Source: a virus. Taken from it: 64,000 nt of DNA. The notes beneath the pieces are model-generated. The model made no database searches. It was given only the letters and a program-made list of their open reading frames with translations, and was not told where the DNA came from. Position numbers and translations under genes: made by a program. This document shows, piece by piece, positions 1-64,000 of this stretch. Location of the stretch: IMG/VR virus record IMGVR_UViG_3300021963_000025, positions 64,001-128,000 of that record; one strand, written 5' to 3'. How positions within the stretch are numbered: position 1 is the first letter of the stretch; each line of letters opens with the position of its first letter.

Positions 1-270
1 GCACAGTCTAAAAACTTTTGGGGATTGTATGGTTATGGAATAACTTCTGATTTAATGCAGGAAGTAGTTGAAAGATACAATGCTGACTTTTCTATGGAAT
101 TAGACCGGTTTTTTGTAAAAGAGATTCAACCTCGAGGAAAATCATACGGAATTATACCACAGATTTTTGCAGCGGAAGACGGATATTCAGACAATAGTTT
201 GACAGTAGAACGTGGAATGATGGAACGTTCGGTAGACAGGAGATTTGGAAGTCTAACTGACTACTTATAA
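1..270 (+). CDS. 3' end of an unrecognised protein (truncated by window start)
   Basis: The reading frame is open from base 1 to a TAA at 268-270, so this is the C-terminal 89 residues of a longer gene. The visible part is soluble and mixed in charge, with a Y-G-I-T-S-D-L segment near the window edge and a terminal R-R-F-G-S-L-T-D-Y-L. I recognise no family. An in-frame TTG at position 25 is an unlikely start because coding continues upstream of it. The next gene begins 15 bases downstream, so the two are probably co-transcribed. Confidence 0.7.
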   Translation, partial: AQSKNFWGLYGYGITSDLMQEVVERYNADFSMELDRFFVKEIQPRGKSYGIIPQIFAAEDGYSDNSLTVERGMMERSVDRRFGSLTDYL

Positions 271-285
271 AATATTAATATAAAA

Positions 286-615
286 ATGGCAGAAGAGACG
301 GTAAATACAATAATACAAACACTTATTGCAGAATGGGGATGGACCATCGCAGTTGCAATGATTACTCTTGCCCTAAAAGATTCAGTTCTTAAACTATGGG
401 AAGGGTTAATGTTCCTATATGGAAATGATTTTAACATCGATGACATTGTTTGGATTAATGGAAACAAAAAAGCTAGAATTGTCCGTCAGGGAATATGGAA
501 AACCACATTTTATCTTTACGACCACAACCGAAAGTTCTTGGTACCTAACGATAGAATTTGGACACTTAATATTGAAAAAGAATTACCTAAAGACAGTCAA
601 CAAAACCTATTTTAA
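286..615 (+). CDS. Single-TM protein with MscS-like beta domain
   Basis: 109 residues. Residues about 18-45 form one hydrophobic membrane segment, followed by a short beta-rich domain reading F-N-I-D-D-I-V-W-I-N-G ... L-V-P-N-D-R-I-W. This resembles the Sm-fold beta domain of the small mechanosensitive channel family (EFxVGDxVxI ... xIPNs). A full MscS has three membrane helices and a C-terminal cage; here only the last helix and beta domain would be present. It probably sits in the inner membrane of the infected cell. Resemblance is by motif only, so a channel role is not claimed. It lies 15 bases after the preceding gene. Confidence 0.6.
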   Translation: MAEETVNTIIQTLIAEWGWTIAVAMITLALKDSVLKLWEGLMFLYGNDFNIDDIVWINGNKKARIVRQGIWKTTFYLYDHNRKFLVPNDRIWTLNIEKELPKDSQQNLF

Positions 616-617
616 CA

Positions 618-626
618 GATATATAA
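618..626 (+). promoter_or_regulatory. Late-type promoter motif GATATATAA
   Basis: GATATATAA lies 33 bases upstream of the next start codon and recurs upstream of many genes in the window (for example 897, 2216 and 5854). It is similar to, but not identical with, the T4 late promoter TATAAATA. The call rests on recurrence and position. Confidence 0.45.
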
Positions 627-658
627 ATTGGTACTAAAGCCTAAAATATCTTAATACA

Positions 659-826
659 ATGGAGTTTATCGAAGAAGAAGCCACTTTGATAGACATTTCA
701 AGGGTTAAAGGAAAGATTAATGGGGATCAAATTAATGAAGTAGTTCACCATGACTATGGATTAAATGATTTAGATTATTACGAATCAGAAGACTTGGTAA
801 TGTTTGGAGTTGGCGGTCCGGGTTAA
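659..826 (+). CDS. Small acidic hypothetical protein (55 aa)
   Basis: ATG at 659 to TAA at 824-826 gives 55 residues starting MEFIEEEATLIDIS and ending VMFGVGGPG. It is strongly acidic, with no membrane segment and no recognised family. A late-type motif stands 33 bases upstream and a strong intrinsic terminator follows 8 bases after the stop, so it looks like the last gene of a short transcript. The promoter and terminator flanks are the main reason to believe it is real. Confidence 0.6.
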   Translation: MEFIEEEATLIDISRVKGKINGDQINEVVHHDYGLNDLDYYESEDLVMFGVGGPG

Positions 827-833
827 AAGAATT

Positions 834-859
834 AAGCGTACTTATGGTACGCTTTTTTA
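834..859 (+). terminator. Rho-independent terminator
   Basis: Stem AAGCGTAC (834-841) pairs with GTACGCTT (847-854) around a 5-base loop, followed by a T-rich tail. It closes the transcript carrying the 55-residue gene. Confidence 0.85.
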
Positions 860-896
860 TTTAAAAACATATCCTGAAGAAACTTTTTAATTAAGG

Positions 897-905
897 GATA
901 TATAA
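897..905 (+). promoter_or_regulatory. Late-type promoter motif upstream of ferritin
   Basis: GATATATAA is followed by an A-rich leader into the ferritin start at 929. It has the same motif and spacing as the copies at 618 and 2216, and lies just after the terminator at 834-859, so it begins a new transcript. Confidence 0.45.
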
Positions 906-928
906 ATTATAAAAAAATAAATTAATTT

Positions 929-1426
929 ATGGTAAATCCAATCACTCTTAGTGATGCAGTAGTTAATGCTCTTAACGCCAGAATTGGTGACGAGTATACC
1001 GCACACTATTTTTACAATGCAGCATTTAATTGGTGCTCAGACAAAAACTACAAAAATGCAGCCGCTTTCTTTGCTGCAGAATCTATGGCTGAATTAGAGC
1101 ATGCCCAAAAACTACAAAAGTATTTAGTAGATTGGAATTGTACTCCAGTTTTACCATCTGTTGAATCAAATTTCAAATTCGCTACATTACCTGATATTGT
1201 TGAAAAAGCATATCAATTAGAATTAGACCTTTTTAACAAGTACGTTAAAGACTCGCAATCAATTTTTGCAATTGACTTAGCGACATTTGATTTCTTACAA
1301 GGTTACAGACAAATCCAAACGGATTCAGTCATTGAGTACTCTGACCTATTAGCAGCGTTGGAATTAATCAATGTTAATAATAAGTTAGACGTTCTTCATT
1401 TCGAAGAAATATATTTTAAAGCATAA
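929..1426 (+). CDS. Ferritin-like iron-storage protein
   Basis: 165 residues, the usual length of a bacterial ferritin (about 160-175). The four-helix ferritin pattern is visible: D-E-Y-T-A-H-Y-F-Y around residues 21-29 supplies the first iron-binding Glu and Tyr, and E-S-M-A-E-L-E-H-A around 51-59 carries the second-helix ExxH. A Q-I-Q-T-D segment stands where the fourth helix supplies further ligands. Ferritins oxidise Fe(II) and store it in a 24-subunit shell in the cytoplasm. In a phage this could protect DNA from iron-driven oxidation or keep iron from the host; that role is inference. A late-type promoter lies just upstream. Confidence 0.85.
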   Translation: MVNPITLSDAVVNALNARIGDEYTAHYFYNAAFNWCSDKNYKNAAAFFAAESMAELEHAQKLQKYLVDWNCTPVLPSVESNFKFATLPDIVEKAYQLELDLFNKYVKDSQSIFAIDLATFDFLQGYRQIQTDSVIEYSDLLAALELINVNNKLDVLHFEEIYFKA

Positions 1427-1448
1427 TCGAATAACATGGACCCCGATA

Positions 1449-1691
1449 GTGAAAATTATACCAAAAATAAAAATAACCAAATCGAATCTGGCAACATGGT
1501 GCATGATGTTAGCTCTATTTTTCAACCCTTTGGGGTTCGACGCCGTCCAATACTGGCTGATAGGGATGACTGGAAGTTTGTTACGAGCGAATTTCGCTTT
1601 GTATTGTATTGCGGGATCATTCTTTGGGCTCTCTATGGTTTTTCGAAGATTGTATAAAAGAGAAGAAAGAAGACGTAACGATAAATACTGA
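1449..1691 (+). CDS. Small membrane protein, two TM segments
   Basis: 80 residues from a GTG at 1449. Two hydrophobic stretches (about 13-35 and 45-64) are followed by a strongly basic tail rich in R, K and E, as in an inner-membrane protein with a cytoplasmic C-terminus. An overlapping frame opens at the ATG at 1436 and encodes a protein with much less membrane character. I prefer the GTG frame because of its clean hydrophobic pattern, but the start is uncertain. Function unknown; two-TM proteins of this size in phages include holins and immunity proteins. Confidence 0.5.
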   Translation: MKIIPKIKITKSNLATWCMMLALFFNPLGFDAVQYWLIGMTGSLLRANFALYCIAGSFFGLSMVFRRLYKREERRRNDKY

Positions 1692-1710
1692 AATTTTAAC
1701 AAAAATAATC

Positions 1711-1740
1711 AACCTGACATTTTACCGTGTCAGGTTTTTT
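1711..1740 (+). terminator. Rho-independent terminator
   Basis: Stem AACCTGACA (1711-1719) pairs with TGTCAGGTT (1728-1736), followed by T residues. The tail runs directly into the promoter at 1739, making a compact terminator-promoter junction like those at 43633 and 60445. Confidence 0.85.
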
Positions 1741-1765
1741 GTTTATATTTACACTATAATTAAAC
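1739..1765 (+). promoter_or_regulatory. Promoter, TTG-N-TATATTTACA class
   Basis: TTGTTTATATTTACAC followed by TATAATTAAAC is a close relative of the promoter core found at 27617, 39792, 43659, 44006 and 60472 and, reversed, at 25208, 25768 and 27286. It drives the nucleotidase gene starting at 1769, whose ATG is four bases after the end of the motif. Confidence 0.7.
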
Positions 1766-1768
1766 TAC

Positions 1769-2224
1769 ATGAAAAAAATACTTTATATTGACCTTGATGG
1801 CGTAATGGTAGACTTAGAGAGTCATGCAATCCGTAGACATGGACCAAAGGCAATTGAAAAACTTGGTATGTTAACATCAGTTGACAAAGAACTTTTTGAA
1901 GAACCAGAGCCGATGCCAGGTGCTATCGAAGCAGTTAAATACCTTTGGGATAAATTTGACATTTATTTCCTTACAACTGCCCCTTGGAGCAATGCAAACA
2001 GTTATTCATCTAAACGCAGATGGGTACAAAAGAACCTTGGCAAATATGCGCACAAGAGACTAATTATATCACATCGTAAAGACCTTTGTATTGGAGACTT
2101 CTTAATCGATGACCGTCCAAATAATGGTGCTTCCGAATTCCGTGGAGAATGGATTCAGTTTGGACAGCCAGGATTTGAGGGGTGGCCACAGATTATAAAC
2201 TATCTTGAAAATCTTGATATATAA
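1769..2224 (+). CDS. 5'(3')-deoxyribonucleotidase-like HAD phosphatase
   Basis: 151 residues. Motif I is I-D-L-D-G-V at residues 7-12, with the nucleophile and acid/base aspartates; T-T-A-P-W-S supplies motif II; and H-R-K-D-L-C-I-G-D-F-L-I-D-D-R-P supplies motif III Lys and the motif IV aspartates. This arrangement matches the NT5C family, which removes phosphate from (deoxy)nucleoside monophosphates in the cytosol. It would fit nucleotide-pool control together with the dCMP deaminase and the dCMP-hydroxymethylase-like enzyme elsewhere in the window. It has its own promoter directly after a terminator. Confidence 0.85.
   Translation: MKKILYIDLDGVMVDLESHAIRRHGPKAIEKLGMLTSVDKELFEEPEPMPGAIEAVKYLWDKFDIYFLTTAPWSNANSYSSKRRWVQKNLGKYAHKRLIISHRKDLCIGDFLIDDRPNNGASEFRGEWIQFGQPGFEGWPQIINYLENLDI
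2216..2224 (+). promoter_or_regulatory. Late-type promoter for first tagged-protein operon
   Basis: GATATATAA overlaps the stop codon of the nucleotidase gene and lies 24 bases before the first gene of the tagged-protein block. No other promoter-like sequence is obvious before 5808, so it may drive the whole block. Confidence 0.45.
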
Positions 2225-2247
2225 AACAAACATAATATATTAATACT

Positions 2248-2745
2248 ATGAAAAAAGTAAAACTATTTGAGGAATTTATCAATGAAGGAAAATCATTCCA
2301 ATTCTCTTTTGACTACAATACTGATGAAGATGATGTAGAATATATCCAAGACATTTTAATGAATGCTGGAGTAGATGCAATTGCAGAGCCTGGTACATTT
2401 GACGATGAAATGATAGTTAAAGCCCCAAATGCAGTTGAATTGCGTAAGGCTAAAAAAGCAATCCAGGCAGATGGATTTGAAATTAACGAATCGACACAAA
2501 TGCCTAAACCTATGAAAGGTTTAAAGTACGAAGTAGTTAAAGCAAAAGATTTAAAAATTGGTGACGAAATATCAGATGGACCAAAAGAAACTTGGGAAAT
2601 TTCTAAAGTTGTTTCTATTAATCCTGTTAAATTAGAAGTTGTTGAAACTATCGTTCCCGAAGATAATCCAAGATATAAAGCACCAGGAACTCTTATTAAC
2701 ATTGATTTTGGTCCATATGCAATGATGTTTAAAATAATCAGATAA
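2248..2745 (+). CDS. Tagged putative internal head protein, two cleavage sites
   Basis: 165 residues starting MKKVKLFEEFINE|G. The N-terminus matches the T4 capsid-targeting sequence MKTYQEFIAE in layout (basic start, aromatic, acidic-Phe-hydrophobic-x-Glu) and ends in the hydrophobic-x-E|small cleavage pattern of the T4 prohead protease. A second candidate site, F-E-I-N-E|S, stands at residues 77-82 and would split the protein into two chains. The first half (about 14-80) has an alternating pattern of a small alpha/beta fold. The body is unrecognised. First gene of an operon of such proteins; two bases separate it from the next. Packaging in the head is inferred. Confidence 0.75.
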   Translation: MKKVKLFEEFINEGKSFQFSFDYNTDEDDVEYIQDILMNAGVDAIAEPGTFDDEMIVKAPNAVELRKAKKAIQADGFEINESTQMPKPMKGLKYEVVKAKDLKIGDEISDGPKETWEISKVVSINPVKLEVVETIVPEDNPRYKAPGTLINIDFGPYAMMFKIIR

Positions 2746-2747
2746 TT

Positions 2748-3173
2748 ATGAAACATACTCAATTATTTAATGAGTTCTTAAATGAATCTCAGAACTTTAT
2801 CGGCGAATCCAGTATTGGAGACATTCATATTATGGCTCAAGAGGCAGATTCTTTCACTGCATTCCGAAAAGAATTCATGGACGAATATGGCAAACCAAAA
2901 TCAGTTAAAGAACTTAAAAGTTTAGAGGCTTGGTTGCAAGAAATTTGGAATGAAAACCAAACTAATGAAAGTGAATTACTTGAAGCTGAAAAGTTTCAAG
3001 CAATAGACATTCCTAAAAGTGCAGCTGCTGGTATAGAACGTATGATTAACACAATTGGAATTAATCAAGCTATTCGTGATGTATTAGGATTTGATAAAGT
3101 TTATCAGAGTTCTGTTGGTATTAACAAGAATAACATAGTTATAACTATTACACAAAAACCAAGAAAAGGATAA
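2748..3173 (+). CDS. Tagged putative internal head protein
   Basis: 141 residues starting MKHTQLFNEFLNE|S, a variant of the shared capsid-targeting-like tag. The first third is acidic and helix-like. A possible further site, E-L-L-E|A, occurs near residue 76. The C-terminal half is a compact mixed domain rich in I, N and K ending K-P-R-K-G. No family recognised. Its stop overlaps the next start (TAATG), which indicates translational coupling within the operon. Confidence 0.72.
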   Translation: MKHTQLFNEFLNESQNFIGESSIGDIHIMAQEADSFTAFRKEFMDEYGKPKSVKELKSLEAWLQEIWNENQTNESELLEAEKFQAIDIPKSAAAGIERMINTIGINQAIRDVLGFDKVYQSSVGINKNNIVITITQKPRKG

Positions 3174-3451
3174 TGAAACACATTAAACTACACGGAGAAT
3201 TTATTAACGAGGCCAAATCTGAAGTATATCCAGAAGAGGTTCAAAATATAATTGATGGACTTATTGGTATTGGTATGAAAAAATATCAATTAGCAGCTCA
3301 TACTAACTATGGAGTTTGGTTTATTGAATTACCATTTACAGCAATACATATTGGTAATTTAAAGAAAATTGAAAAAATTATACCAGACTTCAACATTGGA
3401 ATCTGGAATGGTTATTCAGGACTATCAATTAGAACAAATATATCTGTATAA
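3173..3451 (+). CDS. Tagged putative internal head protein (short)
   Basis: 92 residues starting MKHIKLHGEFINE|A; the usual F-E at positions 7-8 is replaced by H-G. After predicted cleavage about 79 residues remain, with a beta-rich pattern including G-V-W-F-I-E-L-P. No family recognised. It overlaps both neighbours through TAATG junctions. Confidence 0.7.
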   Translation: MKHIKLHGEFINEAKSEVYPEEVQNIIDGLIGIGMKKYQLAAHTNYGVWFIELPFTAIHIGNLKKIEKIIPDFNIGIWNGYSGLSIRTNISV

Positions 3452-3885
3452 TGAAAAAGGTAAAACTATTTGAAGAATTTATCAGTGAAACATTATCGAT
3501 GGACGCTGTTTATATTCACCAAATCACTGGTTCAGGCCAGGACGCTGCACAGAACTTTATTGATGATAATAATATAGATTCGGCAAAATTAGTAGCATTT
3601 CTTAAACAACATAAAGACTCAAAAGAGAAATATGATGTTAGAGACATGATTAATGGCACTAATAAGAATAAAAGATTTATGAAGCAATTCATGAATGAGT
3701 CAATGAAGGCAAAAGACTACTTCAAAGACCCAATGCACCTCGCAGACGCTAAAGGATGGGTCATAAATCTTAAGCTATCTGATGATGAGATAAAAGCCAA
3801 GATAAAATCAGTAATGAAAGATCCGTCTAAATTTAATAACTTAATGGACGCAATGACTGACGAATTAAACCTAAAGTGGAAATAA
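3451..3885 (+). CDS. Tagged putative internal head protein with second internal tag
   Basis: 144 residues starting MKKVKLFEEFISE|T. A second tag-like stretch, R-F-M-K-Q-F-M-N-E|S, lies at residues 75-84, in the middle of the protein. It resembles the N-terminal tag itself, as though two tagged proteins had been fused. The region between (14-75) is helical, with a D-A-A-Q-N-F-I-D-D segment; the C-terminal 60 residues are charged and helical. The first codons are nearly identical in DNA to those of the genes at 2248, 4439, 5140 and 5467. Function unknown. Confidence 0.72.
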   Translation: MKKVKLFEEFISETLSMDAVYIHQITGSGQDAAQNFIDDNNIDSAKLVAFLKQHKDSKEKYDVRDMINGTNKNKRFMKQFMNESMKAKDYFKDPMHLADAKGWVINLKLSDDEIKAKIKSVMKDPSKFNNLMDAMTDELNLKWK

Positions 3886-3887
3886 TT

Positions 3888-4442
3888 ATGAAGCACATAA
3901 AACTATACGAAGAGTTTGTTAATGAACTTGAAATCCCGTCGAACCGTTGGATTGAGCTAGATTTAAAACAAATCGATGCAGCTGGTATGGAGAGTATATG
4001 GACTATGTACACTGATACGTATTTAGGTGCGGGTATGGACCTATCGGCAAATGATTGGCCCGAAATGCAGGCAAAGTACAAAGCAACTGCCCTAAAAGAC
4101 GTTGATGGTGACCATTTTGCGGATGCATTTATTATTTATAAGCCTACCAGATGGGGTAACAAAATCGCCCTATTAGGAACCAATGGTAAAAAAGAGGCAA
4201 AATCTGATGTGGTTAAAAAATTACTGCAATTGGTTAACACTAAAGGTTGGTTTATCGAAGCAAGTCTGAAAATGGAGGAAATCCTCTCTAAGTCAGGAGC
4301 TCCAGTTATAATGGATGAAGAAATGATTAAGGATGTAGTAGGAGCAGATAAAAAACCTGAATTTACAGGCGATGGATATTACACCCGATTCCTATCAAAG
4401 GCAGGTAAAAGAATAACAAAAAGAATATACGGTAAAATATGA
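3888..4442 (+). CDS. Tagged putative internal head protein, possible acyltransferase-like body
   Basis: 184 residues. I choose the ATG at 3888 rather than the in-frame ATG at 3876 because only the former places the shared tag MKHIKLYEEFVNE at the N-terminus. The body contains D-V-D-G-D-H-F-A-D-A-F-I-I-Y-K and a C-terminal D-G-Y-Y-T-R-F-L ... K-R-I-Y-G-K. I have an impression of similar proteins in other phages with a possible GNAT-like fold, but the sequence alone does not prove it. The P1' residue after the tag is Leu rather than Ala/Gly/Ser, so cleavage here is less certain than for its neighbours. Confidence 0.7.
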   Translation: MKHIKLYEEFVNELEIPSNRWIELDLKQIDAAGMESIWTMYTDTYLGAGMDLSANDWPEMQAKYKATALKDVDGDHFADAFIIYKPTRWGNKIALLGTNGKKEAKSDVVKKLLQLVNTKGWFIEASLKMEEILSKSGAPVIMDEEMIKDVVGADKKPEFTGDGYYTRFLSKAGKRITKRIYGKI

Positions 4443-4693
4443 AAAAAGTAAAATTATTCGAGGAGTACATCCAAGAGGCGACTACTTCATGGAGCAAAAT
4501 GATGAAAGGTGTTAAAGACGGAGAAAGCGGACCTTGGACAATAGTTGCTATTGAAAACAATAAGGTTGTTGGACAAAAGAATATAGACATTAGAGACCTT
4601 TTACCTGCTGCATTCGAAGAAATGCGTAAAGAATTTCCAAGAGCCAAGTTTCATATTGAAGATAGTACAGGCGGAGTTGTTTGGAATATATAA
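4439..4693 (+). CDS. Tagged putative internal head protein (short)
   Basis: 84 residues starting MKKVKLFEEYIQE|A, the tag with Tyr in place of Phe and Gln in place of Asn, still ending in hydrophobic-x-E|A. The remaining 71 residues form one small domain with S-G-P-W-T-I-V-A-I-E and a terminal G-G-V-V-W-N-I. No family recognised. The start overlaps the preceding stop (ATGA). Confidence 0.72.
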   Translation: MKKVKLFEEYIQEATTSWSKMMKGVKDGESGPWTIVAIENNKVVGQKNIDIRDLLPAAFEEMRKEFPRAKFHIEDSTGGVVWNI

Positions 4694-4699
4694 ATTGTT

Positions 4700-5125
4700 A
4701 TGGGAGTTATAATTAAAAATGCTATTAATAAAGAGGAACATGAAGCGCTACTTCGAGGAGATACTTCATTTGTTCATATAGCAGGAGAAACTAATCCAAC
4801 AATTTTAAAGATTATTGGAATTCTTAGAGAGCATTTTGATTTTGTAATTAAACCAGAATCATATTGGAGAATAGAACATACTCCTAATGGACATGATTGG
4901 CATATTGATACTGGAACAAATAACCACATGATGTGGTGCCAAGTTGGATGTTCAATATTGTTAACATCAACCAAAGAATTTGAAGGTGGTGAAACCTTTT
5001 ACAATAAAGAGGAACCTTACACAGTGGAACGAGACCTTTATGACATTGCAGCACATACATCGTCTGAATGGCACATGGTTAAACCACATACAGGAAATAG
5101 AGTAGTTCTGCTACTTTTTATTTAA
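4700..5125 (+). CDS. 2-oxoglutarate/Fe(II)-dependent oxygenase-like protein
   Basis: 141 residues. The iron triad is visible: H68-x-D70 in D-W-H-I-D-T, then H125 followed nine residues later by R134 in W-H-M-V-K-P-H-T-G-N-R-V-V-L. This is the Hx(D)...H...R signature of the prolyl-hydroxylase-type Fe(II)/2OG double-stranded beta-helix fold. Such enzymes hydroxylate protein side chains or, in some families, nucleobases. It lacks the capsid tag although it sits within the tagged operon, so it may act on those proteins or on DNA; the substrate is unknown. Confidence 0.75.
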   Translation: MGVIIKNAINKEEHEALLRGDTSFVHIAGETNPTILKIIGILREHFDFVIKPESYWRIEHTPNGHDWHIDTGTNNHMMWCQVGCSILLTSTKEFEGGETFYNKEEPYTVERDLYDIAAHTSSEWHMVKPHTGNRVVLLLFI

Positions 5126-5139
5126 TAAAAAACAAAGAC

Positions 5140-5460
5140 ATGAAAAAAGTAAAATTATTTGAGCAGTTTGTCAATGAGGCAAAAGATGCTACTAGAGATG
5201 AATTAATGGACCTAATGGAAACCAAATACAAAATTAAATCTGTTAGACCTTCTGAAGATTTTGACGGTCAAACTGAAGGAATTTGGATTGCAGCTGATAA
5301 TGAGGAAGAGTTAAGTGGTAATAAAATATTTGACTACTACAATAAAAGTGCTAAATACAAAAATGGCGTACTTAAAAGTGTAGTAGATGCTGTAGAGAAA
5401 AAAGGTTGGTGGTTTTCATGGAACGACCCAGGAACAATGATGTGTTGGCCAAAAAATTAA
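5140..5460 (+). CDS. Tagged putative internal head protein
   Basis: 106 residues starting MKKVKLFEQFVNE|A. After predicted cleavage a 93-residue domain remains, with acidic stretches and a Trp-rich end (K-K-G-W-W-F-S-W-N-D). No family recognised. It resumes the tagged series after the untagged oxygenase. Confidence 0.72.
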   Translation: MKKVKLFEQFVNEAKDATRDELMDLMETKYKIKSVRPSEDFDGQTEGIWIAADNEEELSGNKIFDYYNKSAKYKNGVLKSVVDAVEKKGWWFSWNDPGTMMCWPKN

Positions 5461-5466
5461 TAAGAT

Positions 5467-5808
5467 ATGAAAAAAGTAAAATTATTTGAAGAGTTCATTG
5501 ATGAATCTGCGACAGTTCTTCACCAACACGATTTCTTAGGAATGCAGGCTCAAGCCGCAAATATGTCTAGGGAGGAATGGATTGCTCACTACGGATCACC
5601 TGAAATTGGCTCTGGAATTGATGAATCAAAGAAAGGTATTTACACAGTCTATTTTGAAGACAGGGATGGAGAAATATGGGATTGGGACGTTCCAGCTAGT
5701 TCACCTGAAGAGGCAATTAAACTAGTACAGGACGGAAAGGCCCTAGGACCTTACGACCAAACACTTCCAAGAGGAGCCCGTAACTTTCACGCAAAGTTTT
5801 ATAAATAA
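5467..5808 (+). CDS. Tagged putative internal head protein, two possible cleavage sites
   Basis: 113 residues starting MKKVKLFEEFIDE|S. A second copy of the cleavage pattern, S-G-I-D-E|S, occurs at residues 49-55, again dividing the protein. The first part contains M-S-R-E-E-W-I-A-H-Y-G-S. The second is a compact beta-like domain (Y-T-V-Y-F-E-D-R-D-G-E-I-W-D-W-D-V) that resembles small DUF domains whose function is unknown. Last gene of the first tagged block; a large inverted repeat follows. Confidence 0.72.
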   Translation: MKKVKLFEEFIDESATVLHQHDFLGMQAQAANMSREEWIAHYGSPEIGSGIDESKKGIYTVYFEDRDGEIWDWDVPASSPEEAIKLVQDGKALGPYDQTLPRGARNFHAKFYK

Positions 5809-5835
5809 CCCTACATACAACATAGTAAAACCCAC

Positions 5836-5883
5836 ATTGGGTCTTTTTAGTTTGATATATAATATAGACTAAAAAGACCCAAT
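5836..5883 (+). promoter_or_regulatory. 16-bp perfect inverted repeat enclosing a late-type promoter
   Basis: Left arm ATTGGGTCTTTTTAGT (5836-5851) and right arm ACTAAAAAGACCCAAT (5868-5883) are perfectly complementary. The 16-base loop holds GATATATAA (5854-5862). The right arm ends nine bases before the ATG at 5892 and no T-run follows, so it is not a normal terminator. A read-through RNA would carry both arms and mask the ribosome site; an RNA started at the internal promoter would lack the left arm. This is the logic known for T4 gene e and other late genes. Confidence 0.7.
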
Positions 5884-5891
5884 TGTTGTAA

Positions 5892-6275
5892 ATGAGCACA
5901 GAGAGAACCCCACAAGAGATGATTCTTGAACTATATGACCTGTTTTCTTCGTTTAAGAGACGAATCGAAGACCCTAATTATATTCAAATAGAGAACACCT
6001 TAGAAAAATTGGTGGAGAATCAAAATGAAATGAAAGAAGAGATTCGAGGATTGAAAAAACAACTCCTGAATCCTTTTGATGGTGTAATTGTGGAGAATAA
6101 AAAGAACACTGAATTTAGAGAGGAACAAGAGGCTTGGAGGGTTGAAAGGGATAAACTAATTGAAGAGCACAAACACTTAATGCGATGGAAAAACGGCGCT
6201 GTTAAGGTTCTAATTGCCCTATTAACCGCAAGTGGTGCAATAGTTACATTCTTTTTAACAAAATACTACCAATAA
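5892..6275 (+). CDS. Coiled-coil protein with C-terminal TM anchor (XhlA-like)
   Basis: 127 residues. Residues about 30-95 are charged and heptad-like (L-E-K-L-V-E-N-Q-N-E-M-K-E-E-I). Residues about 106-123 form one membrane segment, W-K-N-G-A-V-K-V-L-I-A-L-L-T-A-S-G-A. This layout is that of XhlA/haemolysin-type phage membrane proteins, which help holins or tether the lysis machinery, but it is a generic layout. It lies at the head of the fibre cassette and next to an unrecognised gene. A lysis role is possible, not shown. Confidence 0.65.
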   Translation: MSTERTPQEMILELYDLFSSFKRRIEDPNYIQIENTLEKLVENQNEMKEEIRGLKKQLLNPFDGVIVENKKNTEFREEQEAWRVERDKLIEEHKHLMRWKNGAVKVLIALLTASGAIVTFFLTKYYQ

Positions 6276-6785
6276 ATGATACTTGATAGAATCACTCTTA
6301 ACGTTGCCTTAAAATACTTGGACCAAATTCAACAGAATGAGGGTCCTGTTTTCAATATACTTTTTTCATTAAAAGAACACCATAGCGATGTTACAAAGAC
6401 TGTTAAATTTGAAGACATTGATGTTCTACGAGCATTCATTGAAAGATGGGCAAAACCATCTGGATTTGAAAATTTAGATTGTAAGTCACTTAATCTTTTT
6501 GAGTTAAAATCATTTAGTTTTGATAAAAACAATACAGACAAGAATTTAGTCTATAATTCTGGACAGGAGTTTTTTACAAAGACCGCAAATGTTAATGGTA
6601 TTTCAATATTAAACTTGAATAAGGGATATTTGATTGACATGATAGAAATCAAAGAACTTTTTGATACATTTAAAATTGACGATTATATTCTACTACAGGA
6701 AAATTACATCGACTGCGGTTATATTGCACTACATTTTCAAAGTTCTGTAGAAAAACTAAAACAACTATACTATAAATATAAATAA
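6276..6785 (+). CDS. Unrecognised protein before the first fibre
   Basis: 169 residues, soluble, no membrane segment. It starts immediately at the stop codon of the preceding gene (TAAATG) and ends five bases before the first collagen-like fibre gene, so it is co-expressed with both. Aromatic and charged residues are evenly mixed, and no motif stands out. Position suggests a fibre assembly or attachment protein, as an inference only. Confidence 0.65.
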   Translation: MILDRITLNVALKYLDQIQQNEGPVFNILFSLKEHHSDVTKTVKFEDIDVLRAFIERWAKPSGFENLDCKSLNLFELKSFSFDKNNTDKNLVYNSGQEFFTKTANVNGISILNLNKGYLIDMIEIKELFDTFKIDDYILLQENYIDCGYIALHFQSSVEKLKQLYYKYK

Positions 6786-6790
6786 AAAAC

Positions 6791-9211
6791 ATGCCACAAG
6801 ATAATTTACAAAATTCTGGTGAAAGAGGACCTCAGGGTAAATACAATCCATTGTATCCTGGAGAGCTTGGAAGAGCACTATTTCACCCAGAAATGGATTA
6901 CAACTTGGACCTTATTGGACAAGTAATTCATGGATATAGAGTGATGGGAACCAACAATGATGGAACCATTAATATCAATGATGATGTTGATAAGGTACTT
7001 AAATTACACTTGGTAACTGTTGATGATACTGCCCTAATATTAGCTGGAGCTGAAATTGGTGACTATGTTTGGATTCCAATTGAAGTTACGCAGAATTTAG
7101 GACCTCAAGGATATCAAGGTCGTCAAGGTGCACAAGGTCGTCAAGGTGCGCAAGGAGCACAAGGAGCGCAAGGTAGACAAGGTACACAAGGAAATCAAGG
7201 AAATCAAGGACCTTCGGCAGTAGGTACACCCGGATCACCTGGAAGTGCTGGACCTCAAGGAGCTACAGGACCTCAAGGGGTACAAGGTGCTACCGGACCA
7301 CAAGGAACCCAAGGTTTAGTTGGAAATTACGGTGGAGACAGTTTACGATTCTTAGTTGGAAATTATAATGGAAGTTCTGCGGCTTCTGGAGCAATTACGT
7401 TCAGTAACATACTTACTCCACCTGCACCGAACCTCGATATTATTGTAAGTAATTTTGATGCAGATGGCGCTAACACATATGCTTGGTTTACTAGTATGGT
7501 TTCACAAGGAGGTCGTATAAGAATTACCAGACCAGGTAGAACAACAGAATACATAGACTACACAATAGATAGTGGAAGTACGGGAGGAAATACAACGCTT
7601 AACCTATCATACGTTGGAGGGACTATAACTGCAATCGGATCGGTATGGCCAGTAGGTACTGAACTTATAGTGTCCTATGCAAAGTCAGGAGAACAGGGAA
7701 ATAAAGGTGGCCTCTTATATGAATATAACGGAGGAATGTCTTTTAATGATCCGGATGCTTCTTTAACCACAAGTATTACGTTTAATGAAATTACTGAGGA
7801 TGGCGCTAATGTTGGAGACTACATAAATAATTGGTATGTTGGAGGAACTCTTTTTATACAGAGTAATACCAATGGAGATTCAACGTATACGATGTTCAAC
7901 GTTACAGGAGTAACAATTGATTCAATATTTCCATCAGGGTTTCAATACATCGTTGATGTTAATTATCTTGGAGGTAGTGCACCTACAACTGGTGAAATAT
8001 GCGTTGCTAATTTTAGTCCGGCAGGACCTCAAGGAGCCCAAGGTGTTCAAGGAGCACAAGGAGTCCAAGGTGCTCAAGGTCGTCAAGGAACACAAGGACC
8101 TCAAGGAGTTCAAGGATCAGTAGGAACTGGAACAACAGGACCTCAAGGAGACCAAGGACCTACAGGTTCAGGTTCATCTTTTACGTATGCAAAAACTCTT
8201 TTTGTTGACCCTAATGGAGATGACAGTATCGCTATTCCCGGAAGATTAGACAGACCGTGGCAACATATATCCGAAGCAATCCAATTTCTAGAAGCAGATT
8301 CTAGAGTTGGATGGACTATTTGGGTATTTCCAGGTGAATACACTGAAGACACCCCGTGGACATTTTTTGCTTCTAGCCAAACAACAGTTAAATTAAATGG
8401 AGGTGTTTCTATAGTATTTGACCTAAAGAATTATTCTGAACATGTAATAGAAGGAAATAATGATTTTTCAATAATTGGAGACGATAGAAGTATTGGCGGA
8501 GGTTTACCTAATGTAAGTATTACAACAAAAACAAGTAGCGAAGTGTTTGCTCCACCTATAATGTTAGTTAAATTATCTAGAAAAGATAAAAAATGTAGAA
8601 TTTCTAATGTTTCCCTTATAGGAGGTGAAAGTAAATATGCATTTATGTTAATAAATGCAGATAATCAAATCATACACGTTACAGATTGTTACATATACTC
8701 ACTGGAAAATAACATTAGAGTCTTGGACGAAACTCTTATTCCAAAGGTAGCAATCACTAATAGTATTCTTGTAAATGGTGATATAAATAATGCAAATCAA
8801 TTTGCAAATATAGTTACTAGACAAAATTACACAGTAGATCCAGGTGATACAAATTTTAATGGTATTTGGAACTTTGAAAATGTAAGATTTGTTATCCTTT
8901 GTATTAAGGCAGGTTCAATAGCTTATACTGAAAAGGGTCACATATTTTCAAATAATCAACAATCAACCAAAGGAGGTATGTATGTTACGTTCAGTAGTTG
9001 TAAATTTTATTGTTCATGGTGGAAATCAATTCAAGGAAATTGGGCTGATGAAGGAACTGGTGGAATAAACTTTATTGAAATAGTGGGAACAACTCTATCT
9101 AATGCAGATGCAAGTTACTGGACAAGTGGAGTTACATGGACTGAACTTGGAAATATAGGTTTTATAGTTAATCGAGCTGATATAATCGATCCAACCATAT
9201 TACTATTATAA
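6791..9211 (+). CDS. Collagen-like tail fibre with beta-helix C-terminal domain
   Basis: 806 residues. Residues 1-103 are a non-repetitive head, presumably for virion attachment. Gly-x-Gln/Gly-x-y collagen repeats run from about 104 to 178. Two related modules of about 120 residues follow (each with an N-Y-G-G-D-S/Y-N-G-G-M-S-type start and a V-x-Y-x-G-G end). A second collagen tract covers about 411-460. The C-terminal 350 residues read like a right-handed beta-helix adhesin (V-D-P-N-G-D-D-S, R-P-W-Q-H-I-S-E-A-I, V-F-P-G-E-Y). It is a trimeric receptor-binding fibre by family logic. The 9-bp DNA repeat of the collagen tracts offers recombination with the fibre at 10263. Confidence 0.85.
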   Translation: MPQDNLQNSGERGPQGKYNPLYPGELGRALFHPEMDYNLDLIGQVIHGYRVMGTNNDGTININDDVDKVLKLHLVTVDDTALILAGAEIGDYVWIPIEVTQNLGPQGYQGRQGAQGRQGAQGAQGAQGRQGTQGNQGNQGPSAVGTPGSPGSAGPQGATGPQGVQGATGPQGTQGLVGNYGGDSLRFLVGNYNGSSAASGAITFSNILTPPAPNLDIIVSNFDADGANTYAWFTSMVSQGGRIRITRPGRTTEYIDYTIDSGSTGGNTTLNLSYVGGTITAIGSVWPVGTELIVSYAKSGEQGNKGGLLYEYNGGMSFNDPDASLTTSITFNEITEDGANVGDYINNWYVGGTLFIQSNTNGDSTYTMFNVTGVTIDSIFPSGFQYIVDVNYLGGSAPTTGEICVANFSPAGPQGAQGVQGAQGVQGAQGRQGTQGPQGVQGSVGTGTTGPQGDQGPTGSGSSFTYAKTLFVDPNGDDSIAIPGRLDRPWQHISEAIQFLEADSRVGWTIWVFPGEYTEDTPWTFFASSQTTVKLNGGVSIVFDLKNYSEHVIEGNNDFSIIGDDRSIGGGLPNVSITTKTSSEVFAPPIMLVKLSRKDKKCRISNVSLIGGESKYAFMLINADNQIIHVTDCYIYSLENNIRVLDETLIPKVAITNSILVNGDINNANQFANIVTRQNYTVDPGDTNFNGIWNFENVRFVILCIKAGSIAYTEKGHIFSNNQQSTKGGMYVTFSSCKFYCSWWKSIQGNWADEGTGGINFIEIVGTTLSNADASYWTSGVTWTELGNIGFIVNRADIIDPTILLL
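7099..7322 (+). repeat. Collagen-type tandem 9-bp repeat, first fibre tract 1
   Basis: CAAGG-rich nonamers encode Gly-x-Gln triplets; a second shorter tract occurs at about 8023-8170. The repeats are coding, in frame and imperfect. Confidence 0.85.
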
Positions 9212-9215
9212 TACT

Positions 9216-9238
9216 AAAGGCCCTTAAGGGCCTTTTTT
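9216..9238 (+). terminator. Rho-independent terminator
   Basis: AAAGGCCCTTAAGGGCCTTT is a near-continuous palindrome (AAAGGCCC / GGGCCTTT around TTAA) followed by a T-run. It ends the transcript of the first fibre five bases after the stop codon. Confidence 0.9.
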
Positions 9239-9278
9239 AAACTTTTTAGGACGGCTTCATATAATATTAAACAATTGT

Positions 9279-9941
9279 ATGAATCAAAAAGCACTAGACC
9301 GTATCTCTTTAAAAATAACCGATGAGGTTTTTGCACACTGGAATCTTGACTGGAATTTGGGCAAAACCCATTCAAACTTTTACAAACAAATCAAGAGAAA
9401 GGGACTTGAGTTTGATATTGATGCAACCATTTATTTTGATAAGGTAGAAGACCAACCAATTGAAGGATTTATTTCATTTGACACTACAGGAGCCGACTCT
9501 AGAGACTTTGATGATGACGGCAACCCTCAAACACCTTTTATAATTATCGACTTTGGTATTGAAAATGGTTGGCTACCTCAATATTTTACTGAACTCTATG
9601 CACATCTTGTAGACGTTGTCCGACACGAGGTGGAACATATAACCCAAGGTGGTGAGAGTATTGGTAACTACCAACCTGGCAAGCCCTCTGATGATGATTC
9701 TATAGAACGTGAATTGATACACCAAGGGTTTCTTCCTCAATCAACCTACTTAATGCTACCCAAAGAGGTAGATGCAAATCTTGAAGGACTGCGATTAGAA
9801 TCACAAGTTCGCGGAGAAAAGATGATAAATACTTTAAATAGATATTTAGACTCACAAGGCTTAAACCAAGACGAAAGAATACAAGTGGTCCAACTTTGGA
9901 GAAATCGAGCTAAAAAAATTAGAGCAATTCCGGAATTTTAA
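9279..9941 (+). CDS. HExxH zinc-metallopeptidase-like protein
   Basis: 220 residues. H-E-V-E-H at residues 116-120 is the zincin signature, and E163 in L-P-K-E-V-D-A-N-L-E-G is a plausible third metal ligand 43 residues later. The N-terminal 110 residues have no signal peptide. A region of acidic residues (D-F-D-D-D-G-N) precedes the active-site helix. Such proteins cut peptides; here candidates are fibre maturation, host-surface protein cleavage or peptidoglycan cross-bridge cleavage, none of which the sequence decides. It sits between two fibre genes, after a terminator, so it probably has its own promoter. Confidence 0.7.
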   Translation: MNQKALDRISLKITDEVFAHWNLDWNLGKTHSNFYKQIKRKGLEFDIDATIYFDKVEDQPIEGFISFDTTGADSRDFDDDGNPQTPFIIIDFGIENGWLPQYFTELYAHLVDVVRHEVEHITQGGESIGNYQPGKPSDDDSIERELIHQGFLPQSTYLMLPKEVDANLEGLRLESQVRGEKMINTLNRYLDSQGLNQDERIQVVQLWRNRAKKIRAIPEF

Positions 9942-9966
9942 ATATCGATAAATATACAAAAAACCA

Positions 9967-10266
9967 ATGAATTTAGTATTTCAAGGTACAATTGACGTAT
10001 CAAGTGGAACTCAAATAGATTGTGCGTATGACAATATGCTGATTTCCTTAATGGTTATCAATAACCAAACCGGAAATTATACTCTTACGGTTAAAAGACT
10101 AGAAACTGAGGCCGGAGGTTTAGAAACACTTCTTTATAAATTTCTATTAGACAATGGAGATTCTGTTAGGGACACAACCCAATATAAAATGTCTAAAGGT
10201 GATTATATTCATCTGGAATCTACTCAAGCCGACACAACTTATTATATCTCAGCAGAAGTAGAATGA
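9967..10266 (+). CDS. Small virion-associated protein before collagen fibre 2
   Basis: 99 residues, beta-rich, with no charged helices: V-F-Q-G-T-I-D-V-S-S-G near the start and Y-Y-I-S-A-E-V-E at the end, like a compact beta-sandwich. It overlaps the start of the next fibre gene by four bases (ATGA), suggesting translational coupling. It may be a fibre adaptor or capping protein; no family is recognised. Confidence 0.65.
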   Translation: MNLVFQGTIDVSSGTQIDCAYDNMLISLMVINNQTGNYTLTVKRLETEAGGLETLLYKFLLDNGDSVRDTTQYKMSKGDYIHLESTQADTTYYISAEVE

Positions 10267-12830
10267 TACAAAGACAGGACAAATATGGAAATACCAGCAC
10301 AGACCTTGGTCCAGTATTAGTTTATGACAAATATGGTAAACTAAAAAAGATAGGAGGATCCGGAGGTTCAGGAACACAAGGTCCGCAAGGACCTGCAGGT
10401 GGACCACAAGGGGTACAAGGTGCTCAAGGATTTCAAGGTCGACAAGGTGTTCAAGGAGATATTGGTGCTCAAGGGTATCAAGGAGACCAGGGATATCAAG
10501 GTGCTCAAGGTAACATAGGAGATCAGGGAACTCAAGGAGTTCAAGGTGATATTGGACCTCAAGGACGTCAAGGAACTCAAGGCGTTCAAGGTAACCAAGG
10601 AGTTCAAGGTAACCAAGGAGTACAAGGAGCATTGGGACCTCAAGGAGCCCAAGGAACTCAAGGTGTTCAAGGTGTTCAAGGAATACAAGGAGCATTAGGA
10701 CCTCAAGGTGCCCAAGGAACACAAGGTGTTCAAGGTGTTCAAGGTAACCAAGGAGTACAAGGAGCATTAGGACCTCAAGGAGCCCAAGGAACTCAAGGTG
10801 TTCAGGGAGTTCAAGGAACCCAAGGTAACCAAGGAGTTCAGGGAGACCAGGGAAATAGTGGTATCTCAGCAGGTGCCGTTTATTACTTTAATCAATCTCA
10901 ATCTTCTGATGTTTCACCATATAAGGTATTAGCAACACAACCAAATGGAGCACAACAAATAGTTACAACTAATTTAACAGGTTCTCAACAAAATGTACTA
11001 GTTTCACAATTTTTAACACCTCAATTAGGTTTTGCTGTAATTCCAGGAGGAACCCAAAGATTCCATTTTCATTATCTTAAACAGGCTTCAAATGATAGTA
11101 TTGAGACTTATGTAACAATACAATTAGCCAATTCTTCCGGGGTTGCAATTGGACCAGTTATTCAAACAGGTACTGATTTAATTGGATGGGTTGATGCATC
11201 CACTCCAGTAGAAATTACATTAGATTTAACCCTATCTACAACAGCAATTGATCCGACAAATCGAATGATCGTTAAGATATATTTAATGAATAATGATAGT
11301 AATGCCCATGTTGTTAATTGGTACACCGAGGGAAATCAATACTATGCATTTGTTATGACGTCTGTTGGTGTTGTTGGAAATCAAGGAGCTACAGGACCTC
11401 AAGGTTCTCAGGGAACTCAAGGTGTTCAGGGAGTACAAGGAGTCCAAGGTGATATTGGCCCTCAAGGTGTAATAGGACCGCAAGGTGCACAAGGAACGCA
11501 AGGAGTTGCTGGAGCCCAAGGTACAACAGGAGCCCAAGGACCACAAGGAGTTCAGGGAACTCAAGGAGTTCAAGGTGTCCAAGGAATTCTTGGTAACTTT
11601 GGAGGAGATTCTGTTTTAATGACAATGAATGGTTACACTGGCTTCTCCGGAGGTATGGCACCCGGTATTATTGAATTTTGGAATGGTACAAATCCTGCAA
11701 CAACTACTCAATTAGCTATTAGTAATACTGATGCACAAGGAGGTAACATTACTAATTGGAATAATGCCCTGGTAAGTAGTACTAATCCAATTAAAGGTAG
11801 TTTAAGAATAAGTGTTAATGGTTCTTCAAATAATTATGCAGATTATCAAATAAATTCAGGAACCAATAGCACAGGTCGTGAAGTATTGGATGTTACTTAT
11901 ATAGGAAGCAATGGTACTATATCTACAGGAGATTCTTTGGTTGTTTCTTTTGCTAGAAGTGGAGACTTTGGTCCTCAAGGACCTGGTGCATCAATTGTTG
12001 CTAGTGACTATGTAATGAAAGCAGTTAAAGGTGGTAGTACGCAAACAATATTAAACAACAATAACAATCAAGTTATAACATTTGTTGATGATTTTGACCC
12101 TCAAAACTGGTGGACTTCTAATAAGTTTCAACCAACAATCACAGGTTATTACATTTTGCAACTTGCAGTATGGTGGGATGCTGGAGCCATTACAACTAAC
12201 CAAACAAATATACAGTTGCAAAAGAATGGTAATACTCAAGTGGCTATTCAACAAACTCAAATTGTTACTGGTGCAGGATACGGACAAGAAATTGATACTA
12301 TAGTATATTTTAATGGAACTACTGATTATGTTGAAGCTACGGCATACACTGGAAATACAACATCACAAAATATAAATGGTACCAATACAGGTACATGGTT
12401 TACCGCATCACTAATAACAAATGGTACAGGACCTCAAGGGTTCCAAGGACCTACTGGAGTAACACCTTCAATTCCAAGAAGTTTTGGAATTACAATGGAC
12501 GGTGCAGGTACGGTTATATCAACAGGAATCCAAGGAGACATACAAATACCATATTCAATGACTATTGACTCTTGGAGCCTTATTTCCGATGTTGTTGGTT
12601 CAATTGTGGTAGATGTTTGGAAAGATACTTACGCAAATTATCCAGCAACTATTGCAGATACTATAACAGGTTCAGCAAAACCAACAATATCTTCTAGTAA
12701 TAAAGCCCAAAGTTCAACACTAACAGGATGGACAACATCTGTTAATGCTGGCGATATAATAAGATTCAATGTCGATTCAGTTTCGACAATAACAAAAGCA
12801 ACCCTAATAATACAAGGCTTACAAGTATGA
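10263..12830 (+). CDS. Collagen-like tail fibre with C1q-like domain
   Basis: 855 residues. A short head (1-34) leads into a long Gly-x-Gln collagen tract (about 35-200). A beta domain, a second collagen tract (about 373-443), and a module of about 120 residues homologous to those in the fibre at 6791 follow. After a short G-P-Q-G-P-G comes a C1q/TNF-like beta-jelly-roll pattern (F-D-P-Q-N-W-W, F-Q-P-T-I-T-G-Y-Y-I-L-Q-L-A-V, W-F-T-A-S-L-I). The last 120 residues are another beta domain. C1q-like heads trimerise on collagen stalks, consistent with a receptor-binding fibre. It overlaps the preceding and following genes by four bases. Confidence 0.85.
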   Translation: MIQRQDKYGNTSTDLGPVLVYDKYGKLKKIGGSGGSGTQGPQGPAGGPQGVQGAQGFQGRQGVQGDIGAQGYQGDQGYQGAQGNIGDQGTQGVQGDIGPQGRQGTQGVQGNQGVQGNQGVQGALGPQGAQGTQGVQGVQGIQGALGPQGAQGTQGVQGVQGNQGVQGALGPQGAQGTQGVQGVQGTQGNQGVQGDQGNSGISAGAVYYFNQSQSSDVSPYKVLATQPNGAQQIVTTNLTGSQQNVLVSQFLTPQLGFAVIPGGTQRFHFHYLKQASNDSIETYVTIQLANSSGVAIGPVIQTGTDLIGWVDASTPVEITLDLTLSTTAIDPTNRMIVKIYLMNNDSNAHVVNWYTEGNQYYAFVMTSVGVVGNQGATGPQGSQGTQGVQGVQGVQGDIGPQGVIGPQGAQGTQGVAGAQGTTGAQGPQGVQGTQGVQGVQGILGNFGGDSVLMTMNGYTGFSGGMAPGIIEFWNGTNPATTTQLAISNTDAQGGNITNWNNALVSSTNPIKGSLRISVNGSSNNYADYQINSGTNSTGREVLDVTYIGSNGTISTGDSLVVSFARSGDFGPQGPGASIVASDYVMKAVKGGSTQTILNNNNNQVITFVDDFDPQNWWTSNKFQPTITGYYILQLAVWWDAGAITTNQTNIQLQKNGNTQVAIQQTQIVTGAGYGQEIDTIVYFNGTTDYVEATAYTGNTTSQNINGTNTGTWFTASLITNGTGPQGFQGPTGVTPSIPRSFGITMDGAGTVISTGIQGDIQIPYSMTIDSWSLISDVVGSIVVDVWKDTYANYPATIADTITGSAKPTISSSNKAQSSTLTGWTTSVNAGDIIRFNVDSVSTITKATLIIQGLQV
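10365..10860 (+). repeat. Collagen-type tandem 9-bp repeat, second fibre
   Basis: About 500 bases of CAAGG-based nonamers encode Gly-x-Gln triplets. Blocks of about 100 bp (from GGAGTACAAGGAGCA to GGTAACCAAGG) are themselves repeated, for example around 10615, 10680 and 10755. A second tract covers about 11377-11590. Such long near-identical tracts are prone to expansion and contraction. Confidence 0.85.
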
Positions 12831-13039
12831 TAGCAATATATTTGAATAGATATGATGATTTACCATTAACCTATTTTGATTTGGCATTTAATGAGAATGA
12901 CGTTCAAACGCTAAGACTTGGAGGAGTTCCTTTCAACGAAGGATTTTCTGAACAAGATATGATTGATAGAGCAACAGAGATATTTGAAGGTAATTTTTCA
13001 ACTGTAGCATATCAATTAACTGAAATAATAACCCAATAA
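12827..13039 (+). CDS. Small fibre-partner protein
   Basis: 70 residues, acidic, starting four bases inside the end of the collagen fibre gene and ending at the start of the next adhesin (TAATGG junction). The same arrangement, a fibre gene followed by a gene of 69-82 residues, recurs at 16114 and 18329. This suggests a fibre-specific chaperone or tip protein, although the small proteins share no obvious sequence. Confidence 0.65.
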   Translation: MIAIYLNRYDDLPLTYFDLAFNENDVQTLRLGGVPFNEGFSEQDMIDRATEIFEGNFSTVAYQLTEIITQ

Positions 13040-16000
13040 TGGCCACACTACTATCAATACAATCTGGTAACCTTTTAGATGCTTCTACATGGGCATTAGT
13101 TGATTCTACTTCATTTCTAGAAACCAGAACTACTGAACAAGCATTAACTACTGTCCAAACTAATGCAAGTGCTGCATTTATACCTGGTACAATAACGGTT
13201 GCGGGAGTAGCTGTGCAGGTAGGTACTAGATTGGCTGCTCCTACTGGGACAATGACTATAAGATTATACAATAATACGGCCGCTGCAGTTGTAAAAGACG
13301 TAGTGATTAACGTTACAGATTTGCCAAGTACGAATGGTACACTAAATGGATGCATTGTTGGTTGGACTTATTTTAAATTTGACACTAGTGTTACCTTAAT
13401 TGCAGGAAATCAATATTCAATTAGGGCATTTTCTTCGGTAAATAGCCAAGTAACTCTCTATAGAAATGCTGTAACTGGTAACTGGAACAGGGCTCTTGTT
13501 ACTACTACAACACAGGCACCTGTTGCTGCCGATGTTTTAATAACAGCAGGTGCGTATACGTCTGTTGGTGTTAATTCCAGCGTGACTGTTACCATGAATA
13601 GTACTTCTTTAGCAACTCAATATGGAAACTGTTATGTTGGAAGCAATGGAACCCTAAATTATGGAGTTGCGCCATCTACAAATTATGGTTTAAGATTGGC
13701 TGGAGATTTATGGATAGGTCGAGGAGGTACCTTTACGATTGGAACAGCCGCTAATCCAATACCTGCAACCTCTACTGCAATCCTAGAAATAAACTGTACT
13801 ACACCACTTCAATATCAGATAATTCAATTTGGTACTCTTGAAACAAAATACGAAACAACAGTACTACATAGAGCACTCCTAAATGCAGATATTGCAGTTG
13901 GTGCAACTTCAATGACGACTGATGTTTCTACTGGATGGAAACAAAACGATGTAATCGTTATTCCAAGTACGACAAGAACAACAACACAATTTGAAAGAGT
14001 TACACTAAGCGCAAATGCTTCTGGTACTTCGTTATCACATAATGCAACAACATACGCGCATGATGGGAATGCTGCAATTTATATACAAGCAGACCTTGCT
14101 AATCTTACTAGAAACATAAAAATAAGAAGTGTAAGTAGTACAAATAGAACCCGTTTTCGTCCGGGTTTATTAGGTGTAACAAATTTATTTGATGTTGAGT
14201 TTTTTGAAATGGGTTCTAATACACATGCATCTGGAACCGCGCAATATACTGGAACTTTAAATGTGCAACAATGTACATTTTGGCAAATAGCGTCTCCAGG
14301 TACAACAATATTGTTTGCAAACATTAATATTACTACATATGACGTATCTAATAATGTTTTTTATAATTATTCTGAATTCACTTCAACAATTAATAATAAT
14401 AATTTAATAATCGGATTCACTGGATTTGCCGCAATTAGCCAGGCTGCAATTGGTAACAATAATGTTATATCATCATGTAGCCAGGCAGGATACTCTGGAA
14501 CTATGTACGGATCAACAACAGGAAATCGATTTTATGCAACAGCTGGAAACGGAGCTTGGTATGCTACAAGTAATTCTCTTGGACATACTATTAGCAATAC
14601 TGTATTTTTTAATAATTCTCAAGCAATACGATACATACCCTCAACTGCTACAACTGCTTCAGATAGAACAGTATTTGATAAATTTGAAAATTGTTATTTT
14701 TATGGAAATGTAACTAATATTGATATAATTGCTTCCGGAAACGTAACAAATATGAGGAGATTATGGTTTAACAATTGTTTCTTTTGGGGAGGTAAAACAG
14801 GACTTTTAACAGCAATAGGGTATGCTCCATTTGCCGGAGACTATACACATTTTTCAAATTGTACATTTGGAAGAATGCCAATCGGAACTGATAGTTTTTT
14901 TACAACTTCATGTTTAAGAGGCGGTCATTATGGTTCTACTTTAACAAATTGCTTGTTTTATGGAACACAATACTCTTTCGTATCGCAAAATTTTTTTAGT
15001 ACGGTTCATGGTTTTAATGGACTGATATCTCTAAAACATAATGGAACAATCAATGAATACCGACTTGCTCAAAGTAACGGTCTAATACAAAATGACAACG
15101 TAATTACGTATAATGGAAATCCAAGTATAAGAATAACTCCTGCAGTATTAACAAATAAGACATTTTCAAGTCCTGTTAGGGTTGCTATTAAATCAGGAGA
15201 GACTTGTAATGTCTCAGTTGCAATTAGAAGATCGGTTCCCGCTGATGGTAGTATATACAATGGAGTTGCGCCTCGTCTAATGTATGCTTTTAATCCTCTT
15301 GCTGGAAATTTAACAGAAACTGTCGGAGCATCATATACAAATAACAATTTAATTAGTTATACACAAACTCTTGTCACAGGCTGGACCCAATCACAGTGTT
15401 TTGCTACACAAAATGCTACAATTGCCCCGAATGGTGAATTAGACGGTGATAAAATAATTCCATTTGGGACTACATCAGAACATCCTCTTTATCCAAATAT
15501 TGGATCGCCTGCTCTAGGTAATACTGAAACATACAGTGTATACGCAAAAGCTGGAGGATATAATTATCTAGGATTAAGGGTTCAGATATCTGGCGTTTGG
15601 AGTGTATCTTTTTTTAATTTAGCAACTGGGGTAATATCAACATCAAGTCCAAGCTTTATTTCAACAGATATTACAAGCGTTGGTAATGGATGGTACCGTT
15701 GTTCAATAACTTATGCAAATAGAAGTGTTGCCGGATTCCAAATTATACCAGCCCCTTCGGAACTGGTCACTTTTACAGGAAATAGTGTTGATGGTATCTT
15801 TGTATGGGGTGCAAAACTAGAAGTAGGAACATTAACTGATTATGTACCAGATGGAACATGGGAGACCCTGTCATACACAACACCTCCTGTCAATAATGAT
15901 TCAGTTTTAGAATTTTATGTAGATTGTGATGGCGTTACAGGTTGGATTAATATTGATAACTTTAAAACAACAACATCAAACGATACTAAAAGTATGAATT

Positions 16001-16074
16001 ATTGGTCAACTGTTGGAGTTTATGCAGAACCTGATTGGAGAAAACCAGGTGGAACTGTAACCTTTGTAAATTAA
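13039..16074 (+). CDS. Beta-helix adhesin/tail fibre with C-terminal binding domain
   Basis: 1011 residues. Residues about 30-140 form a beta-sandwich. A long middle section (about 200-700) has repeating N/T/S-rich turns with C-T-F-W, N-C-Y-F and N-C-L-F-Y elements typical of right-handed beta-helices. The last 250 residues contain the pattern Y-S-V-Y-A-K-A-G-G ... G-N-G-W-Y-R-C-S ... W-G-A-K-L-E-V-G, familiar from C-terminal carbohydrate-binding-like domains of many phage tail proteins. No collagen tract is present. It is probably a side fibre or tailspike; enzymatic activity is not evident. Confidence 0.75.
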   Translation: MATLLSIQSGNLLDASTWALVDSTSFLETRTTEQALTTVQTNASAAFIPGTITVAGVAVQVGTRLAAPTGTMTIRLYNNTAAAVVKDVVINVTDLPSTNGTLNGCIVGWTYFKFDTSVTLIAGNQYSIRAFSSVNSQVTLYRNAVTGNWNRALVTTTTQAPVAADVLITAGAYTSVGVNSSVTVTMNSTSLATQYGNCYVGSNGTLNYGVAPSTNYGLRLAGDLWIGRGGTFTIGTAANPIPATSTAILEINCTTPLQYQIIQFGTLETKYETTVLHRALLNADIAVGATSMTTDVSTGWKQNDVIVIPSTTRTTTQFERVTLSANASGTSLSHNATTYAHDGNAAIYIQADLANLTRNIKIRSVSSTNRTRFRPGLLGVTNLFDVEFFEMGSNTHASGTAQYTGTLNVQQCTFWQIASPGTTILFANINITTYDVSNNVFYNYSEFTSTINNNNLIIGFTGFAAISQAAIGNNNVISSCSQAGYSGTMYGSTTGNRFYATAGNGAWYATSNSLGHTISNTVFFNNSQAIRYIPSTATTASDRTVFDKFENCYFYGNVTNIDIIASGNVTNMRRLWFNNCFFWGGKTGLLTAIGYAPFAGDYTHFSNCTFGRMPIGTDSFFTTSCLRGGHYGSTLTNCLFYGTQYSFVSQNFFSTVHGFNGLISLKHNGTINEYRLAQSNGLIQNDNVITYNGNPSIRITPAVLTNKTFSSPVRVAIKSGETCNVSVAIRRSVPADGSIYNGVAPRLMYAFNPLAGNLTETVGASYTNNNLISYTQTLVTGWTQSQCFATQNATIAPNGELDGDKIIPFGTTSEHPLYPNIGSPALGNTETYSVYAKAGGYNYLGLRVQISGVWSVSFFNLATGVISTSSPSFISTDITSVGNGWYRCSITYANRSVAGFQIIPAPSELVTFTGNSVDGIFVWGAKLEVGTLTDYVPDGTWETLSYTTPPVNNDSVLEFYVDCDGVTGWINIDNFKTTTSNDTKSMNYWSTVGVYAEPDWRKPGGTVTFVN

Positions 16075-16113
16075 ACAGATATATACCTTATAAAAAATAA
16101 TTAAACAATAAAG

Positions 16114-16362
16114 ATGGCAACAAAAGTTTGGAAGGTTGATAATCAACTAAGAATAGAAACAGATGGTGTAACAACCTATGGAAATGCAGCACTTTACTCA
16201 ATTTTAGAATTTACCGCAACATCAGTTACGTTAATCTATTCAGGAGTTTCTAACATCTCTACAAAAACTACAATTAATTTTACAGATTTTCAAGATGATG
16301 CTGAAGTACCTTATACAACAGAAGCTGCCATTGCAGATTATTTAGCACCACTAATTGGATGA
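16114..16362 (+). CDS. Small fibre-partner protein
   Basis: 82 residues, beta-rich (V-W-K-V-D-N-Q-L-R-I-E-T-D-G), preceded by a late-type motif (GATATATAC at about 16079) and overlapping the next adhesin start by four bases. It ends with a helical stretch, A-A-I-A-D-Y-L-A-P-L-I-G. The family is unrecognised, but the small-gene-then-fibre order matches 9967/10263. Confidence 0.65.
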   Translation: MATKVWKVDNQLRIETDGVTTYGNAALYSILEFTATSVTLIYSGVSNISTKTTINFTDFQDDAEVPYTTEAAIADYLAPLIG

Positions 16363-18332
16363 GACGTATAATATCATCAAGAAGAAAACAGGGACAATTT
16401 ACTTCCGCTCCGGTAGTAAGTGGGAATACAACAATCGGTTCAGTACTATCTGTAACTAATGGTGTATTCGACGGACCGTCATCAACATATACATACCAAT
16501 GGTTCCTAGACAGTAGTCCAATATCAGGAGCTACCAGTAGCACTTATACACTTCCAGCGCTTAGCAATGGAATATTAAGATGCATTGTTAAGGCAACAAA
16601 TGCGCTTGGTACCGTTAAATCTACAAGTAACTTTTTTACGATTAGAAATTCCTTTAATTTTGTAGTTAAAACTGATAATACTTCAACAGGGAGTAGTACT
16701 GTAACTCAGTTCAAATTACCATTAATTAGTACAGGTACTTACAACTTTACGGTTTACTGGGGAGATGGTACTTCAAATACAATAACAACTTGGAATCAAG
16801 CACAAACAACGCACACATACGCAACTGCTGGAACCTACAATATTTCGATAACAGGGACTATAACAGGATTTTGTTTTAATAATGCAGGTGATAAACTTAA
16901 AATTTTATCAGTTGGATGGTGGGGTCCTTTAAGACCTTCTAATAATTCCGGAACTTTCTTTGGATGTACTAATTTAACACTAGATAATGTTAAAGATGTT
17001 CTTAACCTTACAGGTATGACAGCTCTTAATAATTTCTTTTATGCATGCTCAAGTTTAGTTAAAGTTAACCGCATTGGTGAGTGGAACACGTCAAATATCA
17101 CTTCTTTGAATAGAATGTTTGAAAACTGCTATAATTTTAATGATAATGTAGGAGGATGGAATACTTCTAATGTTATAGATATGCAAAATGTTTTTGCTAA
17201 CGCTAGAAACTTTAATAATGGAGGTAGTCCAGATATTGGAAATTGGGACACTAGCAAAGTTACTACATTCAGATTTTTATTTGGTTCTGATGCGAATGGT
17301 GTATATCATAGTTTTAATCAATATATTGGAGACTGGAATACTTCAGCCGTTACAAATACATCATCAATGTTTGGAAGAAACATTAAGTTCAATCAAGACA
17401 TTAATACAAAATCCGTTACAAAAAATGGAGTTACCTATACCGCATGGGACACTAAAGAAATTACTAATATGGGTTTCATGTTTAATGGATATGCAGGAGA
17501 TGGAAACTACGGAGTATTTAATCAATATATTGGAGACTGGAATACCTCTAAAGTTACTACAATGGGATCTTTGTTCCAATCTCAACCTAAATTTAACCAA
17601 GATATATCAACAAAGGTTGTAACGGTTAATGGAGTTACATATACTGCATGGGACACTTTAAATGTTACTAATATGGGTTATACATTCTATGGTGACTCTT
17701 TTATTACTCCATCAGAATTTAATCAAAACATTGGAAATTGGAATACTTCTAAAGTAACAACGATGACTACTATGTTACAATTTAATACAAGTTTTAACCA
17801 AAATATTGGAACAAAAACAGTAACGGTAAATGGAACTACATATACTGCATGGAATACTTCTCTAGTTACAAATATGAATTATATGCTTGGTGGATGTTCA
17901 GTATTTAATAATGGTGGAAGTTCTTCAATTAATGATTGGAATGTTGCAAATGTAACAGGTATTACACAAACTTTTTGGAACGCGTCTGCTTTTAATCAAC
18001 CTCTTAATTCTTGGAACACTGTAAAAGTTACTAACATGGGTGGAACATTTTATAATGCAGCTAATTTTAACCAAAGCTTAAGCAATTGGAAAGCTAATTT
18101 AGTTACTACATTTATTGAAGGTAGTACTAATTTTATGCAGGGTAAAACATTCTATGATTATTCAACTGCTAATTATGATGCACTACTTATTGGATGGGCA
18201 TCAAGACCGGTATTGGCAAATAAGACAATCAATTTTGGTACCATTAAGTACACTTCAGCAGCCGTAGCCGCAAGAGCAATATTAACATCAGCACCAAATA
18301 ACTGGACAATAATAGACGGAGGACAAATATGA
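16359..18332 (+). CDS. BspA-like repeat adhesin with Ig-like and PKD-like domains
   Basis: 657 residues. Residues about 15-95 form an Ig-like module (Y-T-Y-Q-W-F-L-D-S ... I-L-R-C-I-V-K-A-T-N). Residues about 105-165 look PKD-like (V-Y-W-G-D-G-T ... H-T-Y-A-T-A-G-T-Y-N). From about 200 to 610 it consists of repeats with the core W-N-T-S-x-V-T-x-M-x-x-M-F-x-x-x-x-x-F-N-Q-x-I-x-x, the BspA/DUF285-type leucine-rich-like repeat of bacterial surface proteins. BspA-type proteins bind host surfaces or other bacteria; in a phage fibre cassette it is most likely a receptor-binding tip. It was probably acquired from a bacterial surface-protein gene. Confidence 0.85.
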   Translation: MRRIISSRRKQGQFTSAPVVSGNTTIGSVLSVTNGVFDGPSSTYTYQWFLDSSPISGATSSTYTLPALSNGILRCIVKATNALGTVKSTSNFFTIRNSFNFVVKTDNTSTGSSTVTQFKLPLISTGTYNFTVYWGDGTSNTITTWNQAQTTHTYATAGTYNISITGTITGFCFNNAGDKLKILSVGWWGPLRPSNNSGTFFGCTNLTLDNVKDVLNLTGMTALNNFFYACSSLVKVNRIGEWNTSNITSLNRMFENCYNFNDNVGGWNTSNVIDMQNVFANARNFNNGGSPDIGNWDTSKVTTFRFLFGSDANGVYHSFNQYIGDWNTSAVTNTSSMFGRNIKFNQDINTKSVTKNGVTYTAWDTKEITNMGFMFNGYAGDGNYGVFNQYIGDWNTSKVTTMGSLFQSQPKFNQDISTKVVTVNGVTYTAWDTLNVTNMGYTFYGDSFITPSEFNQNIGNWNTSKVTTMTTMLQFNTSFNQNIGTKTVTVNGTTYTAWNTSLVTNMNYMLGGCSVFNNGGSSSINDWNVANVTGITQTFWNASAFNQPLNSWNTVKVTNMGGTFYNAANFNQSLSNWKANLVTTFIEGSTNFMQGKTFYDYSTANYDALLIGWASRPVLANKTINFGTIKYTSAAVAARAILTSAPNNWTIIDGGQI

Positions 18333-18538
18333 GTTACTTTTTAGCACACAACGAAACGGATGTTTTTCATTATGGAGAACTATTAGAAGGCCAGGTAATA
18401 GAAACTGGGCAACCGCATTTAGAATATTTTAATGCATTGCAAGAATTAAAAGATAGATTGGCTTTTTTTAATGTAGAGTATATTGAAAATATTGACGTAG
18501 ACCTTCCAGGTGGACCAAACGATGATTTAATAGAGTAA
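18329..18538 (+). CDS. Small fibre-partner protein
   Basis: 69 residues, acidic (ends N-D-D-L-I-E), overlapping the adhesin stop by four bases. A helix-like central stretch (F-N-A-L-Q-E-L-K-D-R-L-A-F-F) is visible. It is a third instance of a gene of about 70 residues coupled to a large fibre gene. Function inferred only from position. Confidence 0.65.
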   Translation: MSYFLAHNETDVFHYGELLEGQVIETGQPHLEYFNALQELKDRLAFFNVEYIENIDVDLPGGPNDDLIE

Positions 18539-18549
18539 ACAATCTTAAA

Positions 18550-18580
18550 ATTTGATATATAATACTTGAATATATCAAAT
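18550..18580 (+). promoter_or_regulatory. 11-bp inverted repeat enclosing a late-type promoter
   Basis: ATTTGATATAT (18550-18560) pairs with ATATATCAAAT (18570-18580). GATATATAA spans the left arm and loop (18554-18562). The right arm ends three bases before the ATG at 18584. The layout matches the repeat at 5836-5883. Confidence 0.65.
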
Positions 18581-18583
18581 AAC

Positions 18584-19135
18584 ATGTTAAACGAAGCTTA
18601 CACCACTGACAAAATCCTTATTTTCGATATTGATGATACTATCGCAATTACCCCTGCGAAAATAGTAGTCACTGACACAAAAACTGGAAAGACATTCGAA
18701 CTGACTCCAGAAGAGTTTAACTCATACGAGAAAAACAAAAATCATCTTGTTAATTTCGACCAATTCAGATCACTAGAGATTATGAAAGCGGGTCGATTGA
18801 TTGATAAATACTTCAACGTACTCACTAAAAACTACAAGAGTGGCGTTGCAATCGGTGTTATTACAGCACGAGACAATAGAGAAATGATATACGAATGGTT
18901 CCGCTTTCACTTAGGATTCCATATCGATAAAAAACTGATCTGGGCAGTTAATGACCCAGTCCATGGACTTACCGGAAATATACAACAACGAAAACAGGAC
19001 GCAATGCGCTGGTTTATTGACCAGGGTTACACGGATATCACGTTCTTCGACGACGATAGAAACAATATAAAACTAATAAAACAATTAGAGAGTGAACTCG
19101 GTCAATCGATCAAGACACATCTTGCTAAACACTAG
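18584..19135 (+). CDS. HAD-superfamily phosphatase (PNK 3'-phosphatase-like)
   Basis: 183 residues from the ATG at 18584. An in-frame TTG at 18566 lies inside the promoter hairpin and is rejected. Motif I is I-F-D-I-D-D-T-I; motif II is V-I-T-A-R-D-N-R; motif IV is F-F-D-D-D-R-N-N. This is close to the acid-phosphatase/polynucleotide-kinase 3'-phosphatase branch of HAD enzymes, which act on nucleic-acid ends or nucleotides. The N-terminus is MLNEAYTTDK; L-N-E|A near the very start recalls the cleavage pattern of the tagged proteins but without the rest of the tag, so this may be chance. Confidence 0.8.
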   Translation: MLNEAYTTDKILIFDIDDTIAITPAKIVVTDTKTGKTFELTPEEFNSYEKNKNHLVNFDQFRSLEIMKAGRLIDKYFNVLTKNYKSGVAIGVITARDNREMIYEWFRFHLGFHIDKKLIWAVNDPVHGLTGNIQQRKQDAMRWFIDQGYTDITFFDDDRNNIKLIKQLESELGQSIKTHLAKH

Positions 19136-19141
19136 GAAATT

Positions 19142-20323
19142 ATGGCAAATTTAGGAGATTTTAAAACAAGATTTGAAATGGCAGTTAATCAGGCCAATGC
19201 AGATCAACAAATAAATGAATCGATGGATTCACCTCTAAATGAGGCAAAAATTAATACAGAATCAATGCAAGGGGAGGTTGATAACCCAGGATCTATTCAT
19301 GGAAATATGGCCCTAATTGATGCGCTTACAAAAGCTAAAAAAATTGATGATTATAAAACTTTTGCAAAAAACTATCCAAATGGAATTCCAACAACTTTTA
19401 TCTTAAATCTTTTTGCATCACTGAATCCAAAAGAGTCAGAAGAACTTGCTAAAGATTTATACTCAAAATCAACTCCAAAAGACTTGAACGCTGGAATGTA
19501 CTCAAATAGAAATTCAGTACTTGGAAAGTTATTTGACCAAAAGCCAACTGGACTTGGAAAGGGAGAAGCACTTATTGCATGGTTAATTAGAGGTGCAGTA
19601 ATTCAAGGTGGAACAGAGAGTTATGATGTTATCATTAATGGAAAAGATACCTTTGAGGTTAAAGATTACAGTAAAAATAATGCAGCAATCCGAGCAGGAG
19701 TAAAATCAAAGGTTAGTAACTTTGAATTTTGGAGAGAGATTAGCGATACACTATCAAGAATCGATAAATTGACAGGATATTCTGCTGGAAAACCTAAATT
19801 TGATATAAGCAAATACTTCTCTCCGGAGATGACAACAGCAGCAAACTACCTAATGGGAAGAAGAGGTACTATCATGTCGGGTGAATGTAATAAAACCGAT
19901 TTTGCAAATATTAACAAATTCTATGAAGAGGCTCATAAGGTTGAAAATAATCTACATGGGTATACCAATGTGATTTTAAGAGGACCAAATGCAGCTCCTA
20001 TCGAGTTAAGTATTGACCTATTAGACCCTGCTGCGGTTAAAGGAGATACAATTACCTTTCATGTTGCAAAAACCGACCAAACTGCAACGTACATTCTAGC
20101 AGAATTGAAGCGATTAAAATATGTTAGAAATCCAAAAGACTTAGAAGTGGATATGCAAAAAGCGGTTGACCAAATACATTCAGGACTTGTGTATATCGTA
20201 TTCCGTAAAAACACAATAAATATTACAACAGATTTTGTACCAGCTCAGGTATCAACATCATCTCTCTACTTTGTAGAAAGAAACATTAAAGACCCTATAA
20301 TAGACACTACATTAGATGACTAA
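19142..20323 (+). CDS. PD-(D/E)XK nuclease-like protein
   Basis: 393 residues. G-K-G-E-A-L (near residue 140), S-Y-D-V-I-I (near 161) and F-E-V-K-D-Y (near 172) supply the E, D and ExK of a PD-(D/E)XK nuclease core. The spacing is plausible, but the call rests on these three motifs. The N-terminal 40 residues contain two sites of the cleavage type, Q-I-N-E|S and P-L-N-E|A, though not the MKxhKLFEEF start. It follows the HAD phosphatase by six bases. If it is a nuclease, candidate jobs are host DNA degradation or attack on competing DNA. Function otherwise unknown. Confidence 0.55.
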   Translation: MANLGDFKTRFEMAVNQANADQQINESMDSPLNEAKINTESMQGEVDNPGSIHGNMALIDALTKAKKIDDYKTFAKNYPNGIPTTFILNLFASLNPKESEELAKDLYSKSTPKDLNAGMYSNRNSVLGKLFDQKPTGLGKGEALIAWLIRGAVIQGGTESYDVIINGKDTFEVKDYSKNNAAIRAGVKSKVSNFEFWREISDTLSRIDKLTGYSAGKPKFDISKYFSPEMTTAANYLMGRRGTIMSGECNKTDFANINKFYEEAHKVENNLHGYTNVILRGPNAAPIELSIDLLDPAAVKGDTITFHVAKTDQTATYILAELKRLKYVRNPKDLEVDMQKAVDQIHSGLVYIVFRKNTINITTDFVPAQVSTSSLYFVERNIKDPIIDTTLDD

Positions 20324-20495
20324 TGAGGAATGGAATAAATACGTTGACACTGGTTATGTACCACAAAGGTTCATAAAGGAAATAGTGACCAGAATTAAAC
20401 ACAATATGACGCTCAATATGAGACACATTCAAGTGTATATGACTCATAGTGCAATTATAGAATTATATTTAAAAAACGGAATAAAAAATAAATAA
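20316..20495 (+). CDS. Small basic hypothetical protein (59 aa)
   Basis: ATG at 20316 overlaps the end of the nuclease-like gene by eight bases; TAA at 20493-20495. The protein begins MTNEEWNKYVDTG and is basic and helical in the middle (R-F-I-K-E-I-V-T-R-I-K-H-N-M). No family recognised. Continuous coding with the overlap and the four-base gap to the next start make it credible. Confidence 0.65.
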   Translation: MTNEEWNKYVDTGYVPQRFIKEIVTRIKHNMTLNMRHIQVYMTHSAIIELYLKNGIKNK

Positions 20496-20498
20496 AGC

Positions 20499-21089
20499 AT
20501 GAAACATGTTAAACTATACGAACAATTCGTAAATGAGGCTAAAAGTTACAGTATCAAAGGAATGATAAAAAAGGCAACTACTGATAAAACAGACAGATTG
20601 CCATACGTAACACTTACATCAGATGTTGACCGATTTATTTCAAGATGGGCATATAGACAAGGTTTAGATGAAATTGATTTTACTCCAGAAATGAGAGCCG
20701 AATTTGAAGACGGAATCCGAGCAGCAGGCTATGATGTAGTTGATGCTAAAGACATTGAAAAGCAAAAAGTATTCAGTGCATTGATGAAGGACCTAAAAAA
20801 ATCATGGGATTGGGATGTTAAATTGACTCCACATAAAGATGAAAATTATACCACAAACTCTAGACCCCTGATTTATATTGAACTTAGAGGCGGAAAAGCA
20901 GGAAAACTAGAGAATGGAGAACCGATTATCGATCTTAATATTGGTAACAAAATGCCTTACTATTTCAATGGCACTAGTGAACAATTCAGTACTTGGTTAC
21001 ATGACAGAGGATTTGCAATTATTAGTACTAATGGTCAAAAATTCATTACTGAATTAAGTGCTACAAGAGGAGAACCATCATACTACTAA
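20499..21089 (+). CDS. Tagged putative internal head protein
   Basis: 196 residues starting MKHVKLYEQFVNE|A, an exact match to the tag pattern. The body has a helical N-terminal half (S-R-W-A-Y-R-Q-G-L-D-E-I-D-F) and a beta-rich second half (I-Y-I-E-L-R-G-G-K-A). Predicted mature length is 183 residues. First gene of the second tagged block. No family recognised. Confidence 0.72.
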   Translation: MKHVKLYEQFVNEAKSYSIKGMIKKATTDKTDRLPYVTLTSDVDRFISRWAYRQGLDEIDFTPEMRAEFEDGIRAAGYDVVDAKDIEKQKVFSALMKDLKKSWDWDVKLTPHKDENYTTNSRPLIYIELRGGKAGKLENGEPIIDLNIGNKMPYYFNGTSEQFSTWLHDRGFAIISTNGQKFITELSATRGEPSYY

Positions 21090-21105
21090 ATAAAAAATCA
21101 TAACA

Positions 21106-21618
21106 ATGAAACACATTAAAGTATTTGAAGACTTTGCAAATGAGGCAAAGAATAAAGGCCCGTTTATCTTTTACACGGCAGATGATTCAGTGATGAAATC
21201 CGCACAGTTTAAAAATAGCGCTGGATATGTTAAAGACATGGAGAAAGACCTAGGAGTCGATCCAAACCAAATTAACGACATCATAGTAAAAGAACTTGGC
21301 TCTTCAATTGATAAAGCATGTTACGTTACCGCTGACAACTATAATGAAATAACTTCACATGCAAAAGCTGCCATGATAAAAGGTATTAAATTTGTACAGC
21401 AAGGAGATTTTAAACTAAATGAACAATTTGTAAACGAGGCAATGGCACTAACCCAATATTACAGAAACTCTGACAAGGAGGTAAAAGATATTGCAAAACA
21501 AATAGATGCTATTATTAATACAGCAGATTTTGTAGTACCATCAAGTAAAGACAAGTTACTAGACCTGATCACTGACCTAACAGATGCATATCTAGCGGAT
21601 ATGCGTGACGAGGAATAA
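21106..21618 (+). CDS. Tagged putative internal head protein with a second complete tag
   Basis: 170 residues starting MKHIKVFEDFANE|A. At residues 102-112 the sequence F-K-L-N-E-Q-F-V-N-E|A repeats the tag almost fully (compare V-K-L-F-E-Q-F-V-N-E-A in the gene at 5140). The gene therefore looks like a fusion of two tagged proteins. Predicted products are a chain of about 98 residues and one of about 59 residues (starting A-M-A-L-T-Q-Y-Y). The second part is helical and acidic at the end. Function unknown. Confidence 0.75.
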   Translation: MKHIKVFEDFANEAKNKGPFIFYTADDSVMKSAQFKNSAGYVKDMEKDLGVDPNQINDIIVKELGSSIDKACYVTADNYNEITSHAKAAMIKGIKFVQQGDFKLNEQFVNEAMALTQYYRNSDKEVKDIAKQIDAIINTADFVVPSSKDKLLDLITDLTDAYLADMRDEE

Positions 21619-21661
21619 TATATCACATCAACTATGTCCCGTATAATATTCTCTAACTAGA

Positions 21662-21748
21662 ATGGACCCTCAAATCCCCCTACCGCTTCTATACTCGATT
21701 CCCCTAATAATGGGAATCATTATCTTGATAAAAGACAGAAAACACTAA
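21662..21748 (+). CDS. Tiny membrane peptide (28 aa)
   Basis: ATG at 21662 to TAA at 21746-21748. Residues about 4-23 are almost entirely hydrophobic (L-P-L-L-Y-S-I-P-L-I-M-G-I-I-I-L), followed by a basic tail K-D-R-K-H. A single-pass membrane peptide of this size could be real, but very short frames are hard to prove. It fills an otherwise empty gap between two genes. Confidence 0.4.
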   Translation: MDPQIPLPLLYSIPLIMGIIILIKDRKH

Positions 21749-21759
21749 ATAACTATAAC

Positions 21760-21969
21760 ATGGAAAACATTACACTAGGACAGAAAAGGGTACAAAGAAA
21801 CTTTAACCCTTCAGCAAACCCAGATGTCGAAAACATTAAAGAGCAATATGCTAATATTATCGACCATTTAGAAACCTTAAGAAACGACCGTAACGGTAGA
21901 GAGGTTTCAATAGCACAAACAGAGGCTGAAACCTCTTGTATGTATGCAGTAAAATCACTATTTGTATAA
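21760..21969 (+). CDS. Acb2-like anti-CBASS cyclic-nucleotide sponge candidate
   Basis: 69 residues. R-N-F-N-P-S-A-N-P-D-V-E-N-I-K (13-27) followed by a helix with L-R and then G-R-E-V-S-I-A-Q-T-E-A-E-T-S-C-M-Y-A-V-K (46-65) matches my recollection of the Acb2/Tad1-type small phage protein family (FNPSxxPxVxxIK ... RxxAxAxTxxExAxMWAVK). Acb2 is known to bind cyclic di- and trinucleotide signals and so block CBASS defence. The Trp usual in the last motif is Tyr here. Cytosolic. It lies inside the second tagged block, an accessory region where anti-defence genes would be expected. Confidence 0.7.
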   Translation: MENITLGQKRVQRNFNPSANPDVENIKEQYANIIDHLETLRNDRNGREVSIAQTEAETSCMYAVKSLFV

Positions 21970-21971
21970 TC

Positions 21972-22499
21972 ATGAAACATGTAAAACTGTTCGAACAATT
22001 CATAAATGAAGGTTACATGGATAACTTTAAAGAGTATGAAAAGGAATTCAAAAAGAGAGGTTTGAATCGACACAGTGAAGGATGGTCAGAAGGTGGTTAT
22101 GAGGACATTTGGTATACAGATTTCGAATTAGGCCGTTTTGTTGTTAGTTTCTGGGGACTAAATATGGCCCTAACATCTGACATGTCAAAAACCCAACGTA
22201 ATAAACCAGAATACGAGTACAATGTATATTTCGAACCTTTCCCAAAATACAAAATGAAATTATTTGGTTTGATTAAAACTCAAGAGCGTCAATTAGGCAA
22301 ACAAATCGACTTTGCTAGAGGTTACATCGATTTTTCAGAAGGTAAATTTACAACAGATGATAAAACATTTATGAAGTACCTATTTAGTGTAGTTGATGAT
22401 GGATTAGAAAAATCTAAAGAAATTTCTAAAATTGAATACCTTTCTTTTGAAGACAGCGCAAAATGGGCACGTCCAGCAATCGATAATGTAAATAGATAA
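21972..22499 (+). CDS. Tagged putative internal head protein
   Basis: 175 residues. I take the ATG at 21972, which gives the tag MKHVKLFEQFINE|G; an upstream in-frame ATG at 21936 would lie inside the preceding gene. The body contains R-H-S-E-G-W-S-E-G-G-Y-E-D-I-W-Y-T-D-F-E and further aromatic-rich stretches, suggesting a folded domain of about 160 residues. No family recognised. Confidence 0.72.
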   Translation: MKHVKLFEQFINEGYMDNFKEYEKEFKKRGLNRHSEGWSEGGYEDIWYTDFELGRFVVSFWGLNMALTSDMSKTQRNKPEYEYNVYFEPFPKYKMKLFGLIKTQERQLGKQIDFARGYIDFSEGKFTTDDKTFMKYLFSVVDDGLEKSKEISKIEYLSFEDSAKWARPAIDNVNR

Positions 22500-22507
22500 A
22501 ACCAATT

Positions 22508-22915
22508 ATGAAACCTATAAAACTATTCGAAGAATTCCTTAATGAGTCCCAAAAACAGGATGCTGCTATGCAAAAGGTGGAAGCACTCCCTAAAGGGTCA
22601 ATATTTGATGATGCAAAACGAATAGACTCTATATTCAAAATTAACAATCGTACTTGGAGTGAAGTGGTTCAAGCCTGGGAAGAGAATGAAAAATCTGCAA
22701 AAAGCAAAACAATAAACCCTAAGGACGTACAAATAACCCAAAGGAATATACAATCAAGCAAGGTAGAGGAAATGATATACAGAAAGGGTCCTCTTAAAAC
22801 CATTAATGTTATTGAATTCCCAGAAGGAATGGTAATCCCCGATGGACACCACAGACTTACAACAGCATGGGCCCTAGGAGAAACCAAACTAAAAGTTAAC
22901 TACGTAAAAGCATGA
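22508..22915 (+). CDS. Tagged putative internal head protein with ParB/Srx-like motif
   Basis: 135 residues starting MKPIKLFEEFLNE|S. Near the C-terminus, E-F-P-E-G-M-V-I-P-D-G-H-H-R-L-T-T-A-W-A-L-G matches the core of the ParB N-terminal/sulfiredoxin-like fold (I-x-D-G-x-H-R-x-x-A), a family that includes CTP-dependent switches, nucleases and ADP-ribosylating or kinase enzymes. This is one of the few tagged proteins with a recognisable body. It overlaps the next tagged gene by four bases. Confidence 0.72.
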   Translation: MKPIKLFEEFLNESQKQDAAMQKVEALPKGSIFDDAKRIDSIFKINNRTWSEVVQAWEENEKSAKSKTINPKDVQITQRNIQSSKVEEMIYRKGPLKTINVIEFPEGMVIPDGHHRLTTAWALGETKLKVNYVKA

Positions 22916-23430
22916 AACATATAAAACTATTTGAAAACTTCCTAAATGAAGAAACCCAATTCCCAGCACAGTTTGGTATAGATGAACCAGTAGCTTTCAA
23001 AACCTCTCAGCAGGACCCTGAAAGATGGGGAACCGTAGTCAAAGTATCATTCACTAAAGCAAAAGTTTGGTATGATATACTGGATGATTATACAGCAACC
23101 GTAATTAGTGATGTAGATTCAGTATGGGTAAAATCATTAGCAGGAAAACCCCTACCAGAATCCTTCCTAAATGAAGGGGAAGATGCAGTAACCCTAAACG
23201 TAACTATTAGTAATATTGACCAATCTACAGCAGACGATTTCTTAAAGATGTTTGCATTCATGGAATATTGTGGAAACGTAGGAACTGCCCGAACGATGCA
23301 GGCTTTCTTTGATGGTGATGGACACTTCAGACCCCGTATCAAAGTTGAAGGCATCGACCTACAAGATATCGACCTAGGCCTAACTGATGAAGACAAGAAA
23401 ATCGACCTAGACTTGGACTTCGGAGCCTAA
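22912..23430 (+). CDS. Tagged putative internal head protein, second internal site
   Basis: 172 residues starting MKHIKLFENFLNE|E. A second tag-like stretch, L-P-E-S-F-L-N-E|G, lies at residues 81-89, dividing the protein into an N-terminal beta-rich domain (with D-P-E-R-W-G-T-V-V-K-V, as in small barrel domains) and a C-terminal acidic domain ending D-L-D-L-D-F-G-A. Codon use is richer in C at third positions than in the first block. Last gene of the rightward transcript, closed by a terminator. Confidence 0.72.
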   Translation: MKHIKLFENFLNEETQFPAQFGIDEPVAFKTSQQDPERWGTVVKVSFTKAKVWYDILDDYTATVISDVDSVWVKSLAGKPLPESFLNEGEDAVTLNVTISNIDQSTADDFLKMFAFMEYCGNVGTARTMQAFFDGDGHFRPRIKVEGIDLQDIDLGLTDEDKKIDLDLDFGA

Positions 23431-23453
23431 ACCCCCTAAAACAAACCAACTGC

Positions 23454-23482
23454 AGAGGACCCAAAAAAAGGTCCTCTTTTTT
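23454..23482 (+). terminator. Rho-independent terminator
   Basis: Stem AGAGGACC (23454-23461) pairs with GGTCCTCT (23470-23477), loop rich in A, followed by five T residues. It ends the rightward second tagged block before the gene-free C-rich stretch. Confidence 0.9.
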
Positions 23483-24098
23483 ATCGAGCCCGGCACGTCC
23501 GACAACCCCGTCCCCCACAATAAAAAACCGATAGAAATAAAAATCTAAAACAAAAACATCTAAGACACCTTATAAATCTATAACAGATACAAGATAATCT
23601 CTATATAGATAAGGATATAAACCCCCTAATAGAACCCCTATAAGGTATAATACTCCCCTCCCTGACCCCCGTTACTGTCCAGTTTTTAAGCCCTCAATTG
23701 CCCTTCGTACCCGTACCCGTAGGGGCCAATCCCCAGTCAACCAGGTACCCCAGTTCTACCTTTCTTAACAAAAGGATATATACCCACACTCCAAGCCCAG
23801 TAGGTCTCTCAATAGTTCCCTTCATGTCCCTCTAAGGGCCTTAAACCTCTCGTCGAGTTGGGTCACCCTCCGAGGCACTCCGGACCCTCTTTTCACTCCT
23901 GGGCACCTCCAAAACCATCCACCAATCCCAGTTCCTACCAAACGGGCGTTTGGATGCACCAAGTGCTAGTGCCCCTGCGGGCAAAACAATTCTGCCTTGC
24001 CCGGCCATTGGTCTACCGCGAAACGCACGAAATCCGGGAACACCACACTCCCGGAAATCGCTATCTAATTAAGGCAGTTTCGGGTGCCGGCCGTTATA
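23483..24098. other. Gene-free, C-rich, hairpin-rich region between convergent genes
   Basis: No convincing reading frame exists on either strand. The plus strand is strongly C-biased: in 23641-23760 I count 46 C and 19 G. Small perfect hairpins cluster in the second half: CCAAACG-GG-CGTTTGG (23938-23953), GCCC-CTGC-GGGC (23971-23982) and TCCGGGA/TCCCGGA (24033-24055). Possible roles are a structured RNA read leftward past the gene at 24099, a replication-related site, or a terminator zone. None is proven. No tRNA was found. Confidence 0.5.
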
Positions 24099-25199
24099 TT
24101 ATAATTCTACTACCGTCTTTAATTCTTCTGGTATAGCGTCCTTGTCGAAACCGAATAATTTGTCGAAGGCATTACTTTCCCCAGCTAGAGCCTTTCTCTC
24201 TTCAGCTAATACCTCGTCATTAAAAAGGTCTCTTGTATATCGGCCTTCGTCAAAGGAGACTCCTTCTGATAATTCGTAATATAGTTTTTTACCTACCTGA
24301 CCGGTACGGTTTTTAGAGAACTCCATGAATCTTCTACCGCTATTTTCAGAACCGTCCCAGTCCAACATCATCATCGCGGTCGTCATGTGTTTCAGTTTAT
24401 TAGAACCAACGAAGTTACCACCTTTAGATAATTGCAGGATAGTTACGAAGGTTGTGTAAGTCTTAGTCTTATTACCACCTTTATTATGCTGGGTCATTAG
24501 GTCTAGGAACCACTTTTCAGTTTTTGAACGGGTCATGTTACATTCCTCCTTGATAGTGTCATTAACCTCTGTATAAGAGTCGGTTAATACTACGTCCCAT
24601 CCTTGGTTAAGTACACCTTCAATGACCCCTTTTGGACAAGACTCTGTATAGTCAGAAAGGAATAAGATAGGTAATTGTCCCCAGTGTGGGAAACGTTTTA
24701 AGTAACGGGCCATATCTATCTGGTTCATTTCAGCAGAGATGAATAGGACACGTTTTCCAGATGCATGTAGTTTAGAAAGTAATTCTAATAGCACTGTAGT
24801 TTTACCGACACCAGGAGCTCCAGCAGCCATTATATTTGTTCCAGGTAGGAAACCACCTTCAGTTGAACAAAACTGGTCGAAGATAGTTCCAGTTGGAAGA
24901 CTGGTGAATAGGGAATCATCGATATTTAAGTCGTCCAATTTGGTAAGTGTTACCTCAACTGGAGCACAAGGGTTAGAGGTTGATTGGGATGTTGAGGTTC
25001 CGTAATCGTTATTATAGTCTTTGTTACTTGTCCATCGCCCAGTTTCGGTGATGTTGATAACACGGTTTGCGTCTTGATTAGATATCCATTCGAATTTAGA
25101 GTGACCTGCTTCGATTAGGATGGTATTTGTAGGTGTCTTAGTGTTAACCAATAAGAAGTGGTTGTCTTGAGGGCGGATGATGTAAGATTGTCTGTTCAT
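24099..25199 (-). CDS. RecA/RadA-like P-loop ATPase
   Basis: 366 residues. Walker A is G-A-P-G-V-G-K-T at residues 127-134, followed by V-L-L-E-L-L-S-K-L ... V-L-F-I-S-A-E-M, as in RadA/Sms and DnaB-type cores; D-V-V-L-T-D-S-Y follows as Walker B. The N-terminal 120 residues are beta-like and lack a zinc finger. Such proteins remodel recombination or replication intermediates. Last gene of the leftward group. It has its own copy of the conserved promoter at 25208-25237. Confidence 0.75.
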   Translation of the reverse strand: MNRQSYIIRPQDNHFLLVNTKTPTNTILIEAGHSKFEWISNQDANRVINITETGRWTSNKDYNNDYGTSTSQSTSNPCAPVEVTLTKLDDLNIDDSLFTSLPTGTIFDQFCSTEGGFLPGTNIMAAGAPGVGKTTVLLELLSKLHASGKRVLFISAEMNQIDMARYLKRFPHWGQLPILFLSDYTESCPKGVIEGVLNQGWDVVLTDSYTEVNDTIKEECNMTRSKTEKWFLDLMTQHNKGGNKTKTYTTFVTILQLSKGGNFVGSNKLKHMTTAMMMLDWDGSENSGRRFMEFSKNRTGQVGKKLYYELSEGVSFDEGRYTRDLFNDEVLAEERKALAGESNAFDKLFGFDKDAIPEELKTVVEL

Positions 25200-25207
25200 A
25201 ATGTGGT

Positions 25208-25237
25208 GTTTTAATTAGATATGTAAATATAATACAA
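25208..25237 (-). promoter_or_regulatory. Conserved promoter, leftward copy 1
   Basis: Read leftward: TTGTATTATATTTACATATC followed by TAATTAAAAC. Upstream (25238-25281) are GTTTCCGG and tandem ACTTTAA elements. The long identity with the copies at 25768 and 27286 marks a dedicated promoter cassette for the RadA-like gene. Confidence 0.75.
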
Positions 25238-25282
25238 TTTATGGAAACCGGAAACTTTAAAGTGTTAAAGTTTTGTTAAAGT

Positions 25283-25756
25283 TTATGCAACTTTCTGGGT
25301 TTGAAGAGCCTTACCCCAGATAGGAGCAAGTTTCTTAGCAATCTCCTTACCGTAAGCAGAGTATGCTATACCTTGGCTCCAAAGGAAATGCTCATAGTCA
25401 TAACCATATTGTTCTACTGCACCTTCAGCGATCCAACGTAGGGCAGTAACCTCATCACCAGCACCCATTTGGATAGTATTAGTAATAAGGGTTTGGAAGG
25501 CCAAATCAGCTTCCATTTCGGCAACTAATTCCTCTTTACGGTTATCATCACAAACCTGTTCGAAACGGGCGAAATGGGCCTCTAACTCCTCAGTGGTTAA
25601 GGCATATAAATTAATAGTACGAGGACGGAAACCGTAGGCATCCTTATGAAAATCCGAATACAATAAAATCATATTCTCACGGTGAGTAAGTTCCTCACGA
25701 GAGTCTAACTTGTTAGAGATTGTTTCTTGTTCGGCGTAGTGTGCTTGAGTCATCAT
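25283..25756 (-). CDS. Conserved phage protein with YSDFHKDAYGFRPR motif
   Basis: 157 residues, helical and acidic. Y-S-D-F-H-K-D-A-Y-G-F-R-P-R (near 33-46) is a motif I have seen in small proteins of many tailed phages, without a known function. The middle has E-L-E-A-H-F-A-R-F-E and the C-terminus is basic. It has its own copy of the leftward promoter, so strong early expression is likely. The operator-like element of the next gene directly follows its stop. Confidence 0.6.
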   Translation of the reverse strand: MMTQAHYAEQETISNKLDSREELTHRENMILLYSDFHKDAYGFRPRTINLYALTTEELEAHFARFEQVCDDNRKEELVAEMEADLAFQTLITNTIQMGAGDEVTALRWIAEGAVEQYGYDYEHFLWSQGIAYSAYGKEIAKKLAPIWGKALQTQKVA

Positions 25757-25767
25757 GGTGTTTCTTT

Positions 25768-25797
25768 GTTTTAATTAGATATGTAAATATAATACAA
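25768..25797 (-). promoter_or_regulatory. Conserved promoter, leftward copy 2
   Basis: Same core as copy 1 (TTGTATTATATTTACATATC read leftward), with GTTTCCGGATTCAT immediately upstream and a variant of the ACTTTAA repeats beyond. It drives the gene starting at 25756. Confidence 0.75.
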
Positions 25798-25848
25798 TTC
25801 CATGAATCCGGAAACTTTAAAGTGTTAAATTTATGTTAAAATTTCACA

Positions 25849-25873
25849 TAAAAAAAGGGACCTTTCGGTCCCT
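25849..25873 (-). terminator. Rho-independent terminator (leftward)
   Basis: Read leftward, AGGGACC-GAAA-GGTCCCT is followed by a run of T. It ends the transcript of the gene at 25896-27032, and the next promoter copy lies just beyond it. Confidence 0.85.
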
Positions 25874-25895
25874 CTATCCGTCATGCAAACGGTGA

Positions 25896-27032
25896 TTAGT
25901 TCAATAATGAACCAGTACGTACTAATTCTCTACCTCCAAAAAGGTCTGGCATAGTATTTTCGTGGTCAAATGATTTTTTACCGAATAGATTACCAGATTT
26001 AACCATTAGGTCAGATGCATTATAGTCTTGCATGTTGGTATCGATAATACCAGCTCCATGGGTTGCAAAGTGAGTAACACCATTGATAACATCCCATACA
26101 GAAGTATTAGATTTAGCATGTTTCATTTGGTTACTATTTAAGGATTCGAAACCTGCTTTGTAGAACATGTTCATGTTTTCAGCTAAAGGAATCCAGTTAT
26201 CAGCTCTTTCTCCAGCGAATGGTTCAATAAGGTTATGTGCAAATTGTAATTCGTTTAAGGAAGCAGGAGTGTTATGAGCAGCTCTTACACGGTCAGCAAA
26301 TCCAGTAGGTGCAAAGTTATTCTTACGTAATTCGTTCATGTTTTCGAAGAACTTTTCCATAGAACCTTGGTCCAAAGAATTAAGAGTATAAGCCTCTTGT
26401 GCCATAGGAGCAGTTAAACCGTTAGTACACCATTGACGATTAATGTAAGGTAGTACTTGGAAACCATCTTTAGGTGAGTTTTGGAAAGTAACTCCTCCAG
26501 TAAATACCTCATTTGATAAACCTTGTACTGCAAAGTTAGCATTTGGGTTAAATGCATTAATAGTTACAATACCAGTTCCTGGGTCTACTGACCAGTTTGT
26601 TACGTCCATTCCGTGGTTATCGATGATGTTTTCAGCAACTCCCATGAATTGTTGATTAGATATACCAAATTGGTCTTTCTTAGTGATAGCCACTACCGAT
26701 TTACTAATAGGGTTAAGTACCAGTGTTACTTCAGAAAGTTTACCACTATTAGATGCCATTGCATTTTTCATAGTGTTGATAAACTGAGATTTAGCCTCTT
26801 TAGTAAAAAGAGATTCGAATTTCTGAGCGAATTGGTTTGACATCCCTAATAAACCTAAAAGGTTTTTGAATGCGTTCTTAGTCAAATTGATTTTTTGACC
26901 GTTATATTCGATAGATTCTCCATCAATCAAATTGATATCGCGGAAAGGTACTACTTTACGTAAGTTTTGAGCTTCTAAAGTAGCTACTTTGCGTTGTTCG
27001 ATTAATGAGCTAGAAAGTGTTTGAATTGCCAT
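25896..27032 (-). CDS. DUF932-like phage protein
   Basis: 378 residues. A V-L-P-Y-I-N-R-Q-W-C-T-N-G-L stretch near residue 193 and the general layout recall the DUF932 family of phage and plasmid proteins, whose function is not known. The middle is rich in N, F and G, and no nuclease or ATPase motif is visible. It is flanked by a leftward terminator downstream; the promoter upstream (27033-27081) has an AT-rich leader without the conserved core, or it is read from the copy at 27286 through the gene at 27082. Confidence 0.6.
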   Translation of the reverse strand: MAIQTLSSSLIEQRKVATLEAQNLRKVVPFRDINLIDGESIEYNGQKINLTKNAFKNLLGLLGMSNQFAQKFESLFTKEAKSQFINTMKNAMASNSGKLSEVTLVLNPISKSVVAITKKDQFGISNQQFMGVAENIIDNHGMDVTNWSVDPGTGIVTINAFNPNANFAVQGLSNEVFTGGVTFQNSPKDGFQVLPYINRQWCTNGLTAPMAQEAYTLNSLDQGSMEKFFENMNELRKNNFAPTGFADRVRAAHNTPASLNELQFAHNLIEPFAGERADNWIPLAENMNMFYKAGFESLNSNQMKHAKSNTSVWDVINGVTHFATHGAGIIDTNMQDYNASDLMVKSGNLFGKKSFDHENTMPDLFGGRELVRTGSLLN

Positions 27033-27081
27033 AGTTATAAGATTTTAGATTTATATATTAATTATTGATTTTGTTTCAAGA

Positions 27082-27276
27082 TTATTTGTTAACTTTTTCG
27101 AATGTACAGATTAATGACCCAGCGCCTATCATGAAGGCTACTAACATGGTAGCGGCTTCGTTAGCAGCACCAGCAAATGGTACAATAGATTGAAGAGTTC
27201 CAGTAGATATAGAATACGCTATAGCGAACGCGGATACGGCTACGATGGCTGGAAGGATGTTGATGGTGATTTTCAT
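27082..27276 (-). CDS. Small membrane protein, two TM segments
   Basis: 64 residues. Hydrophobic stretches at about 5-23 and 35-57 are separated by a short loop with T-L-Q-S-I-V-P-F-A-G; the tail is E-K-V-N-K. Inner-membrane location is likely. It is the first gene downstream of promoter copy 3, so it should be expressed strongly and early. Function unknown; small early membrane proteins in phages often affect host envelope or superinfection. Confidence 0.7.
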   Translation of the reverse strand: MKITINILPAIVAVSAFAIAYSISTGTLQSIVPFAGAANEAATMLVAFMIGAGSLICTFEKVNK

Positions 27277-27285
27277 AAGTACATT

Positions 27286-27314
27286 GTTTAAATTAGATAT
27301 GTAAATATAATCAA
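27286..27314 (-). promoter_or_regulatory. Conserved promoter, leftward copy 3
   Basis: Read leftward: TTGATTATATTTACATATC then TAATTTAAAC. Upstream lie GTTTCCGGATTTGA and tandem ACTTTAA repeats (about 27337-27360). It drives the membrane protein at 27082-27276. Confidence 0.75.
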
Positions 27315-27494
27315 TAGTTTCAAATCCGGAAACAAAAAAGTGTTAAAGTTTTGTTAAAGTTTCACCTAGTGCGGGCTCTTATTTCTATAAAGCAGGTCGG
27401 AGTCTACTCTTCCTCCCCTGGTTTAAAGGACCGCCCATGTCGAATCTTCCGATTCTTGGTGCTATACAGCCAATTATGTCATTTTGTTATTTTT

Positions 27495-27530
27495 CATATG
27501 TAAATATAATCAATTTCTATGAATCCGGAA
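27495..27530 (-). promoter_or_regulatory. Orphan copy of the conserved leftward promoter
   Basis: Read leftward: GTTTCCGGATTCATAG, then AATTGATTATATTTACATATG. It contains the same GTTTCCGG box and TATATTTACATAT core as the copies at 25208, 25768 and 27286, but no gene follows within about 180 bases. Confidence 0.65.
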
Positions 27531-27570
27531 ACAGCAGGCCCAAAAAGTTATTAACAATTTTCGGTCCAAA

Positions 27571-27644
27571 CTTTAACAAAACTTTAACACTTCAGATTTT
27601 ACCATGTCGCCAAAAATTGTTATTTTTACATATCTAATTTAAAC
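27571..27644 (+). promoter_or_regulatory. Rightward promoter with ACTTTAAC repeats
   Basis: Tandem CTTTAAC elements at 27571-27592 are followed by TTGTTATTTTTACATATC at 27617-27634 and TAATTTAAAC. It drives the gene at 27656. Confidence 0.7.
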
Positions 27645-27655
27645 AGTACACCATT

Positions 27656-28087
27656 ATGAAAAATCTAGTTAACATTGCCGGAATCAACACAGTAAACGTA
27701 TTAGGAGCCTATGCAAATACCAAAGGTAAATTCAGAATCATTACCAAATGTAGAGCGGGTTGGATGACCATAGTAGATGCTAGAGAAAACGATAACGAAT
27801 ATTACATGACCTACCCAGAAGCAATCATCGCTGGATATAAGAAAGGTGCCTTACAAACAGTTGAATTCCAACCAGAAGGATGGAACACTTATTTAACAGT
27901 ATTCGCCCGTAAAGGGAACAAAATCGTCTTAATAGATGAGGTTATCCTTGAACACCTAACAGTAGGTACTATCAACCAATTATTCTCAAATACAAATCTA
28001 TACAACCAAGCACAGTATAGTGCAGTAGGTGCTAAAACCTGGGCTGACCGTGCATTCGTTCCTTACCAAGTCCCAATGGAAGCATAA
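27656..28087 (+). CDS. Unrecognised early protein
   Basis: 143 residues, mixed alpha/beta, neutral. It starts MKNLVNIAGINTVNVLG and contains F-R-I-I-T-K-C-R-A-G-W-M-T-I-V-D-A-R. No membrane segment. It has a strong promoter of the conserved class and C-rich codon use like the genes at 22500-23430. Probably expressed early; function unknown. Confidence 0.7.
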   Translation: MKNLVNIAGINTVNVLGAYANTKGKFRIITKCRAGWMTIVDARENDNEYYMTYPEAIIAGYKKGALQTVEFQPEGWNTYLTVFARKGNKIVLIDEVILEHLTVGTINQLFSNTNLYNQAQYSAVGAKTWADRAFVPYQVPMEA

Positions 28088-28116
28088 TATATAGACTATA
28101 ACCAACACCCTATATT

Positions 28117-28251
28117 ATGAACAAACTGGAGCAAATAGCCGAATTACGCAACCAAATACTGGAGGCTAAACTAAAGGAACCAAACAATTTCCGTAAAATC
28201 CAAAAACTACAACAAGAGCTGGATAAACTATATGAAGATAAGTCTAACTAG
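28117..28251 (+). CDS. Small coiled-coil protein (44 aa)
   Basis: ATG at 28117 to TAG at 28249-28251, 44 residues. It is almost wholly helical and charged, with leucines in heptad-like spacing (L-E-Q-I-A-E-L-R-N-Q-I-L ... I-Q-K-L-Q-Q-E-L-D-K-L). It overlaps the next gene by 20 bases. A short dimerising protein is likely; function unknown. Confidence 0.6.
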   Translation: MNKLEQIAELRNQILEAKLKEPNNFRKIQKLQQELDKLYEDKSN

Positions 28252-28933
28252 TATAAGTATAGGGGACAGGGTAAATGCTGCAAAAACAGCACCATCCAAT
28301 ACCGATACCTCATCAATACCGGGCGAAATTAACCCGTCACCTGGGGATTCAACAACAGCCCCTATAGATGCTGGACAAATTAATAAGGCCGGAAGTGATG
28401 TTAACCAAAAGTCCCAAGAGGGTAATCGCGCAACAACTGATAGTGCACGTAAGACTCAAGGCCAAGAAGCGTCTAAGGTACAATATGAAAATCAACAAGT
28501 ATCAACAGATGACCAGGCACCAACTGCAGCAACCAAAGAGGAATTAGCAAACACTCCACCGCCAAAATCTAAGGGGTTCAAAGAATCTCTTATAGACCAA
28601 CAAATGGCAAGTATGATGGGTGATAAAACAGGAGGTGACCATCCAGCACCAGATAGGGATTATGGACATGATAATGGAAATCCAAATGAATACGTAAAAC
28701 CTCAACCAGAATCAGAACCCATAAGAAGGAATAAAATGGACCCTTATGATAATAGCGGTAATAAGGTAAAGGAACCTCAGAAATTCCCTATAACAAGTTT
28801 TGATAAGGAAAATGGTATGGAACCTTATAAGGCACCAGATCAAAACTTTGGTCCTGCCTATAAATCAAAAAATCTATCTGCCCCTAAGATAGCATTCAAA
28901 TCTCCCCGTATCAATACTCCCCGATTTAAGTAG
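28232..28933 (+). CDS. Disordered, low-complexity hypothetical protein
   Basis: 233 residues rich in S, T, P, G, N, D, K and Q with few large hydrophobics, so largely unfolded. Segments P-P-P-K-S-K-G-F-K-E-S-L-I-D-Q-Q-M and K-S-P-R-I-N-T-P-R-F-K (at the C-terminus) are the most distinct. No domain recognised. The absence of stop codons over 700 bases and the overlap with the preceding gene support it being real. Confidence 0.6.
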   Translation: MKISLTSISIGDRVNAAKTAPSNTDTSSIPGEINPSPGDSTTAPIDAGQINKAGSDVNQKSQEGNRATTDSARKTQGQEASKVQYENQQVSTDDQAPTAATKEELANTPPPKSKGFKESLIDQQMASMMGDKTGGDHPAPDRDYGHDNGNPNEYVKPQPESEPIRRNKMDPYDNSGNKVKEPQKFPITSFDKENGMEPYKAPDQNFGPAYKSKNLSAPKIAFKSPRINTPRFK

Positions 28934-28940
28934 CCAGGAT

Positions 28941-29225
28941 CAATGCCCGGCAAGTTGCCCCGGATCAATGCCCGGGATCAATGTACCAGGCAATGTCCCG
29001 GATCAATGTATTTCAATGCCCGGGCTCAATATATTCAATGTATTTCAATGCCCGGTGCAATAAATCAATGACCCAGGACAACATTTCAATCGGTATCAAT
29101 GTTTTCAATGAGGACTCAATAATTGCAATATGTGCTATAGGTCAATATGTTGTACTACCTGCATTGAACCTATCAACAGTTGTCACCTGCGCAATAATTC
29201 AATGCCTGCACAATGCAGGTCAATG
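28941..29225. repeat. Array of about 20 CAAT(G) words spaced 8-21 bp
   Basis: CAATG or CAAT occurs at 28941, 28966, 28979, 28991, 29004, 29014, 29027, 29036, 29046, 29058, 29066, 29087, 29097, 29106, 29117, 29126, 29143, 29192, 29200, 29211 and 29221. Many copies extend to TCAATGCCCGG or TTCAATGTATTT. Spacing is often 9-13 bases, near one helical turn. It is not a CRISPR (no long repeat, no fixed spacer). It may be a protein-binding array or a replication or packaging site. Confidence 0.6.
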
Positions 29226-29465
29226 CAGGTAGTTAACCTACAGTAATACCAATAATATCATCAGATGCAAGTAGGACTACAGGTGCATAGGGTCCTATAG
29301 GACTATTGACCCTTAACACGGTGGGCCAGGTCTGCTGGGTGCATTGAGTCCCCTGGGGAGTTGCTATAGCGGCCAGGTCTATGATTTTTCAAAGGGCTCC
29401 AGGGGAGCAGAGCATGGCCTTCCATCACTCTCAGTACTTCCTAACTAATATTGACCTATTGAAAA

Positions 29466-29705
29466 ATGTGTTTCAAATATGTCAACGAATTATCCCTGGC
29501 CGGAAATAGTGCCCTCCGAGCATTGACCGACCCAATGGTCCTCAAATGGTCCTCCGATGGTAGCCAATGGTCCAACTGGGACCCTATAAGCGCTCAATGT
29601 TGCCCAGACCGAAAAAATTACCCGGTTCCGGAGTGGCCAAAAGACCAATTGCGACCGATAGAATCGTTACCACCGTTACAAGAAAACCCTAAGGACTATA
29701 ATTAA
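29466..29705 (+). CDS. Doubtful small protein in the repeat region
   Basis: 79 residues from the ATG at 29466, containing four Trp (W-S-S-D-G-S-Q-W-S-N-W-D) and a C-C pair. The frame crosses the AATGGTCC repeats, which encode part of the Trp-rich segment, and codon use differs from the rest of the phage. It may be a chance open frame. No promoter is seen. Confidence 0.25.
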   Translation: MCFKYVNELSLAGNSALRALTDPMVLKWSSDGSQWSNWDPISAQCCPDRKNYPVPEWPKDQLRPIESLPPLQENPKDYN

Positions 29706-29998
29706 CCAATAAGAGGGTACTCAATTCCCTATGGTTGGCTCAGATTGACCTGAGAGTACAGTGAAATACTTAGAGAATCTTGAAACTAAATGGTCCTATG
29801 AGAATATAAGAGATGTCCATGTCTCAAAGGTGAAAGGTAGGGCCATTCACCGAACTCTCACCTCTCTGAGGTACTCCAAGCCTTCAAAGGTCCTCAAAGG
29901 TCCCAAAAATATTCCAGTAGAAAAAAATAAATTGATCCCTATCCAAATAGTCCCAAAGGGGGCGGGGTGGGGGCGTGCTTAAGGGTTCTATTAGCGCT

Positions 29999-30061
29999 AT
30001 GTATATTATAGTATACAAAAGGTTGAATTGGTATTGATAATGTATATTATAGTATACAAAA
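29999..30061. promoter_or_regulatory. Two operator-like 22-bp direct repeats with internal dyad
   Basis: Identical 22-base copies at 29999-30020 and 30040-30061, 41 bases apart, each contain GTATATTATAGTATAC, whose ends (GTATA/TATAC) form a dyad. Spacing of about four helical turns suits a dimeric regulator binding the same DNA face. The TATATTATA core could also serve as a promoter element. Confidence 0.5.
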
Positions 30062-30422
30062 TCCGTTATTAATAAGAGGGATAGGAGGGACACACCCACT
30101 CTGATACTCGATAGGGGGAATCAGAAACATGTGACGACCAATAGTCCAATAGGTACTGTGTCAGGCACGAAGTGTACTTTGAGGGCTAGGATTGGTCCGC
30201 CCAATGGTTCTCAATGTACTTCAAAGAACCTCAACGGTTCAATCGTTCTGGTAGATTTTTTCCATTTTTTCGTGATTGAAACCCAAATTTTCCCACACCT
30301 ATTGGAGGGTGCACTTGGGTAGGGAATTACAGAAATAAAAATTTTCATCGAACCCAAAGAATCTTCAAGTCTACCCTGAAACAAATGGGAATTACTCAAT
30401 ATAAATCTAAAATAAGAATACT

Positions 30423-30632
30423 ATGTGGAAAACTAAAGAAACTGAAGTTAAAGGCCGTAAGGTCGTATCGATGATTTGTCAGAACTCCGAACCGGATAGG
30501 AGTAAATGGGCAGAATTTGCGCCTGAAGAGGGACCATGCGAGAACTGGACTGTTGTAGGAGCCGAGGCTACCGCATCACTTTGTCCTGAATGCGTCCAGC
30601 GTTCGGTTAATATTCGTATTCCTAACCAGTAA
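30423..30632 (+). CDS. Small cysteine-containing (zinc-ribbon-like) protein
   Basis: 69 residues with cysteines at about 20, 39, 54 and 57; L-C-P-E-C near the C-terminus is a typical zinc knuckle. The N-terminus is basic (M-W-K-T-K-E-T-E-V-K-G-R-K). It may bind metal and nucleic acid or protein. It follows the long gene-poor region and begins a rightward run of small genes. Confidence 0.65.
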   Translation: MWKTKETEVKGRKVVSMICQNSEPDRSKWAEFAPEEGPCENWTVVGAEATASLCPECVQRSVNIRIPNQ

Positions 30633-30683
30633 CAGGGAACCGCGCATATTATGTTATTATAAGGATTAGGGTGTACAATGGGT

Positions 30684-30715
30684 TTGGGTTTTCAAATATA
30701 TAAAGAAAAACCCAA
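30684..30715 (+). promoter_or_regulatory. 9-bp inverted repeat enclosing a late-type promoter
   Basis: TTGGGTTTT (30684-30692) pairs with AAAACCCAA (30707-30715), with AAATATATAA in the loop. The right arm ends six bases before the ATG at 30722. Confidence 0.6.
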
Positions 30716-30721
30716 TACAAT

Positions 30722-31069
30722 ATGGAAGTTACATTTTGGCCTATGCTAAGAGACGGAATTATCAAATTCTTCTCTGATATGAAATTCTTTTTTACGAAAG
30801 ATTTTATCAAACAAAACTACTACAAACATTTTTTATATTCTCTAGTCTTAACCATTCCATCGATTTGGTTCATGTATGAATATATGCACCTTAAAGATAC
30901 TGGAATTGGATTTACGGTTTTTATTGCCGGATTCGGGGCAAAAGCGGTAAACTTTGTACGCGAATGGTATTATGGAATTAAATACAAAGCACCATGGAGC
31001 GACGAAGATATTAACTTTGGTACTTATGGTGGAATCATCGGTGGTATTATCGCCGCATTAATATTTTAA
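30722..31069 (+). CDS. Membrane protein, about three TM segments
   Basis: 115 residues. Hydrophobic segments at about 40-55, 62-80 and 98-115; the last is glycine-rich (G-G-I-I-G-G-I-I-A-A-L-I-F), a glycine-zipper pattern for helix packing. The N-terminal 30 residues are aromatic and basic. A holin or envelope protein is possible but not shown. Controlled by a hairpin-promoter module. Confidence 0.65.
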   Translation: MEVTFWPMLRDGIIKFFSDMKFFFTKDFIKQNYYKHFLYSLVLTIPSIWFMYEYMHLKDTGIGFTVFIAGFGAKAVNFVREWYYGIKYKAPWSDEDINFGTYGGIIGGIIAALIF

Positions 31070-31075
31070 CCGGTC

Positions 31076-31426
31076 ATGAGAAAGTTTTTAGTAAAACATT
31101 TTGTACTTGATTATACTGCAAATATATTTGGATGGCAGTATAATGCACCTAGAGCAAGTCGAATCATATTCCCATTAATGGTATTATCGGGATGGTTTTC
31201 AACTACCAATCCTGACTGGCCTACCCCAACACCGCTAGTTTGGGTTTTATATTCTCTATTGGCAACATCCCTATTTTTTGGATTTGTCTATTTTAGATTC
31301 TACCCTGCAAAATGGGAAGAACTTGATAAGTTTCAGAAATTCCAATATGGAGTTTTTAAACAAGAGGAATTATCTCTAGAACAGTTTGAGGAATGGAAGC
31401 GAATATTTGAGGAATTAGATATTTAA
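31076..31426 (+). CDS. Membrane protein, two TM segments with charged tail
   Basis: 116 residues. Hydrophobic segments at about 30-44 and 56-76, then a charged helical tail (E-E-L-D-K-F-Q-K-F-Q-Y ... E-E-W-K-R-I-F-E-E-L). Six bases after the preceding membrane protein, so likely a pair acting together. No family recognised. A terminator follows. Confidence 0.65.
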   Translation: MRKFLVKHFVLDYTANIFGWQYNAPRASRIIFPLMVLSGWFSTTNPDWPTPTPLVWVLYSLLATSLFFGFVYFRFYPAKWEELDKFQKFQYGVFKQEELSLEQFEEWKRIFEELDI

Positions 31427-31447
31427 TTTTAACATATTATTATGATT

Positions 31448-31474
31448 AAGCTGGCTAAAAGGTCAGCTTTTTTT
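31448..31474 (+). terminator. Rho-independent terminator
   Basis: AAGCTGGC (31448-31455) pairs with GTCAGCTT (31462-31469) with one G-T wobble, then seven T. It separates the membrane genes from the Clp gene. Confidence 0.8.
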
Positions 31475-31546
31475 ATGCTTATAAATATAGGAACGCACGA
31501 AACAAACCTCAATTTTTCTATAAAATAATAAATTAATCTACACAAT

Positions 31547-33517
31547 ATGACCAAGAAGACAAATACTCCTTTCATTGACCAATTCGGAGAGGACTTAACC
31601 AAACTAGCGATGGATGGGAAACTTGACCCTATCATCGGAAGAGAAAAGGAAGTATATAGAATATGCCAAATCCTTTCTCGTAGAAAGAAAAACAACCCAA
31701 TTATTTTAGGGGATCCTGGTGTTGGTAAAACTGCACTAGTTGAGGCAATTGCCCAAAGAATTGTCGAAAAGAAAGTTGCAATGACTCTTCTTAATAAACG
31801 AATAATCGCCCTGAATATTGCAAACGTGGTAGCAGGTACAAAATACCGCGGAGAATTCGAAGAGCGAATGAAAAACATCGTCGATGAACTTAAAGAAAAC
31901 CCAGACGTTATTGTGTTTATTGATGAGATTCACACGATTGTAGGAGCTGGTGGTGTAAGTGGTTCATTAGACGCTAGTAACATCTTAAAGCCAGCATTGG
32001 CAAGAGGACAAGTACAATGTATTGGTGCCACAACAATCGATGAGTACCGTGAAAATATTGAAACAGATGGGGCTCTTACCCGAAGATTCCAAGAAATCTT
32101 TATAGACCCACCATCTCTTGATGATGCAATTGAAATCCTGGATAGAATCAAACCGAACTACGAAGACTTCCATTCAGTATCATATACACCTGAAGCAATC
32201 AAAGCATGCGTAATGCTATCTGACCGATACATCACTCAACGAGAATTACCGGATAAAGCAATTGACATTATGGACGAGGCAGGTGCAAAAGTCCACCTTA
32301 AAGAGGTTAAAATTCCGGAAATCATTAAAAAACTTGAAATCGAGGCTGACACTTTAAAATCTCAAAAATTGAAAGCTGCCGACGCGACTGATTATGAAAA
32401 AGCCGGTAAATTCAGAGACCTTGAAATTAGCAAACGAGAAGATATAACAAAAAGAACCAAAGAATGGGAGGAGACGCTTAGACTAAATAAGAAAGCAGTA
32501 ACTTATGAAGATATTGCTGAAGTAATTTCAGAATCTACTGGAATTCCGGTAACAAGAATGACCGACGATGAAAGTAGAATTGTTATCGACATGGAAAACG
32601 AATTAAAATCTATGATTATTGGACAAGATACTGCGGTTGAAGGTCTATGTAGAGTTATTAAAAGAAGTCGAACTGGTGTAAGTTCATCTAAAAAACCTAT
32701 CGGTTCATTTATGTTTATTGGACCTACTGGAGTTGGTAAAACTGAAACTGTTAAAGCACTTTCCGAATATTACTTCGGAAGCGAGGATTCTCTAATTAGA
32801 ATCGACATGTCAGAATACCAAGAAAAGTTTAATGTAAGTAGACTTATTGGTTCTCCTCCGGGATATGAAGGACATGAGGATGGTGGACAGTTAACCGAAC
32901 AAGTTAGACGTAAACCATATTCTGTAGTTCTATTTGATGAGGTTGAAAAAGCCCACCCAGATATTTTCAACATATTGTTACAAGTTTTAGACGAGGGTCG
33001 TTTAACCGATACTCTTGGTAGAACTATTGACTTTACGAATACTATCATTATTATGACTAGTAACGTTGGAGCAAAACGAGTTGCAGAATTCGGAGCTGGA
33101 ATTGGATTCTCAAGTTCAAGTTCTACTGCTACCCATAAAATGCAAATGGAAACAGTTATTCGAAAAGAACTTAAAAACAAATTCGCACCGGAATTCTTAA
33201 ATAGACTTGACGAAATTGTATTGTTCGACGGACTAAAACAAGAAGATGTTGCTAAAATCGCCGAAATCGAAATCGAAAAGGTAATTGAGAGAATGGCTGA
33301 GCAGGATTATGTTATTAAAGTTGCAAAAACTGCGATAGTATTTTTGGCAGAGCGTGGATATGATGCCCAATATGGAGCTAGACCTCTTAAAAGAGCAATT
33401 CAAACATACGTCGAAGACTTATTAGCGGATTGTATATTATCTAAAGAGGTAGTTAAAGGAAGTAAAGCCTACACAATATCGCATAAAAAAGGAGATGAGA
33501 AACTTTCTGTTAAATAA
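31547..33517 (+). CDS. ClpA/ClpC-like AAA+ unfoldase lacking the N-domain
   Basis: 656 residues, about 100-150 shorter than bacterial ClpA/ClpC because the N-terminal substrate domain is absent; the protein begins almost directly at the first ATPase domain. Walker A motifs are G-D-P-G-V-G-K-T (55-62) and G-P-T-G-V-G-K-T (392-399). Residues 280-294 (D-Y-E-K-A-G-K-F-R-D-L) form a UVR-type motif in the middle domain, as in ClpC. I-G-F at 519-521 stands at the position of the ClpP-docking loop. It should unfold proteins for the phage ClpP at 34700. Cytosolic hexamer. Confidence 0.9.
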   Translation: MTKKTNTPFIDQFGEDLTKLAMDGKLDPIIGREKEVYRICQILSRRKKNNPIILGDPGVGKTALVEAIAQRIVEKKVAMTLLNKRIIALNIANVVAGTKYRGEFEERMKNIVDELKENPDVIVFIDEIHTIVGAGGVSGSLDASNILKPALARGQVQCIGATTIDEYRENIETDGALTRRFQEIFIDPPSLDDAIEILDRIKPNYEDFHSVSYTPEAIKACVMLSDRYITQRELPDKAIDIMDEAGAKVHLKEVKIPEIIKKLEIEADTLKSQKLKAADATDYEKAGKFRDLEISKREDITKRTKEWEETLRLNKKAVTYEDIAEVISESTGIPVTRMTDDESRIVIDMENELKSMIIGQDTAVEGLCRVIKRSRTGVSSSKKPIGSFMFIGPTGVGKTETVKALSEYYFGSEDSLIRIDMSEYQEKFNVSRLIGSPPGYEGHEDGGQLTEQVRRKPYSVVLFDEVEKAHPDIFNILLQVLDEGRLTDTLGRTIDFTNTIIIMTSNVGAKRVAEFGAGIGFSSSSSTATHKMQMETVIRKELKNKFAPEFLNRLDEIVLFDGLKQEDVAKIAEIEIEKVIERMAEQDYVIKVAKTAIVFLAERGYDAQYGARPLKRAIQTYVEDLLADCILSKEVVKGSKAYTISHKKGDEKLSVK

Positions 33518-33543
33518 TCATATAATATAATAAAATTATAAAT

Positions 33544-34398
33544 ATGAAAACATTCTCACACCAATTCAAACATATCATTTCAGATATAAAAATTCACGGA
33601 GAGGTCTCTAAGCCAAGAGACCTCGAAGTTACCGAATTACTTTATGCCGGTTATCAAATTAATCCTAAAGAACCATTTGCTAATTTTAATAGCAGAGAGT
33701 TTAATTGGAAGTATTTTGCCGGTGAATTAGCATGGTACCTTAATAAAGATACCAACATTGATTACATTAATAATTTTTCTGGATTCTGGAAAAACATAAC
33801 AAATCCTGGAACAAACGAAATTAATTCAAATTACGGTTCTCTTCTTTTCGGAGAACAATTACAATGGGTAGTCGATTCTCTTAAAAAAGACAAGAACACT
33901 CGCCAAGCAATTGCTTTCTTAAATCAGCCAAAATATCAGTTTGAAGGTAACAAAGATTTTGTATGTACTATGTACCTAAACTTTTCAATCAGAAACAACA
34001 AGCTAGATATGAAAGTTCAAATGCGTTCTAATGATATATTTTATGGGCTTACATTCGATGCACCATTCTTTGCATTTGTCCATCAACATGTTTATCTTTG
34101 GTTAAAATCAACCTATCCTGAATTAGAACTTGGAGTATACCACCACTGGGCAGATAACATTCATTTTTACGAGAGACATTTTGAACTAGCCGAAAAAATT
34201 GTTAATGAGCCTCTCCATGAAAAACAATATTCAATGGAGTTAATTGAACCACTTTTCAATATTGAAAATGGAATAATGCATTTGACTTCTCACGGAATTT
34301 CGATGATAAATAATATAAACGATACGATAGATAACGTCTTGACTAAAGAAACATATATTAACATATTATCAGAATATCTTAATATAAGAGAACTATGA
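33544..34398 (+). CDS. dCMP hydroxymethylase-like thymidylate-synthase family enzyme
   Basis: 284 residues, thymidylate-synthase fold. The catalytic Cys is C141 (D-F-V-C-T-M-Y-L-N-F); the phosphate-binding R-S-x-D is R161-D164; H-F-Y near 207-209 matches the TS H-x-Y. At the position of the dUMP-reading Asn (R-S-C-D-V-F-L-G-L-P-F-N in TS) this protein has Asp172 (R-S-N-D-I-F-Y-G-L-T-F-D). In T4 dCMP hydroxymethylase the equivalent residue is Asp and selects dCMP. The enzyme probably modifies dCMP with CH2-THF, giving hydroxymethyl- or methyl-dCMP. Product not decided by sequence. Confidence 0.82.
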   Translation: MKTFSHQFKHIISDIKIHGEVSKPRDLEVTELLYAGYQINPKEPFANFNSREFNWKYFAGELAWYLNKDTNIDYINNFSGFWKNITNPGTNEINSNYGSLLFGEQLQWVVDSLKKDKNTRQAIAFLNQPKYQFEGNKDFVCTMYLNFSIRNNKLDMKVQMRSNDIFYGLTFDAPFFAFVHQHVYLWLKSTYPELELGVYHHWADNIHFYERHFELAEKIVNEPLHEKQYSMELIEPLFNIENGIMHLTSHGISMINNINDTIDNVLTKETYINILSEYLNIREL

Positions 34399-34700
34399 TT
34401 GAGTGCATGAAAACCAAACTAAATATTCCAGAATTCTATATAAATGGTAAGAATTTCGATTCGATTACGAACGATTGCGAATTCCATAATAGAATTGTCG
34501 ATTTTATCGAGATGAATATTGAAAACGAAACTGAAGATACTTTGCTTTGTTATTTTGTCCATGAAAACGGAGCTATACAATACGCAGATCTTCCAAAAAG
34601 CTCATATAAGCAATCAATACTAAAAAGCCTGGAATTCTATACATTCCATGAAAAGTACGAGAGATGCGCTCAAATTAAAAACCTATTAAAGAAATTATAA
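34395..34700 (+). CDS. Small protein with C-terminal UVR-like motif
   Basis: 101 residues. The C-terminus H-E-K-Y-E-R-C-A-Q-I-K-N-L-L-K-K-L matches the UVR pattern (x-E-x-Y/F-E-K-A/C-A-x-x-R/K) also seen in the proteins at 39831, 41207 and 41556 and in the ClpA-like protein. The N-terminal part differs from the others. It overlaps both neighbours by four bases or less and sits directly before clpP. An adaptor for the Clp protease is a plausible inference. Confidence 0.65.
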   Translation: MIECMKTKLNIPEFYINGKNFDSITNDCEFHNRIVDFIEMNIENETEDTLLCYFVHENGAIQYADLPKSSYKQSILKSLEFYTFHEKYERCAQIKNLLKKL

Positions 34701-35386
34701 TGAATCACGGAAAAGAATTCGAAAGATACGCAATGCTAGACAAGGGTGTAAGTTCAATGAACATGCACTACTATAAAAAACAAATCGAAAATTCAATGAC
34801 TCCATATATCTTGGAAGAGAGAGAAATGAGAGCAACTCAATTGGACATTTTTTCGAGATTAATGATGGATAGATTATTGTGGGTTGCAGGACCTGTGAAT
34901 GACAATATGTCAACTATAGTTCAAGCTCAATTAATGTTTTTAGATAGTACTGATGACCGAGATATAACGATGCATATTGACAGTCCTGGAGGTTCAGTAA
35001 AATCTGGACTTTCTATGGTCGATGTTATGGAATGGATTAAATCCGATATCAGAACTGTAAACACTGGTATGGCTGCTTCGATGGGTTCAGTACTACTAGG
35101 AGCTGGAACCAAAGGTAAAAGAAGTTCACTAAGACATTCAACAACGATGTTACACCAATCTTCAGGAGGATTCAGTGGAAATATACAAGACGCTGAAATC
35201 GACTGGGCAGAATGGCAAAAAGTTAACAAAGAACTATTTAATTTATTAGGAGCATATTGTGATAAAAAACCAGAACAGGTTATGAAAGATGCGACTAGAG
35301 ATTTATGGTTAAACGCCGAAGAAGCGCTTAGCTATGGTATAATCGACGAGATTATTAATCCTGGTAAATTAAAATCTAAAAAATAG
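34700..35386 (+). CDS. clpP: ClpP-like serine protease
   Basis: 228 residues. G-M-A-A-S-M-G-S places the catalytic Ser at about 127; T-T-M-L-H-Q-S-S-G-G supplies the His at 152; a D in K-D-A-T-R-D-L-W-L-N-A-E-E-A-L supplies the Asp. I-D-S-P-G-G-S-V (93-100) is the oxyanion-hole segment. The family forms 14-subunit barrels. The N-terminal 60 residues are longer and more helical than in bacterial ClpP. With the ClpA-like protein at 31547 this gives a complete phage-coded protease; host ClpA/X may also use it. Confidence 0.9.
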   Translation: MNHGKEFERYAMLDKGVSSMNMHYYKKQIENSMTPYILEEREMRATQLDIFSRLMMDRLLWVAGPVNDNMSTIVQAQLMFLDSTDDRDITMHIDSPGGSVKSGLSMVDVMEWIKSDIRTVNTGMAASMGSVLLGAGTKGKRSSLRHSTTMLHQSSGGFSGNIQDAEIDWAEWQKVNKELFNLLGAYCDKKPEQVMKDATRDLWLNAEEALSYGIIDEIINPGKLKSKK

Positions 35387-35584
35387 ATGAAAGTCCATAT
35401 ATATGTACACGCCGAAGAGCTTGAATACTTGAACAAAATAATCAAAGGAAAGGCAGAAGCAGGAGAATACAAAGTTACGATATCTCCAATATACTTTAAA
35501 GATTCATACTTAATTGATATGCCCTATTCCGATTTTGTAAGATTAAACGACCAAAAAACATTTACTTCATTAATTTCATTATGA
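35387..35584 (+). CDS. Small hypothetical protein after clpP
   Basis: 65 residues starting MKVHIYVHAEELEYLNKI, immediately after the clpP stop. A beta-alpha-beta pattern with alternating hydrophobics is visible. No family recognised; overlap with the next start indicates coupling. Confidence 0.6.
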   Translation: MKVHIYVHAEELEYLNKIIKGKAEAGEYKVTISPIYFKDSYLIDMPYSDFVRLNDQKTFTSLISL

Positions 35585-35892
35585 CGAACAGAGAAAAACA
35601 AAGAGAATTATTTGTTGAATTAATTAACCATCAACTCAAGGACCACGGCGTAACATACGAAGATGTTAAAACCAATCCATCATGGTACATGGAATATAAG
35701 ACTACTCCAGAGAAGGAAGAGGCATTTATTAAATATGCTGTCGAAAGAATCAGAGAAGTCCTTAAAATTTCAAAAGCTGCTGCCGAAAAAGAGGCAAGCT
35801 GGTTTATTCTACAATGGGGACTAACAACTGTTAACCCTAGAAAAACTCCAAACAAGGTGCAAACTGACGTTTCTAAAAGAACCAAATCTTAG
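35581..35892 (+). CDS. Unrecognised small helical protein
   Basis: 103 residues, helical and charged (R-E-K-Q-R-E-L-F-V-E-L-I-N-H-Q-L), with a basic C-terminus (V-S-K-R-T-K-S). It overlaps the preceding gene by four bases. Cytosolic by composition. No motif recognised. Confidence 0.62.
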   Translation: MTNREKQRELFVELINHQLKDHGVTYEDVKTNPSWYMEYKTTPEKEEAFIKYAVERIREVLKISKAAAEKEASWFILQWGLTTVNPRKTPNKVQTDVSKRTKS

Positions 35893-35918
35893 ATTATAGT
35901 AATATAAAGAAGGAATAC

Positions 35919-35957
35919 TCATACCACCTATTATTCTTGAGATAAATACAGGTATGA
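35919..35957 (+). promoter_or_regulatory. 7-bp inverted repeat with start codon in the right arm
   Basis: TCATACC (35919-35925) pairs with GGTATGA (35951-35957), which contains the ATG of the next gene (35954). GATAAATAC, close to the T4 late promoter, lies between at 35941-35949. It is a shorter example of the hairpin-promoter layout. Confidence 0.5.
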
Positions 35958-36655
35958 ACGTCTTTGAACCTAATTGGCTAACTGAGCCTCCTCATGACTA
36001 TGAGCTAAAATATTACAAGTTATTAGCCGGAATCGATAAAATTAAAAAATTGATTTCTGCTAATAGTTTGTATTCTGCTATTTTAGAGGTAGAGACCGAA
36101 CTTGAAAAGTTATACAATATCAAATACGGTAAAGACGAAATTGAAAGCAAAACTAGAATAATCACTGGAATCGATGTTGATACAATGTCACTAAAATACG
36201 ATTATCCAGAAGAAAGCGAGGCAATCAATTCAATGTATGATGTATGTGATATTGCAATTGATAAATTAGAAGACCTATATCGAGTTATCCGAGATAAATG
36301 GAGACTTGTAGAATCTCAATGCACAATAACTGAAATTCCTGATAAAAAGCATCTCAACACTAAAGGGTATATTTTTTACATTGACGTTACCAGTCAAAAA
36401 ATCCACGTCTATTCTTATGTGGAACCTTCATCTTTTAAAATAAACTGGAGCGAGTTTCAACTAAAAAAAGTTGAAGAGCTAGAGAACTCAATTAAAGAAA
36501 TTTCTAAATTCATCGAAAAGGCAGAATTGGAAAGCACTTCTTATAGATTCTTTAGATTCGATACAAAATTTAAAACAGCCGCCCCACCATATGCTGATTG
36601 TATGTTACCAATTATGAAGAGCATGCTCTTCAACCGAATCAAACATGGTATCTAA
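35954..36655 (+). CDS. Unrecognised helical protein
   Basis: 233 residues, acidic and mostly helical, with heptad-like segments near 35-60 and 160-190 (V-E-E-L-E-N-S-I-K-E-I-S-K-F-I-E-K-A-E-L). No membrane segment, no nucleotide-binding motif. It follows the inverted repeat at 35919-35957. Function unknown. Confidence 0.62.
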   Translation: MNVFEPNWLTEPPHDYELKYYKLLAGIDKIKKLISANSLYSAILEVETELEKLYNIKYGKDEIESKTRIITGIDVDTMSLKYDYPEESEAINSMYDVCDIAIDKLEDLYRVIRDKWRLVESQCTITEIPDKKHLNTKGYIFYIDVTSQKIHVYSYVEPSSFKINWSEFQLKKVEELENSIKEISKFIEKAELESTSYRFFRFDTKFKTAAPPYADCMLPIMKSMLFNRIKHGI

Positions 36656-36693
36656 AATATATAAACTAGTTTCATTTTTATAATATAACTAAT

Positions 36694-38532
36694 ATGAAAA
36701 TTAGTATAATAACGCGATGTACTCGTACTCAAAATTTGGAGATTATTAAAGAATCTATTTTTAATAACGTTCCAAATGGATTCAACCTGACATGGCACAT
36801 TTTATTCGACACTGCCGTCCTTAAGGACATCGATGCAGAACTATTAAGTCGACTTAACACTGATAATATAGTACTCCATTTTAAAAAGGGAGATGAATGG
36901 GGAAATTGGAATCGATTAAATGATTTAATCCAACAAATTTCTGGATGGATTTATAATTTAGATGATGACAACATCCTTCATGAAGATTTCTATCAAAAAG
37001 TTTCTGAAACAATAGCCAATAATCCAAAATGCTTGGGTTTAATATTCTCACAAAAGGTTGGAGGAATCGATTTTTCAGGAGTTGATGTTAGAGAAGCAGA
37101 CCCAAAAAATACAGTTGTCCAAAAAATTGATTTGGCGCAATGGTTAATACATTCAGAACTTCACTTAAATAATCTATATGGCAGCGGTTACCGAGCAGAC
37201 GGTGAATTTATAGAATCTCTGTATAAAGAGAATCCGGATTCTTTCGTTTTTATCAAAGACATATTATGTTATTATAATGCATTAGAAAAGAAGTCAACCG
37301 CAAAAGTTCCAAAAATTCTTTATGTTGGAACTGATAAGCCAGAACTTAAGTCTTTAAAAATATTAGACTATGAGGCAGACAATCTTGAAGTACTTCATTT
37401 AGAATCTGATGAGAATATTGGAGAACATTTGGCATCATTTAAACCAGATTGTATAATTACAAGAGAGGAACATTGGAACAGATTTAAAAACATGGCGTCA
37501 ATGCCACTCCAGTTTCGTAGAAAATGGATTAATCTTTCTGAAAATGAGTCAATTGAACATGTCGGGCAAATAGCATACCAATGTTCTATGGAGAGTATGT
37601 TGAACCCAGATGGATTGGAAGACAGCTCAATGATTTCATATTTTACCCCAATATATAATACTGGAGATAAACTATTCAATACCTACCAATCCTTGGTGAA
37701 TCAAACGTACAGCAATTGGGAATGGGTAATTGTAAATGATTCGACGGATGGAGGTAAAACATTAAAAATAGCAGAATCTATCGCGGCAAAAGACCCGAGA
37801 GTACGCCTTTACGATTTTAGAGAAAAGAGTGGTGGTAATATTGGTGAGGTTAAATGGAGATGTTGTGCACTTGCTAGAGGGTTTATTTTAGCAGAATTAG
37901 ACCATGACGATTTATTAGTTCCATGGTGTACCGAAGACCTTTATAAAGCGGCTAAAAAACATCCAGAAGCTGGATTCTTTTTTAACGATACGGTTGAAGT
38001 TGACGAGAACTGGAATTCTTTAACATATCCTGATGGATTTGCTCTTGGATATGGTTCATACCGAAAGGAAGAGTATGCTGGAAAGATGATGGATGTTTCT
38101 AATCAGCAAAATATTAATCCTAAAACAATTAGACATATAGTTGGAGTTCCAAATCATGTAAGAGCTTGGAGACGTTCTACCTATTTTGAAATTGGAGGAC
38201 ATAATAGAAGTCTTACAATAGCCGATGATTACGAATTGGTTGTAAGAACCTTCTTAAAAACAATAACATGTAAAATACCAAAACTAGGATACGTTCAATT
38301 CTTGTACAATAATGCAAATGGACAAAATACTCACAATTTATCCAGAGCAGATATTCAAAGAAGAGTTCGAACAATAGGTTACTACTATAACGAGCAAATT
38401 AAAAAACGTTTCGAAGAGTTAGGATTAAAAGATTGGGCTTATGATGAAAATCCAGGAGCACCGTTAAATACTGTTTCAAGATATGGCCAAGAAGAGATGG
38501 CCGCAAATATAATATACAACGAATATGACTGA
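36694..38532 (+). CDS. Protein with two GT-A (family 2-like) glycosyltransferase domains
   Basis: 612 residues. The first domain (about 1-200) starts M-K-I-S-I-I-T-R-C-T-R-T and has Y-N-L-D-D-D-N-I as the metal-binding DxD. A linker (about 205-310) precedes the second domain (about 315-540), which has S-Y-F-T-P-I-Y-N-T-G, L-V-N-Q-T-Y-S-N-W-E-W-V-I-V-N-D and A-E-L-D-H-D-D, the classic GT2 signature. Sugars could go to phage DNA (on hydroxymethylcytosine) or to virion proteins; the sequence does not decide. The region before its ATG contains an imperfect inverted repeat. Confidence 0.8.
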   Translation: MKISIITRCTRTQNLEIIKESIFNNVPNGFNLTWHILFDTAVLKDIDAELLSRLNTDNIVLHFKKGDEWGNWNRLNDLIQQISGWIYNLDDDNILHEDFYQKVSETIANNPKCLGLIFSQKVGGIDFSGVDVREADPKNTVVQKIDLAQWLIHSELHLNNLYGSGYRADGEFIESLYKENPDSFVFIKDILCYYNALEKKSTAKVPKILYVGTDKPELKSLKILDYEADNLEVLHLESDENIGEHLASFKPDCIITREEHWNRFKNMASMPLQFRRKWINLSENESIEHVGQIAYQCSMESMLNPDGLEDSSMISYFTPIYNTGDKLFNTYQSLVNQTYSNWEWVIVNDSTDGGKTLKIAESIAAKDPRVRLYDFREKSGGNIGEVKWRCCALARGFILAELDHDDLLVPWCTEDLYKAAKKHPEAGFFFNDTVEVDENWNSLTYPDGFALGYGSYRKEEYAGKMMDVSNQQNINPKTIRHIVGVPNHVRAWRRSTYFEIGGHNRSLTIADDYELVVRTFLKTITCKIPKLGYVQFLYNNANGQNTHNLSRADIQRRVRTIGYYYNEQIKKRFEELGLKDWAYDENPGAPLNTVSRYGQEEMAANIIYNEYD

Positions 38533-38743
38533 TACTTTTGTAAAAATTTGGGTTCATAATAGAGAATCTGATTTAATGATGGATTTTTTATTAGATAGAG
38601 TTTCTGAACCACCCCACTACATAATTGACTATAAAGAGGTGCCAAAATCTATCACAGGAGGGTGGATTGAAATGAATATAACGTATGAAAGGTACCTTAA
38701 ACTTCGACAGTCTCATGACCATGTAGATACTACTCACATGTAA
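38525..38743 (+). CDS. Small hypothetical protein
   Basis: 72 residues, slightly acidic, starting M-T-D-T-F-V-K-I-W-V-H, with C-terminal H-D-H-V-D-T-T-H-M. It overlaps the glycosyltransferase by eight bases. No family recognised; the His-rich end might bind metal, as a speculation. Confidence 0.55.
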   Translation: MTDTFVKIWVHNRESDLMMDFLLDRVSEPPHYIIDYKEVPKSITGGWIEMNITYERYLKLRQSHDHVDTTHM

Positions 38744-38774
38744 ACTTTTTTATTTTTTCATATATAATTAGTAT

Positions 38775-39023
38775 ATGGCAAAAGATAAAAAAGAACCTAA
38801 AATGTATGTAGTTAAACCAAAGATTGGCGAGGACTACTATTTTAAATTCGCTGGAAGTATCATGTATGGTCCAATAGTTTCATTAAATGAAGCATTGACT
38901 AAAATCCATGGAGTTCCTCACTATTGGCTGACTCAAAAGTCAGATAAAAGTGCGAAAAAATGCACATATCCAGTATCAATTTATAAGATTTTTAAAGATT
39001 TAAACGACTCAAAGAATGTATAA
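38775..39023 (+). CDS. Small basic hypothetical protein
   Basis: 82 residues, basic and lysine-rich at both ends (M-A-K-D-K-K-E-P-K ... K-S-A-K-K-C). The middle has Y-Y-F-K-F-A-G-S-I-M-Y-G. Start codon lies in the right arm of a 6-bp inverted repeat (CATATA/TATATG). No family recognised. It overlaps the exonuclease start. Confidence 0.58.
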   Translation: MAKDKKEPKMYVVKPKIGEDYYFKFAGSIMYGPIVSLNEALTKIHGVPHYWLTQKSDKSAKKCTYPVSIYKIFKDLNDSKNV

Positions 39024-39747
39024 TACCACCGAATTAAAGTCAATGTTATTTATTGACATTGAAACAACTTCAGAATATCCAACTTATGAAGAATTTTGTT
39101 CTAAAAGACCGGGAGCAGTAAAGCACTGGGCAAAAAAAGCAGAACAACACAGAAATTCTGAATCCCATTTAGCAGAACTTTCAGATGCTGAAATGTATAC
39201 TCACATGTCAGCTCTTAGTCCTGAATTTAGCAAGGTTATTGTAATTTCTATGGGACAAATTAAATTTCTAGATAATTTTATAACATCAAAAATCCGTTCG
39301 TTTTACGGAGATAATGAGCGAGAAATTCTTAAAGAGTTTATGGGTACGGCGCAAGCTGTTTTTAATCAAAGTCCTTCAATTCAATTTACTGGACATAATA
39401 TTAAAAACTTTGATTTTCCGTATCTATTAAAACGAGCTATTGTGAACGGAGTTGCGACACCCCATCAATTTCATTTACAAAAGAAAAAACCATGGGAAAA
39501 CTGTCTTGTAGATACCTATGAAATTTGGAAATTTGCAGGTTGGAATAGCGCATCTCTAGATTTGATTTGCGATACTCTAAATATTCCATCTCCTAAAACT
39601 ATAATGGAGGCAAGTAGCACTACTGAAGAGTATTGGAATGGTAATCTTGAAAAGATAAAAACATATTGCGAAGGAGATGTTAAAGCAACTATGAACGTGA
39701 TGCTTAAAATATCCGGAATGGATATGGTTGATGAAGTACCATTTTAA
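39016..39747 (+). CDS. 3'-5' exonuclease (DnaQ/PolB-exonuclease-like, DEDD)
   Basis: 243 residues. Exo I is F-I-D-I-E-T-T (12-18, D14 and E16); Exo II is G-H-N-I-K-N-F-D-F-P-Y-L; Exo III is Y-C-E-G-D-V-K-A-T. Together these are the four acidic residues of a DEDD exonuclease, of the single-domain type related to the proofreading domain of family B polymerases. It removes nucleotides from 3' ends in replication, repair or host DNA turnover. No polymerase domain is attached. Confidence 0.85.
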   Translation: MYNTTELKSMLFIDIETTSEYPTYEEFCSKRPGAVKHWAKKAEQHRNSESHLAELSDAEMYTHMSALSPEFSKVIVISMGQIKFLDNFITSKIRSFYGDNEREILKEFMGTAQAVFNQSPSIQFTGHNIKNFDFPYLLKRAIVNGVATPHQFHLQKKKPWENCLVDTYEIWKFAGWNSASLDLICDTLNIPSPKTIMEASSTTEEYWNGNLEKIKTYCEGDVKATMNVMLKISGMDMVDEVPF

Positions 39748-39748
39748 A

Positions 39749-39821
39749 TTGTTAATAACTTTTTAAATAAAAGTTTTACCGTGTCAGGAATTTGTATTAT
39801 ATTTACATATCAAATTAAAAC
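39749..39821 (+). promoter_or_regulatory. Promoter, TTG-N-TATATTTACATATC class
   Basis: TTGTTAATAACTTTTT at 39749-39764 is followed by TTGTATTATATTTACATATC at 39792-39811 and AAATTAAAAC. It drives the UVR-like protein at 39831. Confidence 0.75.
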
Positions 39822-39830
39822 CTTATAATC

Positions 39831-40121
39831 ATGGACGAAAACTTTGACCTTTTTGAAGACCAAGAAAACGAAATCGACACTATTAAAAAAGAAGCCGAAA
39901 TGAATAACATAATGTATGATTTGAAAATCAAACTTGCAAATGAGAATTATGATTCGATAATTTCTAAAGGAGTTGATTTTAAATTAATGGAAAGACAAAA
40001 CATCGAGATTGAACCCGTTGTTAAAATTCTCGGAGACATGTTAGAGCTCTTTGAAGAGCTTGAAGAGTACGAAAAGTGCGCAGAAATAAATAAAATACTT
40101 AAGAAAGCGCCGGTCCTATAA
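39831..40121 (+). CDS. Small protein with C-terminal UVR-like motif
   Basis: 96 residues, acidic, ending L-E-E-Y-E-K-C-A-E-I-N-K-I-L-K-K-A. This C-terminus is shared with the proteins at 34395, 41207 and 41556 while the N-termini differ. It resembles the UVR motif of UvrB/UvrC, ClpC and McsA. It has its own strong promoter; its stop lies inside a terminator stem. Possible Clp adaptor, by inference. Confidence 0.68.
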   Translation: MDENFDLFEDQENEIDTIKKEAEMNNIMYDLKIKLANENYDSIISKGVDFKLMERQNIEIEPVVKILGDMLELFEELEEYEKCAEINKILKKAPVL

Positions 40122-40132
40122 GACCGGTTTTT
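40110..40132 (+). terminator. Rho-independent terminator
   Basis: CCGGTC (40110-40115) pairs with GACCGG (40122-40127) followed by five T. The stem overlaps the end of the preceding gene. Confidence 0.8.
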
Positions 40133-40167
40133 CTTTAATATATAACATACTAATAAAGTATATCAAT

Positions 40168-40377
40168 ATGGACGAGGAAATATTAAAGAAGATTGCGGAC
40201 AGTCTAGAAAGAATCGCAATTTGCATGGAAAATAAACAATTGAGAGAGATTGCAACCTATCGAAAAGGTCAGGCTGCCCTTATTGCTGAGAAAAAAGCAG
40301 ATAATAAAAAGCAGGCAAAATCTCAACCAATTATTCCAGTAGTAAAACAAACAGTTAGAGTTAGAAAATCCAATTAA
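40168..40377 (+). CDS. Small basic helical protein
   Basis: 69 residues: an acidic helical start (D-E-E-I-L-K-K-I-A-D-S-L-E-R-I) and a lysine-rich tail ending R-V-R-K-S-N. It could bind nucleic acid. An imperfect inverted repeat surrounds its leader (40138-40170). It is ten bases before dnaJ. Confidence 0.6.
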   Translation: MDEEILKKIADSLERIAICMENKQLREIATYRKGQAALIAEKKADNKKQAKSQPIIPVVKQTVRVRKSN

Positions 40378-40386
40378 TAAACTCTA

Positions 40387-41214
40387 ATGAATTACTACGA
40401 AACTCTTAACGTTTCAAAAGATGCCACTCCAGAAGAAATCAAAAAATCTTATAGGAAGCTTGTAAAAGAGCATCATCCCGACAAAACAGGGGGAGACGAT
40501 TCAAAATTTAAACAAATATCCGAAGCATACGAAACTCTTTCTGACCCTGTCAAAAAAGAGCAATATGATAATAAGTCTAGTGGATATTCCTCATTCAATA
40601 ACTTCCGCAGAAATCAGGAATACACATCAGCTTGGCAAAGTGCATTTTCCGGGTTTGGTGGTGATTTTAGTGACATGTTTAATCAGTCATTCGGCGGAGA
40701 GGCAAAAGGATATGACGTCCGAATTTCAATTAGCATAACTCTCGAAGAATGTTACGAAGGTGTTAGAAAGTATATTGACGTCGGGACAGGTGGATTTAAT
40801 ATCAATGTCCCTCGAGGAATTCCAAATGGAACAAAACTTAAGATTCCAGGTAGAGGAGCTAGCCATCCTATAAATTCATCTGCACCTCCTGGTGATATTA
40901 TTCTGACTGTCAATGTTTTACCAGACCCTGAACTTATTGTTAACGGAAGTGATATTTATGTTGACTTAAACCTAAGCTGGATTGACCTCTTACTTGGAGG
41001 AGAATTTGAAGTCCATACCAAACTAAATTCCATAAAAATTAAGGTTCCTCAAGGTTCCCATGATTCAAAACTCCTGCGAGTTGTTGGAAAAGGAATGCCA
41101 ATATATAACGCAGAAGGATTCGGAAATCTTATGGTAAAACTTAGAACACTTCCCGTAAATTTATCCGAATCTGAAATAGAATTACTCAAAAAAATAAAAA
41201 ATCAAAATGAGTAG
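40387..41214 (+). CDS. DnaJ/CbpA-like co-chaperone
   Basis: 275 residues. J domain at 1-65 with H-P-D at 30-32; a G/F-rich linker (about 66-105); and the two beta-barrel C-terminal client-binding domains (about 110-270; N-V-P-R-G-I-P-N-G-T-K-L, V-P-Q-G-S-H-D-S-K-L-L). The zinc-finger domain of full DnaJ is absent, which makes it CbpA-like. It stimulates DnaK ATPase and feeds clients to it. No DnaK is in the window, so it probably recruits the host chaperone, perhaps for virion assembly or for the phage Clp system. Confidence 0.9.
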   Translation: MNYYETLNVSKDATPEEIKKSYRKLVKEHHPDKTGGDDSKFKQISEAYETLSDPVKKEQYDNKSSGYSSFNNFRRNQEYTSAWQSAFSGFGGDFSDMFNQSFGGEAKGYDVRISISITLEECYEGVRKYIDVGTGGFNINVPRGIPNGTKLKIPGRGASHPINSSAPPGDIILTVNVLPDPELIVNGSDIYVDLNLSWIDLLLGGEFEVHTKLNSIKIKVPQGSHDSKLLRVVGKGMPIYNAEGFGNLMVKLRTLPVNLSESEIELLKKIKNQNE

Positions 41215-41461
41215 CATTGAAGAAAGTCCGGAAGAATCTAGAAAATTTATAAAAAAACTACACGAGGCCTCCAAAGAAGACATGATGGATGCAATGTACT
41301 CCTCTATTATTAATGGCAGAATGGGTGCCTTAAAGTATGATGGAAGTATTAAAGAAAAAATAGAAGGAGTCCAAACAGTTCTTAATTTTTTTAAAGAGAA
41401 TGAAGACTATGAAAAATGTAAAGAACTCAAGAAAATTATCGATGACCTATCGGTAATATAA
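41207..41461 (+). CDS. Small protein with C-terminal UVR-like motif
   Basis: 84 residues, charged. The C-terminus is N-E-D-Y-E-K-C-K-E-L-K-K-I-I, the third instance of the Y-E-K-C motif. The N-terminus is serine- and glutamate-rich. It overlaps the dnaJ stop by eight bases, tying it to chaperone expression. Confidence 0.65.
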   Translation: MSSIEESPEESRKFIKKLHEASKEDMMDAMYSSIINGRMGALKYDGSIKEKIEGVQTVLNFFKENEDYEKCKELKKIIDDLSVI

Positions 41462-41498
41462 TATAGTAACCTTTTTAGGCCGGTTATACCAGAAATAG

Positions 41499-41559
41499 CC
41501 ATCTATTAATATATACTATATGCAACAATTGTTGCTTTAAAAACATTACGGCAAGATGG
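41499..41559 (+). promoter_or_regulatory. Inverted repeat and palindrome around a start codon
   Basis: CCATCT (41499-41504) pairs with AGATGG (41554-41559), which contains the ATG at 41556. Between them lie AATATATAC and the perfect palindrome GCAACAATTGTTGC (41522-41535). Together they could fold into a long hairpin in a read-through RNA. Confidence 0.45.
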
Positions 41560-41813
41560 GAGATATAACAGGGGAGGAAAGAGATTCTCTGATGAGGTCC
41601 AGCTACTACATACTTACTAGAAATTTTACAAAAACCATTAATAGATTTGTTGTTTATAATGATGGTAGTCACACAATAGACATTCCGCACGGAATCGGGC
41701 AGCGAAGTAAATTCGTAGATGTCCTAATAGAATATTTTGTTGAGTTAGAGGAATATGAAAAATGTGAATCGCTCAAAAAATTAAAAGAGCTAGTCATGAT
41801 GACTGGCGACTAA
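41556..41813 (+). CDS. Small protein with C-terminal UVR-like motif
   Basis: 85 residues. L-E-E-Y-E-K-C-E-S-L-K-K-L near the C-terminus is the fourth copy of the motif. The N-terminal part has E-E-R-D-S-L-M-R-S-S-Y-Y-I-L-T-R-N-F. Start codon lies in a hairpin arm. Function unknown; see the Clp-adaptor finding. Confidence 0.65.
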   Translation: MGDITGEERDSLMRSSYYILTRNFTKTINRFVVYNDGSHTIDIPHGIGQRSKFVDVLIEYFVELEEYEKCESLKKLKELVMMTGD

Positions 41814-41817
41814 ATAT

Positions 41818-41831
41818 ATACAAATTTGTAT
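41818..41831 (+). promoter_or_regulatory. 14-bp palindrome overlapping a start codon
   Basis: ATACAAATTTGTAT is a perfect palindrome whose end includes the first bases of the ATG at 41830. It follows AAATATATAC, a late-type motif. It could be an operator or a translation-blocking hairpin. Confidence 0.4.
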
Positions 41832-42585
41832 GCAAAAAAGAACGGTGGAAAGTAAATCAAGGTCAACTAAGGCAAAACCAAAAACTACAACTTCTAATCC
41901 GGTTGGAAGACCTAAAAAGACAGTAGTTAAAGAATTAGATTTGGTAGGAGTTCAATTAAAACCAGGACAATATGATTATTTTGAAAAAATTAAAAAGAAT
42001 GAAATAACATTCTGTTCAGGTCCAGCAGGTACTTCAAAAACATTTACTGCATGCTACACTTCACTATGGTTACTAGCAACTCAAGCAGTTTCAAAAATTA
42101 TATTATGTAAGCCAATTCAAGAATCCGGAGAAAAACTTGGATTCTTACCTGGAGATATTGCAGACAAGGTCGACCCTTACATGCAATCATACATTTCGAA
42201 CTTTAAAAAAATAGTAGGTGACGAATTAACAGAAGGACTAATTGCTTCAGGCGCTATTGAATTTAAGCCACTTGCATTTATGAGAGGTGATACATTTGAC
42301 GATTCATTCATGATTCTAGACGAAGCCCAAAATGCTTCATTTAAGCAATTAATGTTATTTACAACCCGTATGGGTAAAAATTCTAAAGTTCTGGTAACTG
42401 GAGATGTTAGTCAATATGATATACCAAAAGCAAGTGCCGGACTTCCAGGATTCATGCAATTGATGAAAGGAATTAAAGGAACTGCAGAACATGTTTTTGA
42501 GAATAAAGATATTGTAAGAGCTAAAATACTTCAAGACGTTGTAGACCGATACGACAAATGGAGAGTTGAAAATCCTGAAAAATAA
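41830..42585 (+). CDS. phoH: PhoH-like ATPase
   Basis: 251 residues. A basic N-terminal tail (1-35) is followed by L-K-P-G-Q-Y-D-Y-F and Walker A G-P-A-G-T-S-K-T (64-71), then L-C-K-P-I-Q-E-S-G-E-K-L-G-F-L-P-G-D and Walker B F-M-I-L-D-E-A-Q-N. This is the PhoH order of motifs. PhoH-like proteins are common in large phages; an RNA helicase/RNase-linked role has been proposed, but the function in phages is not settled. Confidence 0.9.
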   Translation: MQKRTVESKSRSTKAKPKTTTSNPVGRPKKTVVKELDLVGVQLKPGQYDYFEKIKKNEITFCSGPAGTSKTFTACYTSLWLLATQAVSKIILCKPIQESGEKLGFLPGDIADKVDPYMQSYISNFKKIVGDELTEGLIASGAIEFKPLAFMRGDTFDDSFMILDEAQNASFKQLMLFTTRMGKNSKVLVTGDVSQYDIPKASAGLPGFMQLMKGIKGTAEHVFENKDIVRAKILQDVVDRYDKWRVENPEK

Positions 42586-42599
42586 GAAACTATCTGGAA

Positions 42600-42635
42600 T
42601 CCATCTATATAATACTTATAAAATATATAGATGGA
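42600..42635 (+). promoter_or_regulatory. 12-bp inverted repeat with internal promoter and start codon in the arm
   Basis: TCCATCTATATA (42600-42611) pairs with TATATAGATGGA (42624-42635); the ATG of the RNase HII gene (42631) lies inside the right arm. CTATATAATAC within the left arm and loop is the late-type element. Read-through RNA would hide the start codon. Confidence 0.65.
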
Positions 42636-43263
42636 AACCAGACAAATACTACTAAAGCACTCCTACTCAGGAGACGAATCAATCATAGAAATTGGTGTTG
42701 ATGAGGCCGGCCGAGGTTCACTAAGTGGACCTGTTACGGTTGCCGCATGCATAATGCCATTTGGATTTGAAAACCCTCTAATCAAAGATTCAAAACTATT
42801 AAACGAACAACAGAGAAAAGATGCTCGTAGAATCATTGAGGAAAACGCAATTGCGTATCACATTGAACATATCTCTCCTGAAGATATTGAAGCAACTAAT
42901 ATCTTAAAAGCAACCTTAATTGGAATGCAAAGATGTTTAGAAGGGGTACAAAAGACAAATCAATTTAACTTTATTTTAATCGATGGCGATCAATTCCATG
43001 GATTCGAGGGAATTCCTTTTGAAACTGTGGTAGGAGGAGACAATAAATACATATCAATTGCAGCAGCCAGTATTTTAGCCAAAACTGAACGGGATTCTGT
43101 AATGAAAGATTTGGACATTGAGATCCCTGGATATGGTTGGAATTCAAATAAAGGATATGGGACTAAGCAACATATTGATGCAATTAAAACATTAGGTCCT
43201 AGTAAACAACACCGTATGAGTTTCATTTCTCATCTACTAACCGAAACTGGAGCCCTATTTTGA
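42631..43263 (+). CDS. rnhB: Ribonuclease HII
   Basis: 210 residues. I-G-V-D-E-A-G-R-G (21-29) gives the first two acidic metal ligands (D24, E25); F-I-L-I-D-G-D-Q-F-H and the later K-T-E-R-D motif are typical of RNase HII. Length fits the family. It cleaves the RNA strand of RNA-DNA hybrids, removing primers or single ribonucleotides. A hairpin-promoter module precedes it, and it overlaps the next gene. Confidence 0.92.
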   Translation: METRQILLKHSYSGDESIIEIGVDEAGRGSLSGPVTVAACIMPFGFENPLIKDSKLLNEQQRKDARRIIEENAIAYHIEHISPEDIEATNILKATLIGMQRCLEGVQKTNQFNFILIDGDQFHGFEGIPFETVVGGDNKYISIAAASILAKTERDSVMKDLDIEIPGYGWNSNKGYGTKQHIDAIKTLGPSKQHRMSFISHLLTETGALF

Positions 43264-43604
43264 GAGCGCTAATTTATGGTATTCTTTTGTTCTTGTTCGG
43301 ACAATCGTTTATATGGTTTCAAACGAATGGTCAGTTTATTTGGCCATGGTTTAAAAAGAATCCGCTCCTAGTTGCAATAATAGGAGGTTCAACAATATCA
43401 TACGTCTTTATAGTAGCGACTAGAATGATTGCAGAATATTATGATGGTCAACTCTGGCCTGGTAGATTTATTGGATTTGCAATGGGTATGATTTCTTTTT
43501 CAGTCCTAACTTATTTGATAATGGATGAACCTTTAAATGCAAAGACCATAATTTGTTTACTACTTTCACTTGTTATCATTTGTGTCCAGTTATTCTGGAA
43601 GTAA
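43260..43604 (+). CDS. Membrane protein, four TM segments
   Basis: 114 residues, starting from TTG at 43260 in a TTGA overlap with the RNase HII stop. Four hydrophobic segments at about 3-20, 35-54, 68-88 and 92-112. Size and topology recall the small multidrug resistance/DMT type, but no conserved Glu is seen in the first helix, so transport is doubtful. A terminator follows. Confidence 0.6.
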   Translation: MRALIYGILLFLFGQSFIWFQTNGQFIWPWFKKNPLLVAIIGGSTISYVFIVATRMIAEYYDGQLWPGRFIGFAMGMISFSVLTYLIMDEPLNAKTIICLLLSLVIICVQLFWK

Positions 43605-43632
43605 ATTGTTAATAACTTTTTTAAATTATTTG

Positions 43633-43660
43633 CCCGGCATTTTCATATGTCGGGTTTTTT
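43633..43660 (+). terminator. Rho-independent terminator
   Basis: CCCGGCAT (43633-43640) pairs with ATGTCGGG (43647-43654) with one wobble, followed by six T that run into the next promoter. Confidence 0.85.
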
Positions 43661-43687
43661 GATTATATTTACATATCTAATTAAAAC
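43659..43687 (+). promoter_or_regulatory. Promoter, TTG-N-TATATTTACATATC class
   Basis: TTGATTATATTTACATATC followed by TAATTAAAAC, directly after the terminator tail. It drives the gene at 43697. Confidence 0.75.
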
Positions 43688-43696
43688 AAAAAAATC

Positions 43697-43966
43697 ATGA
43701 CACACACCGAATTTATTTTAGTAGCAAATCAAGACATTAAAGAATTTAGTAGAGGTATTGAAGTAGTAAGTATTGCAAAAGGAAGTAGTATTACGGTTAC
43801 CGAAGAGGTATTTAATAAACTACAGAAAAATGAGACCATTAAAATCTATACTAGAGAAGGTATATTAGAGTATGATAAGTATATGTTCGAAAATGAGGTC
43901 AATTATACGGCAGTAACTATTGAATATGGTACTAGAAAACTTGGACAAAGAAAAAATAAACTTTAA
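43697..43966 (+). CDS. Small hypothetical protein under a strong promoter
   Basis: 89 residues, beta-like, with a basic C-terminus (R-K-L-G-Q-R-K-N-K-L). It includes S-S-I-T-V-T-E-E-V-F-N-K-L-Q. The stop codon lies inside the ACTTTAAC element of the next promoter. No family recognised. Confidence 0.62.
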   Translation: MTHTEFILVANQDIKEFSRGIEVVSIAKGSSITVTEEVFNKLQKNETIKIYTREGILEYDKYMFENEVNYTAVTIEYGTRKLGQRKNKL

Positions 43967-44034
43967 CAAAACTTTAACACTTAAAGTTTTCCCGATTCAA
44001 CAATATTGATTATATTTACATATCTAATTAAAAC
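43961..44034 (+). promoter_or_regulatory. Promoter with ACTTTAAC repeats
   Basis: Two ACTTTAAC-type elements (43961-43982) and TTGATTATATTTACATATC (44006-44024) followed by TAATTAAAAC. This is the most complete rightward copy of the cassette seen leftward at 25208-25281. Confidence 0.75.
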
Positions 44035-44045
44035 AAAGAAATATT

Positions 44046-44306
44046 ATGAGTTACACAAATTTTGACAGACACGAATTTATGGCCGCTGAAACTAGAAGCG
44101 AAATCATGGAAATCATTAGAGAACTTAGAGATAACAACAGCTCTAGAAACTTAGAAAACATGATGTACGGTTTATTTGATGGATATTTGTATGATAACAT
44201 TCAAATTGAAGCCCTTCAATTACCTACCGAATTAGCATCAAAAGTTATGCGAATCTTTGATATCTGTAACCGTTACCCTAAATACGAACCTCAAACAAAT
44301 TACTAA
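44046..44306 (+). CDS. Small helical protein
   Basis: 86 residues, acidic, helical (E-T-R-S-E-I-M-E-I-I-R-E-L-R-D-N-N), ending in a Tyr/Pro-rich tail. Its own strong promoter suggests high early expression. It ends two bases before the next ATG. Function unknown. Confidence 0.62.
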   Translation: MSYTNFDRHEFMAAETRSEIMEIIRELRDNNSSRNLENMMYGLFDGYLYDNIQIEALQLPTELASKVMRIFDICNRYPKYEPQTNY

Positions 44307-44307
44307 T

Positions 44308-44838
44308 ATGGAAACTTTCAAAAAAATAGAAGTAGTAAAAGAATTAGTTGTAAAATATCTTAAAGAAAATGGTGCGCATGCTGGATTATCCGAAGCGGAT
44401 TGTCAAAATGACCATATTGTTCAAATCGGAACTTCAATCTTATGTACTAGATGGGAAATTGGTTATGCCGGCGGCGGATTTGTTCAAGCTGTTGTAGATA
44501 ATGATTTACAAGGTGCAATTGCTCGAGCAGATGGTACTAACATTCGGGCTCTTAAATTCTATTGTCAATTGATGTATAACGTTGGCATGCCCTATTTTGA
44601 TGAAGATACTTTAGACCCGATGGAGCAATTTATTAAAGATATCGCAAATGATTATCAATTCGACAAGTCTCATTCTGAATACTGCGGATTCTTAAACATT
44701 AATCCATCTGAGCATATCATGGGTACATCTTTTGTAAACCAATTTAAAACACAACAAGTTACTGCACTATTACGTAAATACGGAATCTGGTATGAATCAG
44801 TACCTAACTTAGAGGAAGTGGTATTTATAGAACTATAA
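44308..44838 (+). CDS. Unrecognised protein
   Basis: 176 residues from the ATG at 44308; an upstream in-frame start would lie inside the preceding gene. It contains G-T-S-I-L-C-T-R-W-E-I-G-Y-A-G-G-G-F and D-T-L-D-P-M-E-Q-F-I. A single alpha/beta domain is likely. It shares the promoter of the preceding gene. No family recognised. Confidence 0.62.
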   Translation: METFKKIEVVKELVVKYLKENGAHAGLSEADCQNDHIVQIGTSILCTRWEIGYAGGGFVQAVVDNDLQGAIARADGTNIRALKFYCQLMYNVGMPYFDEDTLDPMEQFIKDIANDYQFDKSHSEYCGFLNINPSEHIMGTSFVNQFKTQQVTALLRKYGIWYESVPNLEEVVFIEL

Positions 44839-44867
44839 ACTTTTAAAATTAACTTAATATAATATAC

Positions 44868-45785
44868 ATGGGAGCTAACTACGGATATTGTTGCATAAAT
44901 TTAACTCTAGATAAGAGTGGTATTAAAATCGGACGTTCAATGATTAAAAAAACTTTTGATGCAAAAGGTATCAAGTACGCTGGTGAACTTGCCGAAGCAA
45001 ATATCCGAGACATGATAGAAATCATTAAATGGAACCACAAAAATGGTGTCAAAGTGTACCGTATGTCTTCAAGTATGTTTCCATGGATGTCAGAGTACGA
45101 ACTTACTGATTTGCCAAATTGGTCAACAATCCAAAATTTACTAAAAGGTGCCGGTTCTCTAGTACAAAAATACGAGCAACGTGTTGGTTTTCATCCTGGT
45201 CAGTTTTGCGTACTTCCAAGTCCAAGTCAAAAAACAGTCAATGCTTCTATCAAAGAACTTGACCAGCACGCATTTATCATGGATACGATGGGCCTTCCGG
45301 CAAATCATTACTATTCTATGAATATCCATGTTGGTGGTTCTTACGGCGACAAAGAAGCTGCAATACTTCGATTCATCGAAAACTTCAAATTGTTATCACC
45401 TTCTGCTCAGTCTCGTTTGATTCTAGAAAATGATGACAAGCCAGCACAGTACTCTGTTAATGACCTTTACCGAATCTATCAATCAATAGGAACACCAATT
45501 ACATTTGATTACCATCATCATAGATGTTACGAAGACCCGATGCCAGAAGAAGATGCACTCCGTTTGGCAGCATCTACCTGGCCTAAAGGAATTCGTCAGT
45601 TGTGTCACTATTCAAGCGCCAAAAAATTACACGAGGATGCTTCTGTTATTATCAGGGCCCATGCTGATTACTTATACGAATCAATCAATACTTATGGTAT
45701 GGAAATAGATATCGAAATCGAGGCCAAAGCAAAAGAATTGGCCCTACAAAAATACCAAAAAGAATATATACTCTGTGAAAAATAA
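44868..45785 (+). CDS. uvdE: UV-damage endonuclease UvdE-like
   Basis: 305 residues, TIM-barrel. The start M-G-A-N-Y-G-Y-C-C-I-N-L-T-L is typical of UvdE, as are Y-R-M-S-S-S-M-F-P-W, F-H-P-G-Q-F-C-V-L, M-N-I-H-V-G-G-S-Y-G-D-K and L-E-N-D-D; F-D-Y-H-H-H-R-C supplies further metal ligands. UvdE nicks DNA 5' of UV photoproducts and some abasic sites, opening a repair route that needs no UvrABC. The last 40 residues are helical. Cytosolic. Confidence 0.92.
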   Translation: MGANYGYCCINLTLDKSGIKIGRSMIKKTFDAKGIKYAGELAEANIRDMIEIIKWNHKNGVKVYRMSSSMFPWMSEYELTDLPNWSTIQNLLKGAGSLVQKYEQRVGFHPGQFCVLPSPSQKTVNASIKELDQHAFIMDTMGLPANHYYSMNIHVGGSYGDKEAAILRFIENFKLLSPSAQSRLILENDDKPAQYSVNDLYRIYQSIGTPITFDYHHHRCYEDPMPEEDALRLAASTWPKGIRQLCHYSSAKKLHEDASVIIRAHADYLYESINTYGMEIDIEIEAKAKELALQKYQKEYILCEK

Positions 45786-46092
45786 AAAGATTGAGTTAGA
45801 AAATCTTAAAAAAGAAGCTAACTTATTTTTAGAGGCTCTTAAAAAGGAAGGCATTGAAACAAAATCAATGTCTAAACTTGTAACTACATGCTTGATAGAG
45901 CGTAGAAAATTAACAGACGAAGAGGGAAAGAAGTTTGCAAAGCAATTAAAGAATCTTGTTAAAACGCTCGGACTGACAACCATAATCCTAATGCCAGGAG
46001 GTTCTATAATTTTTATATTGATACACTATTTAAAACTTCGGGACTACTTCCTATCGGACAGTTTCAGTTATTTAAAAAATAAAGATATATAA
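45775..46092 (+). CDS. LETM1-like small membrane protein
   Basis: 105 residues from GTG at 45775, overlapping the uvdE end. The N-terminal 60 residues are basic and helical; residues about 68-88 are hydrophobic, L-T-T-I-I-L-M-P-G-G-S-I-I-F-I-L-I. The P-G-G within the membrane segment recalls the LETM1 family, found as short proteins in Bacteroidota. Only motif-level support. Inner-membrane location likely. Confidence 0.5.
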   Translation: MKNKKIELENLKKEANLFLEALKKEGIETKSMSKLVTTCLIERRKLTDEEGKKFAKQLKNLVKTLGLTTIILMPGGSIIFILIHYLKLRDYFLSDSFSYLKNKDI

Positions 46093-46119
46093 AATCTAAA
46101 CAAAAATACAAATAAAACT

Positions 46120-46602
46120 ATGGCAAGTATTAAAAAATTCGAGGAATTTGTTTCAGAAATGGACAGAGCCGAGGAAATAGAACAAGAAGTTGTTGACAAA
46201 GGAACTCCTGAAGTAAAATCTGAAGAGGAAACTGAAGAGGAAGCAGAAGAAGTTCAAGGAGTAGATGAGGCTGGAGAAGCAATCATCGGAGATGACGCTG
46301 AAAAAATTAAAGAGGAAACTAAACCAGTTGCCGACATGTTAAAAGCATGTTACGAAGCGGTTATTAAAGAGGCTAAAACTTGGGAAGAAGATGCGCATGA
46401 CGAACATACCGTAGAAACTTATATGGCTGAAAACGCATCACTTGTTGCTGGTATGGCAGCTAATTGTGTTAAAGAGATGAAAGAAGATATGGCATCTGAA
46501 GCATACGAAGCATGTTTAAATAAAATGAGCGAGGCTTTCACTAAGAAAATTAATGAAAGCAAAGAAGCTACTGTCGCTACTGACGCAGAAGATATTAAGT
46601 AA
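46120..46602 (+). CDS. Acidic tagged protein, candidate head-core/scaffold component
   Basis: 160 residues, extremely acidic (E-E-E-T-E-E-E-A-E-E-V). The N-terminus M-A-S-I-K-K-F-E-E-F-V-S-E resembles the shared tag, although it begins MASIKKF, and ends in hydrophobic-x-E. A second site, K-K-I-N-E|S, lies about 15 residues from the C-terminus. Acidic, helical proteins cleaved by the prohead protease are typical of T4-like head cores (gp67, gp68, IPs). Preceded by GATATATAA at 46084. A core-protein role is inference. Confidence 0.6.
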   Translation: MASIKKFEEFVSEMDRAEEIEQEVVDKGTPEVKSEEETEEEAEEVQGVDEAGEAIIGDDAEKIKEETKPVADMLKACYEAVIKEAKTWEEDAHDEHTVETYMAENASLVAGMAANCVKEMKEDMASEAYEACLNKMSEAFTKKINESKEATVATDAEDIK

Positions 46603-46630
46603 TAAATCCGGTTCTACCGGTAAACTAAAT

Positions 46631-46669
46631 AAAAAGTCTATATATAATAAACATATATAGACTTTTTTT
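46631..46669 (+). terminator. 15-bp inverted repeat: terminator with internal late-type promoter
   Basis: AAAAAGTCTATATAT (46631-46645) pairs with ATATATAGACTTTTT (46653-46667), with a T-run. TATATATAATA spans arm and loop. It can terminate upstream transcription and, by its internal motif, start a new transcript. An ATG (46670) lies three bases after the right arm. Confidence 0.7.
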
Positions 46670-46720
46670 ATGCCAAAAATAAAACCAAAAATTCTAATTA
46701 AATTAGAATATATAATATGA
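46670..46720 (+). other. Short leftover frame (16 codons) after the hairpin
   Basis: ATG at 46670 encodes M-P-K-I-K-P-K-I-L-I-K-L-E-Y-I-I and stops where the homing endonuclease starts. The dCMP deaminase begins M-P-R-I-D-I-E-K-I-Y. The leftover may be a remnant of the deaminase leader displaced by insertion of the endonuclease, or a chance frame. Confidence 0.3.
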
Positions 46721-47511
46721 AATATCATTATGTTTATATAATAACCAATTTAAAAAATTCAATGAAATATATTGGATGTAGAACCTCATCAATTTTGCCG
46801 GAATTAGATTTAGGACATAAATATTTTTCAAGTAGTAGTAATGTTGAATTTGTAAAAGAACAAAAAGAGAATCCTAGCCAATTTTTGTATGAAATATTAT
46901 CGATTCATGCCTCTAGAGAAGATGCACTTTCCATGGAAGTTAAACTCCATAAAGAATCAAATGTAGGAAAAAATGACATGTTTTATAATAAATCAAATCA
47001 AACATCAAATGGATTTGACTTCGATATTACAGGAAATAAAGATATAGCTAAAAAAATATCTGAATCAATGAAAGGAAAACCTGCGCATAATAAAGGTTTA
47101 AAACAATCTGAAGAGACTAAAAATAAAAGATCTGAATCTCTTAAGGGTAGAAAATCTCCTATGAATGGCAGAACTCATAGCGAAGATACTAAATTAAAAA
47201 TGTCAGAATCGAGAAAAGGTAAATTACATAATGAAGAAACAAAAAGAAAAATGTCTGCTTCTCATAAATTAGTATTAAGAAAACCGTGTAGTGAAGAAAC
47301 TAAAAGAAAATTGTCAGAATCTCATAAAGGACTTCCGGGAACAATGTTAGGAAAATCACATAAAGAAGAAACTAAAAAGAAGATGTCAATTGCAAAAATA
47401 GGTAAAAGATGGGATCAAAATAATATTGAATGTCCACATTGTAATAAAATAGGAGGAGCTTCAAATATGAAAAGGTATCATTTTGATAATTGTAAACACT
47501 TAAATAAATAA
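46717..47511 (+). CDS. GIY-YIG homing endonuclease with NUMOD3 repeats
   Basis: 264 residues. The N-terminal GIY-YIG domain has Y-V-Y-I-I-T-N and K-Y-I-G-C-R-T-S, with the catalytic Glu probably in the following helices. From about 105 to 230 there are several copies of H-S-E-E-T-K-x-K-M-S-E-S-x-K-G, the NUMOD3 DNA-binding motif. The C-terminus (C-P-H-C ... H-F-D-N-C) is a zinc finger. The lysine-rich, AT-rich DNA is typical of free-standing homing genes such as T4 seg. It sits just upstream of the dCMP deaminase, a usual kind of target neighbourhood. Confidence 0.9.
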   Translation: MKYHYVYIITNLKNSMKYIGCRTSSILPELDLGHKYFSSSSNVEFVKEQKENPSQFLYEILSIHASREDALSMEVKLHKESNVGKNDMFYNKSNQTSNGFDFDITGNKDIAKKISESMKGKPAHNKGLKQSEETKNKRSESLKGRKSPMNGRTHSEDTKLKMSESRKGKLHNEETKRKMSASHKLVLRKPCSEETKRKLSESHKGLPGTMLGKSHKEETKKKMSIAKIGKRWDQNNIECPHCNKIGGASNMKRYHFDNCKHLNK

Positions 47512-47513
47512 TA

Positions 47514-48029
47514 ATGCCTCGAATAGACATAGAAAAAATATACATGCAAGTAGCATATCAATTTGCAAAACTTAGTTACGCCGAACGCCGAAAGGTAGGT
47601 TGTGTTATTGTTAAAGACAAACAAGTAATTTCGTTTGGATATAATGGTACACCGCATGGTTTCGAAAATGAATGCGAGAGTATCGAAACAACTGGATGGG
47701 ATTTTCCAGAGCATGCAGAACTTTTAGAGGAAAATGGATGGACACTTTCAACCGATAATTTATGTTGCGCACATCGAAGTGTTACTAAAAGAGAAGTACT
47801 TCATGCAGAATCTAATGCAATTATGAAGGTCGCAAAATCGACTATGAGCTGCGAAGGTGCCGATTTATATACTACAACATGCCCTTGTTTTGATTGCGCA
47901 AAATTAATCATACAAGCCGGAATAAAAAAGGTATACTACACGGAAGATTATAGAGACATGAGTGGAGTTGAACTACTTGAAAGGGCAGGGATTGAAGTTG
48001 AACAAGTAATAGTTTGGAATGAGTATTAA
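47514..48029 (+). CDS. dCMP deaminase-like zinc enzyme
   Basis: 171 residues. H-A-E at 97-99 (zinc His and catalytic Glu) and P-C-F-D-C at 124-128 give the zinc site of the cytidine/deoxycytidylate deaminase family. F-G-Y-N-G-T-P-H-G-F is the substrate loop typical of dCMP deaminase. It converts dCMP to dUMP for dTMP synthesis. Together with the dCMP-modifying enzyme at 33544 it controls the fate of dCMP. It overlaps the next gene by 11 bases. Confidence 0.9.
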   Translation: MPRIDIEKIYMQVAYQFAKLSYAERRKVGCVIVKDKQVISFGYNGTPHGFENECESIETTGWDFPEHAELLEENGWTLSTDNLCCAHRSVTKREVLHAESNAIMKVAKSTMSCEGADLYTTTCPCFDCAKLIIQAGIKKVYYTEDYRDMSGVELLERAGIEVEQVIVWNEY

Positions 48030-48219
48030 TAAAGTGTTTGTCCCGGAGAGAAAGTCACTTAAAGAATTTCTTAAACAAAATGGCAGCGAATTATTCTATT
48101 CAAGATACGCTAAAAACGTGGATGCCTTAATTGGTAGTTCAAAGTCGATAGACTACATCGATAAATTTATAAATAAATACAGAAATGAGAATGATTCAGT
48201 CTTTTTTAAAATGGACTAG
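48019..48219 (+). CDS. Small basic hypothetical protein
   Basis: 66 residues, basic and helical (V-F-V-P-E-R-K-S-L-K-E-F-L-K-Q-N-G). It begins inside the deaminase end. F-L-K-Q-N is the closest thing to a repeated theme, but the protein lacks the head tag. No family recognised. It heads the virion-gene region. Confidence 0.58.
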   Translation: MSINKVFVPERKSLKEFLKQNGSELFYSRYAKNVDALIGSSKSIDYIDKFINKYRNENDSVFFKMD

Positions 48220-48265
48220 GAAACATTTTTTTAAAAAACAATATAATTATAAAAATACATTAAAA

Positions 48266-48787
48266 ATGGAACTAGTGAAAGATAATGTAAAACAATACCA
48301 ATGGAAAGCTGGAGATAACTTCGGTAAAATAGTTGAAGTTGAATCAGTCGACTCGGAATTTACAAACTTTACTGATGGTAGTAAAATATACAATGAAGTT
48401 TTACCAGAATTTCTAGAACAAATCATAGATGGTGTTATTCCATTTCCGGGAGCTGATCAATTATCTGGAATATCACAAGGGCTTAATGTAACAAAGAATG
48501 CTCCTGTAAATACTCCAATAACCCCTGCTCAACCTAAAGAATCTCCATTAGAACAATTAATAAACAAACTATCTAAAAAGAATGTTGAACCTTTTGAAGC
48601 CAAAATTAATCTAAACATACCAAATAAGAAAGTATTTGATATGCTAATAGAAAATGCCGATGAAGACAGAGAAGAATTAATTAAGACTATTGCAAAAGTT
48701 GCAGTGTCTCAAATCGAGATAGATAAACTACAAGAATATTTAACTGAAGAAGTATCAATTTTTATAAACAATTACTATAATGGCTAA
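48266..48787 (+). CDS. Probable virion/assembly protein, unrecognised
   Basis: 173 residues. I choose the ATG at 48266; an earlier in-frame start at 48185 would lie in the preceding gene and produce a basic, unlikely leader. A beta-like N-terminus is followed by a Pro/Ala-rich linker (about 85-115) and a helical C-terminal domain (L-I-N-K-L-S-K-K-N-V-E-P-F-E). Its place before a run of overlapping structural genes suggests a tail or baseplate assembly role. Confidence 0.6.
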   Translation: MELVKDNVKQYQWKAGDNFGKIVEVESVDSEFTNFTDGSKIYNEVLPEFLEQIIDGVIPFPGADQLSGISQGLNVTKNAPVNTPITPAQPKESPLEQLINKLSKKNVEPFEAKINLNIPNKKVFDMLIENADEDREELIKTIAKVAVSQIEIDKLQEYLTEEVSIFINNYYNG

Positions 48788-49172
48788 AACAGCAACAGTC
48801 TCTAGAAGACAAAGAAGAGCTCAATTGAGCGCAATGGGTTATTTGAAAATCAAAAACCAATTAAGTCCATTTTCTACCGAAGGTATTGAACTAAGAAATA
48901 GTTTAAGAGCAAACTCTAAGGCGGCAAAAGAAGCATTTGAAAAAAGAATCATGGACCAAATCGAAGAACAATTAGCTCAAAAGGCTGAAGGTTTAAAAAG
49001 TACCTGGAAGGAAATTGGGTATAATGATGCAGAAATCGAAATGCTAAGCGAGGCTTTCTTTACGCTATCTGTTAAAAATAAACAAACCCTTAAAGAGGAC
49101 AAAAAAGCGGCTAGAAAATTAATGAAAGACGCAAAGGATTCACTAATAGGGAGATTAAATGCAAACAGTTAA
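48780..49172 (+). CDS. Basic helical protein, unrecognised
   Basis: 130 residues, rich in K, A, R and E, fully helical (A-K-T-A-T-V-S-R-R-Q-R-R-A-Q-L at the start; K-K-A-A-R-K-L-M-K-D-A-K near the end). It overlaps both neighbours. The charge pattern fits a nucleic-acid-binding or assembly-chaperone protein. No family recognised. Confidence 0.6.
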   Translation: MAKTATVSRRQRRAQLSAMGYLKIKNQLSPFSTEGIELRNSLRANSKAAKEAFEKRIMDQIEEQLAQKAEGLKSTWKEIGYNDAEIEMLSEAFFTLSVKNKQTLKEDKKAARKLMKDAKDSLIGRLNANS

Positions 49173-49494
49173 GATAACACTAGCAGACAACGGTGTTATT
49201 AAAACGGTAGTAGATGATAATATTAATGCTGGAGGGGAAAGTTATGAATCAACAGTAGTATATGATTTCACTGACCAAATTTCCAAAATTAAATTCATTG
49301 AAGATTTATGCATCGACATAGGTCTTTCTTTTGGTAATTCCAAAAGTAAAAACCAAATCAAAATTATCGAAACATGGGGAAATGATTATATTCCAAATGA
49401 CAAAGATAAAAATGAAAAAATAGAAGCTTTAAAGTCCGATCTTAAAAGATTATCGGGCGGCAAGTTAACAATTAATGAACAACCTACAAATTGA
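49159..49494 (+). CDS. Unrecognised small protein in the baseplate region
   Basis: 111 residues with an alternating beta pattern early (V-K-I-T-L-A-D-N-G-V-I-K-T-V-V-D-D) and a helical, charged C-terminus. It overlaps its neighbours by 14 and 20 bases. Probably a structural or assembly protein by position. Confidence 0.6.
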   Translation: MQTVKITLADNGVIKTVVDDNINAGGESYESTVVYDFTDQISKIKFIEDLCIDIGLSFGNSKSKNQIKIIETWGNDYIPNDKDKNEKIEALKSDLKRLSGGKLTINEQPTN

Positions 49495-49882
49495 TTGCAT
49501 TTGGTGTCCATCACGCAGAGATTTTAATAGGTTTATAAAAGGTACAATAAAAGAGTCGACTAAAATAATCGACTTTTTTAGTATCAAAAATAAACTAGTG
49601 AAAGCTGACCCGTACTGTGGAGACCCTAATGACTCAATAATTGGTTTGACTATAATAAACGAGATTACGCGATGCTTACGATCCGATACAAAGGACGTAG
49701 ATCGCGTAATTTACGTATTTAGGAGCCTCGATTCTGATATTGTAGGTAACTTTAAAAAATTAATTCAATCAAATACTGAAAGAGAATTCTCTATCTCTTT
49801 AATCGTTATCGATAAAAATAAAAAGATTGATGATACAATACTATCTCAATTCGACAGTATCAAATTAATCCAAAATGATTAG
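49475..49882 (+). CDS. Unrecognised protein in the baseplate region
   Basis: 135 residues, alpha/beta with I-D-C-I-W-C-P-S-R-R-D-F-N-R-F near the N-terminus. No membrane segment. It overlaps the following gene by eight bases. Equivalent positions in T4-like phages hold baseplate-hub assembly genes (gp26/gp51 type), but no sequence likeness is seen here. Confidence 0.6.
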   Translation: MNNLQIDCIWCPSRRDFNRFIKGTIKESTKIIDFFSIKNKLVKADPYCGDPNDSIIGLTIINEITRCLRSDTKDVDRVIYVFRSLDSDIVGNFKKLIQSNTEREFSISLIVIDKNKKIDDTILSQFDSIKLIQND

Positions 49883-50462
49883 ACATAAACTTTTTTCAAA
49901 GGGTGAATATATCAATGTTCTAATAACTAATAATAGATATAGCAATATTGTTTTCCCTGTTAAAGCAATTATCCACGATATTGAGTTTAACGATAAAATG
50001 CCGAGATACCAGATCAGAATCGTTAAATTCTATGACGACATAGACTTTCTTAAAAGATACATGTTTGATATGAAATTTGACCGAAATTTCGAGGGTGGAC
50101 ATACAATCTTTAGAATTTCTAGAGCAAATGTACCGAGTGTAAAAGAACTTCAGAACTATATTGATTCAAAATGGGAAACTTTCCTAATGGTTGTAGACTC
50201 GGTAATGTGTGTTAGAACCTATGATGAACTTAATGAGTTACAGAATAACATCCAAGACTTCCTGGTTGAAAAGTCTATTAGAGACCTTTATGAACTTACT
50301 ACTCGATCGACGTATTCAAAGGGTAAGTATTACTATGAAAGTCGAGGAGTATTTGAAGCGCATATTAAAAAATTCTTGGACAAACGAGCCGGAACTCAAA
50401 AAGATTATTTTGATAAATTACTATATAGACCGCTCTCTGTCGACTACGATAATTTAGAATAG
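49875..50462 (+). CDS. Unrecognised protein in the baseplate region
   Basis: 195 residues, basic, mixed alpha/beta: N-terminal barrel-like strands (Y-I-N-V-L-I-T-N-N-R-Y), then helices (S-V-K-E-L-Q-N-Y-I-D-S-K-W). It ends just before the large structural gene at 50506, which is preceded by a late-type motif. Probably an assembly or hub protein; no family recognised. Confidence 0.6.
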   Translation: MIRHKLFSKGEYINVLITNNRYSNIVFPVKAIIHDIEFNDKMPRYQIRIVKFYDDIDFLKRYMFDMKFDRNFEGGHTIFRISRANVPSVKELQNYIDSKWETFLMVVDSVMCVRTYDELNELQNNIQDFLVEKSIRDLYELTTRSTYSKGKYYYESRGVFEAHIKKFLDKRAGTQKDYFDKLLYRPLSVDYDNLE

Positions 50463-50505
50463 CCTGTTTCTGTGATATATACTTAAACAAATATATTTAA
50501 TAGGA

Positions 50506-52350
50506 ATGGCTGAAGAAAAGGGCTTTTTTGATAAAGTAAAAGAAAAGGCTGGATCGGCGTTTAAAACTACTAAAGATTCTTCAATAGGAAAAGGGTTTAT
50601 TAGCGCTGTTAAAAATGTATCTGGATTAGACCTTGAAAATTTAGATGGTTCTAATCCTGATGGTGTACATTCTGGCTCAAAAGGTAAAGGAAAACCTGTT
50701 GCAAAAAGTAAACAAAGTACAGATTTAACTCAATTAAGAGCAGCCTCGCAAGATGCTCCTTTTGGTATACTTAATTCAAAAACAGGTTCTAAATATTATA
50801 GTGACATTGTTGATTCTGAAGTATACAAATCAACTCAACCAGGAACTGAAGGTAAAAAGATAACAGTTGGTCCAAGACCATATTCTGCTTTTAATAAATA
50901 TTCTCTAATTAATTATAGAGGAAATCCGTTAGATTCTACTAAAGATGGATTTATATCTAACTCTGGTGGAACTACCGTTTATCAAAAAATAAATATCAAT
51001 GACCTTCAAAATCCAACAGTAACTCAGATCATTGAAAGAACCTCAGCACTTACTGATAATTACGCATATAGATACCAATACTCAGATTTTGCATTGGCTA
51101 AATACTATGGAAAATTACCGAACAATATGCTTATTACTCTTCGTAGATTTGCGTATCCTGCCGCTGATGACATCGTAACACCACAAGCACTTTCTGCCGA
51201 TGGGAAGACCATGGAAAAAATCCAGCAACCAGATATTGCGCGTGCAGTAACTTGGCTTGGTGAGGCTCCTGGTAATAACATGGCAGACATCCTAAAATTT
51301 TCAAATGGTTTCAATTGGAAAGATGCTGAAGCTGCAGTACAGACATTAAATTCTAAACAAGGAGCTTCATCCGGAAAATTTGGTAGTATTGTTGAAGGAA
51401 ACAAAGTGCTTTCTGCAATGGCAAATGCCGGAGCTGGTAGAGATGCGGTTGCTGCAAATGCTAATAAACAAAATGCAGACTACGATTCATTCACTAACAC
51501 ATATCCAAATCACACATTCGGTCCATTAAATGTTATTAAAAATGTTCTTGTTAGAGAGCAAGGTCTTAAATTCGAACAGGAATTTAAACTTAAGTTTGAA
51601 TATGAATTAAGAGCTTTTGAAGGAGCCAATCCTAAAATTATGATGCTCGATCAACTTGCAAATATTTTAGCATTAACATATAACAATGCTCCTTTCTGGG
51701 GAGGTTCTGTTAGATATATTGGAGATGGGGCAGTTGCAAAACCTCTAGGTAATTTAAGTAAACTTCGAGAAGGAGATTATCTTGGATTTGCTGGAAGTAT
51801 TGTAGATGATATGGGTAAAATGTTTAAAGGAGCTGGAGCTGGATTTAGTGGAGCAGCTGGTGCATTAATGAATGGTGATGTGGGAGGAGCATTAGGAGCC
51901 CTTAAAGATAATAAGTTCCTAAATAATCTTATTGGAGGAGCCGCGATGGATATGTTTAATACGCCTCAAGGTGGACAAGCGGTCGCTTCATTACTTACAG
52001 GAGATCCGACAGGACAATGGCATGTAACAATCGGAAATCCTCTTAATCCAATAATGGTAGTTGGTAATTTATGTATGCAAGATTGTAATATTACATTTGA
52101 AGGTGGAATGGGAATTCAAGATTTTCCAGAACATATGACTGTAGAAATTACATTAAAACCAGGTCGACCAAGAGATAAAGCAGAAATTGAATCAATGTTC
52201 AACTCAGGAAGAGGAAGATTTTATGTTCAACCCGATGATGTTGCAGATATTAACAAAACAGTTGATGTTAGTGCTTACGGTAATAAAGACCGAAAAGGCG
52301 GTGGTAAAGACGTCTTTGTAAACAATTTCAGAAAATTAAGTAACGGATAA
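50506..52350 (+). CDS. Large virion structural protein (baseplate/tail region)
   Basis: 614 residues. The first 90 residues are Gly/Lys/Ser-rich and flexible. The middle has beta-rich stretches (R-P-Y-S-A-F-N-K-Y-S-L-I-N-Y-R-G-N-P) and helical, Ala/Gly-rich segments (about 430-490). The C-terminus holds W-H-V-T-I-G-N-P-L-N-P-I and M-T-V-E-I-T-L-K-P-G-R-P-R-D. I believe similar large proteins occur near the baseplate genes of T4-like phages of marine bacteria, but cannot name a T4 counterpart. A late-type motif (GATATATAC, about 50474) precedes it; it abuts the gp53-like gene. Confidence 0.65.
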   Translation: MAEEKGFFDKVKEKAGSAFKTTKDSSIGKGFISAVKNVSGLDLENLDGSNPDGVHSGSKGKGKPVAKSKQSTDLTQLRAASQDAPFGILNSKTGSKYYSDIVDSEVYKSTQPGTEGKKITVGPRPYSAFNKYSLINYRGNPLDSTKDGFISNSGGTTVYQKININDLQNPTVTQIIERTSALTDNYAYRYQYSDFALAKYYGKLPNNMLITLRRFAYPAADDIVTPQALSADGKTMEKIQQPDIARAVTWLGEAPGNNMADILKFSNGFNWKDAEAAVQTLNSKQGASSGKFGSIVEGNKVLSAMANAGAGRDAVAANANKQNADYDSFTNTYPNHTFGPLNVIKNVLVREQGLKFEQEFKLKFEYELRAFEGANPKIMMLDQLANILALTYNNAPFWGGSVRYIGDGAVAKPLGNLSKLREGDYLGFAGSIVDDMGKMFKGAGAGFSGAAGALMNGDVGGALGALKDNKFLNNLIGGAAMDMFNTPQGGQAVASLLTGDPTGQWHVTIGNPLNPIMVVGNLCMQDCNITFEGGMGIQDFPEHMTVEITLKPGRPRDKAEIESMFNSGRGRFYVQPDDVADINKTVDVSAYGNKDRKGGGKDVFVNNFRKLSNG

Positions 52351-52841
52351 TGCAGTTCAATACATTAAATGGTAAAAAATTAATAGATGGTAAATATAAA
52401 TTTACCAAACCTACTCTTGTGTTTTTAGAAACAAATGAAGTAATTGCGGAGCATACTGTCACTGAAGACCAAGTCGGTAGAATTGATTTAATTTCACTAC
52501 TATATTATAGAAGTGCAAACTACTGCGATTATATACTAAAATGGAACGGTATTTCAAATCCATTCTCTTTAAAATTCGGGGATGTTATTGAAATTCCAAA
52601 TAATAGAGAGGCTCTTAAATCTGTTAAAGAATTTAAAGTCTTAAATTCAACAAACGAACCTTCAATTAGAGACCAATTCGTCGATACTAAAAGACTTCCA
52701 GTTAAAGACGCGAAGAGAATTGAATATCTACAAAGAAAGGCTGCTCAAAAACCAAATGGAGCAAAACAAATTTTGCCTCCAAATATCTTAAAAGAAGGAG
52801 ATACAAATATTAAAATCGGTAACGGTAAAATCATAATCTAA
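52350..52841 (+). CDS. gp53-like baseplate wedge protein (LysM-type)
   Basis: 163 residues. I-D-L-I-S-L-L-Y-Y-R-S-A-N-Y-C-D-Y-I-L-K-W-N-G-I followed by F-G-D-V-I-E-I-P (about 45-90) resembles the region of T4 gp53 that reads x-x-Y-x-x-P-E-x-L-A-x-x-x-Y and the LysM-type I-P-x-x-G-D-x-x-x-I-P motif. T4 gp53 joins wedges around the hub. The C-terminal 70 residues are basic and flexible. Overlap with the preceding gene supports a structural operon. Confidence 0.55.
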   Translation: MQFNTLNGKKLIDGKYKFTKPTLVFLETNEVIAEHTVTEDQVGRIDLISLLYYRSANYCDYILKWNGISNPFSLKFGDVIEIPNNREALKSVKEFKVLNSTNEPSIRDQFVDTKRLPVKDAKRIEYLQRKAAQKPNGAKQILPPNILKEGDTNIKIGNGKIII

Positions 52842-52843
52842 GA

Positions 52844-54964
52844 ATGGCATCAATCAATAATCATATTCTTACAATAACAGAACCGACTATTAAGTTAGAT
52901 GAGGTTGTTTTTGAATCGTTTGGCGAAGGTGAAGGAGATGCAACTAAAGCAAATACCAGCAAGGGCTATCTATTAATGGTTTCCATCAATGGGTATGTTT
53001 TTAGTGATAAAGATGTTTTAAAAATGACATTGGATTGTAATGGTCCTCTTCCGACAATAGACCTTACTCTTTCCGATAATCAAGGACTATTTACAATTGA
53101 TACCTTTCCTAGAGATGGAGATGTTATTAATTTTAGAATGGGTACGCTAGACAAGAACTCATATAAAGATATTCGAATTGATTTCGATATTACAACAGCT
53201 GACCAACCTAAACAAAACTCAAATGTTAAAGGAGGAAAGTATAACTTTTCGGGTAGAATAAAAGTTCCAGGTTTATACGCAGATGAATGTAAATCTTATG
53301 GGACTGGTACTTCATTAGACCATATTGAATCAATTGCAAATGATTTAAAACTTGGAGTTGCAACCAATATTGATTCTGCTGATGATAAGATGAATCTGAT
53401 CCTACCTTATAATAGTAGATTTGATACATTGGAAGATTTGGTAAGACACTCGTACATTGATGAGGATAGTTTCCAAGTATATTGTATTGACCAATTCTAT
53501 TATGTTAACTATGTTAATTTGAACACACTATTAGAATCAGAAGAATCTATTGAGGAAGTTATTGCTGCTTATGAGCAAGAACTTAATGATATGCCTGGAA
53601 ATGGATCAGACGATTCAGCGAATCAAACCAAAAAACCACTTATATTAACTAACCATAAGAGGGATGCAGGTACAAACCTATTTATTGAAGCACAGTCTCT
53701 AGCAAATAGCGCTGGAAATAAAACCAAAAAGAATGGTTATAAAAGAACCCTTCAATTTTTTGAAAATGATTCTGATGAGGGACTGGTAAGTCATGACATT
53801 GAACCACTTGCAAGTAAAAAAATGTCAGATATCGAAGAACCTATGAAGGGTCGAAGAGATGAAGACCGATATAAAGGTGAAACTAAAACAAAGTATACTG
53901 GTAGAAAAAACTCAGATCCAGAAACTTCACATACTCATCTAAATTATGAATATGCTGCGATAAGTAATGCACAAAACTTAGACGAGGTTAAAAAAATGTC
54001 GTTAGAAGTTTCATTGGCATCTTTTAATCCCGCAATCCACTTGTACCAAAAATTACCGGTTGCAATTTATACAAATCAACAAGATAAATTAGGTGCGGAT
54101 AAAGTAATTAAAGATGCTAAAAAAGAAAAGGGATTCGAAACTACAGTAGAAGAGGATTCATCAACTGTTGAACCTGGTAAATTTGTACTTGATGAATTTT
54201 TATCAGCGTATTATGTAGTTGGAGGTATTGAATATACCTTCAAAGCAGGGGATTCTTCTGTTAAACAAAAATTAAAATTGTTACGAAGAGAATGGCCAAG
54301 TAGAATTAATAACATTAATCCAGAGACTGTTGCGGCTCAACCAACACCTGCAACTGCTCCTCCTACTCCGCCACCTACTCCGGAACCAGTTGAACCACCA
54401 CCGCCGCCAGAACCACCAGCAAAACCAGAGTATACTGTTAGCGGTAAAATAGAAAGTAAAATCAAAAATTGGACGGCAAGCGTGGTACAAGGAGAATGGA
54501 AAGTTACACCAGAAGGTTCTCCAGCGCCTACTAAAATCAATATTGAATTTAAAGACACAAAAACTAGTGCATACAATCTACAACCTGCTCAAGTTGCGGC
54601 AGACGGTAAATGGACTCTAAATATTGCGAAAGAACAAATACCAGTTGGAAGATATAGTGTAACTGCTAAATTAGAAGGCCCTGGAGGAGAAACAGCAGAA
54701 GGTACTTTAGGAAATACTTCAGTTGTTAAATGGACACCAGATAGTGTTATAAGCGGACCTGATGTTATTAGACTTGGAAATGTATTCTTTAGAAATGAAG
54801 TTAAAAATGGAAAAGAGCCAGACACATTCGTTGGAACGTACACTAAGAAAGGTGAAGCAACCGATAATGGAAATACTTCTCCAATGTCTGGAAAAGTAGA
54901 AGGAACTAGTTCACAACAAGTAATTTCAGACACCCAAGCCGCTATGAGGTCAGAAATGTCGTAA
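52844..54964 (+). CDS. gp27-like baseplate hub protein with Pro-rich linker and Ig-like domain
   Basis: 706 residues. Residues about 45-240 have the pattern of tail hub domains (V-S-I-N-G-Y-V-F ... L-T-L-S-D-N-Q-G-L-F-T ... F-P-R-D-G-D-V-I-N-F), followed by a second hub-like part (I-A-N-D-L-K-L-G-V ... D-S-F-Q-V-Y-C-I-D-Q-F-Y-Y-V-N-Y). A Pro-rich linker (about 501-528) leads to an Ig-like domain (Y-T-V-S-G-K-I ... D-G-K-W-T-L-N-I). It would form the trimeric hub that carries the spike. The Ig-like tail is unusual for gp27. Confidence 0.65.
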   Translation: MASINNHILTITEPTIKLDEVVFESFGEGEGDATKANTSKGYLLMVSINGYVFSDKDVLKMTLDCNGPLPTIDLTLSDNQGLFTIDTFPRDGDVINFRMGTLDKNSYKDIRIDFDITTADQPKQNSNVKGGKYNFSGRIKVPGLYADECKSYGTGTSLDHIESIANDLKLGVATNIDSADDKMNLILPYNSRFDTLEDLVRHSYIDEDSFQVYCIDQFYYVNYVNLNTLLESEESIEEVIAAYEQELNDMPGNGSDDSANQTKKPLILTNHKRDAGTNLFIEAQSLANSAGNKTKKNGYKRTLQFFENDSDEGLVSHDIEPLASKKMSDIEEPMKGRRDEDRYKGETKTKYTGRKNSDPETSHTHLNYEYAAISNAQNLDEVKKMSLEVSLASFNPAIHLYQKLPVAIYTNQQDKLGADKVIKDAKKEKGFETTVEEDSSTVEPGKFVLDEFLSAYYVVGGIEYTFKAGDSSVKQKLKLLRREWPSRINNINPETVAAQPTPATAPPTPPPTPEPVEPPPPPEPPAKPEYTVSGKIESKIKNWTASVVQGEWKVTPEGSPAPTKINIEFKDTKTSAYNLQPAQVAADGKWTLNIAKEQIPVGRYSVTAKLEGPGGETAEGTLGNTSVVKWTPDSVISGPDVIRLGNVFFRNEVKNGKEPDTFVGTYTKKGEATDNGNTSPMSGKVEGTSSQQVISDTQAAMRSEMS

Positions 54965-54984
54965 TAAATAAAGATAAATAGTAT

Positions 54985-56190
54985 ATGTCAGATTTTAAAA
55001 CACCCATGGATTTTAGAAAGGGTTCCTATAGGAAATATCCTTACCAAGATCCAACATACCTTTCTTTTGCTCTATTATTCGATTTTTTTGATATAGAGAG
55101 TTCACCTCTTCTTGCAGGAGGTGCTGAGGCATTTTTAAAACCATTGGCAGAACAGGACTCTTTTTATGCAGAACGACTTAATGACTTACAGAATTTTATA
55201 AAAACATTAAAGGAAATTAATCAAGAATTGCCATGGTTTTGGCAATCATTAAAGGGACTTGAAAGATTACAACAATACAACCCTGAAAATGCGTACATGG
55301 GAGGTGATGATGCAAAATTAGAAATTGAAACCTTAGAATCTTTGAATCTTACAATTTCAGGTTTAATGCACTTATACAGAAGAGCAATATTCGACGAGAG
55401 AAAATGGACCTATATTATTCCTGCCAATCTAAGACTTTTTAGAATGTGGGTATATGTTACTGAAGTACGTTCAATTGCAATTGTAGAAAATGTAAAGGTT
55501 AATGGTATACCTAAAAAAATAGACAAAAATGCAATTAAAGGATTTCCTGATAACTTTAAGCCATCTCTTGATGTTGAAAACAAAAATGCAGGAATTTCTG
55601 GAACCGAAGGTCGACCTTACTTTTTAGTAGGAGCAAAATATTGCGAGTTTGATTTATCCTCAGGTACCACTGTTTTTGCTGATCTTAATAAAAACCCTGA
55701 AATGGCAAAAGAAGCCCTTACTATAAAATATCAAAAAATAGAAAAGGTTGAAGCAAGAGTATTGAATGGAATTATTACGCAAAGTTATGCTGAAGCTCAA
55801 TTGTCTCCAGCGCCAGATCAAGAAATGCTTGCAAATGAAAGTAAAACTCCTGCCCAGTTTGCTAAAGATAAAATTAAAGGTAGAATTGATAAGTTTGCGG
55901 AAAAAGCAAAAGAAGACCTTAAAGCCCTTGCAGATTCTAAGAAAAAAGAATTATTGCAAAAATTAAAGGATGAAACAATAAATAGAGTTCCAACATTTGA
56001 AAATGTATTTTCAAACATTATGAGAAGAGCAGATCAAAATTCTACTGCTGCCCTAAATGATGTGGTTGCTGGAAGAAACATAGGAGCTGCAATTCAAGCT
56101 AACGTTTATGGAATCCTACCAGGTACTACAATAGGACAAGGACTAAATAAAGCGGCAATTAATAACTTAGGTAACGTTTATACTAAATAA
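54985..56190 (+). CDS. Tail-tube/baseplate junction-like protein (gp48/gp54-like)
   Basis: 401 residues. R-L-F-R-M-W-V-Y-V-T-E-V-R-S-I ... F-L-V-G-A-K-Y-C-E-F-D-L-S (about 150-235) is beta-rich and resembles the tube-like fold shared by T4 gp48/gp54 and gp19. A helical N-terminal region (about 60-130) and a charged helical C-terminal region (about 285-350) flank it. The protein would connect the hub to the tail tube. The assignment is by motif and by its place between hub and spike genes. Confidence 0.5.
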   Translation: MSDFKTPMDFRKGSYRKYPYQDPTYLSFALLFDFFDIESSPLLAGGAEAFLKPLAEQDSFYAERLNDLQNFIKTLKEINQELPWFWQSLKGLERLQQYNPENAYMGGDDAKLEIETLESLNLTISGLMHLYRRAIFDERKWTYIIPANLRLFRMWVYVTEVRSIAIVENVKVNGIPKKIDKNAIKGFPDNFKPSLDVENKNAGISGTEGRPYFLVGAKYCEFDLSSGTTVFADLNKNPEMAKEALTIKYQKIEKVEARVLNGIITQSYAEAQLSPAPDQEMLANESKTPAQFAKDKIKGRIDKFAEKAKEDLKALADSKKKELLQKLKDETINRVPTFENVFSNIMRRADQNSTAALNDVVAGRNIGAAIQANVYGILPGTTIGQGLNKAAINNLGNVYTK

Positions 56191-56909
56191 TGGCTACAGA
56201 TACTGAATTAGAAAAGGATAATCTTAGAGAAACTCACTGGCTAGGTGAGGTTGTTGATAATGCGGATCCTAAAGACTGGGGAAGATGTAGAGTTAAGGTA
56301 TTTGGAAAGTTTGATAAACTGCCAAATGATGCCATTCCATGGGCAACACCAATGAATAGAGATTTTGTTGGATCGCACCACACCCCAAATATTGGAACAA
56401 TTGTTGCCGTTCGTTTTGACAATGGAAATCTTTATCACCCTGAATATTGGTTTCAAATCAATCAAAGTAAAGCCCTTAAAGCAGACATTCTTGAAAAATC
56501 AGGAACTGCACATAATGTTGTTTCACTAGTTTATGACGAAGTAAGAAACATAAGAATCTATCATTCGCCAGAAGATGGACTTGTAATTACCCGAGGAACT
56601 GGAGCTAAAGAGAGACCATTGATTCAAATCGATGAAAAGGGATATATTAAAATTTCGACTAGTGAAAAGATATTTTTAGACTCTGGAAACGTATTCTTAA
56701 GTAACACTGGAGAGGCAAGCGAAAATGAAGATGAACCTACAGTACGTGGAGTTTCTCTAGAAAAATGGTTAAATAAATTATTGGATGACTATAAAGCACA
56801 TATCCATCCAACGCCAACTGGTCCTTCAGGACCTCCTTCACCACCGACTCCTTCGACTGTTTCAAGTCTTAAGAGCTCACATATTACATACCAGCAAAAG
56901 AATAAATAA
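56190..56909 (+). CDS. Central spike protein (gp5/gpV-like, no lysozyme domain)
   Basis: 239 residues. The N-terminal OB-fold is seen in H-W-L-G-E-V-V-D-N-A-D-P-K-D-W-G-R-C-R-V-K-V-F-G and P-W-A-T-P-M ... P-N-I-G-T-I-V-A-V-R-F. A short beta-helix follows (I-S-T-S-E-K-I-F-L-D-S-G-N-V-F-L-S), and the tip ends with H-I-H-P-T-P-T-G-P-S-G-P, as in metal-binding spike tips. The lysozyme domain of T4 gp5 is absent. It punctures the outer membrane during tail contraction. Confidence 0.8.
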   Translation: MATDTELEKDNLRETHWLGEVVDNADPKDWGRCRVKVFGKFDKLPNDAIPWATPMNRDFVGSHHTPNIGTIVAVRFDNGNLYHPEYWFQINQSKALKADILEKSGTAHNVVSLVYDEVRNIRIYHSPEDGLVITRGTGAKERPLIQIDEKGYIKISTSEKIFLDSGNVFLSNTGEASENEDEPTVRGVSLEKWLNKLLDDYKAHIHPTPTGPSGPPSPPTPSTVSSLKSSHITYQQKNK

Positions 56910-56940
56910 TTGGGATAAATATCCTATAAATTAAATCAAT

Positions 56941-59154
56941 ATGCCTGCACAGTGGCCAATATTCATTAATAATCTTTCCAAAAAACTGGCCAGTAGAACT
57001 TCTAAGGGTCCAGATGATATTGGCATGTTTGTTGCTAACGAATATTATAAGGCCGTAAAAACTGCTCAAACTCCATTTGGAAACATCCATAAGTCTGGAC
57101 AAAAACCAATTCTTGAAGAGGGATTTAAAAAGGCATTCAATATGCTATTCAAATCTCTTGAACCCCAATTAGAAGATAAATTTGGAAACCCACTATATGA
57201 TGATATGCTTGAAAGACTTCCTGGAGTAGATTTAAGTGTAAATCCAGACTGTGATTTTGAGGAGTGGACTATTAAAAACAAGGAAACAATAGAACCTTTT
57301 CAGTTTTATCCGCTATTTCCTACAACATGTATAATTCCAAAACCTCCAGTTGTTGAAACAAATCTCTATGGAGATATTGACATTACTTCTGAAAATATCG
57401 ACAATCAGCCAGATTTGAGATATGTCACAATGTCCGTTATTGGCGGGGATGGAACTTCTCCATACGAATTTACATATTCATTAAATGGAGAAATACAACC
57501 GGTATTGACTTCAGATAGCGCAGGAGTTGTAAGGTTTTTGGCTCCTACGGATCCTGGTAAATATGAGTATACTTTTATTAGTGCAATGGATGCTTCTAAA
57601 AAAGCAGAAATTAAAAATATAGATAGAAGTGCTTCTATTGAAATAAAAGAGGATTCAAAGGCGGTTGAAATTAAAGTCGACCCACCAAAACCACATCAAC
57701 TTGTAAAACCAATGACTGAGGCGGAACAAATCGATGAAATCGCTAATAGAGTTTACTATCAAAATGATGGAAGCGAAGAGTATTTAGATTGGGTTGAAAG
57801 ACTTCCATATCATGGTAAATTTGCAACTAAGGTAAGCAAAAAAGTTTTGGAACTTCTAGACAAAGAAACTGCAGATATAAAAAAGAGCACTGGACTTAGT
57901 GGAATACCTAAATCAAATGCAACTGGAACAGTAAGTGTTAATAGTTTTAATTATGAAGATAGAATACGATCAGCCCGTGATAGTTATCGAAAATTAAGAG
58001 AAAAGTTTGATAAGTTAAATGCAAAAGATAATAAGCCATCAATCGAAAAGCGGTATGCATGGGTTGAAGTACTTCAATCTGAAATTTTAATAGAAAGAAT
58101 CGAATTATCTTATAAAAATAATACCAATTATAGTCAAACAGCGGCTTCAACAACGGATAGAATTGAAAACCTATCTAAACAACTTGCAAAAGAATTGGAA
58201 TTAATTAACATAGAAACTATCAAAAAAAATGTTAACGAAATTAAAGAAGTTGATTCTCTTGACTACATAATGGCTAAGATTAAGTTATACCAAACTGAGT
58301 TGATAGTTGCCCGACTTGATAAAGATGAGAAAAAAATAGATACTTTAAATAGAGAGTTAACAGTGCAGTCGCTTAGAGTTCTTAAACTTAAAAATAAAAT
58401 CAAAAAAGAAGCGGCTACAAACGATAGACTTTTCCAAGAGGAATACGATGATCGACCTGATAGTTTACCAAAATTTATAACTGCGAATTTGATTTGTATA
58501 TTTTCGTATGTTGAAGGAATCGATAGTAATCAAAAAGGAGCTCCAGATAAAAATCCATTGATTGCATTAACAACGCCAACATCTACTTCTGGTTACAATA
58601 ATATTAATAGTAACTTGTTTAACAATAATAAAACTCCAGAAACTTATAAAGAATGGGGCGCTAGAACAGAACCTGCTCGTTTAAGAGCAAAGTTGCTTAG
58701 ATATGAAATTGAAAAAGTTAGATTCAGAGAACTAAAAATACGATATGTTAACAAAATAGCAGAAGATAATAAGAAAGCTGGAAATGCGTGTGGAGCTGAT
58801 GATGCATATTGTGTAATGGCAAAATGTATACTTGACTATTGGAAGTCGACTGCGGCTCAGCCATTTGCAACATCACCCCCAATATTGCCTTGTTTAATAC
58901 CAGATCCTGGAAGTTACATTCCAATATATTATGGAGATGAAGCAAAATTAGGAGGAGACTTAAGAAGAGCATGGAATTCCGGTAAAAGATTTAAACTTGA
59001 ACCAAATTTACAAACAGCTACCAGGGTAGTTGCAACTGCGGTAGCAGTTTCTTGTGCAAAACATCTTAAAGACCTTAAATTCATATACAATGGTAAAATT
59101 CCTGCCGGAACTGGAACCGCTCCAATGATAGGATTTTCTCCATTGGCCCTATAA
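56941..59154 (+). CDS. Large structural protein, unrecognised
   Basis: 737 residues. Residues about 150-230 look like an Ig/cadherin-type sandwich (Y-V-T-M-S-V-I-G-G-D-G-T-S-P-Y-E-F-T-Y-S). Residues about 330-520 are helical with heptad-like charged segments. The C-terminal 130 residues contain C-G-A-D-D-A-Y-C-V-M-A-K-C and I-P-D-P-G-S-Y-I-P-I-Y-Y-G. It lies directly after the spike gene. A baseplate or tail component is likely; no T4 counterpart can be named. Confidence 0.6.
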   Translation: MPAQWPIFINNLSKKLASRTSKGPDDIGMFVANEYYKAVKTAQTPFGNIHKSGQKPILEEGFKKAFNMLFKSLEPQLEDKFGNPLYDDMLERLPGVDLSVNPDCDFEEWTIKNKETIEPFQFYPLFPTTCIIPKPPVVETNLYGDIDITSENIDNQPDLRYVTMSVIGGDGTSPYEFTYSLNGEIQPVLTSDSAGVVRFLAPTDPGKYEYTFISAMDASKKAEIKNIDRSASIEIKEDSKAVEIKVDPPKPHQLVKPMTEAEQIDEIANRVYYQNDGSEEYLDWVERLPYHGKFATKVSKKVLELLDKETADIKKSTGLSGIPKSNATGTVSVNSFNYEDRIRSARDSYRKLREKFDKLNAKDNKPSIEKRYAWVEVLQSEILIERIELSYKNNTNYSQTAASTTDRIENLSKQLAKELELINIETIKKNVNEIKEVDSLDYIMAKIKLYQTELIVARLDKDEKKIDTLNRELTVQSLRVLKLKNKIKKEAATNDRLFQEEYDDRPDSLPKFITANLICIFSYVEGIDSNQKGAPDKNPLIALTTPTSTSGYNNINSNLFNNNKTPETYKEWGARTEPARLRAKLLRYEIEKVRFRELKIRYVNKIAEDNKKAGNACGADDAYCVMAKCILDYWKSTAAQPFATSPPILPCLIPDPGSYIPIYYGDEAKLGGDLRRAWNSGKRFKLEPNLQTATRVVATAVAVSCAKHLKDLKFIYNGKIPAGTGTAPMIGFSPLAL

Positions 59155-59201
59155 AACAAATATATAACTTATAATTTATTAACCTTTTAAAAATAAAAAC
59201 A

Positions 59202-60416
59202 ATGTCACAAGACGTTTTAACAAAACAAAACGAGAATCAATCAAACGATATCTCTAACTTCGATTGGGATGCATATTCTGCAGATTGCCCATCTACTCTT
59301 AGAAAAGTAAACAAACATGTTAAAGCACCTGCTGGTGTTAAAGTCTATTCTAGAGAGCCTTATGCTCAAGAGCTTCTTAATTTAATGGAAAGTCACTGGA
59401 GCGAAAATAACCAAACGCATGAAGTACATGCCGGAGAAACCCACACTGGTAAAGTCTACGCAGTAGATATGGAATGGGCATCGATCGATATTGGATATCG
59501 TGAAATGGTATATGTTCAATTGTCAAAGGAATCTGCTATTTCAAGAGCAAAATTAATTCCTGGAACTGAAATTGCAGTTGAAATTACTGCAGAGAAAAGT
59601 AAAAGTACTAGAGGATTCTTATTAGGGTCTGTTGAAGCTGGTATTAAAGCCGCTACTTTAAGAGAAATCTTAGCGTCTGCTGAAACTGGAAATACTGCCT
59701 ATATGGGAACTGTAACAAGTATGATTCCGGGTGGAGGTTACTTTGTTAACGTACAAGGAGTTGATTGTTTCATGCCAGGATCCCTTGCTGGTATTAATAA
59801 ACTTGCAGACTTTGGTTCTGTAATTAACACTCAAATGTACGTTGTACCTATGAGTTACTCTCCTGAAAAAGGAACAGTAATTGTATCTCACCGAAAATAT
59901 CTCCAAGCCTTGATTCCAAATGCGATTGAAGACCTTAGAAATACTCCTGGAGAAACTAAAGAGGGTAACGTAACAGGTTCTACAAAATACGGAGTATTTG
60001 TTGAATTTGATAATTGTTTAACTGGAATGATTCATGCAAATGATTTAAACCCAGAAATGGCAAGAAAACATAAGGCCAGAGAAATTAACCCTGGTGATGT
60101 TATTGAGTTCAAGATTAAAGAAATAATCAGCAATGATAAAATAACATTGACTCAATTAGAGCATGTAGAAATAAATGACCCATGGGCTGATGTTGCTACT
60201 AAGTACAAAAGCTTTCCAGTTGAAGTCAAAGGTACGATAAAATCTGTTAAAGATTATGGAGTATTTGTAGATGTTGGAGATGGAATTGTTGGATTACTTC
60301 ATGTTTCAGAACTTCCTGATAATGTTAAAGTTGATTCACTTGCAAAGAACGATAACATCACAGTTCAGATCACAAGAATGGACGTGGCTAGCAGAAAGGT
60401 TTTCTTAAAACTATAA
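59202..60416 (+). CDS. Ribosomal protein S1-like protein with four S1 domains
   Basis: 404 residues. S1 domains at about 76-143, 163-230, 250-320 and 340-404; the last two are the clearest (G-N-V-T-G-S-T-K-Y-G-V-F-V-E-F ... G-M-I-H-A-N-D-L and G-T-I-K-S-V-K-D-Y-G-V-F-V-D-V ... G-L-L-H-V-S-E-L). Bacterial S1 has up to six domains and brings mRNA to the 30S subunit. This phage protein could replace or compete with host S1, favouring phage mRNAs with A-rich leaders. It sits among late structural genes after AATATATAA at 59159. Confidence 0.88.
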   Translation: MSQDVLTKQNENQSNDISNFDWDAYSADCPSTLRKVNKHVKAPAGVKVYSREPYAQELLNLMESHWSENNQTHEVHAGETHTGKVYAVDMEWASIDIGYREMVYVQLSKESAISRAKLIPGTEIAVEITAEKSKSTRGFLLGSVEAGIKAATLREILASAETGNTAYMGTVTSMIPGGGYFVNVQGVDCFMPGSLAGINKLADFGSVINTQMYVVPMSYSPEKGTVIVSHRKYLQALIPNAIEDLRNTPGETKEGNVTGSTKYGVFVEFDNCLTGMIHANDLNPEMARKHKAREINPGDVIEFKIKEIISNDKITLTQLEHVEINDPWADVATKYKSFPVEVKGTIKSVKDYGVFVDVGDGIVGLLHVSELPDNVKVDSLAKNDNITVQITRMDVASRKVFLKL

Positions 60417-60444
60417 TTGTTAATAACTTTAACATAATTTTAAC

Positions 60445-60473
60445 AACCCAGATTTTCGGATCTGGGTTTTTTT
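60445..60473 (+). terminator. Rho-independent terminator
   Basis: AACCCAGAT (60445-60453) pairs with ATCTGGGTT (60460-60468), followed by T residues that merge with the next promoter. Confidence 0.9.
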
Positions 60474-60499
60474 GTTTATATTTACATTATAATTAAAAC
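60472..60499 (+). promoter_or_regulatory. Promoter, TTG-N-TATATTTACA class
   Basis: TTGTTTATATTTACATTATAATTAAAAC in two pieces (TTGTTTATATTTACAT, then TATAATTAAAAC) follows the terminator, exactly as at 1739. A late-type GATATATAA overlaps its end at about 60501. It drives the tagged gene at 60513. Confidence 0.7.
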
Positions 60500-60512
60500 A
60501 GATATATAAAGC

Positions 60513-61316
60513 ATGAACAAATTTAAAACCTTCGGACAATTCATAAACGAATCTAAACAAGACAATATTGTTAATGTTATTTTAAATTCATTGGAGCATA
60601 CAATCATTGAGATGTTAGCTGCAACTGAAAAATGGTTTGTTGAGACCTTTAAACAGGAATTCACCAAATATGACAGAGAGATGGCTAGAATCAATTTAAC
60701 CTACGATATGGTTAAATCTATTGAAATGTATACATTGCCAACCGATTCACTGTTATCAATGAACGTACGTAAGAGCGTTAAAGGAAATATTCAAATTGAT
60801 GCTCAAATCCAAAGAGGAGAAGAGACTTATAGTTTTTCTACCGAGGCTATTTATGCAGGAGGACACAATATCCAAAGACTTCACTATAGATATATTGTTA
60901 AGACAAACATTCTAAAAACTGGTGCTAGTGAAATTGCTAAAGAATACGCTGAGAAGATTAAGAAAATGTCTAAGCTTGAAAAACTTAATAAAGAAATCGA
61001 AAGTTACGAGATTAGAATTAAAAGAACCGAAGAAAAAATTGAAGTAAATTCAAAATTGAATGATGATGAAATACTAAATGTTTTAAAGTCTGGTAAAGAT
61101 TGGTATGAATGGCCAACATGGTCTGAAATCGTAGATAGAGGTGCTGCTAAAAATTATGATAATGATGAAAATATATTCAATCAAAAACAAAAAGAGCATT
61201 TAGATTTCAAGATAAAATTCTGGAAGGATATGAATGTTGATTCACAAAGAAAACACCTTGCTGATTATCAAAAAACTGTTAAAAAATTACAAGTAAAACG
61301 AGATTCTATGGTATAG
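60513..61316 (+). CDS. Tagged putative internal head protein (long)
   Basis: 267 residues, the longest tagged protein here, starting M-N-K-F-K-T-F-G-Q-F-I-N-E|S. The body begins with a helical, partly hydrophobic segment (V-I-L-N-S-L-E-H-T-I-I-E-M-L), then a beta-rich part, then a long coiled coil (about 155-185, K-L-E-K-L-N-K-E-I-E-S-Y-E-I) and a helical end. It has both a promoter of the early class and a late-type motif. No family recognised. Confidence 0.68.
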   Translation: MNKFKTFGQFINESKQDNIVNVILNSLEHTIIEMLAATEKWFVETFKQEFTKYDREMARINLTYDMVKSIEMYTLPTDSLLSMNVRKSVKGNIQIDAQIQRGEETYSFSTEAIYAGGHNIQRLHYRYIVKTNILKTGASEIAKEYAEKIKKMSKLEKLNKEIESYEIRIKRTEEKIEVNSKLNDDEILNVLKSGKDWYEWPTWSEIVDRGAAKNYDNDENIFNQKQKEHLDFKIKFWKDMNVDSQRKHLADYQKTVKKLQVKRDSMV

Positions 61317-61325
61317 TTATTTTAC

Positions 61326-61362
61326 TTGGATATATACTTTAACCTAAGTTTAATATATCCAA
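61326..61362 (+). promoter_or_regulatory. 10-bp inverted repeat enclosing a late-type promoter
   Basis: TTGGATATAT (61326-61335) pairs with ATATATCCAA (61353-61362), with GATATATAC across arm and loop. The right arm ends five bases before the ATG at 61368. Confidence 0.62.
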
Positions 61363-61367
61363 ATTGA

Positions 61368-62660
61368 ATGAACAATCTAAATGAATCTAATATTTTGCAA
61401 AATGCTCTGATAGGCGTTGAATTTGAATTTTATTCAAATTTTAGTGCTGAAGAAACTGCAAAAAAACTTGAAAAATTACTTGGCAAAAAGATTCATGTCG
61501 AGGACAAAGCACATAGTGATTTTGAAGTAACTCGCGACGAATTTAAAATAGAACCTGACATGTCAGGTGGTGCCAAACTTCTTGAATTGGTTACTGGAGC
61601 CCTTCCATATACTGCGGCTCGTTTAATGATAATTAATGTTTGTCAATGGATTCAAGAGAATGGATATACAAATGACAGGTCTTCGATTCACTTAAACCTT
61701 TCGTTTGATAAATCAAAAATTGAAAACAAATATCGTATCTCTAAAATGAACGTTCTTAAATTCATTTTAGATTTTAATGAAGAGCAAGTCTTCAAATTCT
61801 TTCCTAAAAGAGAAAACTCAGCCTACGCAAAATCTATCAAATTTGTCCTACCAAAAGAGGACACTTACTTCTTTGATGGAAAACATATCAATCAACAGAA
61901 TTTTATTTACCCAGATACAAAATATTACGGGATAAATTTCGATAAAAGACACAAAAACTATCTTGAATTCCGATACATTGGTGGAGCAGACTGGGAAAAG
62001 AAAACAACTACAATTCTTTATTTAGTTGACCGTTTCCTACTACAATTATGGAAATCAACCGAAAATACAAACTTCACGGAATTAAATGCAATTGAATTAA
62101 AAAAGATAGTTGCAGAAAATCAAAGAATAATCGACGCTAGAAAGGACTGGAAGACAATTAAAGATAATTGGAAAAATGTCAAGTTCACTGTCGATATGAA
62201 TGATGACCCTAAAGTAGTTGACCTTTACTGGAATGCTGTTAAAGAAAGAGTGATAAGACTATTTACACATGGAGACCTTAGCAAAGGACATATTAATTAC
62301 GATTCTGATGCGGGTAGGGTTCAAGTAAATGGTGGTCGTTTAGAATATTGTGTTGACCTTAGAGGATATGAATTTGTAAGTTGCTTCCTAAGAGGAGAAT
62401 TTACAGAATGTGATATTTATGGATGTGACATTAATGGTTCTGATATTCACTATTGTAATTTCTATCAATCAACGCAAATTACAAGTTCCAAAGTAGATGG
62501 TTCATATATTCACGGTACATGTACCGCAAATGATTGTTACATTTATGGTAAAGGAACGTTTAAAGGAACAATGAATGGCGGAATCTTTAGAGAGGGTTCA
62601 TTTGATAAAAAACTAGCTAGATTTAATGACGTTGAAATTGTTAAATCTAGAGGAATATAA
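61368..62660 (+). CDS. Amidoligase-like protein with pentapeptide-like tail
   Basis: 430 residues. I-G-V-E-F-E-F-Y (15-22), I-E-P-D-M-S-G-G ... L-E-L-V-T-G (61-77) and S-I-H-L-N-L-S-F (106-113) follow the motif order of the putative amidoligase family (VEFEF ... ExDxS ... ElvsP ... HvnvS), ATP-dependent enzymes thought to form amide bonds. The C-terminal 100 residues have C-D-I-Y-G-C-D-I-N-G-S-D-I-H-Y-C-N-F-type pentapeptide-like repeats. The start reads MNNLNESNIL; L-N-E|S recalls the cleavage pattern but lacks the full tag. Preceded by a hairpin-promoter module. Confidence 0.7.
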   Translation: MNNLNESNILQNALIGVEFEFYSNFSAEETAKKLEKLLGKKIHVEDKAHSDFEVTRDEFKIEPDMSGGAKLLELVTGALPYTAARLMIINVCQWIQENGYTNDRSSIHLNLSFDKSKIENKYRISKMNVLKFILDFNEEQVFKFFPKRENSAYAKSIKFVLPKEDTYFFDGKHINQQNFIYPDTKYYGINFDKRHKNYLEFRYIGGADWEKKTTTILYLVDRFLLQLWKSTENTNFTELNAIELKKIVAENQRIIDARKDWKTIKDNWKNVKFTVDMNDDPKVVDLYWNAVKERVIRLFTHGDLSKGHINYDSDAGRVQVNGGRLEYCVDLRGYEFVSCFLRGEFTECDIYGCDINGSDIHYCNFYQSTQITSSKVDGSYIHGTCTANDCYIYGKGTFKGTMNGGIFREGSFDKKLARFNDVEIVKSRGI

Positions 62661-62675
62661 AAATAAAATAAAAAG

Positions 62676-63506
62676 ATGGGTAATATATTAATAGGCGACG
62701 CGTCGTATCAAGAACATCCAGAATGGGACACGGAATGCTTTAACAATTTTGTAGATGAACTTGCTGCAGATATAACAGGTTCGTGTATGATACCGATGAA
62801 CCTTCCAAAACAAGAGGTTCAAAACATAGTTAAAAGAGCAAAAAAATGGTTCTATAAAAACTATGAGTATTCAGTACAAGAAAACTTCTTGGTAATTCCA
62901 GCCGAGATGTTTGCATCAGATCATTTTAAATATTCTAGGTCTTTTACACTTCCTGGAATGGACCCTGTAACTGGAGGTGGTGAGATATTTTCAGTATTCG
63001 CAGTGCTTGAAAAAGGAAACACGTGGGGTGGAAGTATGGACATTAACTTTACTCAAGGAGATTTTGCAATCGAAAGAATGTTAATGGGTGGAATTTATGG
63101 TGGTTCTAAAACTGGACAAGCCGCAGAAAATTTACAATACTATGTTATTAATGAATCTTTTTTCGATTTAGCTCGACAAATTTTTAAGAATCCTTACAGT
63201 TTTCATTACAGCCAATTAACACATGAGCTAAAGTTCATGGGAGAAACTCCTAAAAAAGATACAATTTTAAAGGTGTATCAAACTATTCCGGAATGCGCAC
63301 TATTCCAAGATGAGGCATTTTTTAGATATTGTTCAGCTAAGATTAAAATTTCACTAGGACAAAAACTTGGAATATTTGGATTCTCCCTTCCTGGAAATAT
63401 TCAAATTAATCCAGATTTAATTAAAGGTCTTGGTGAAGAGGAACTTTCTGCATTAATCGAAGAGATTAAGAGCGACGAAGGTACTGACTGGATGTTCCAT
63501 TCTTAA
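62676..63506 (+). CDS. Virion-region protein, unrecognised
   Basis: 276 residues, soluble, mixed alpha/beta, with G-N-T-W-G-G-S-M-D-I-N-F and G-G-I-Y-G-G-S-K-T-G-Q. It starts 16 bases after the amidoligase-like gene and ends 16 bases before the gp25-like gene, so it is almost certainly part of the structural operon. No T4 counterpart recognised. Confidence 0.6.
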   Translation: MGNILIGDASYQEHPEWDTECFNNFVDELAADITGSCMIPMNLPKQEVQNIVKRAKKWFYKNYEYSVQENFLVIPAEMFASDHFKYSRSFTLPGMDPVTGGGEIFSVFAVLEKGNTWGGSMDINFTQGDFAIERMLMGGIYGGSKTGQAAENLQYYVINESFFDLARQIFKNPYSFHYSQLTHELKFMGETPKKDTILKVYQTIPECALFQDEAFFRYCSAKIKISLGQKLGIFGFSLPGNIQINPDLIKGLGEEELSALIEEIKSDEGTDWMFHS

Positions 63507-63522
63507 ACAAATATATAATATT

Positions 63523-63876
63523 ATGGAATTATACATAAAAGCGTTAGAAGACCCTAATTACGATGAAAATCAATTACAAATCGATGAGGATATTGCGCTG
63601 ATAATATCTCAAATCGAGACATTGATATTTACCGAGAAGGGCGATGTGATGGGAGACCCTGATTTTGGGCTTAACCTTGAAGATTACGTGTATTCTTTTA
63701 TGTATAATGATACAATGTTACAAGGTGTTGTTCAAAGTGCTATTTCAAGATACGTTCCATTAGCTGCAAAAATACCAGTCCACGTTACTGTTGAATTTGC
63801 TGAATTGACCGAAAAGAATATGGTTTTTATAGATATATCTATTGACTATAGATTTGGAATAACAATCGCTATATAA
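63523..63876 (+). CDS. gp25-like baseplate wedge protein
   Basis: 117 residues. Q-I-D-E-D-I-A-L-I-I-S-Q-I-E-T-L-I-F-T-E-K-G-D-V-M-G-D-P-D-F-G-L-N-L-E-D-Y-V has the gp25/W (lysozyme-like) pattern, with G-D-P-x-F-G as the conserved core; the C-terminus carries the family's beta strands (V-H-V-T-V-E-F). Length fits T4 gp25 (132) well. It sits at the baseplate-sheath interface and starts sheath assembly. AATATATAA lies just upstream at about 63511. Confidence 0.88.
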   Translation: MELYIKALEDPNYDENQLQIDEDIALIISQIETLIFTEKGDVMGDPDFGLNLEDYVYSFMYNDTMLQGVVQSAISRYVPLAAKIPVHVTVEFAELTEKNMVFIDISIDYRFGITIAI

Positions 63877-63889
63877 AAAAATAAATGAG

Positions 63890-64000
63890 ATGACTGAATT
63901 AAAATTTTTATCAAGAGCCAGAATTAAGGTTACTGAAATGATTGCCGATACTCGAACATATATTTCAAGAGTATATGGTCGATCAAGCGATTTATTTACA
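63890..64000 (+). CDS. 5' end of the next structural gene (partial, possibly gp6-like)
   Basis: ATG at 63890 opens a frame of 37 codons that runs off the window, beginning M-T-E-L-K-F-L-S-R-A-R-I-K-V. In contractile-tail phages the gene after gp25 is usually gp6/J, but too little is visible to confirm it. Confidence 0.5.
   Translation, partial: MTELKFLSRARIKVTEMIADTRTYISRVYGRSSDLFT

Follow-up and report, generated by a model that had tools for sequence, protein, structure and literature searches.

Several genes of a phage genome are preceded by a perfect inverted repeat that encloses or overlaps a promoter-like motif, which raises the question of whether these repeats act as RNA hairpins that keep the start codon masked until transcription begins inside them. 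The window analysed here is 64,000 nucleotides long and covers bases 64,001-128,000 of the 199,669-bp phage record. Genes were called computationally with a simple coding-score method. Six main inverted repeats had been listed in a first-pass annotation, and all six were found to be exact, with arms of 16, 15, 12, 11, 10 and 9 bp. With a probability of roughly 0.8, the modules are RNA hairpins that mask the start site and carry their own late promoter, like those of T4 gene e and I-TevI, and are used at about one quarter to one third of the late-promoter genes.

Inverted repeats and the late-promoter motif

Long inverted repeats occurred far beyond chance. In the whole genome, 18 intergenic perfect repeats with arms of at least 10 bp were counted, compared to 2.6 (maximum 8) expected from dinucleotide shuffles, 6 with arms of at least 12 bp (0.17 expected) and 2 with arms of at least 15 bp (0 in the shuffles); these totals are mixed in that they include ordinary terminators and terminator-like hairpins at host-type promoters.

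The motif GATATATA was found 29 times on the + (gene) strand and 0 times on the - strand, a strand bias that fits a late promoter. Intergenic DNA holds 23 of the 29 copies, and most copies lie 12-41 nt upstream of a start codon. Distances from the G of the motif to the AUG are bimodal and fall into two groups, one sharp, at exactly 12 nt, and one broad, beginning at about 26 nt. The sharp class has five members in the phage genome and nine in relatives, several of the latter orthologous, and none was found at 8-11 or 13-14 nt. Genes with an AUG exactly 12 nt past the G of GATATATA form a late-gene class that is present genome-wide, for example at 60501-60515 of the window. The simplest reading of this class suggests leaderless late mRNAs, and the RNA would then start about 12 nt past the G.

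This predicted start, which is close to the T4 geometry, falls between the arms or at the right-arm edge in every main module, and the motif itself lies in the loop or overlaps the left arm in all of them. A motif had been reported at every repeat. It was present, but in variant form at 42600 (TCTATATAA), 46631 (TATATATAA) and 30684 (AAATATATAA). The repeats had also been said to end at or in the next start codon. This is the case at 42600, where the AUG is inside the arm, but at 5836 and 61326 the AUG lies 8 nt and 5 nt past the right arm, respectively.

The hairpin modules

All modules and weaker cases in the window are on the + strand. At 5836..5894 a 16-bp perfect repeat (arms 5836-5851 and 5868-5883) holds GATATATAA at 5854-5862 in its loop. 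The RNA is predicted to start at about 5866, and AUG 5892 opens a 127-aa gene without assigned function. The duplex, at -21.5 kcal/mol, was the best among all cross-gene pairings. In the module at 18550..18586, an 11-bp repeat, the left arm (18550-18560) overlaps GATATATAA at 18554-18562 and the right arm is at 18570-18580; the predicted RNA start is about 18566, and AUG 18584 belongs to a polynucleotide-kinase/phosphatase-like gene (PHROG 415). The 9-bp repeat at 30684..30724 (arms 30684-30692 and 30707-30715) encloses the variant motif AATATATAA at 30695-30703, with a predicted RNA start at about 30707 and AUG 30722 of a 115-aa gene without assigned function.

RNase HII (PF01351, E=4e-35) is preceded by a 12-bp repeat at 42600..42635. 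Its left arm (42600-42611) overlaps TCTATATAA at 42604-42612, the RNA is predicted to start at about 42616, and the right arm (42624-42635) contains the AUG at 42631. At 46631..46719 the arms of a 15-bp repeat (46631-46645 and 46653-46667, the latter followed by a T run) are found with TATATATAA at 46639-46647 and a predicted RNA start at about 46651. The first AUG past this repeat, 46670, is not the start of the GIY-YIG/NUMOD3 homing endonuclease (PHROG 314) but opens a 16-codon leader ORF, whose stop overlaps the endonuclease AUG at 46717 (ATGA). This arrangement (46670-46720) suggests translational coupling of the two reading frames.

The amidoligase-like gene (PF12224, E=2e-6; AUG 61368) has a 10-bp repeat at 61326..61370. 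The left arm (61326-61335) overlaps GATATATAC at 61329-61337, the right arm is at 61353-61362 and the predicted RNA start is about 61341. Where the late amidoligase RNA is predicted to begin (61341-61350 of the window), a short palindrome, ACTTAAGT or AACTTAAGTT, is present in most relatives, even in relatives without the longer hairpin; the window has CCTAAGTT there.

One module of the window had been missed by the first-pass annotation. It is at 50458..50512, where an interrupted stem is formed around GATATATAC (50474-50482). Its left part is at about 50458-50482, and its right part, at about 50488-50512, includes AUG 50506 of a 614-aa protein; the duplex of -16.6 kcal/mol was again the best among all cross-gene pairings. 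Further cases are outside the window, at genome 139252, 9218, 13975 and 172152. The one at genome 9218 belongs to a second GIY-YIG homing endonuclease (L006:9197-9874, genome 9197-9874), whose AUG is in the right arm of TTTTCCATA/TATGGAAAA. GATATATAG is in the loop, and the late RNA is predicted to be leaderless.

Of two shorter cases proposed earlier, one is weak and the other different. At 35919..35957 the stem is weak with only 7 bp (TCATACC 35919-35925, GGTATGA 35951-35957), with the motif GATAAATAC and AUG 35954 within the right arm. At 41499..41559 the only pairing that spans the promoter motif AATATATA (41508-41515) is CCATCT 41499-41504 with AGATGG 41554-41559, which was found in only some relatives. 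The stronger structure in this region is a separate hairpin, GCAACAATTGTTGC at 41522-41535. The predicted late RNA of an 85-aa gene begins with this small hairpin (region 41508-41556), which is distinct from the masking hairpins. Most relatives retain the hairpin with a sequence that differs throughout (for example GCAACAATTGTTGC, GCGACTATAGTCGC, GTGGCTATAGCCAC), and it is perhaps an mRNA stabiliser.

Computed occlusion of the start sites

The cost of opening the start region was computed for read-through and late RNA of 36 late leaders, two of which were added by hand as they had been named in the first-pass annotation. The cost dropped from 17.9 to 1.5 kcal/mol for RNase HII, from 13.1 to 2.0 kcal/mol for the amidoligase, from 12.1 to 1.5 kcal/mol for AUG 46670 and from 6.6 to 2.3 kcal/mol for AUG 5892. 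It was nearly unchanged in about 20 other late genes. As modelled, the AUG and A-rich leader would be sequestered in read-through RNA and largely freed in late RNA. A loss of at least 6 kcal/mol of occlusion in the late RNA was seen in 10 of the 36 leaders, compared to 2.4 (maximum 4) in full shuffles. When only the upstream part was shuffled and the motif was kept, 5.5 of 36 leaders (maximum 9) reached 6 kcal/mol, so weaker single cases are not trustworthy on energy alone and may be due to chance.

The same script was run on T4. It was positive for e, I-TevII, 26 and 51, and soc was missed; the script is a reasonable, incomplete detector. By this measure 5 of 25 TATAAATA sites (4 genes) were positive in T4, compared to 10 of 36 leaders in this phage. 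The hairpin device is not far more widespread in this phage than in T4. Its description as a general device was too strong, with about 10-12 of about 36 late leaders involved and the 59202 leader lacking the hairpin signal.

Conservation and co-evolution of the arms

A swap test was performed in which the part unique to read-through RNA (upstream of the predicted start) and the part common to both RNAs (leader and first codons) were paired, and own pairings were compared with permuted ones. Across the genes of the phage genome, own pairings had a mean of -7.6 kcal/mol and permuted pairings -6.1 kcal/mol (1 of 5,000 permutations). Within gene families, own arms paired better than swapped arms for RNase HII (19 of 20,000 permutations), for the 614-aa gene at 50506 (0 of 20,000; 16 leaders) and for the amidoligase (0 of 20,000; 18 distinct leaders). 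For genome 139252 the result was 55 of 20,000 when the upstream stretch was 50 nt long and 16 of 20,000 at 65 nt; the stretch was widened after looking, a first test with 37 nt having cut off the left arm and been negative (1,907 of 20,000). The fold is conserved among relatives in these four gene families, with changing arm sequences. No self-preference was found for the 59202 leader, which has the promoter (15,241 of 20,000). The hairpin at genome 148187 was not conserved, and its swap test was negative.

The RNase HII arms are TCCATCTATATA/TATATAGATGGA in the window, GACATGTGTATA/TATACACATGTC in relative L048 and TTTGGATATAA/TTATGTCCAAA in L045, with the AUG in the right arm each time. They co-vary in L042, L045 and L048. 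The stem and motif at 5836 were present in 8 of 8 relatives, with two mismatches in one of them (L141). The 18550 module is kept in L143-L146, whereas L147-L149 and L153 have a host-type promoter without a hairpin in its place. The 30684 module is identical in one close relative only (L174) and absent from more distant relatives. Where the late promoter is lost or swapped in relatives, the hairpin is gone too, as expected of one device. No orthologous leader was found for 46631 among relatives of its homing endonuclease.

The collections searched for relatives were biased towards marine metagenomes. Among named cultured relatives, Tenacibaculum PTm1 and pT24, phage PAU, Chryseobacterium MA9V-1 and Flavobacterium MaF61 have a 50506 homologue with no clear module before it, and of these five only MaF61 has the motif there. 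LR756500 and Lak-B3 likewise showed no clear module before the 50506 homologue.

Alternative explanations

The repeats could be due to chance, since the motif holds the self-complementary ATATAT and AT-rich leaders would pair with it without any function. Several of the shorter cases are indeed in the range of the upstream-only shuffles, but repeats of 15-16 bp were never obtained by shuffling, and the arms co-evolve in four gene families where those of a control leader with the same promoter do not. Chance is therefore an improbable account of the modules. Slightly less probable still are intrinsic terminators or attenuators, which would end upstream transcripts just before the late promoter. 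The T run after 46631-46667 and a small terminator-like hairpin, ACCCACATTGGGT-CTTTTT at 5830-5842, would fit such a role. Real terminators in the phage genome have a G+C-rich stem and a T run, a combination that the modules lack; only the 46631 repeat is followed by a T run, and the remaining stems, rich in A and T, lie over or next to the AUG. The small hairpin at 5830 is not kept in L138-L140, where the large stem is kept.

DNA operators, promoter dyads to which a repressor protein of late transcription would bind, are the least probable of the three. The dyads do sit on promoters, and T4 I-TevI represses its own late promoter (PMC2988022). Against this, the arm sequences differ between genes and change within a gene family, start codons are in or beside the right arm, and G-U pairs and bulges (L042, L045) keep the RNA stem while breaking the DNA symmetry. 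Chance, terminators and DNA operators were all rejected as a general explanation.

Late sigma factor and host

A T4-gp55-type late sigma factor is encoded by the phage. It is a 123-aa protein (genome 195428-195799) with a PHROG 234 match (E=2e-9); a Sigma70_r2 search gave a sub-threshold lead to its gene, which was confirmed by PHROGs. A direct BLAST of T4 gp55 against this protein matched 20 residues only, and no match was found in the phage genome with the MA9V-1 sigma factor and T4 gp55 as queries.

Start codons in this phage have no Shine-Dalgarno sequence, and the leaders are A-rich with A enriched at -3. Relatives of the 50506-gene protein in named phages are mostly from Bacteroidota phages. 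Taken together, these features make a Bacteroidota bacterium the most likely host. A bS21 gene was sought in the phage genome and none was found, an Rfam search gave no match at the gathering threshold, and 52844-54964 as a DNA query matched none of the annotated phages.

Proposed mechanism and comparison with known systems

For the masking hairpins, the following order of events is proposed. RNA from an upstream promoter would carry both arms, the AUG and A-rich leader would be paired and the gene would hardly be translated. Late in infection, the gp55-type sigma factor would direct RNA polymerase to GATATATAA. The late RNA would start about 12 nt past the G, at a position between the arms or on the edge of the right arm; lacking the left arm, it would be translated. 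We infer where exactly the RNAs start, that early transcription reads through, that read-through RNA is poorly translated, and when these events occur. The hairpins had been said to hide the ribosome site. Masking of the start region is supported by computation, but it is the AUG and A-rich leader that would be masked, as there is no Shine-Dalgarno sequence.

Late promoters inside an inhibitory hairpin are known from T4 e, soc, 49, I-TevI/II/III and segB and from Aeh1 mobE; read-through RNA of such late-promoter genes (e, soc, 49, I-TevI, also segB and mobE) has its start region hidden (PMC3014915, PMC2988022). The modules resemble this group in that the late promoter lies over or after the left arm, the start region is masked in read-through RNA and the late RNA is predicted to lack the left arm. 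Both sets include homing endonuclease genes, and a gp55-type late sigma factor is present. They differ in the promoter, GATATATAA here and TATAAATA in T4, in the masking of an AUG and A-rich leader without a Shine-Dalgarno sequence, and in their targets, here RNase HII, the amidoligase and the 614-aa gene. The likeness is functional, and shared ancestry of individual hairpins is not claimed. The T4-like plan suggested by the first-pass annotation is well supported by the geometry of promoter and left arm, the co-evolving arms in four families, the computed loss of occlusion and the gp55-type sigma factor, but it does not extend to every late gene. Judged from these sequence features, roughly one quarter to one third of the late genes very probably have the T4 plan in conserved form.

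Initiation in Flavobacterium johnsoniae relies on the structure of the mRNA and on nucleotides such as A-3, with no Shine-Dalgarno sequence (PMC6847099); in hosts of this kind an AUG-masking hairpin is therefore plausible. The absent Shine-Dalgarno sequence, the A-rich leader, the A at -3 and the importance of structure near the AUG are common to both cases (PMC6847099). In F. johnsoniae this is a general property of the host, whereas here it would be a promoter-coupled phage switch. No papers on late promoters of Bacteroidota phages were found in the literature collection searched.

There is about an even chance that hairpin-embedded late promoters are a conserved translational timing layer in a large marine clade of Bacteroidota phages, masking the AUG and leader in a host group that does not use Shine-Dalgarno sequences and with a leaderless form at genome 9218, where the late RNA would begin at the AUG and read-through RNA would bury the AUG in the stem. 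The T4 examples have been regarded as a few special genes in Gammaproteobacteria phages. The same logic, with evolutionary evidence for the RNA fold, would here be found in a distant phage group whose hosts initiate without a Shine-Dalgarno sequence. This suggests that hairpins with an embedded promoter came to delay late proteins either convergently or very long ago, and indicates how a Shine-Dalgarno-free start site could be silenced. Late RNA starts and delayed genes of uncultured phages could also be predicted by such a rule from sequence alone.

Sources of read-through RNA

A second promoter class of the Bacteroidota type, TTTACCG..TATATTTACAT, was found. Host-type promoters at 1744, 27621, 39798, 43664, 44011 and 60477, on the same strand, lie upstream of the modules at 5836, 30684, 42600, 46631, 50506 and 61326, and early read-through from them is plausible. 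The 18550 module is the only one without a nearby host-type promoter. Because this module comes after late genes, it is not obvious that early RNA would read through it. Terminator-like hairpins are present at 31448 and at 40109, the latter downstream of the host-type promoter at 39798 and upstream of RNase HII, and read-through is thus not free everywhere. At many host-type promoters the upstream element is in the loop of a terminator-like hairpin and the T run is part of the promoter spacer. Terminator and promoter share bases in this way at 1711-1752, 43632-43672 and 60445-60485 of the window, and also outside the window.
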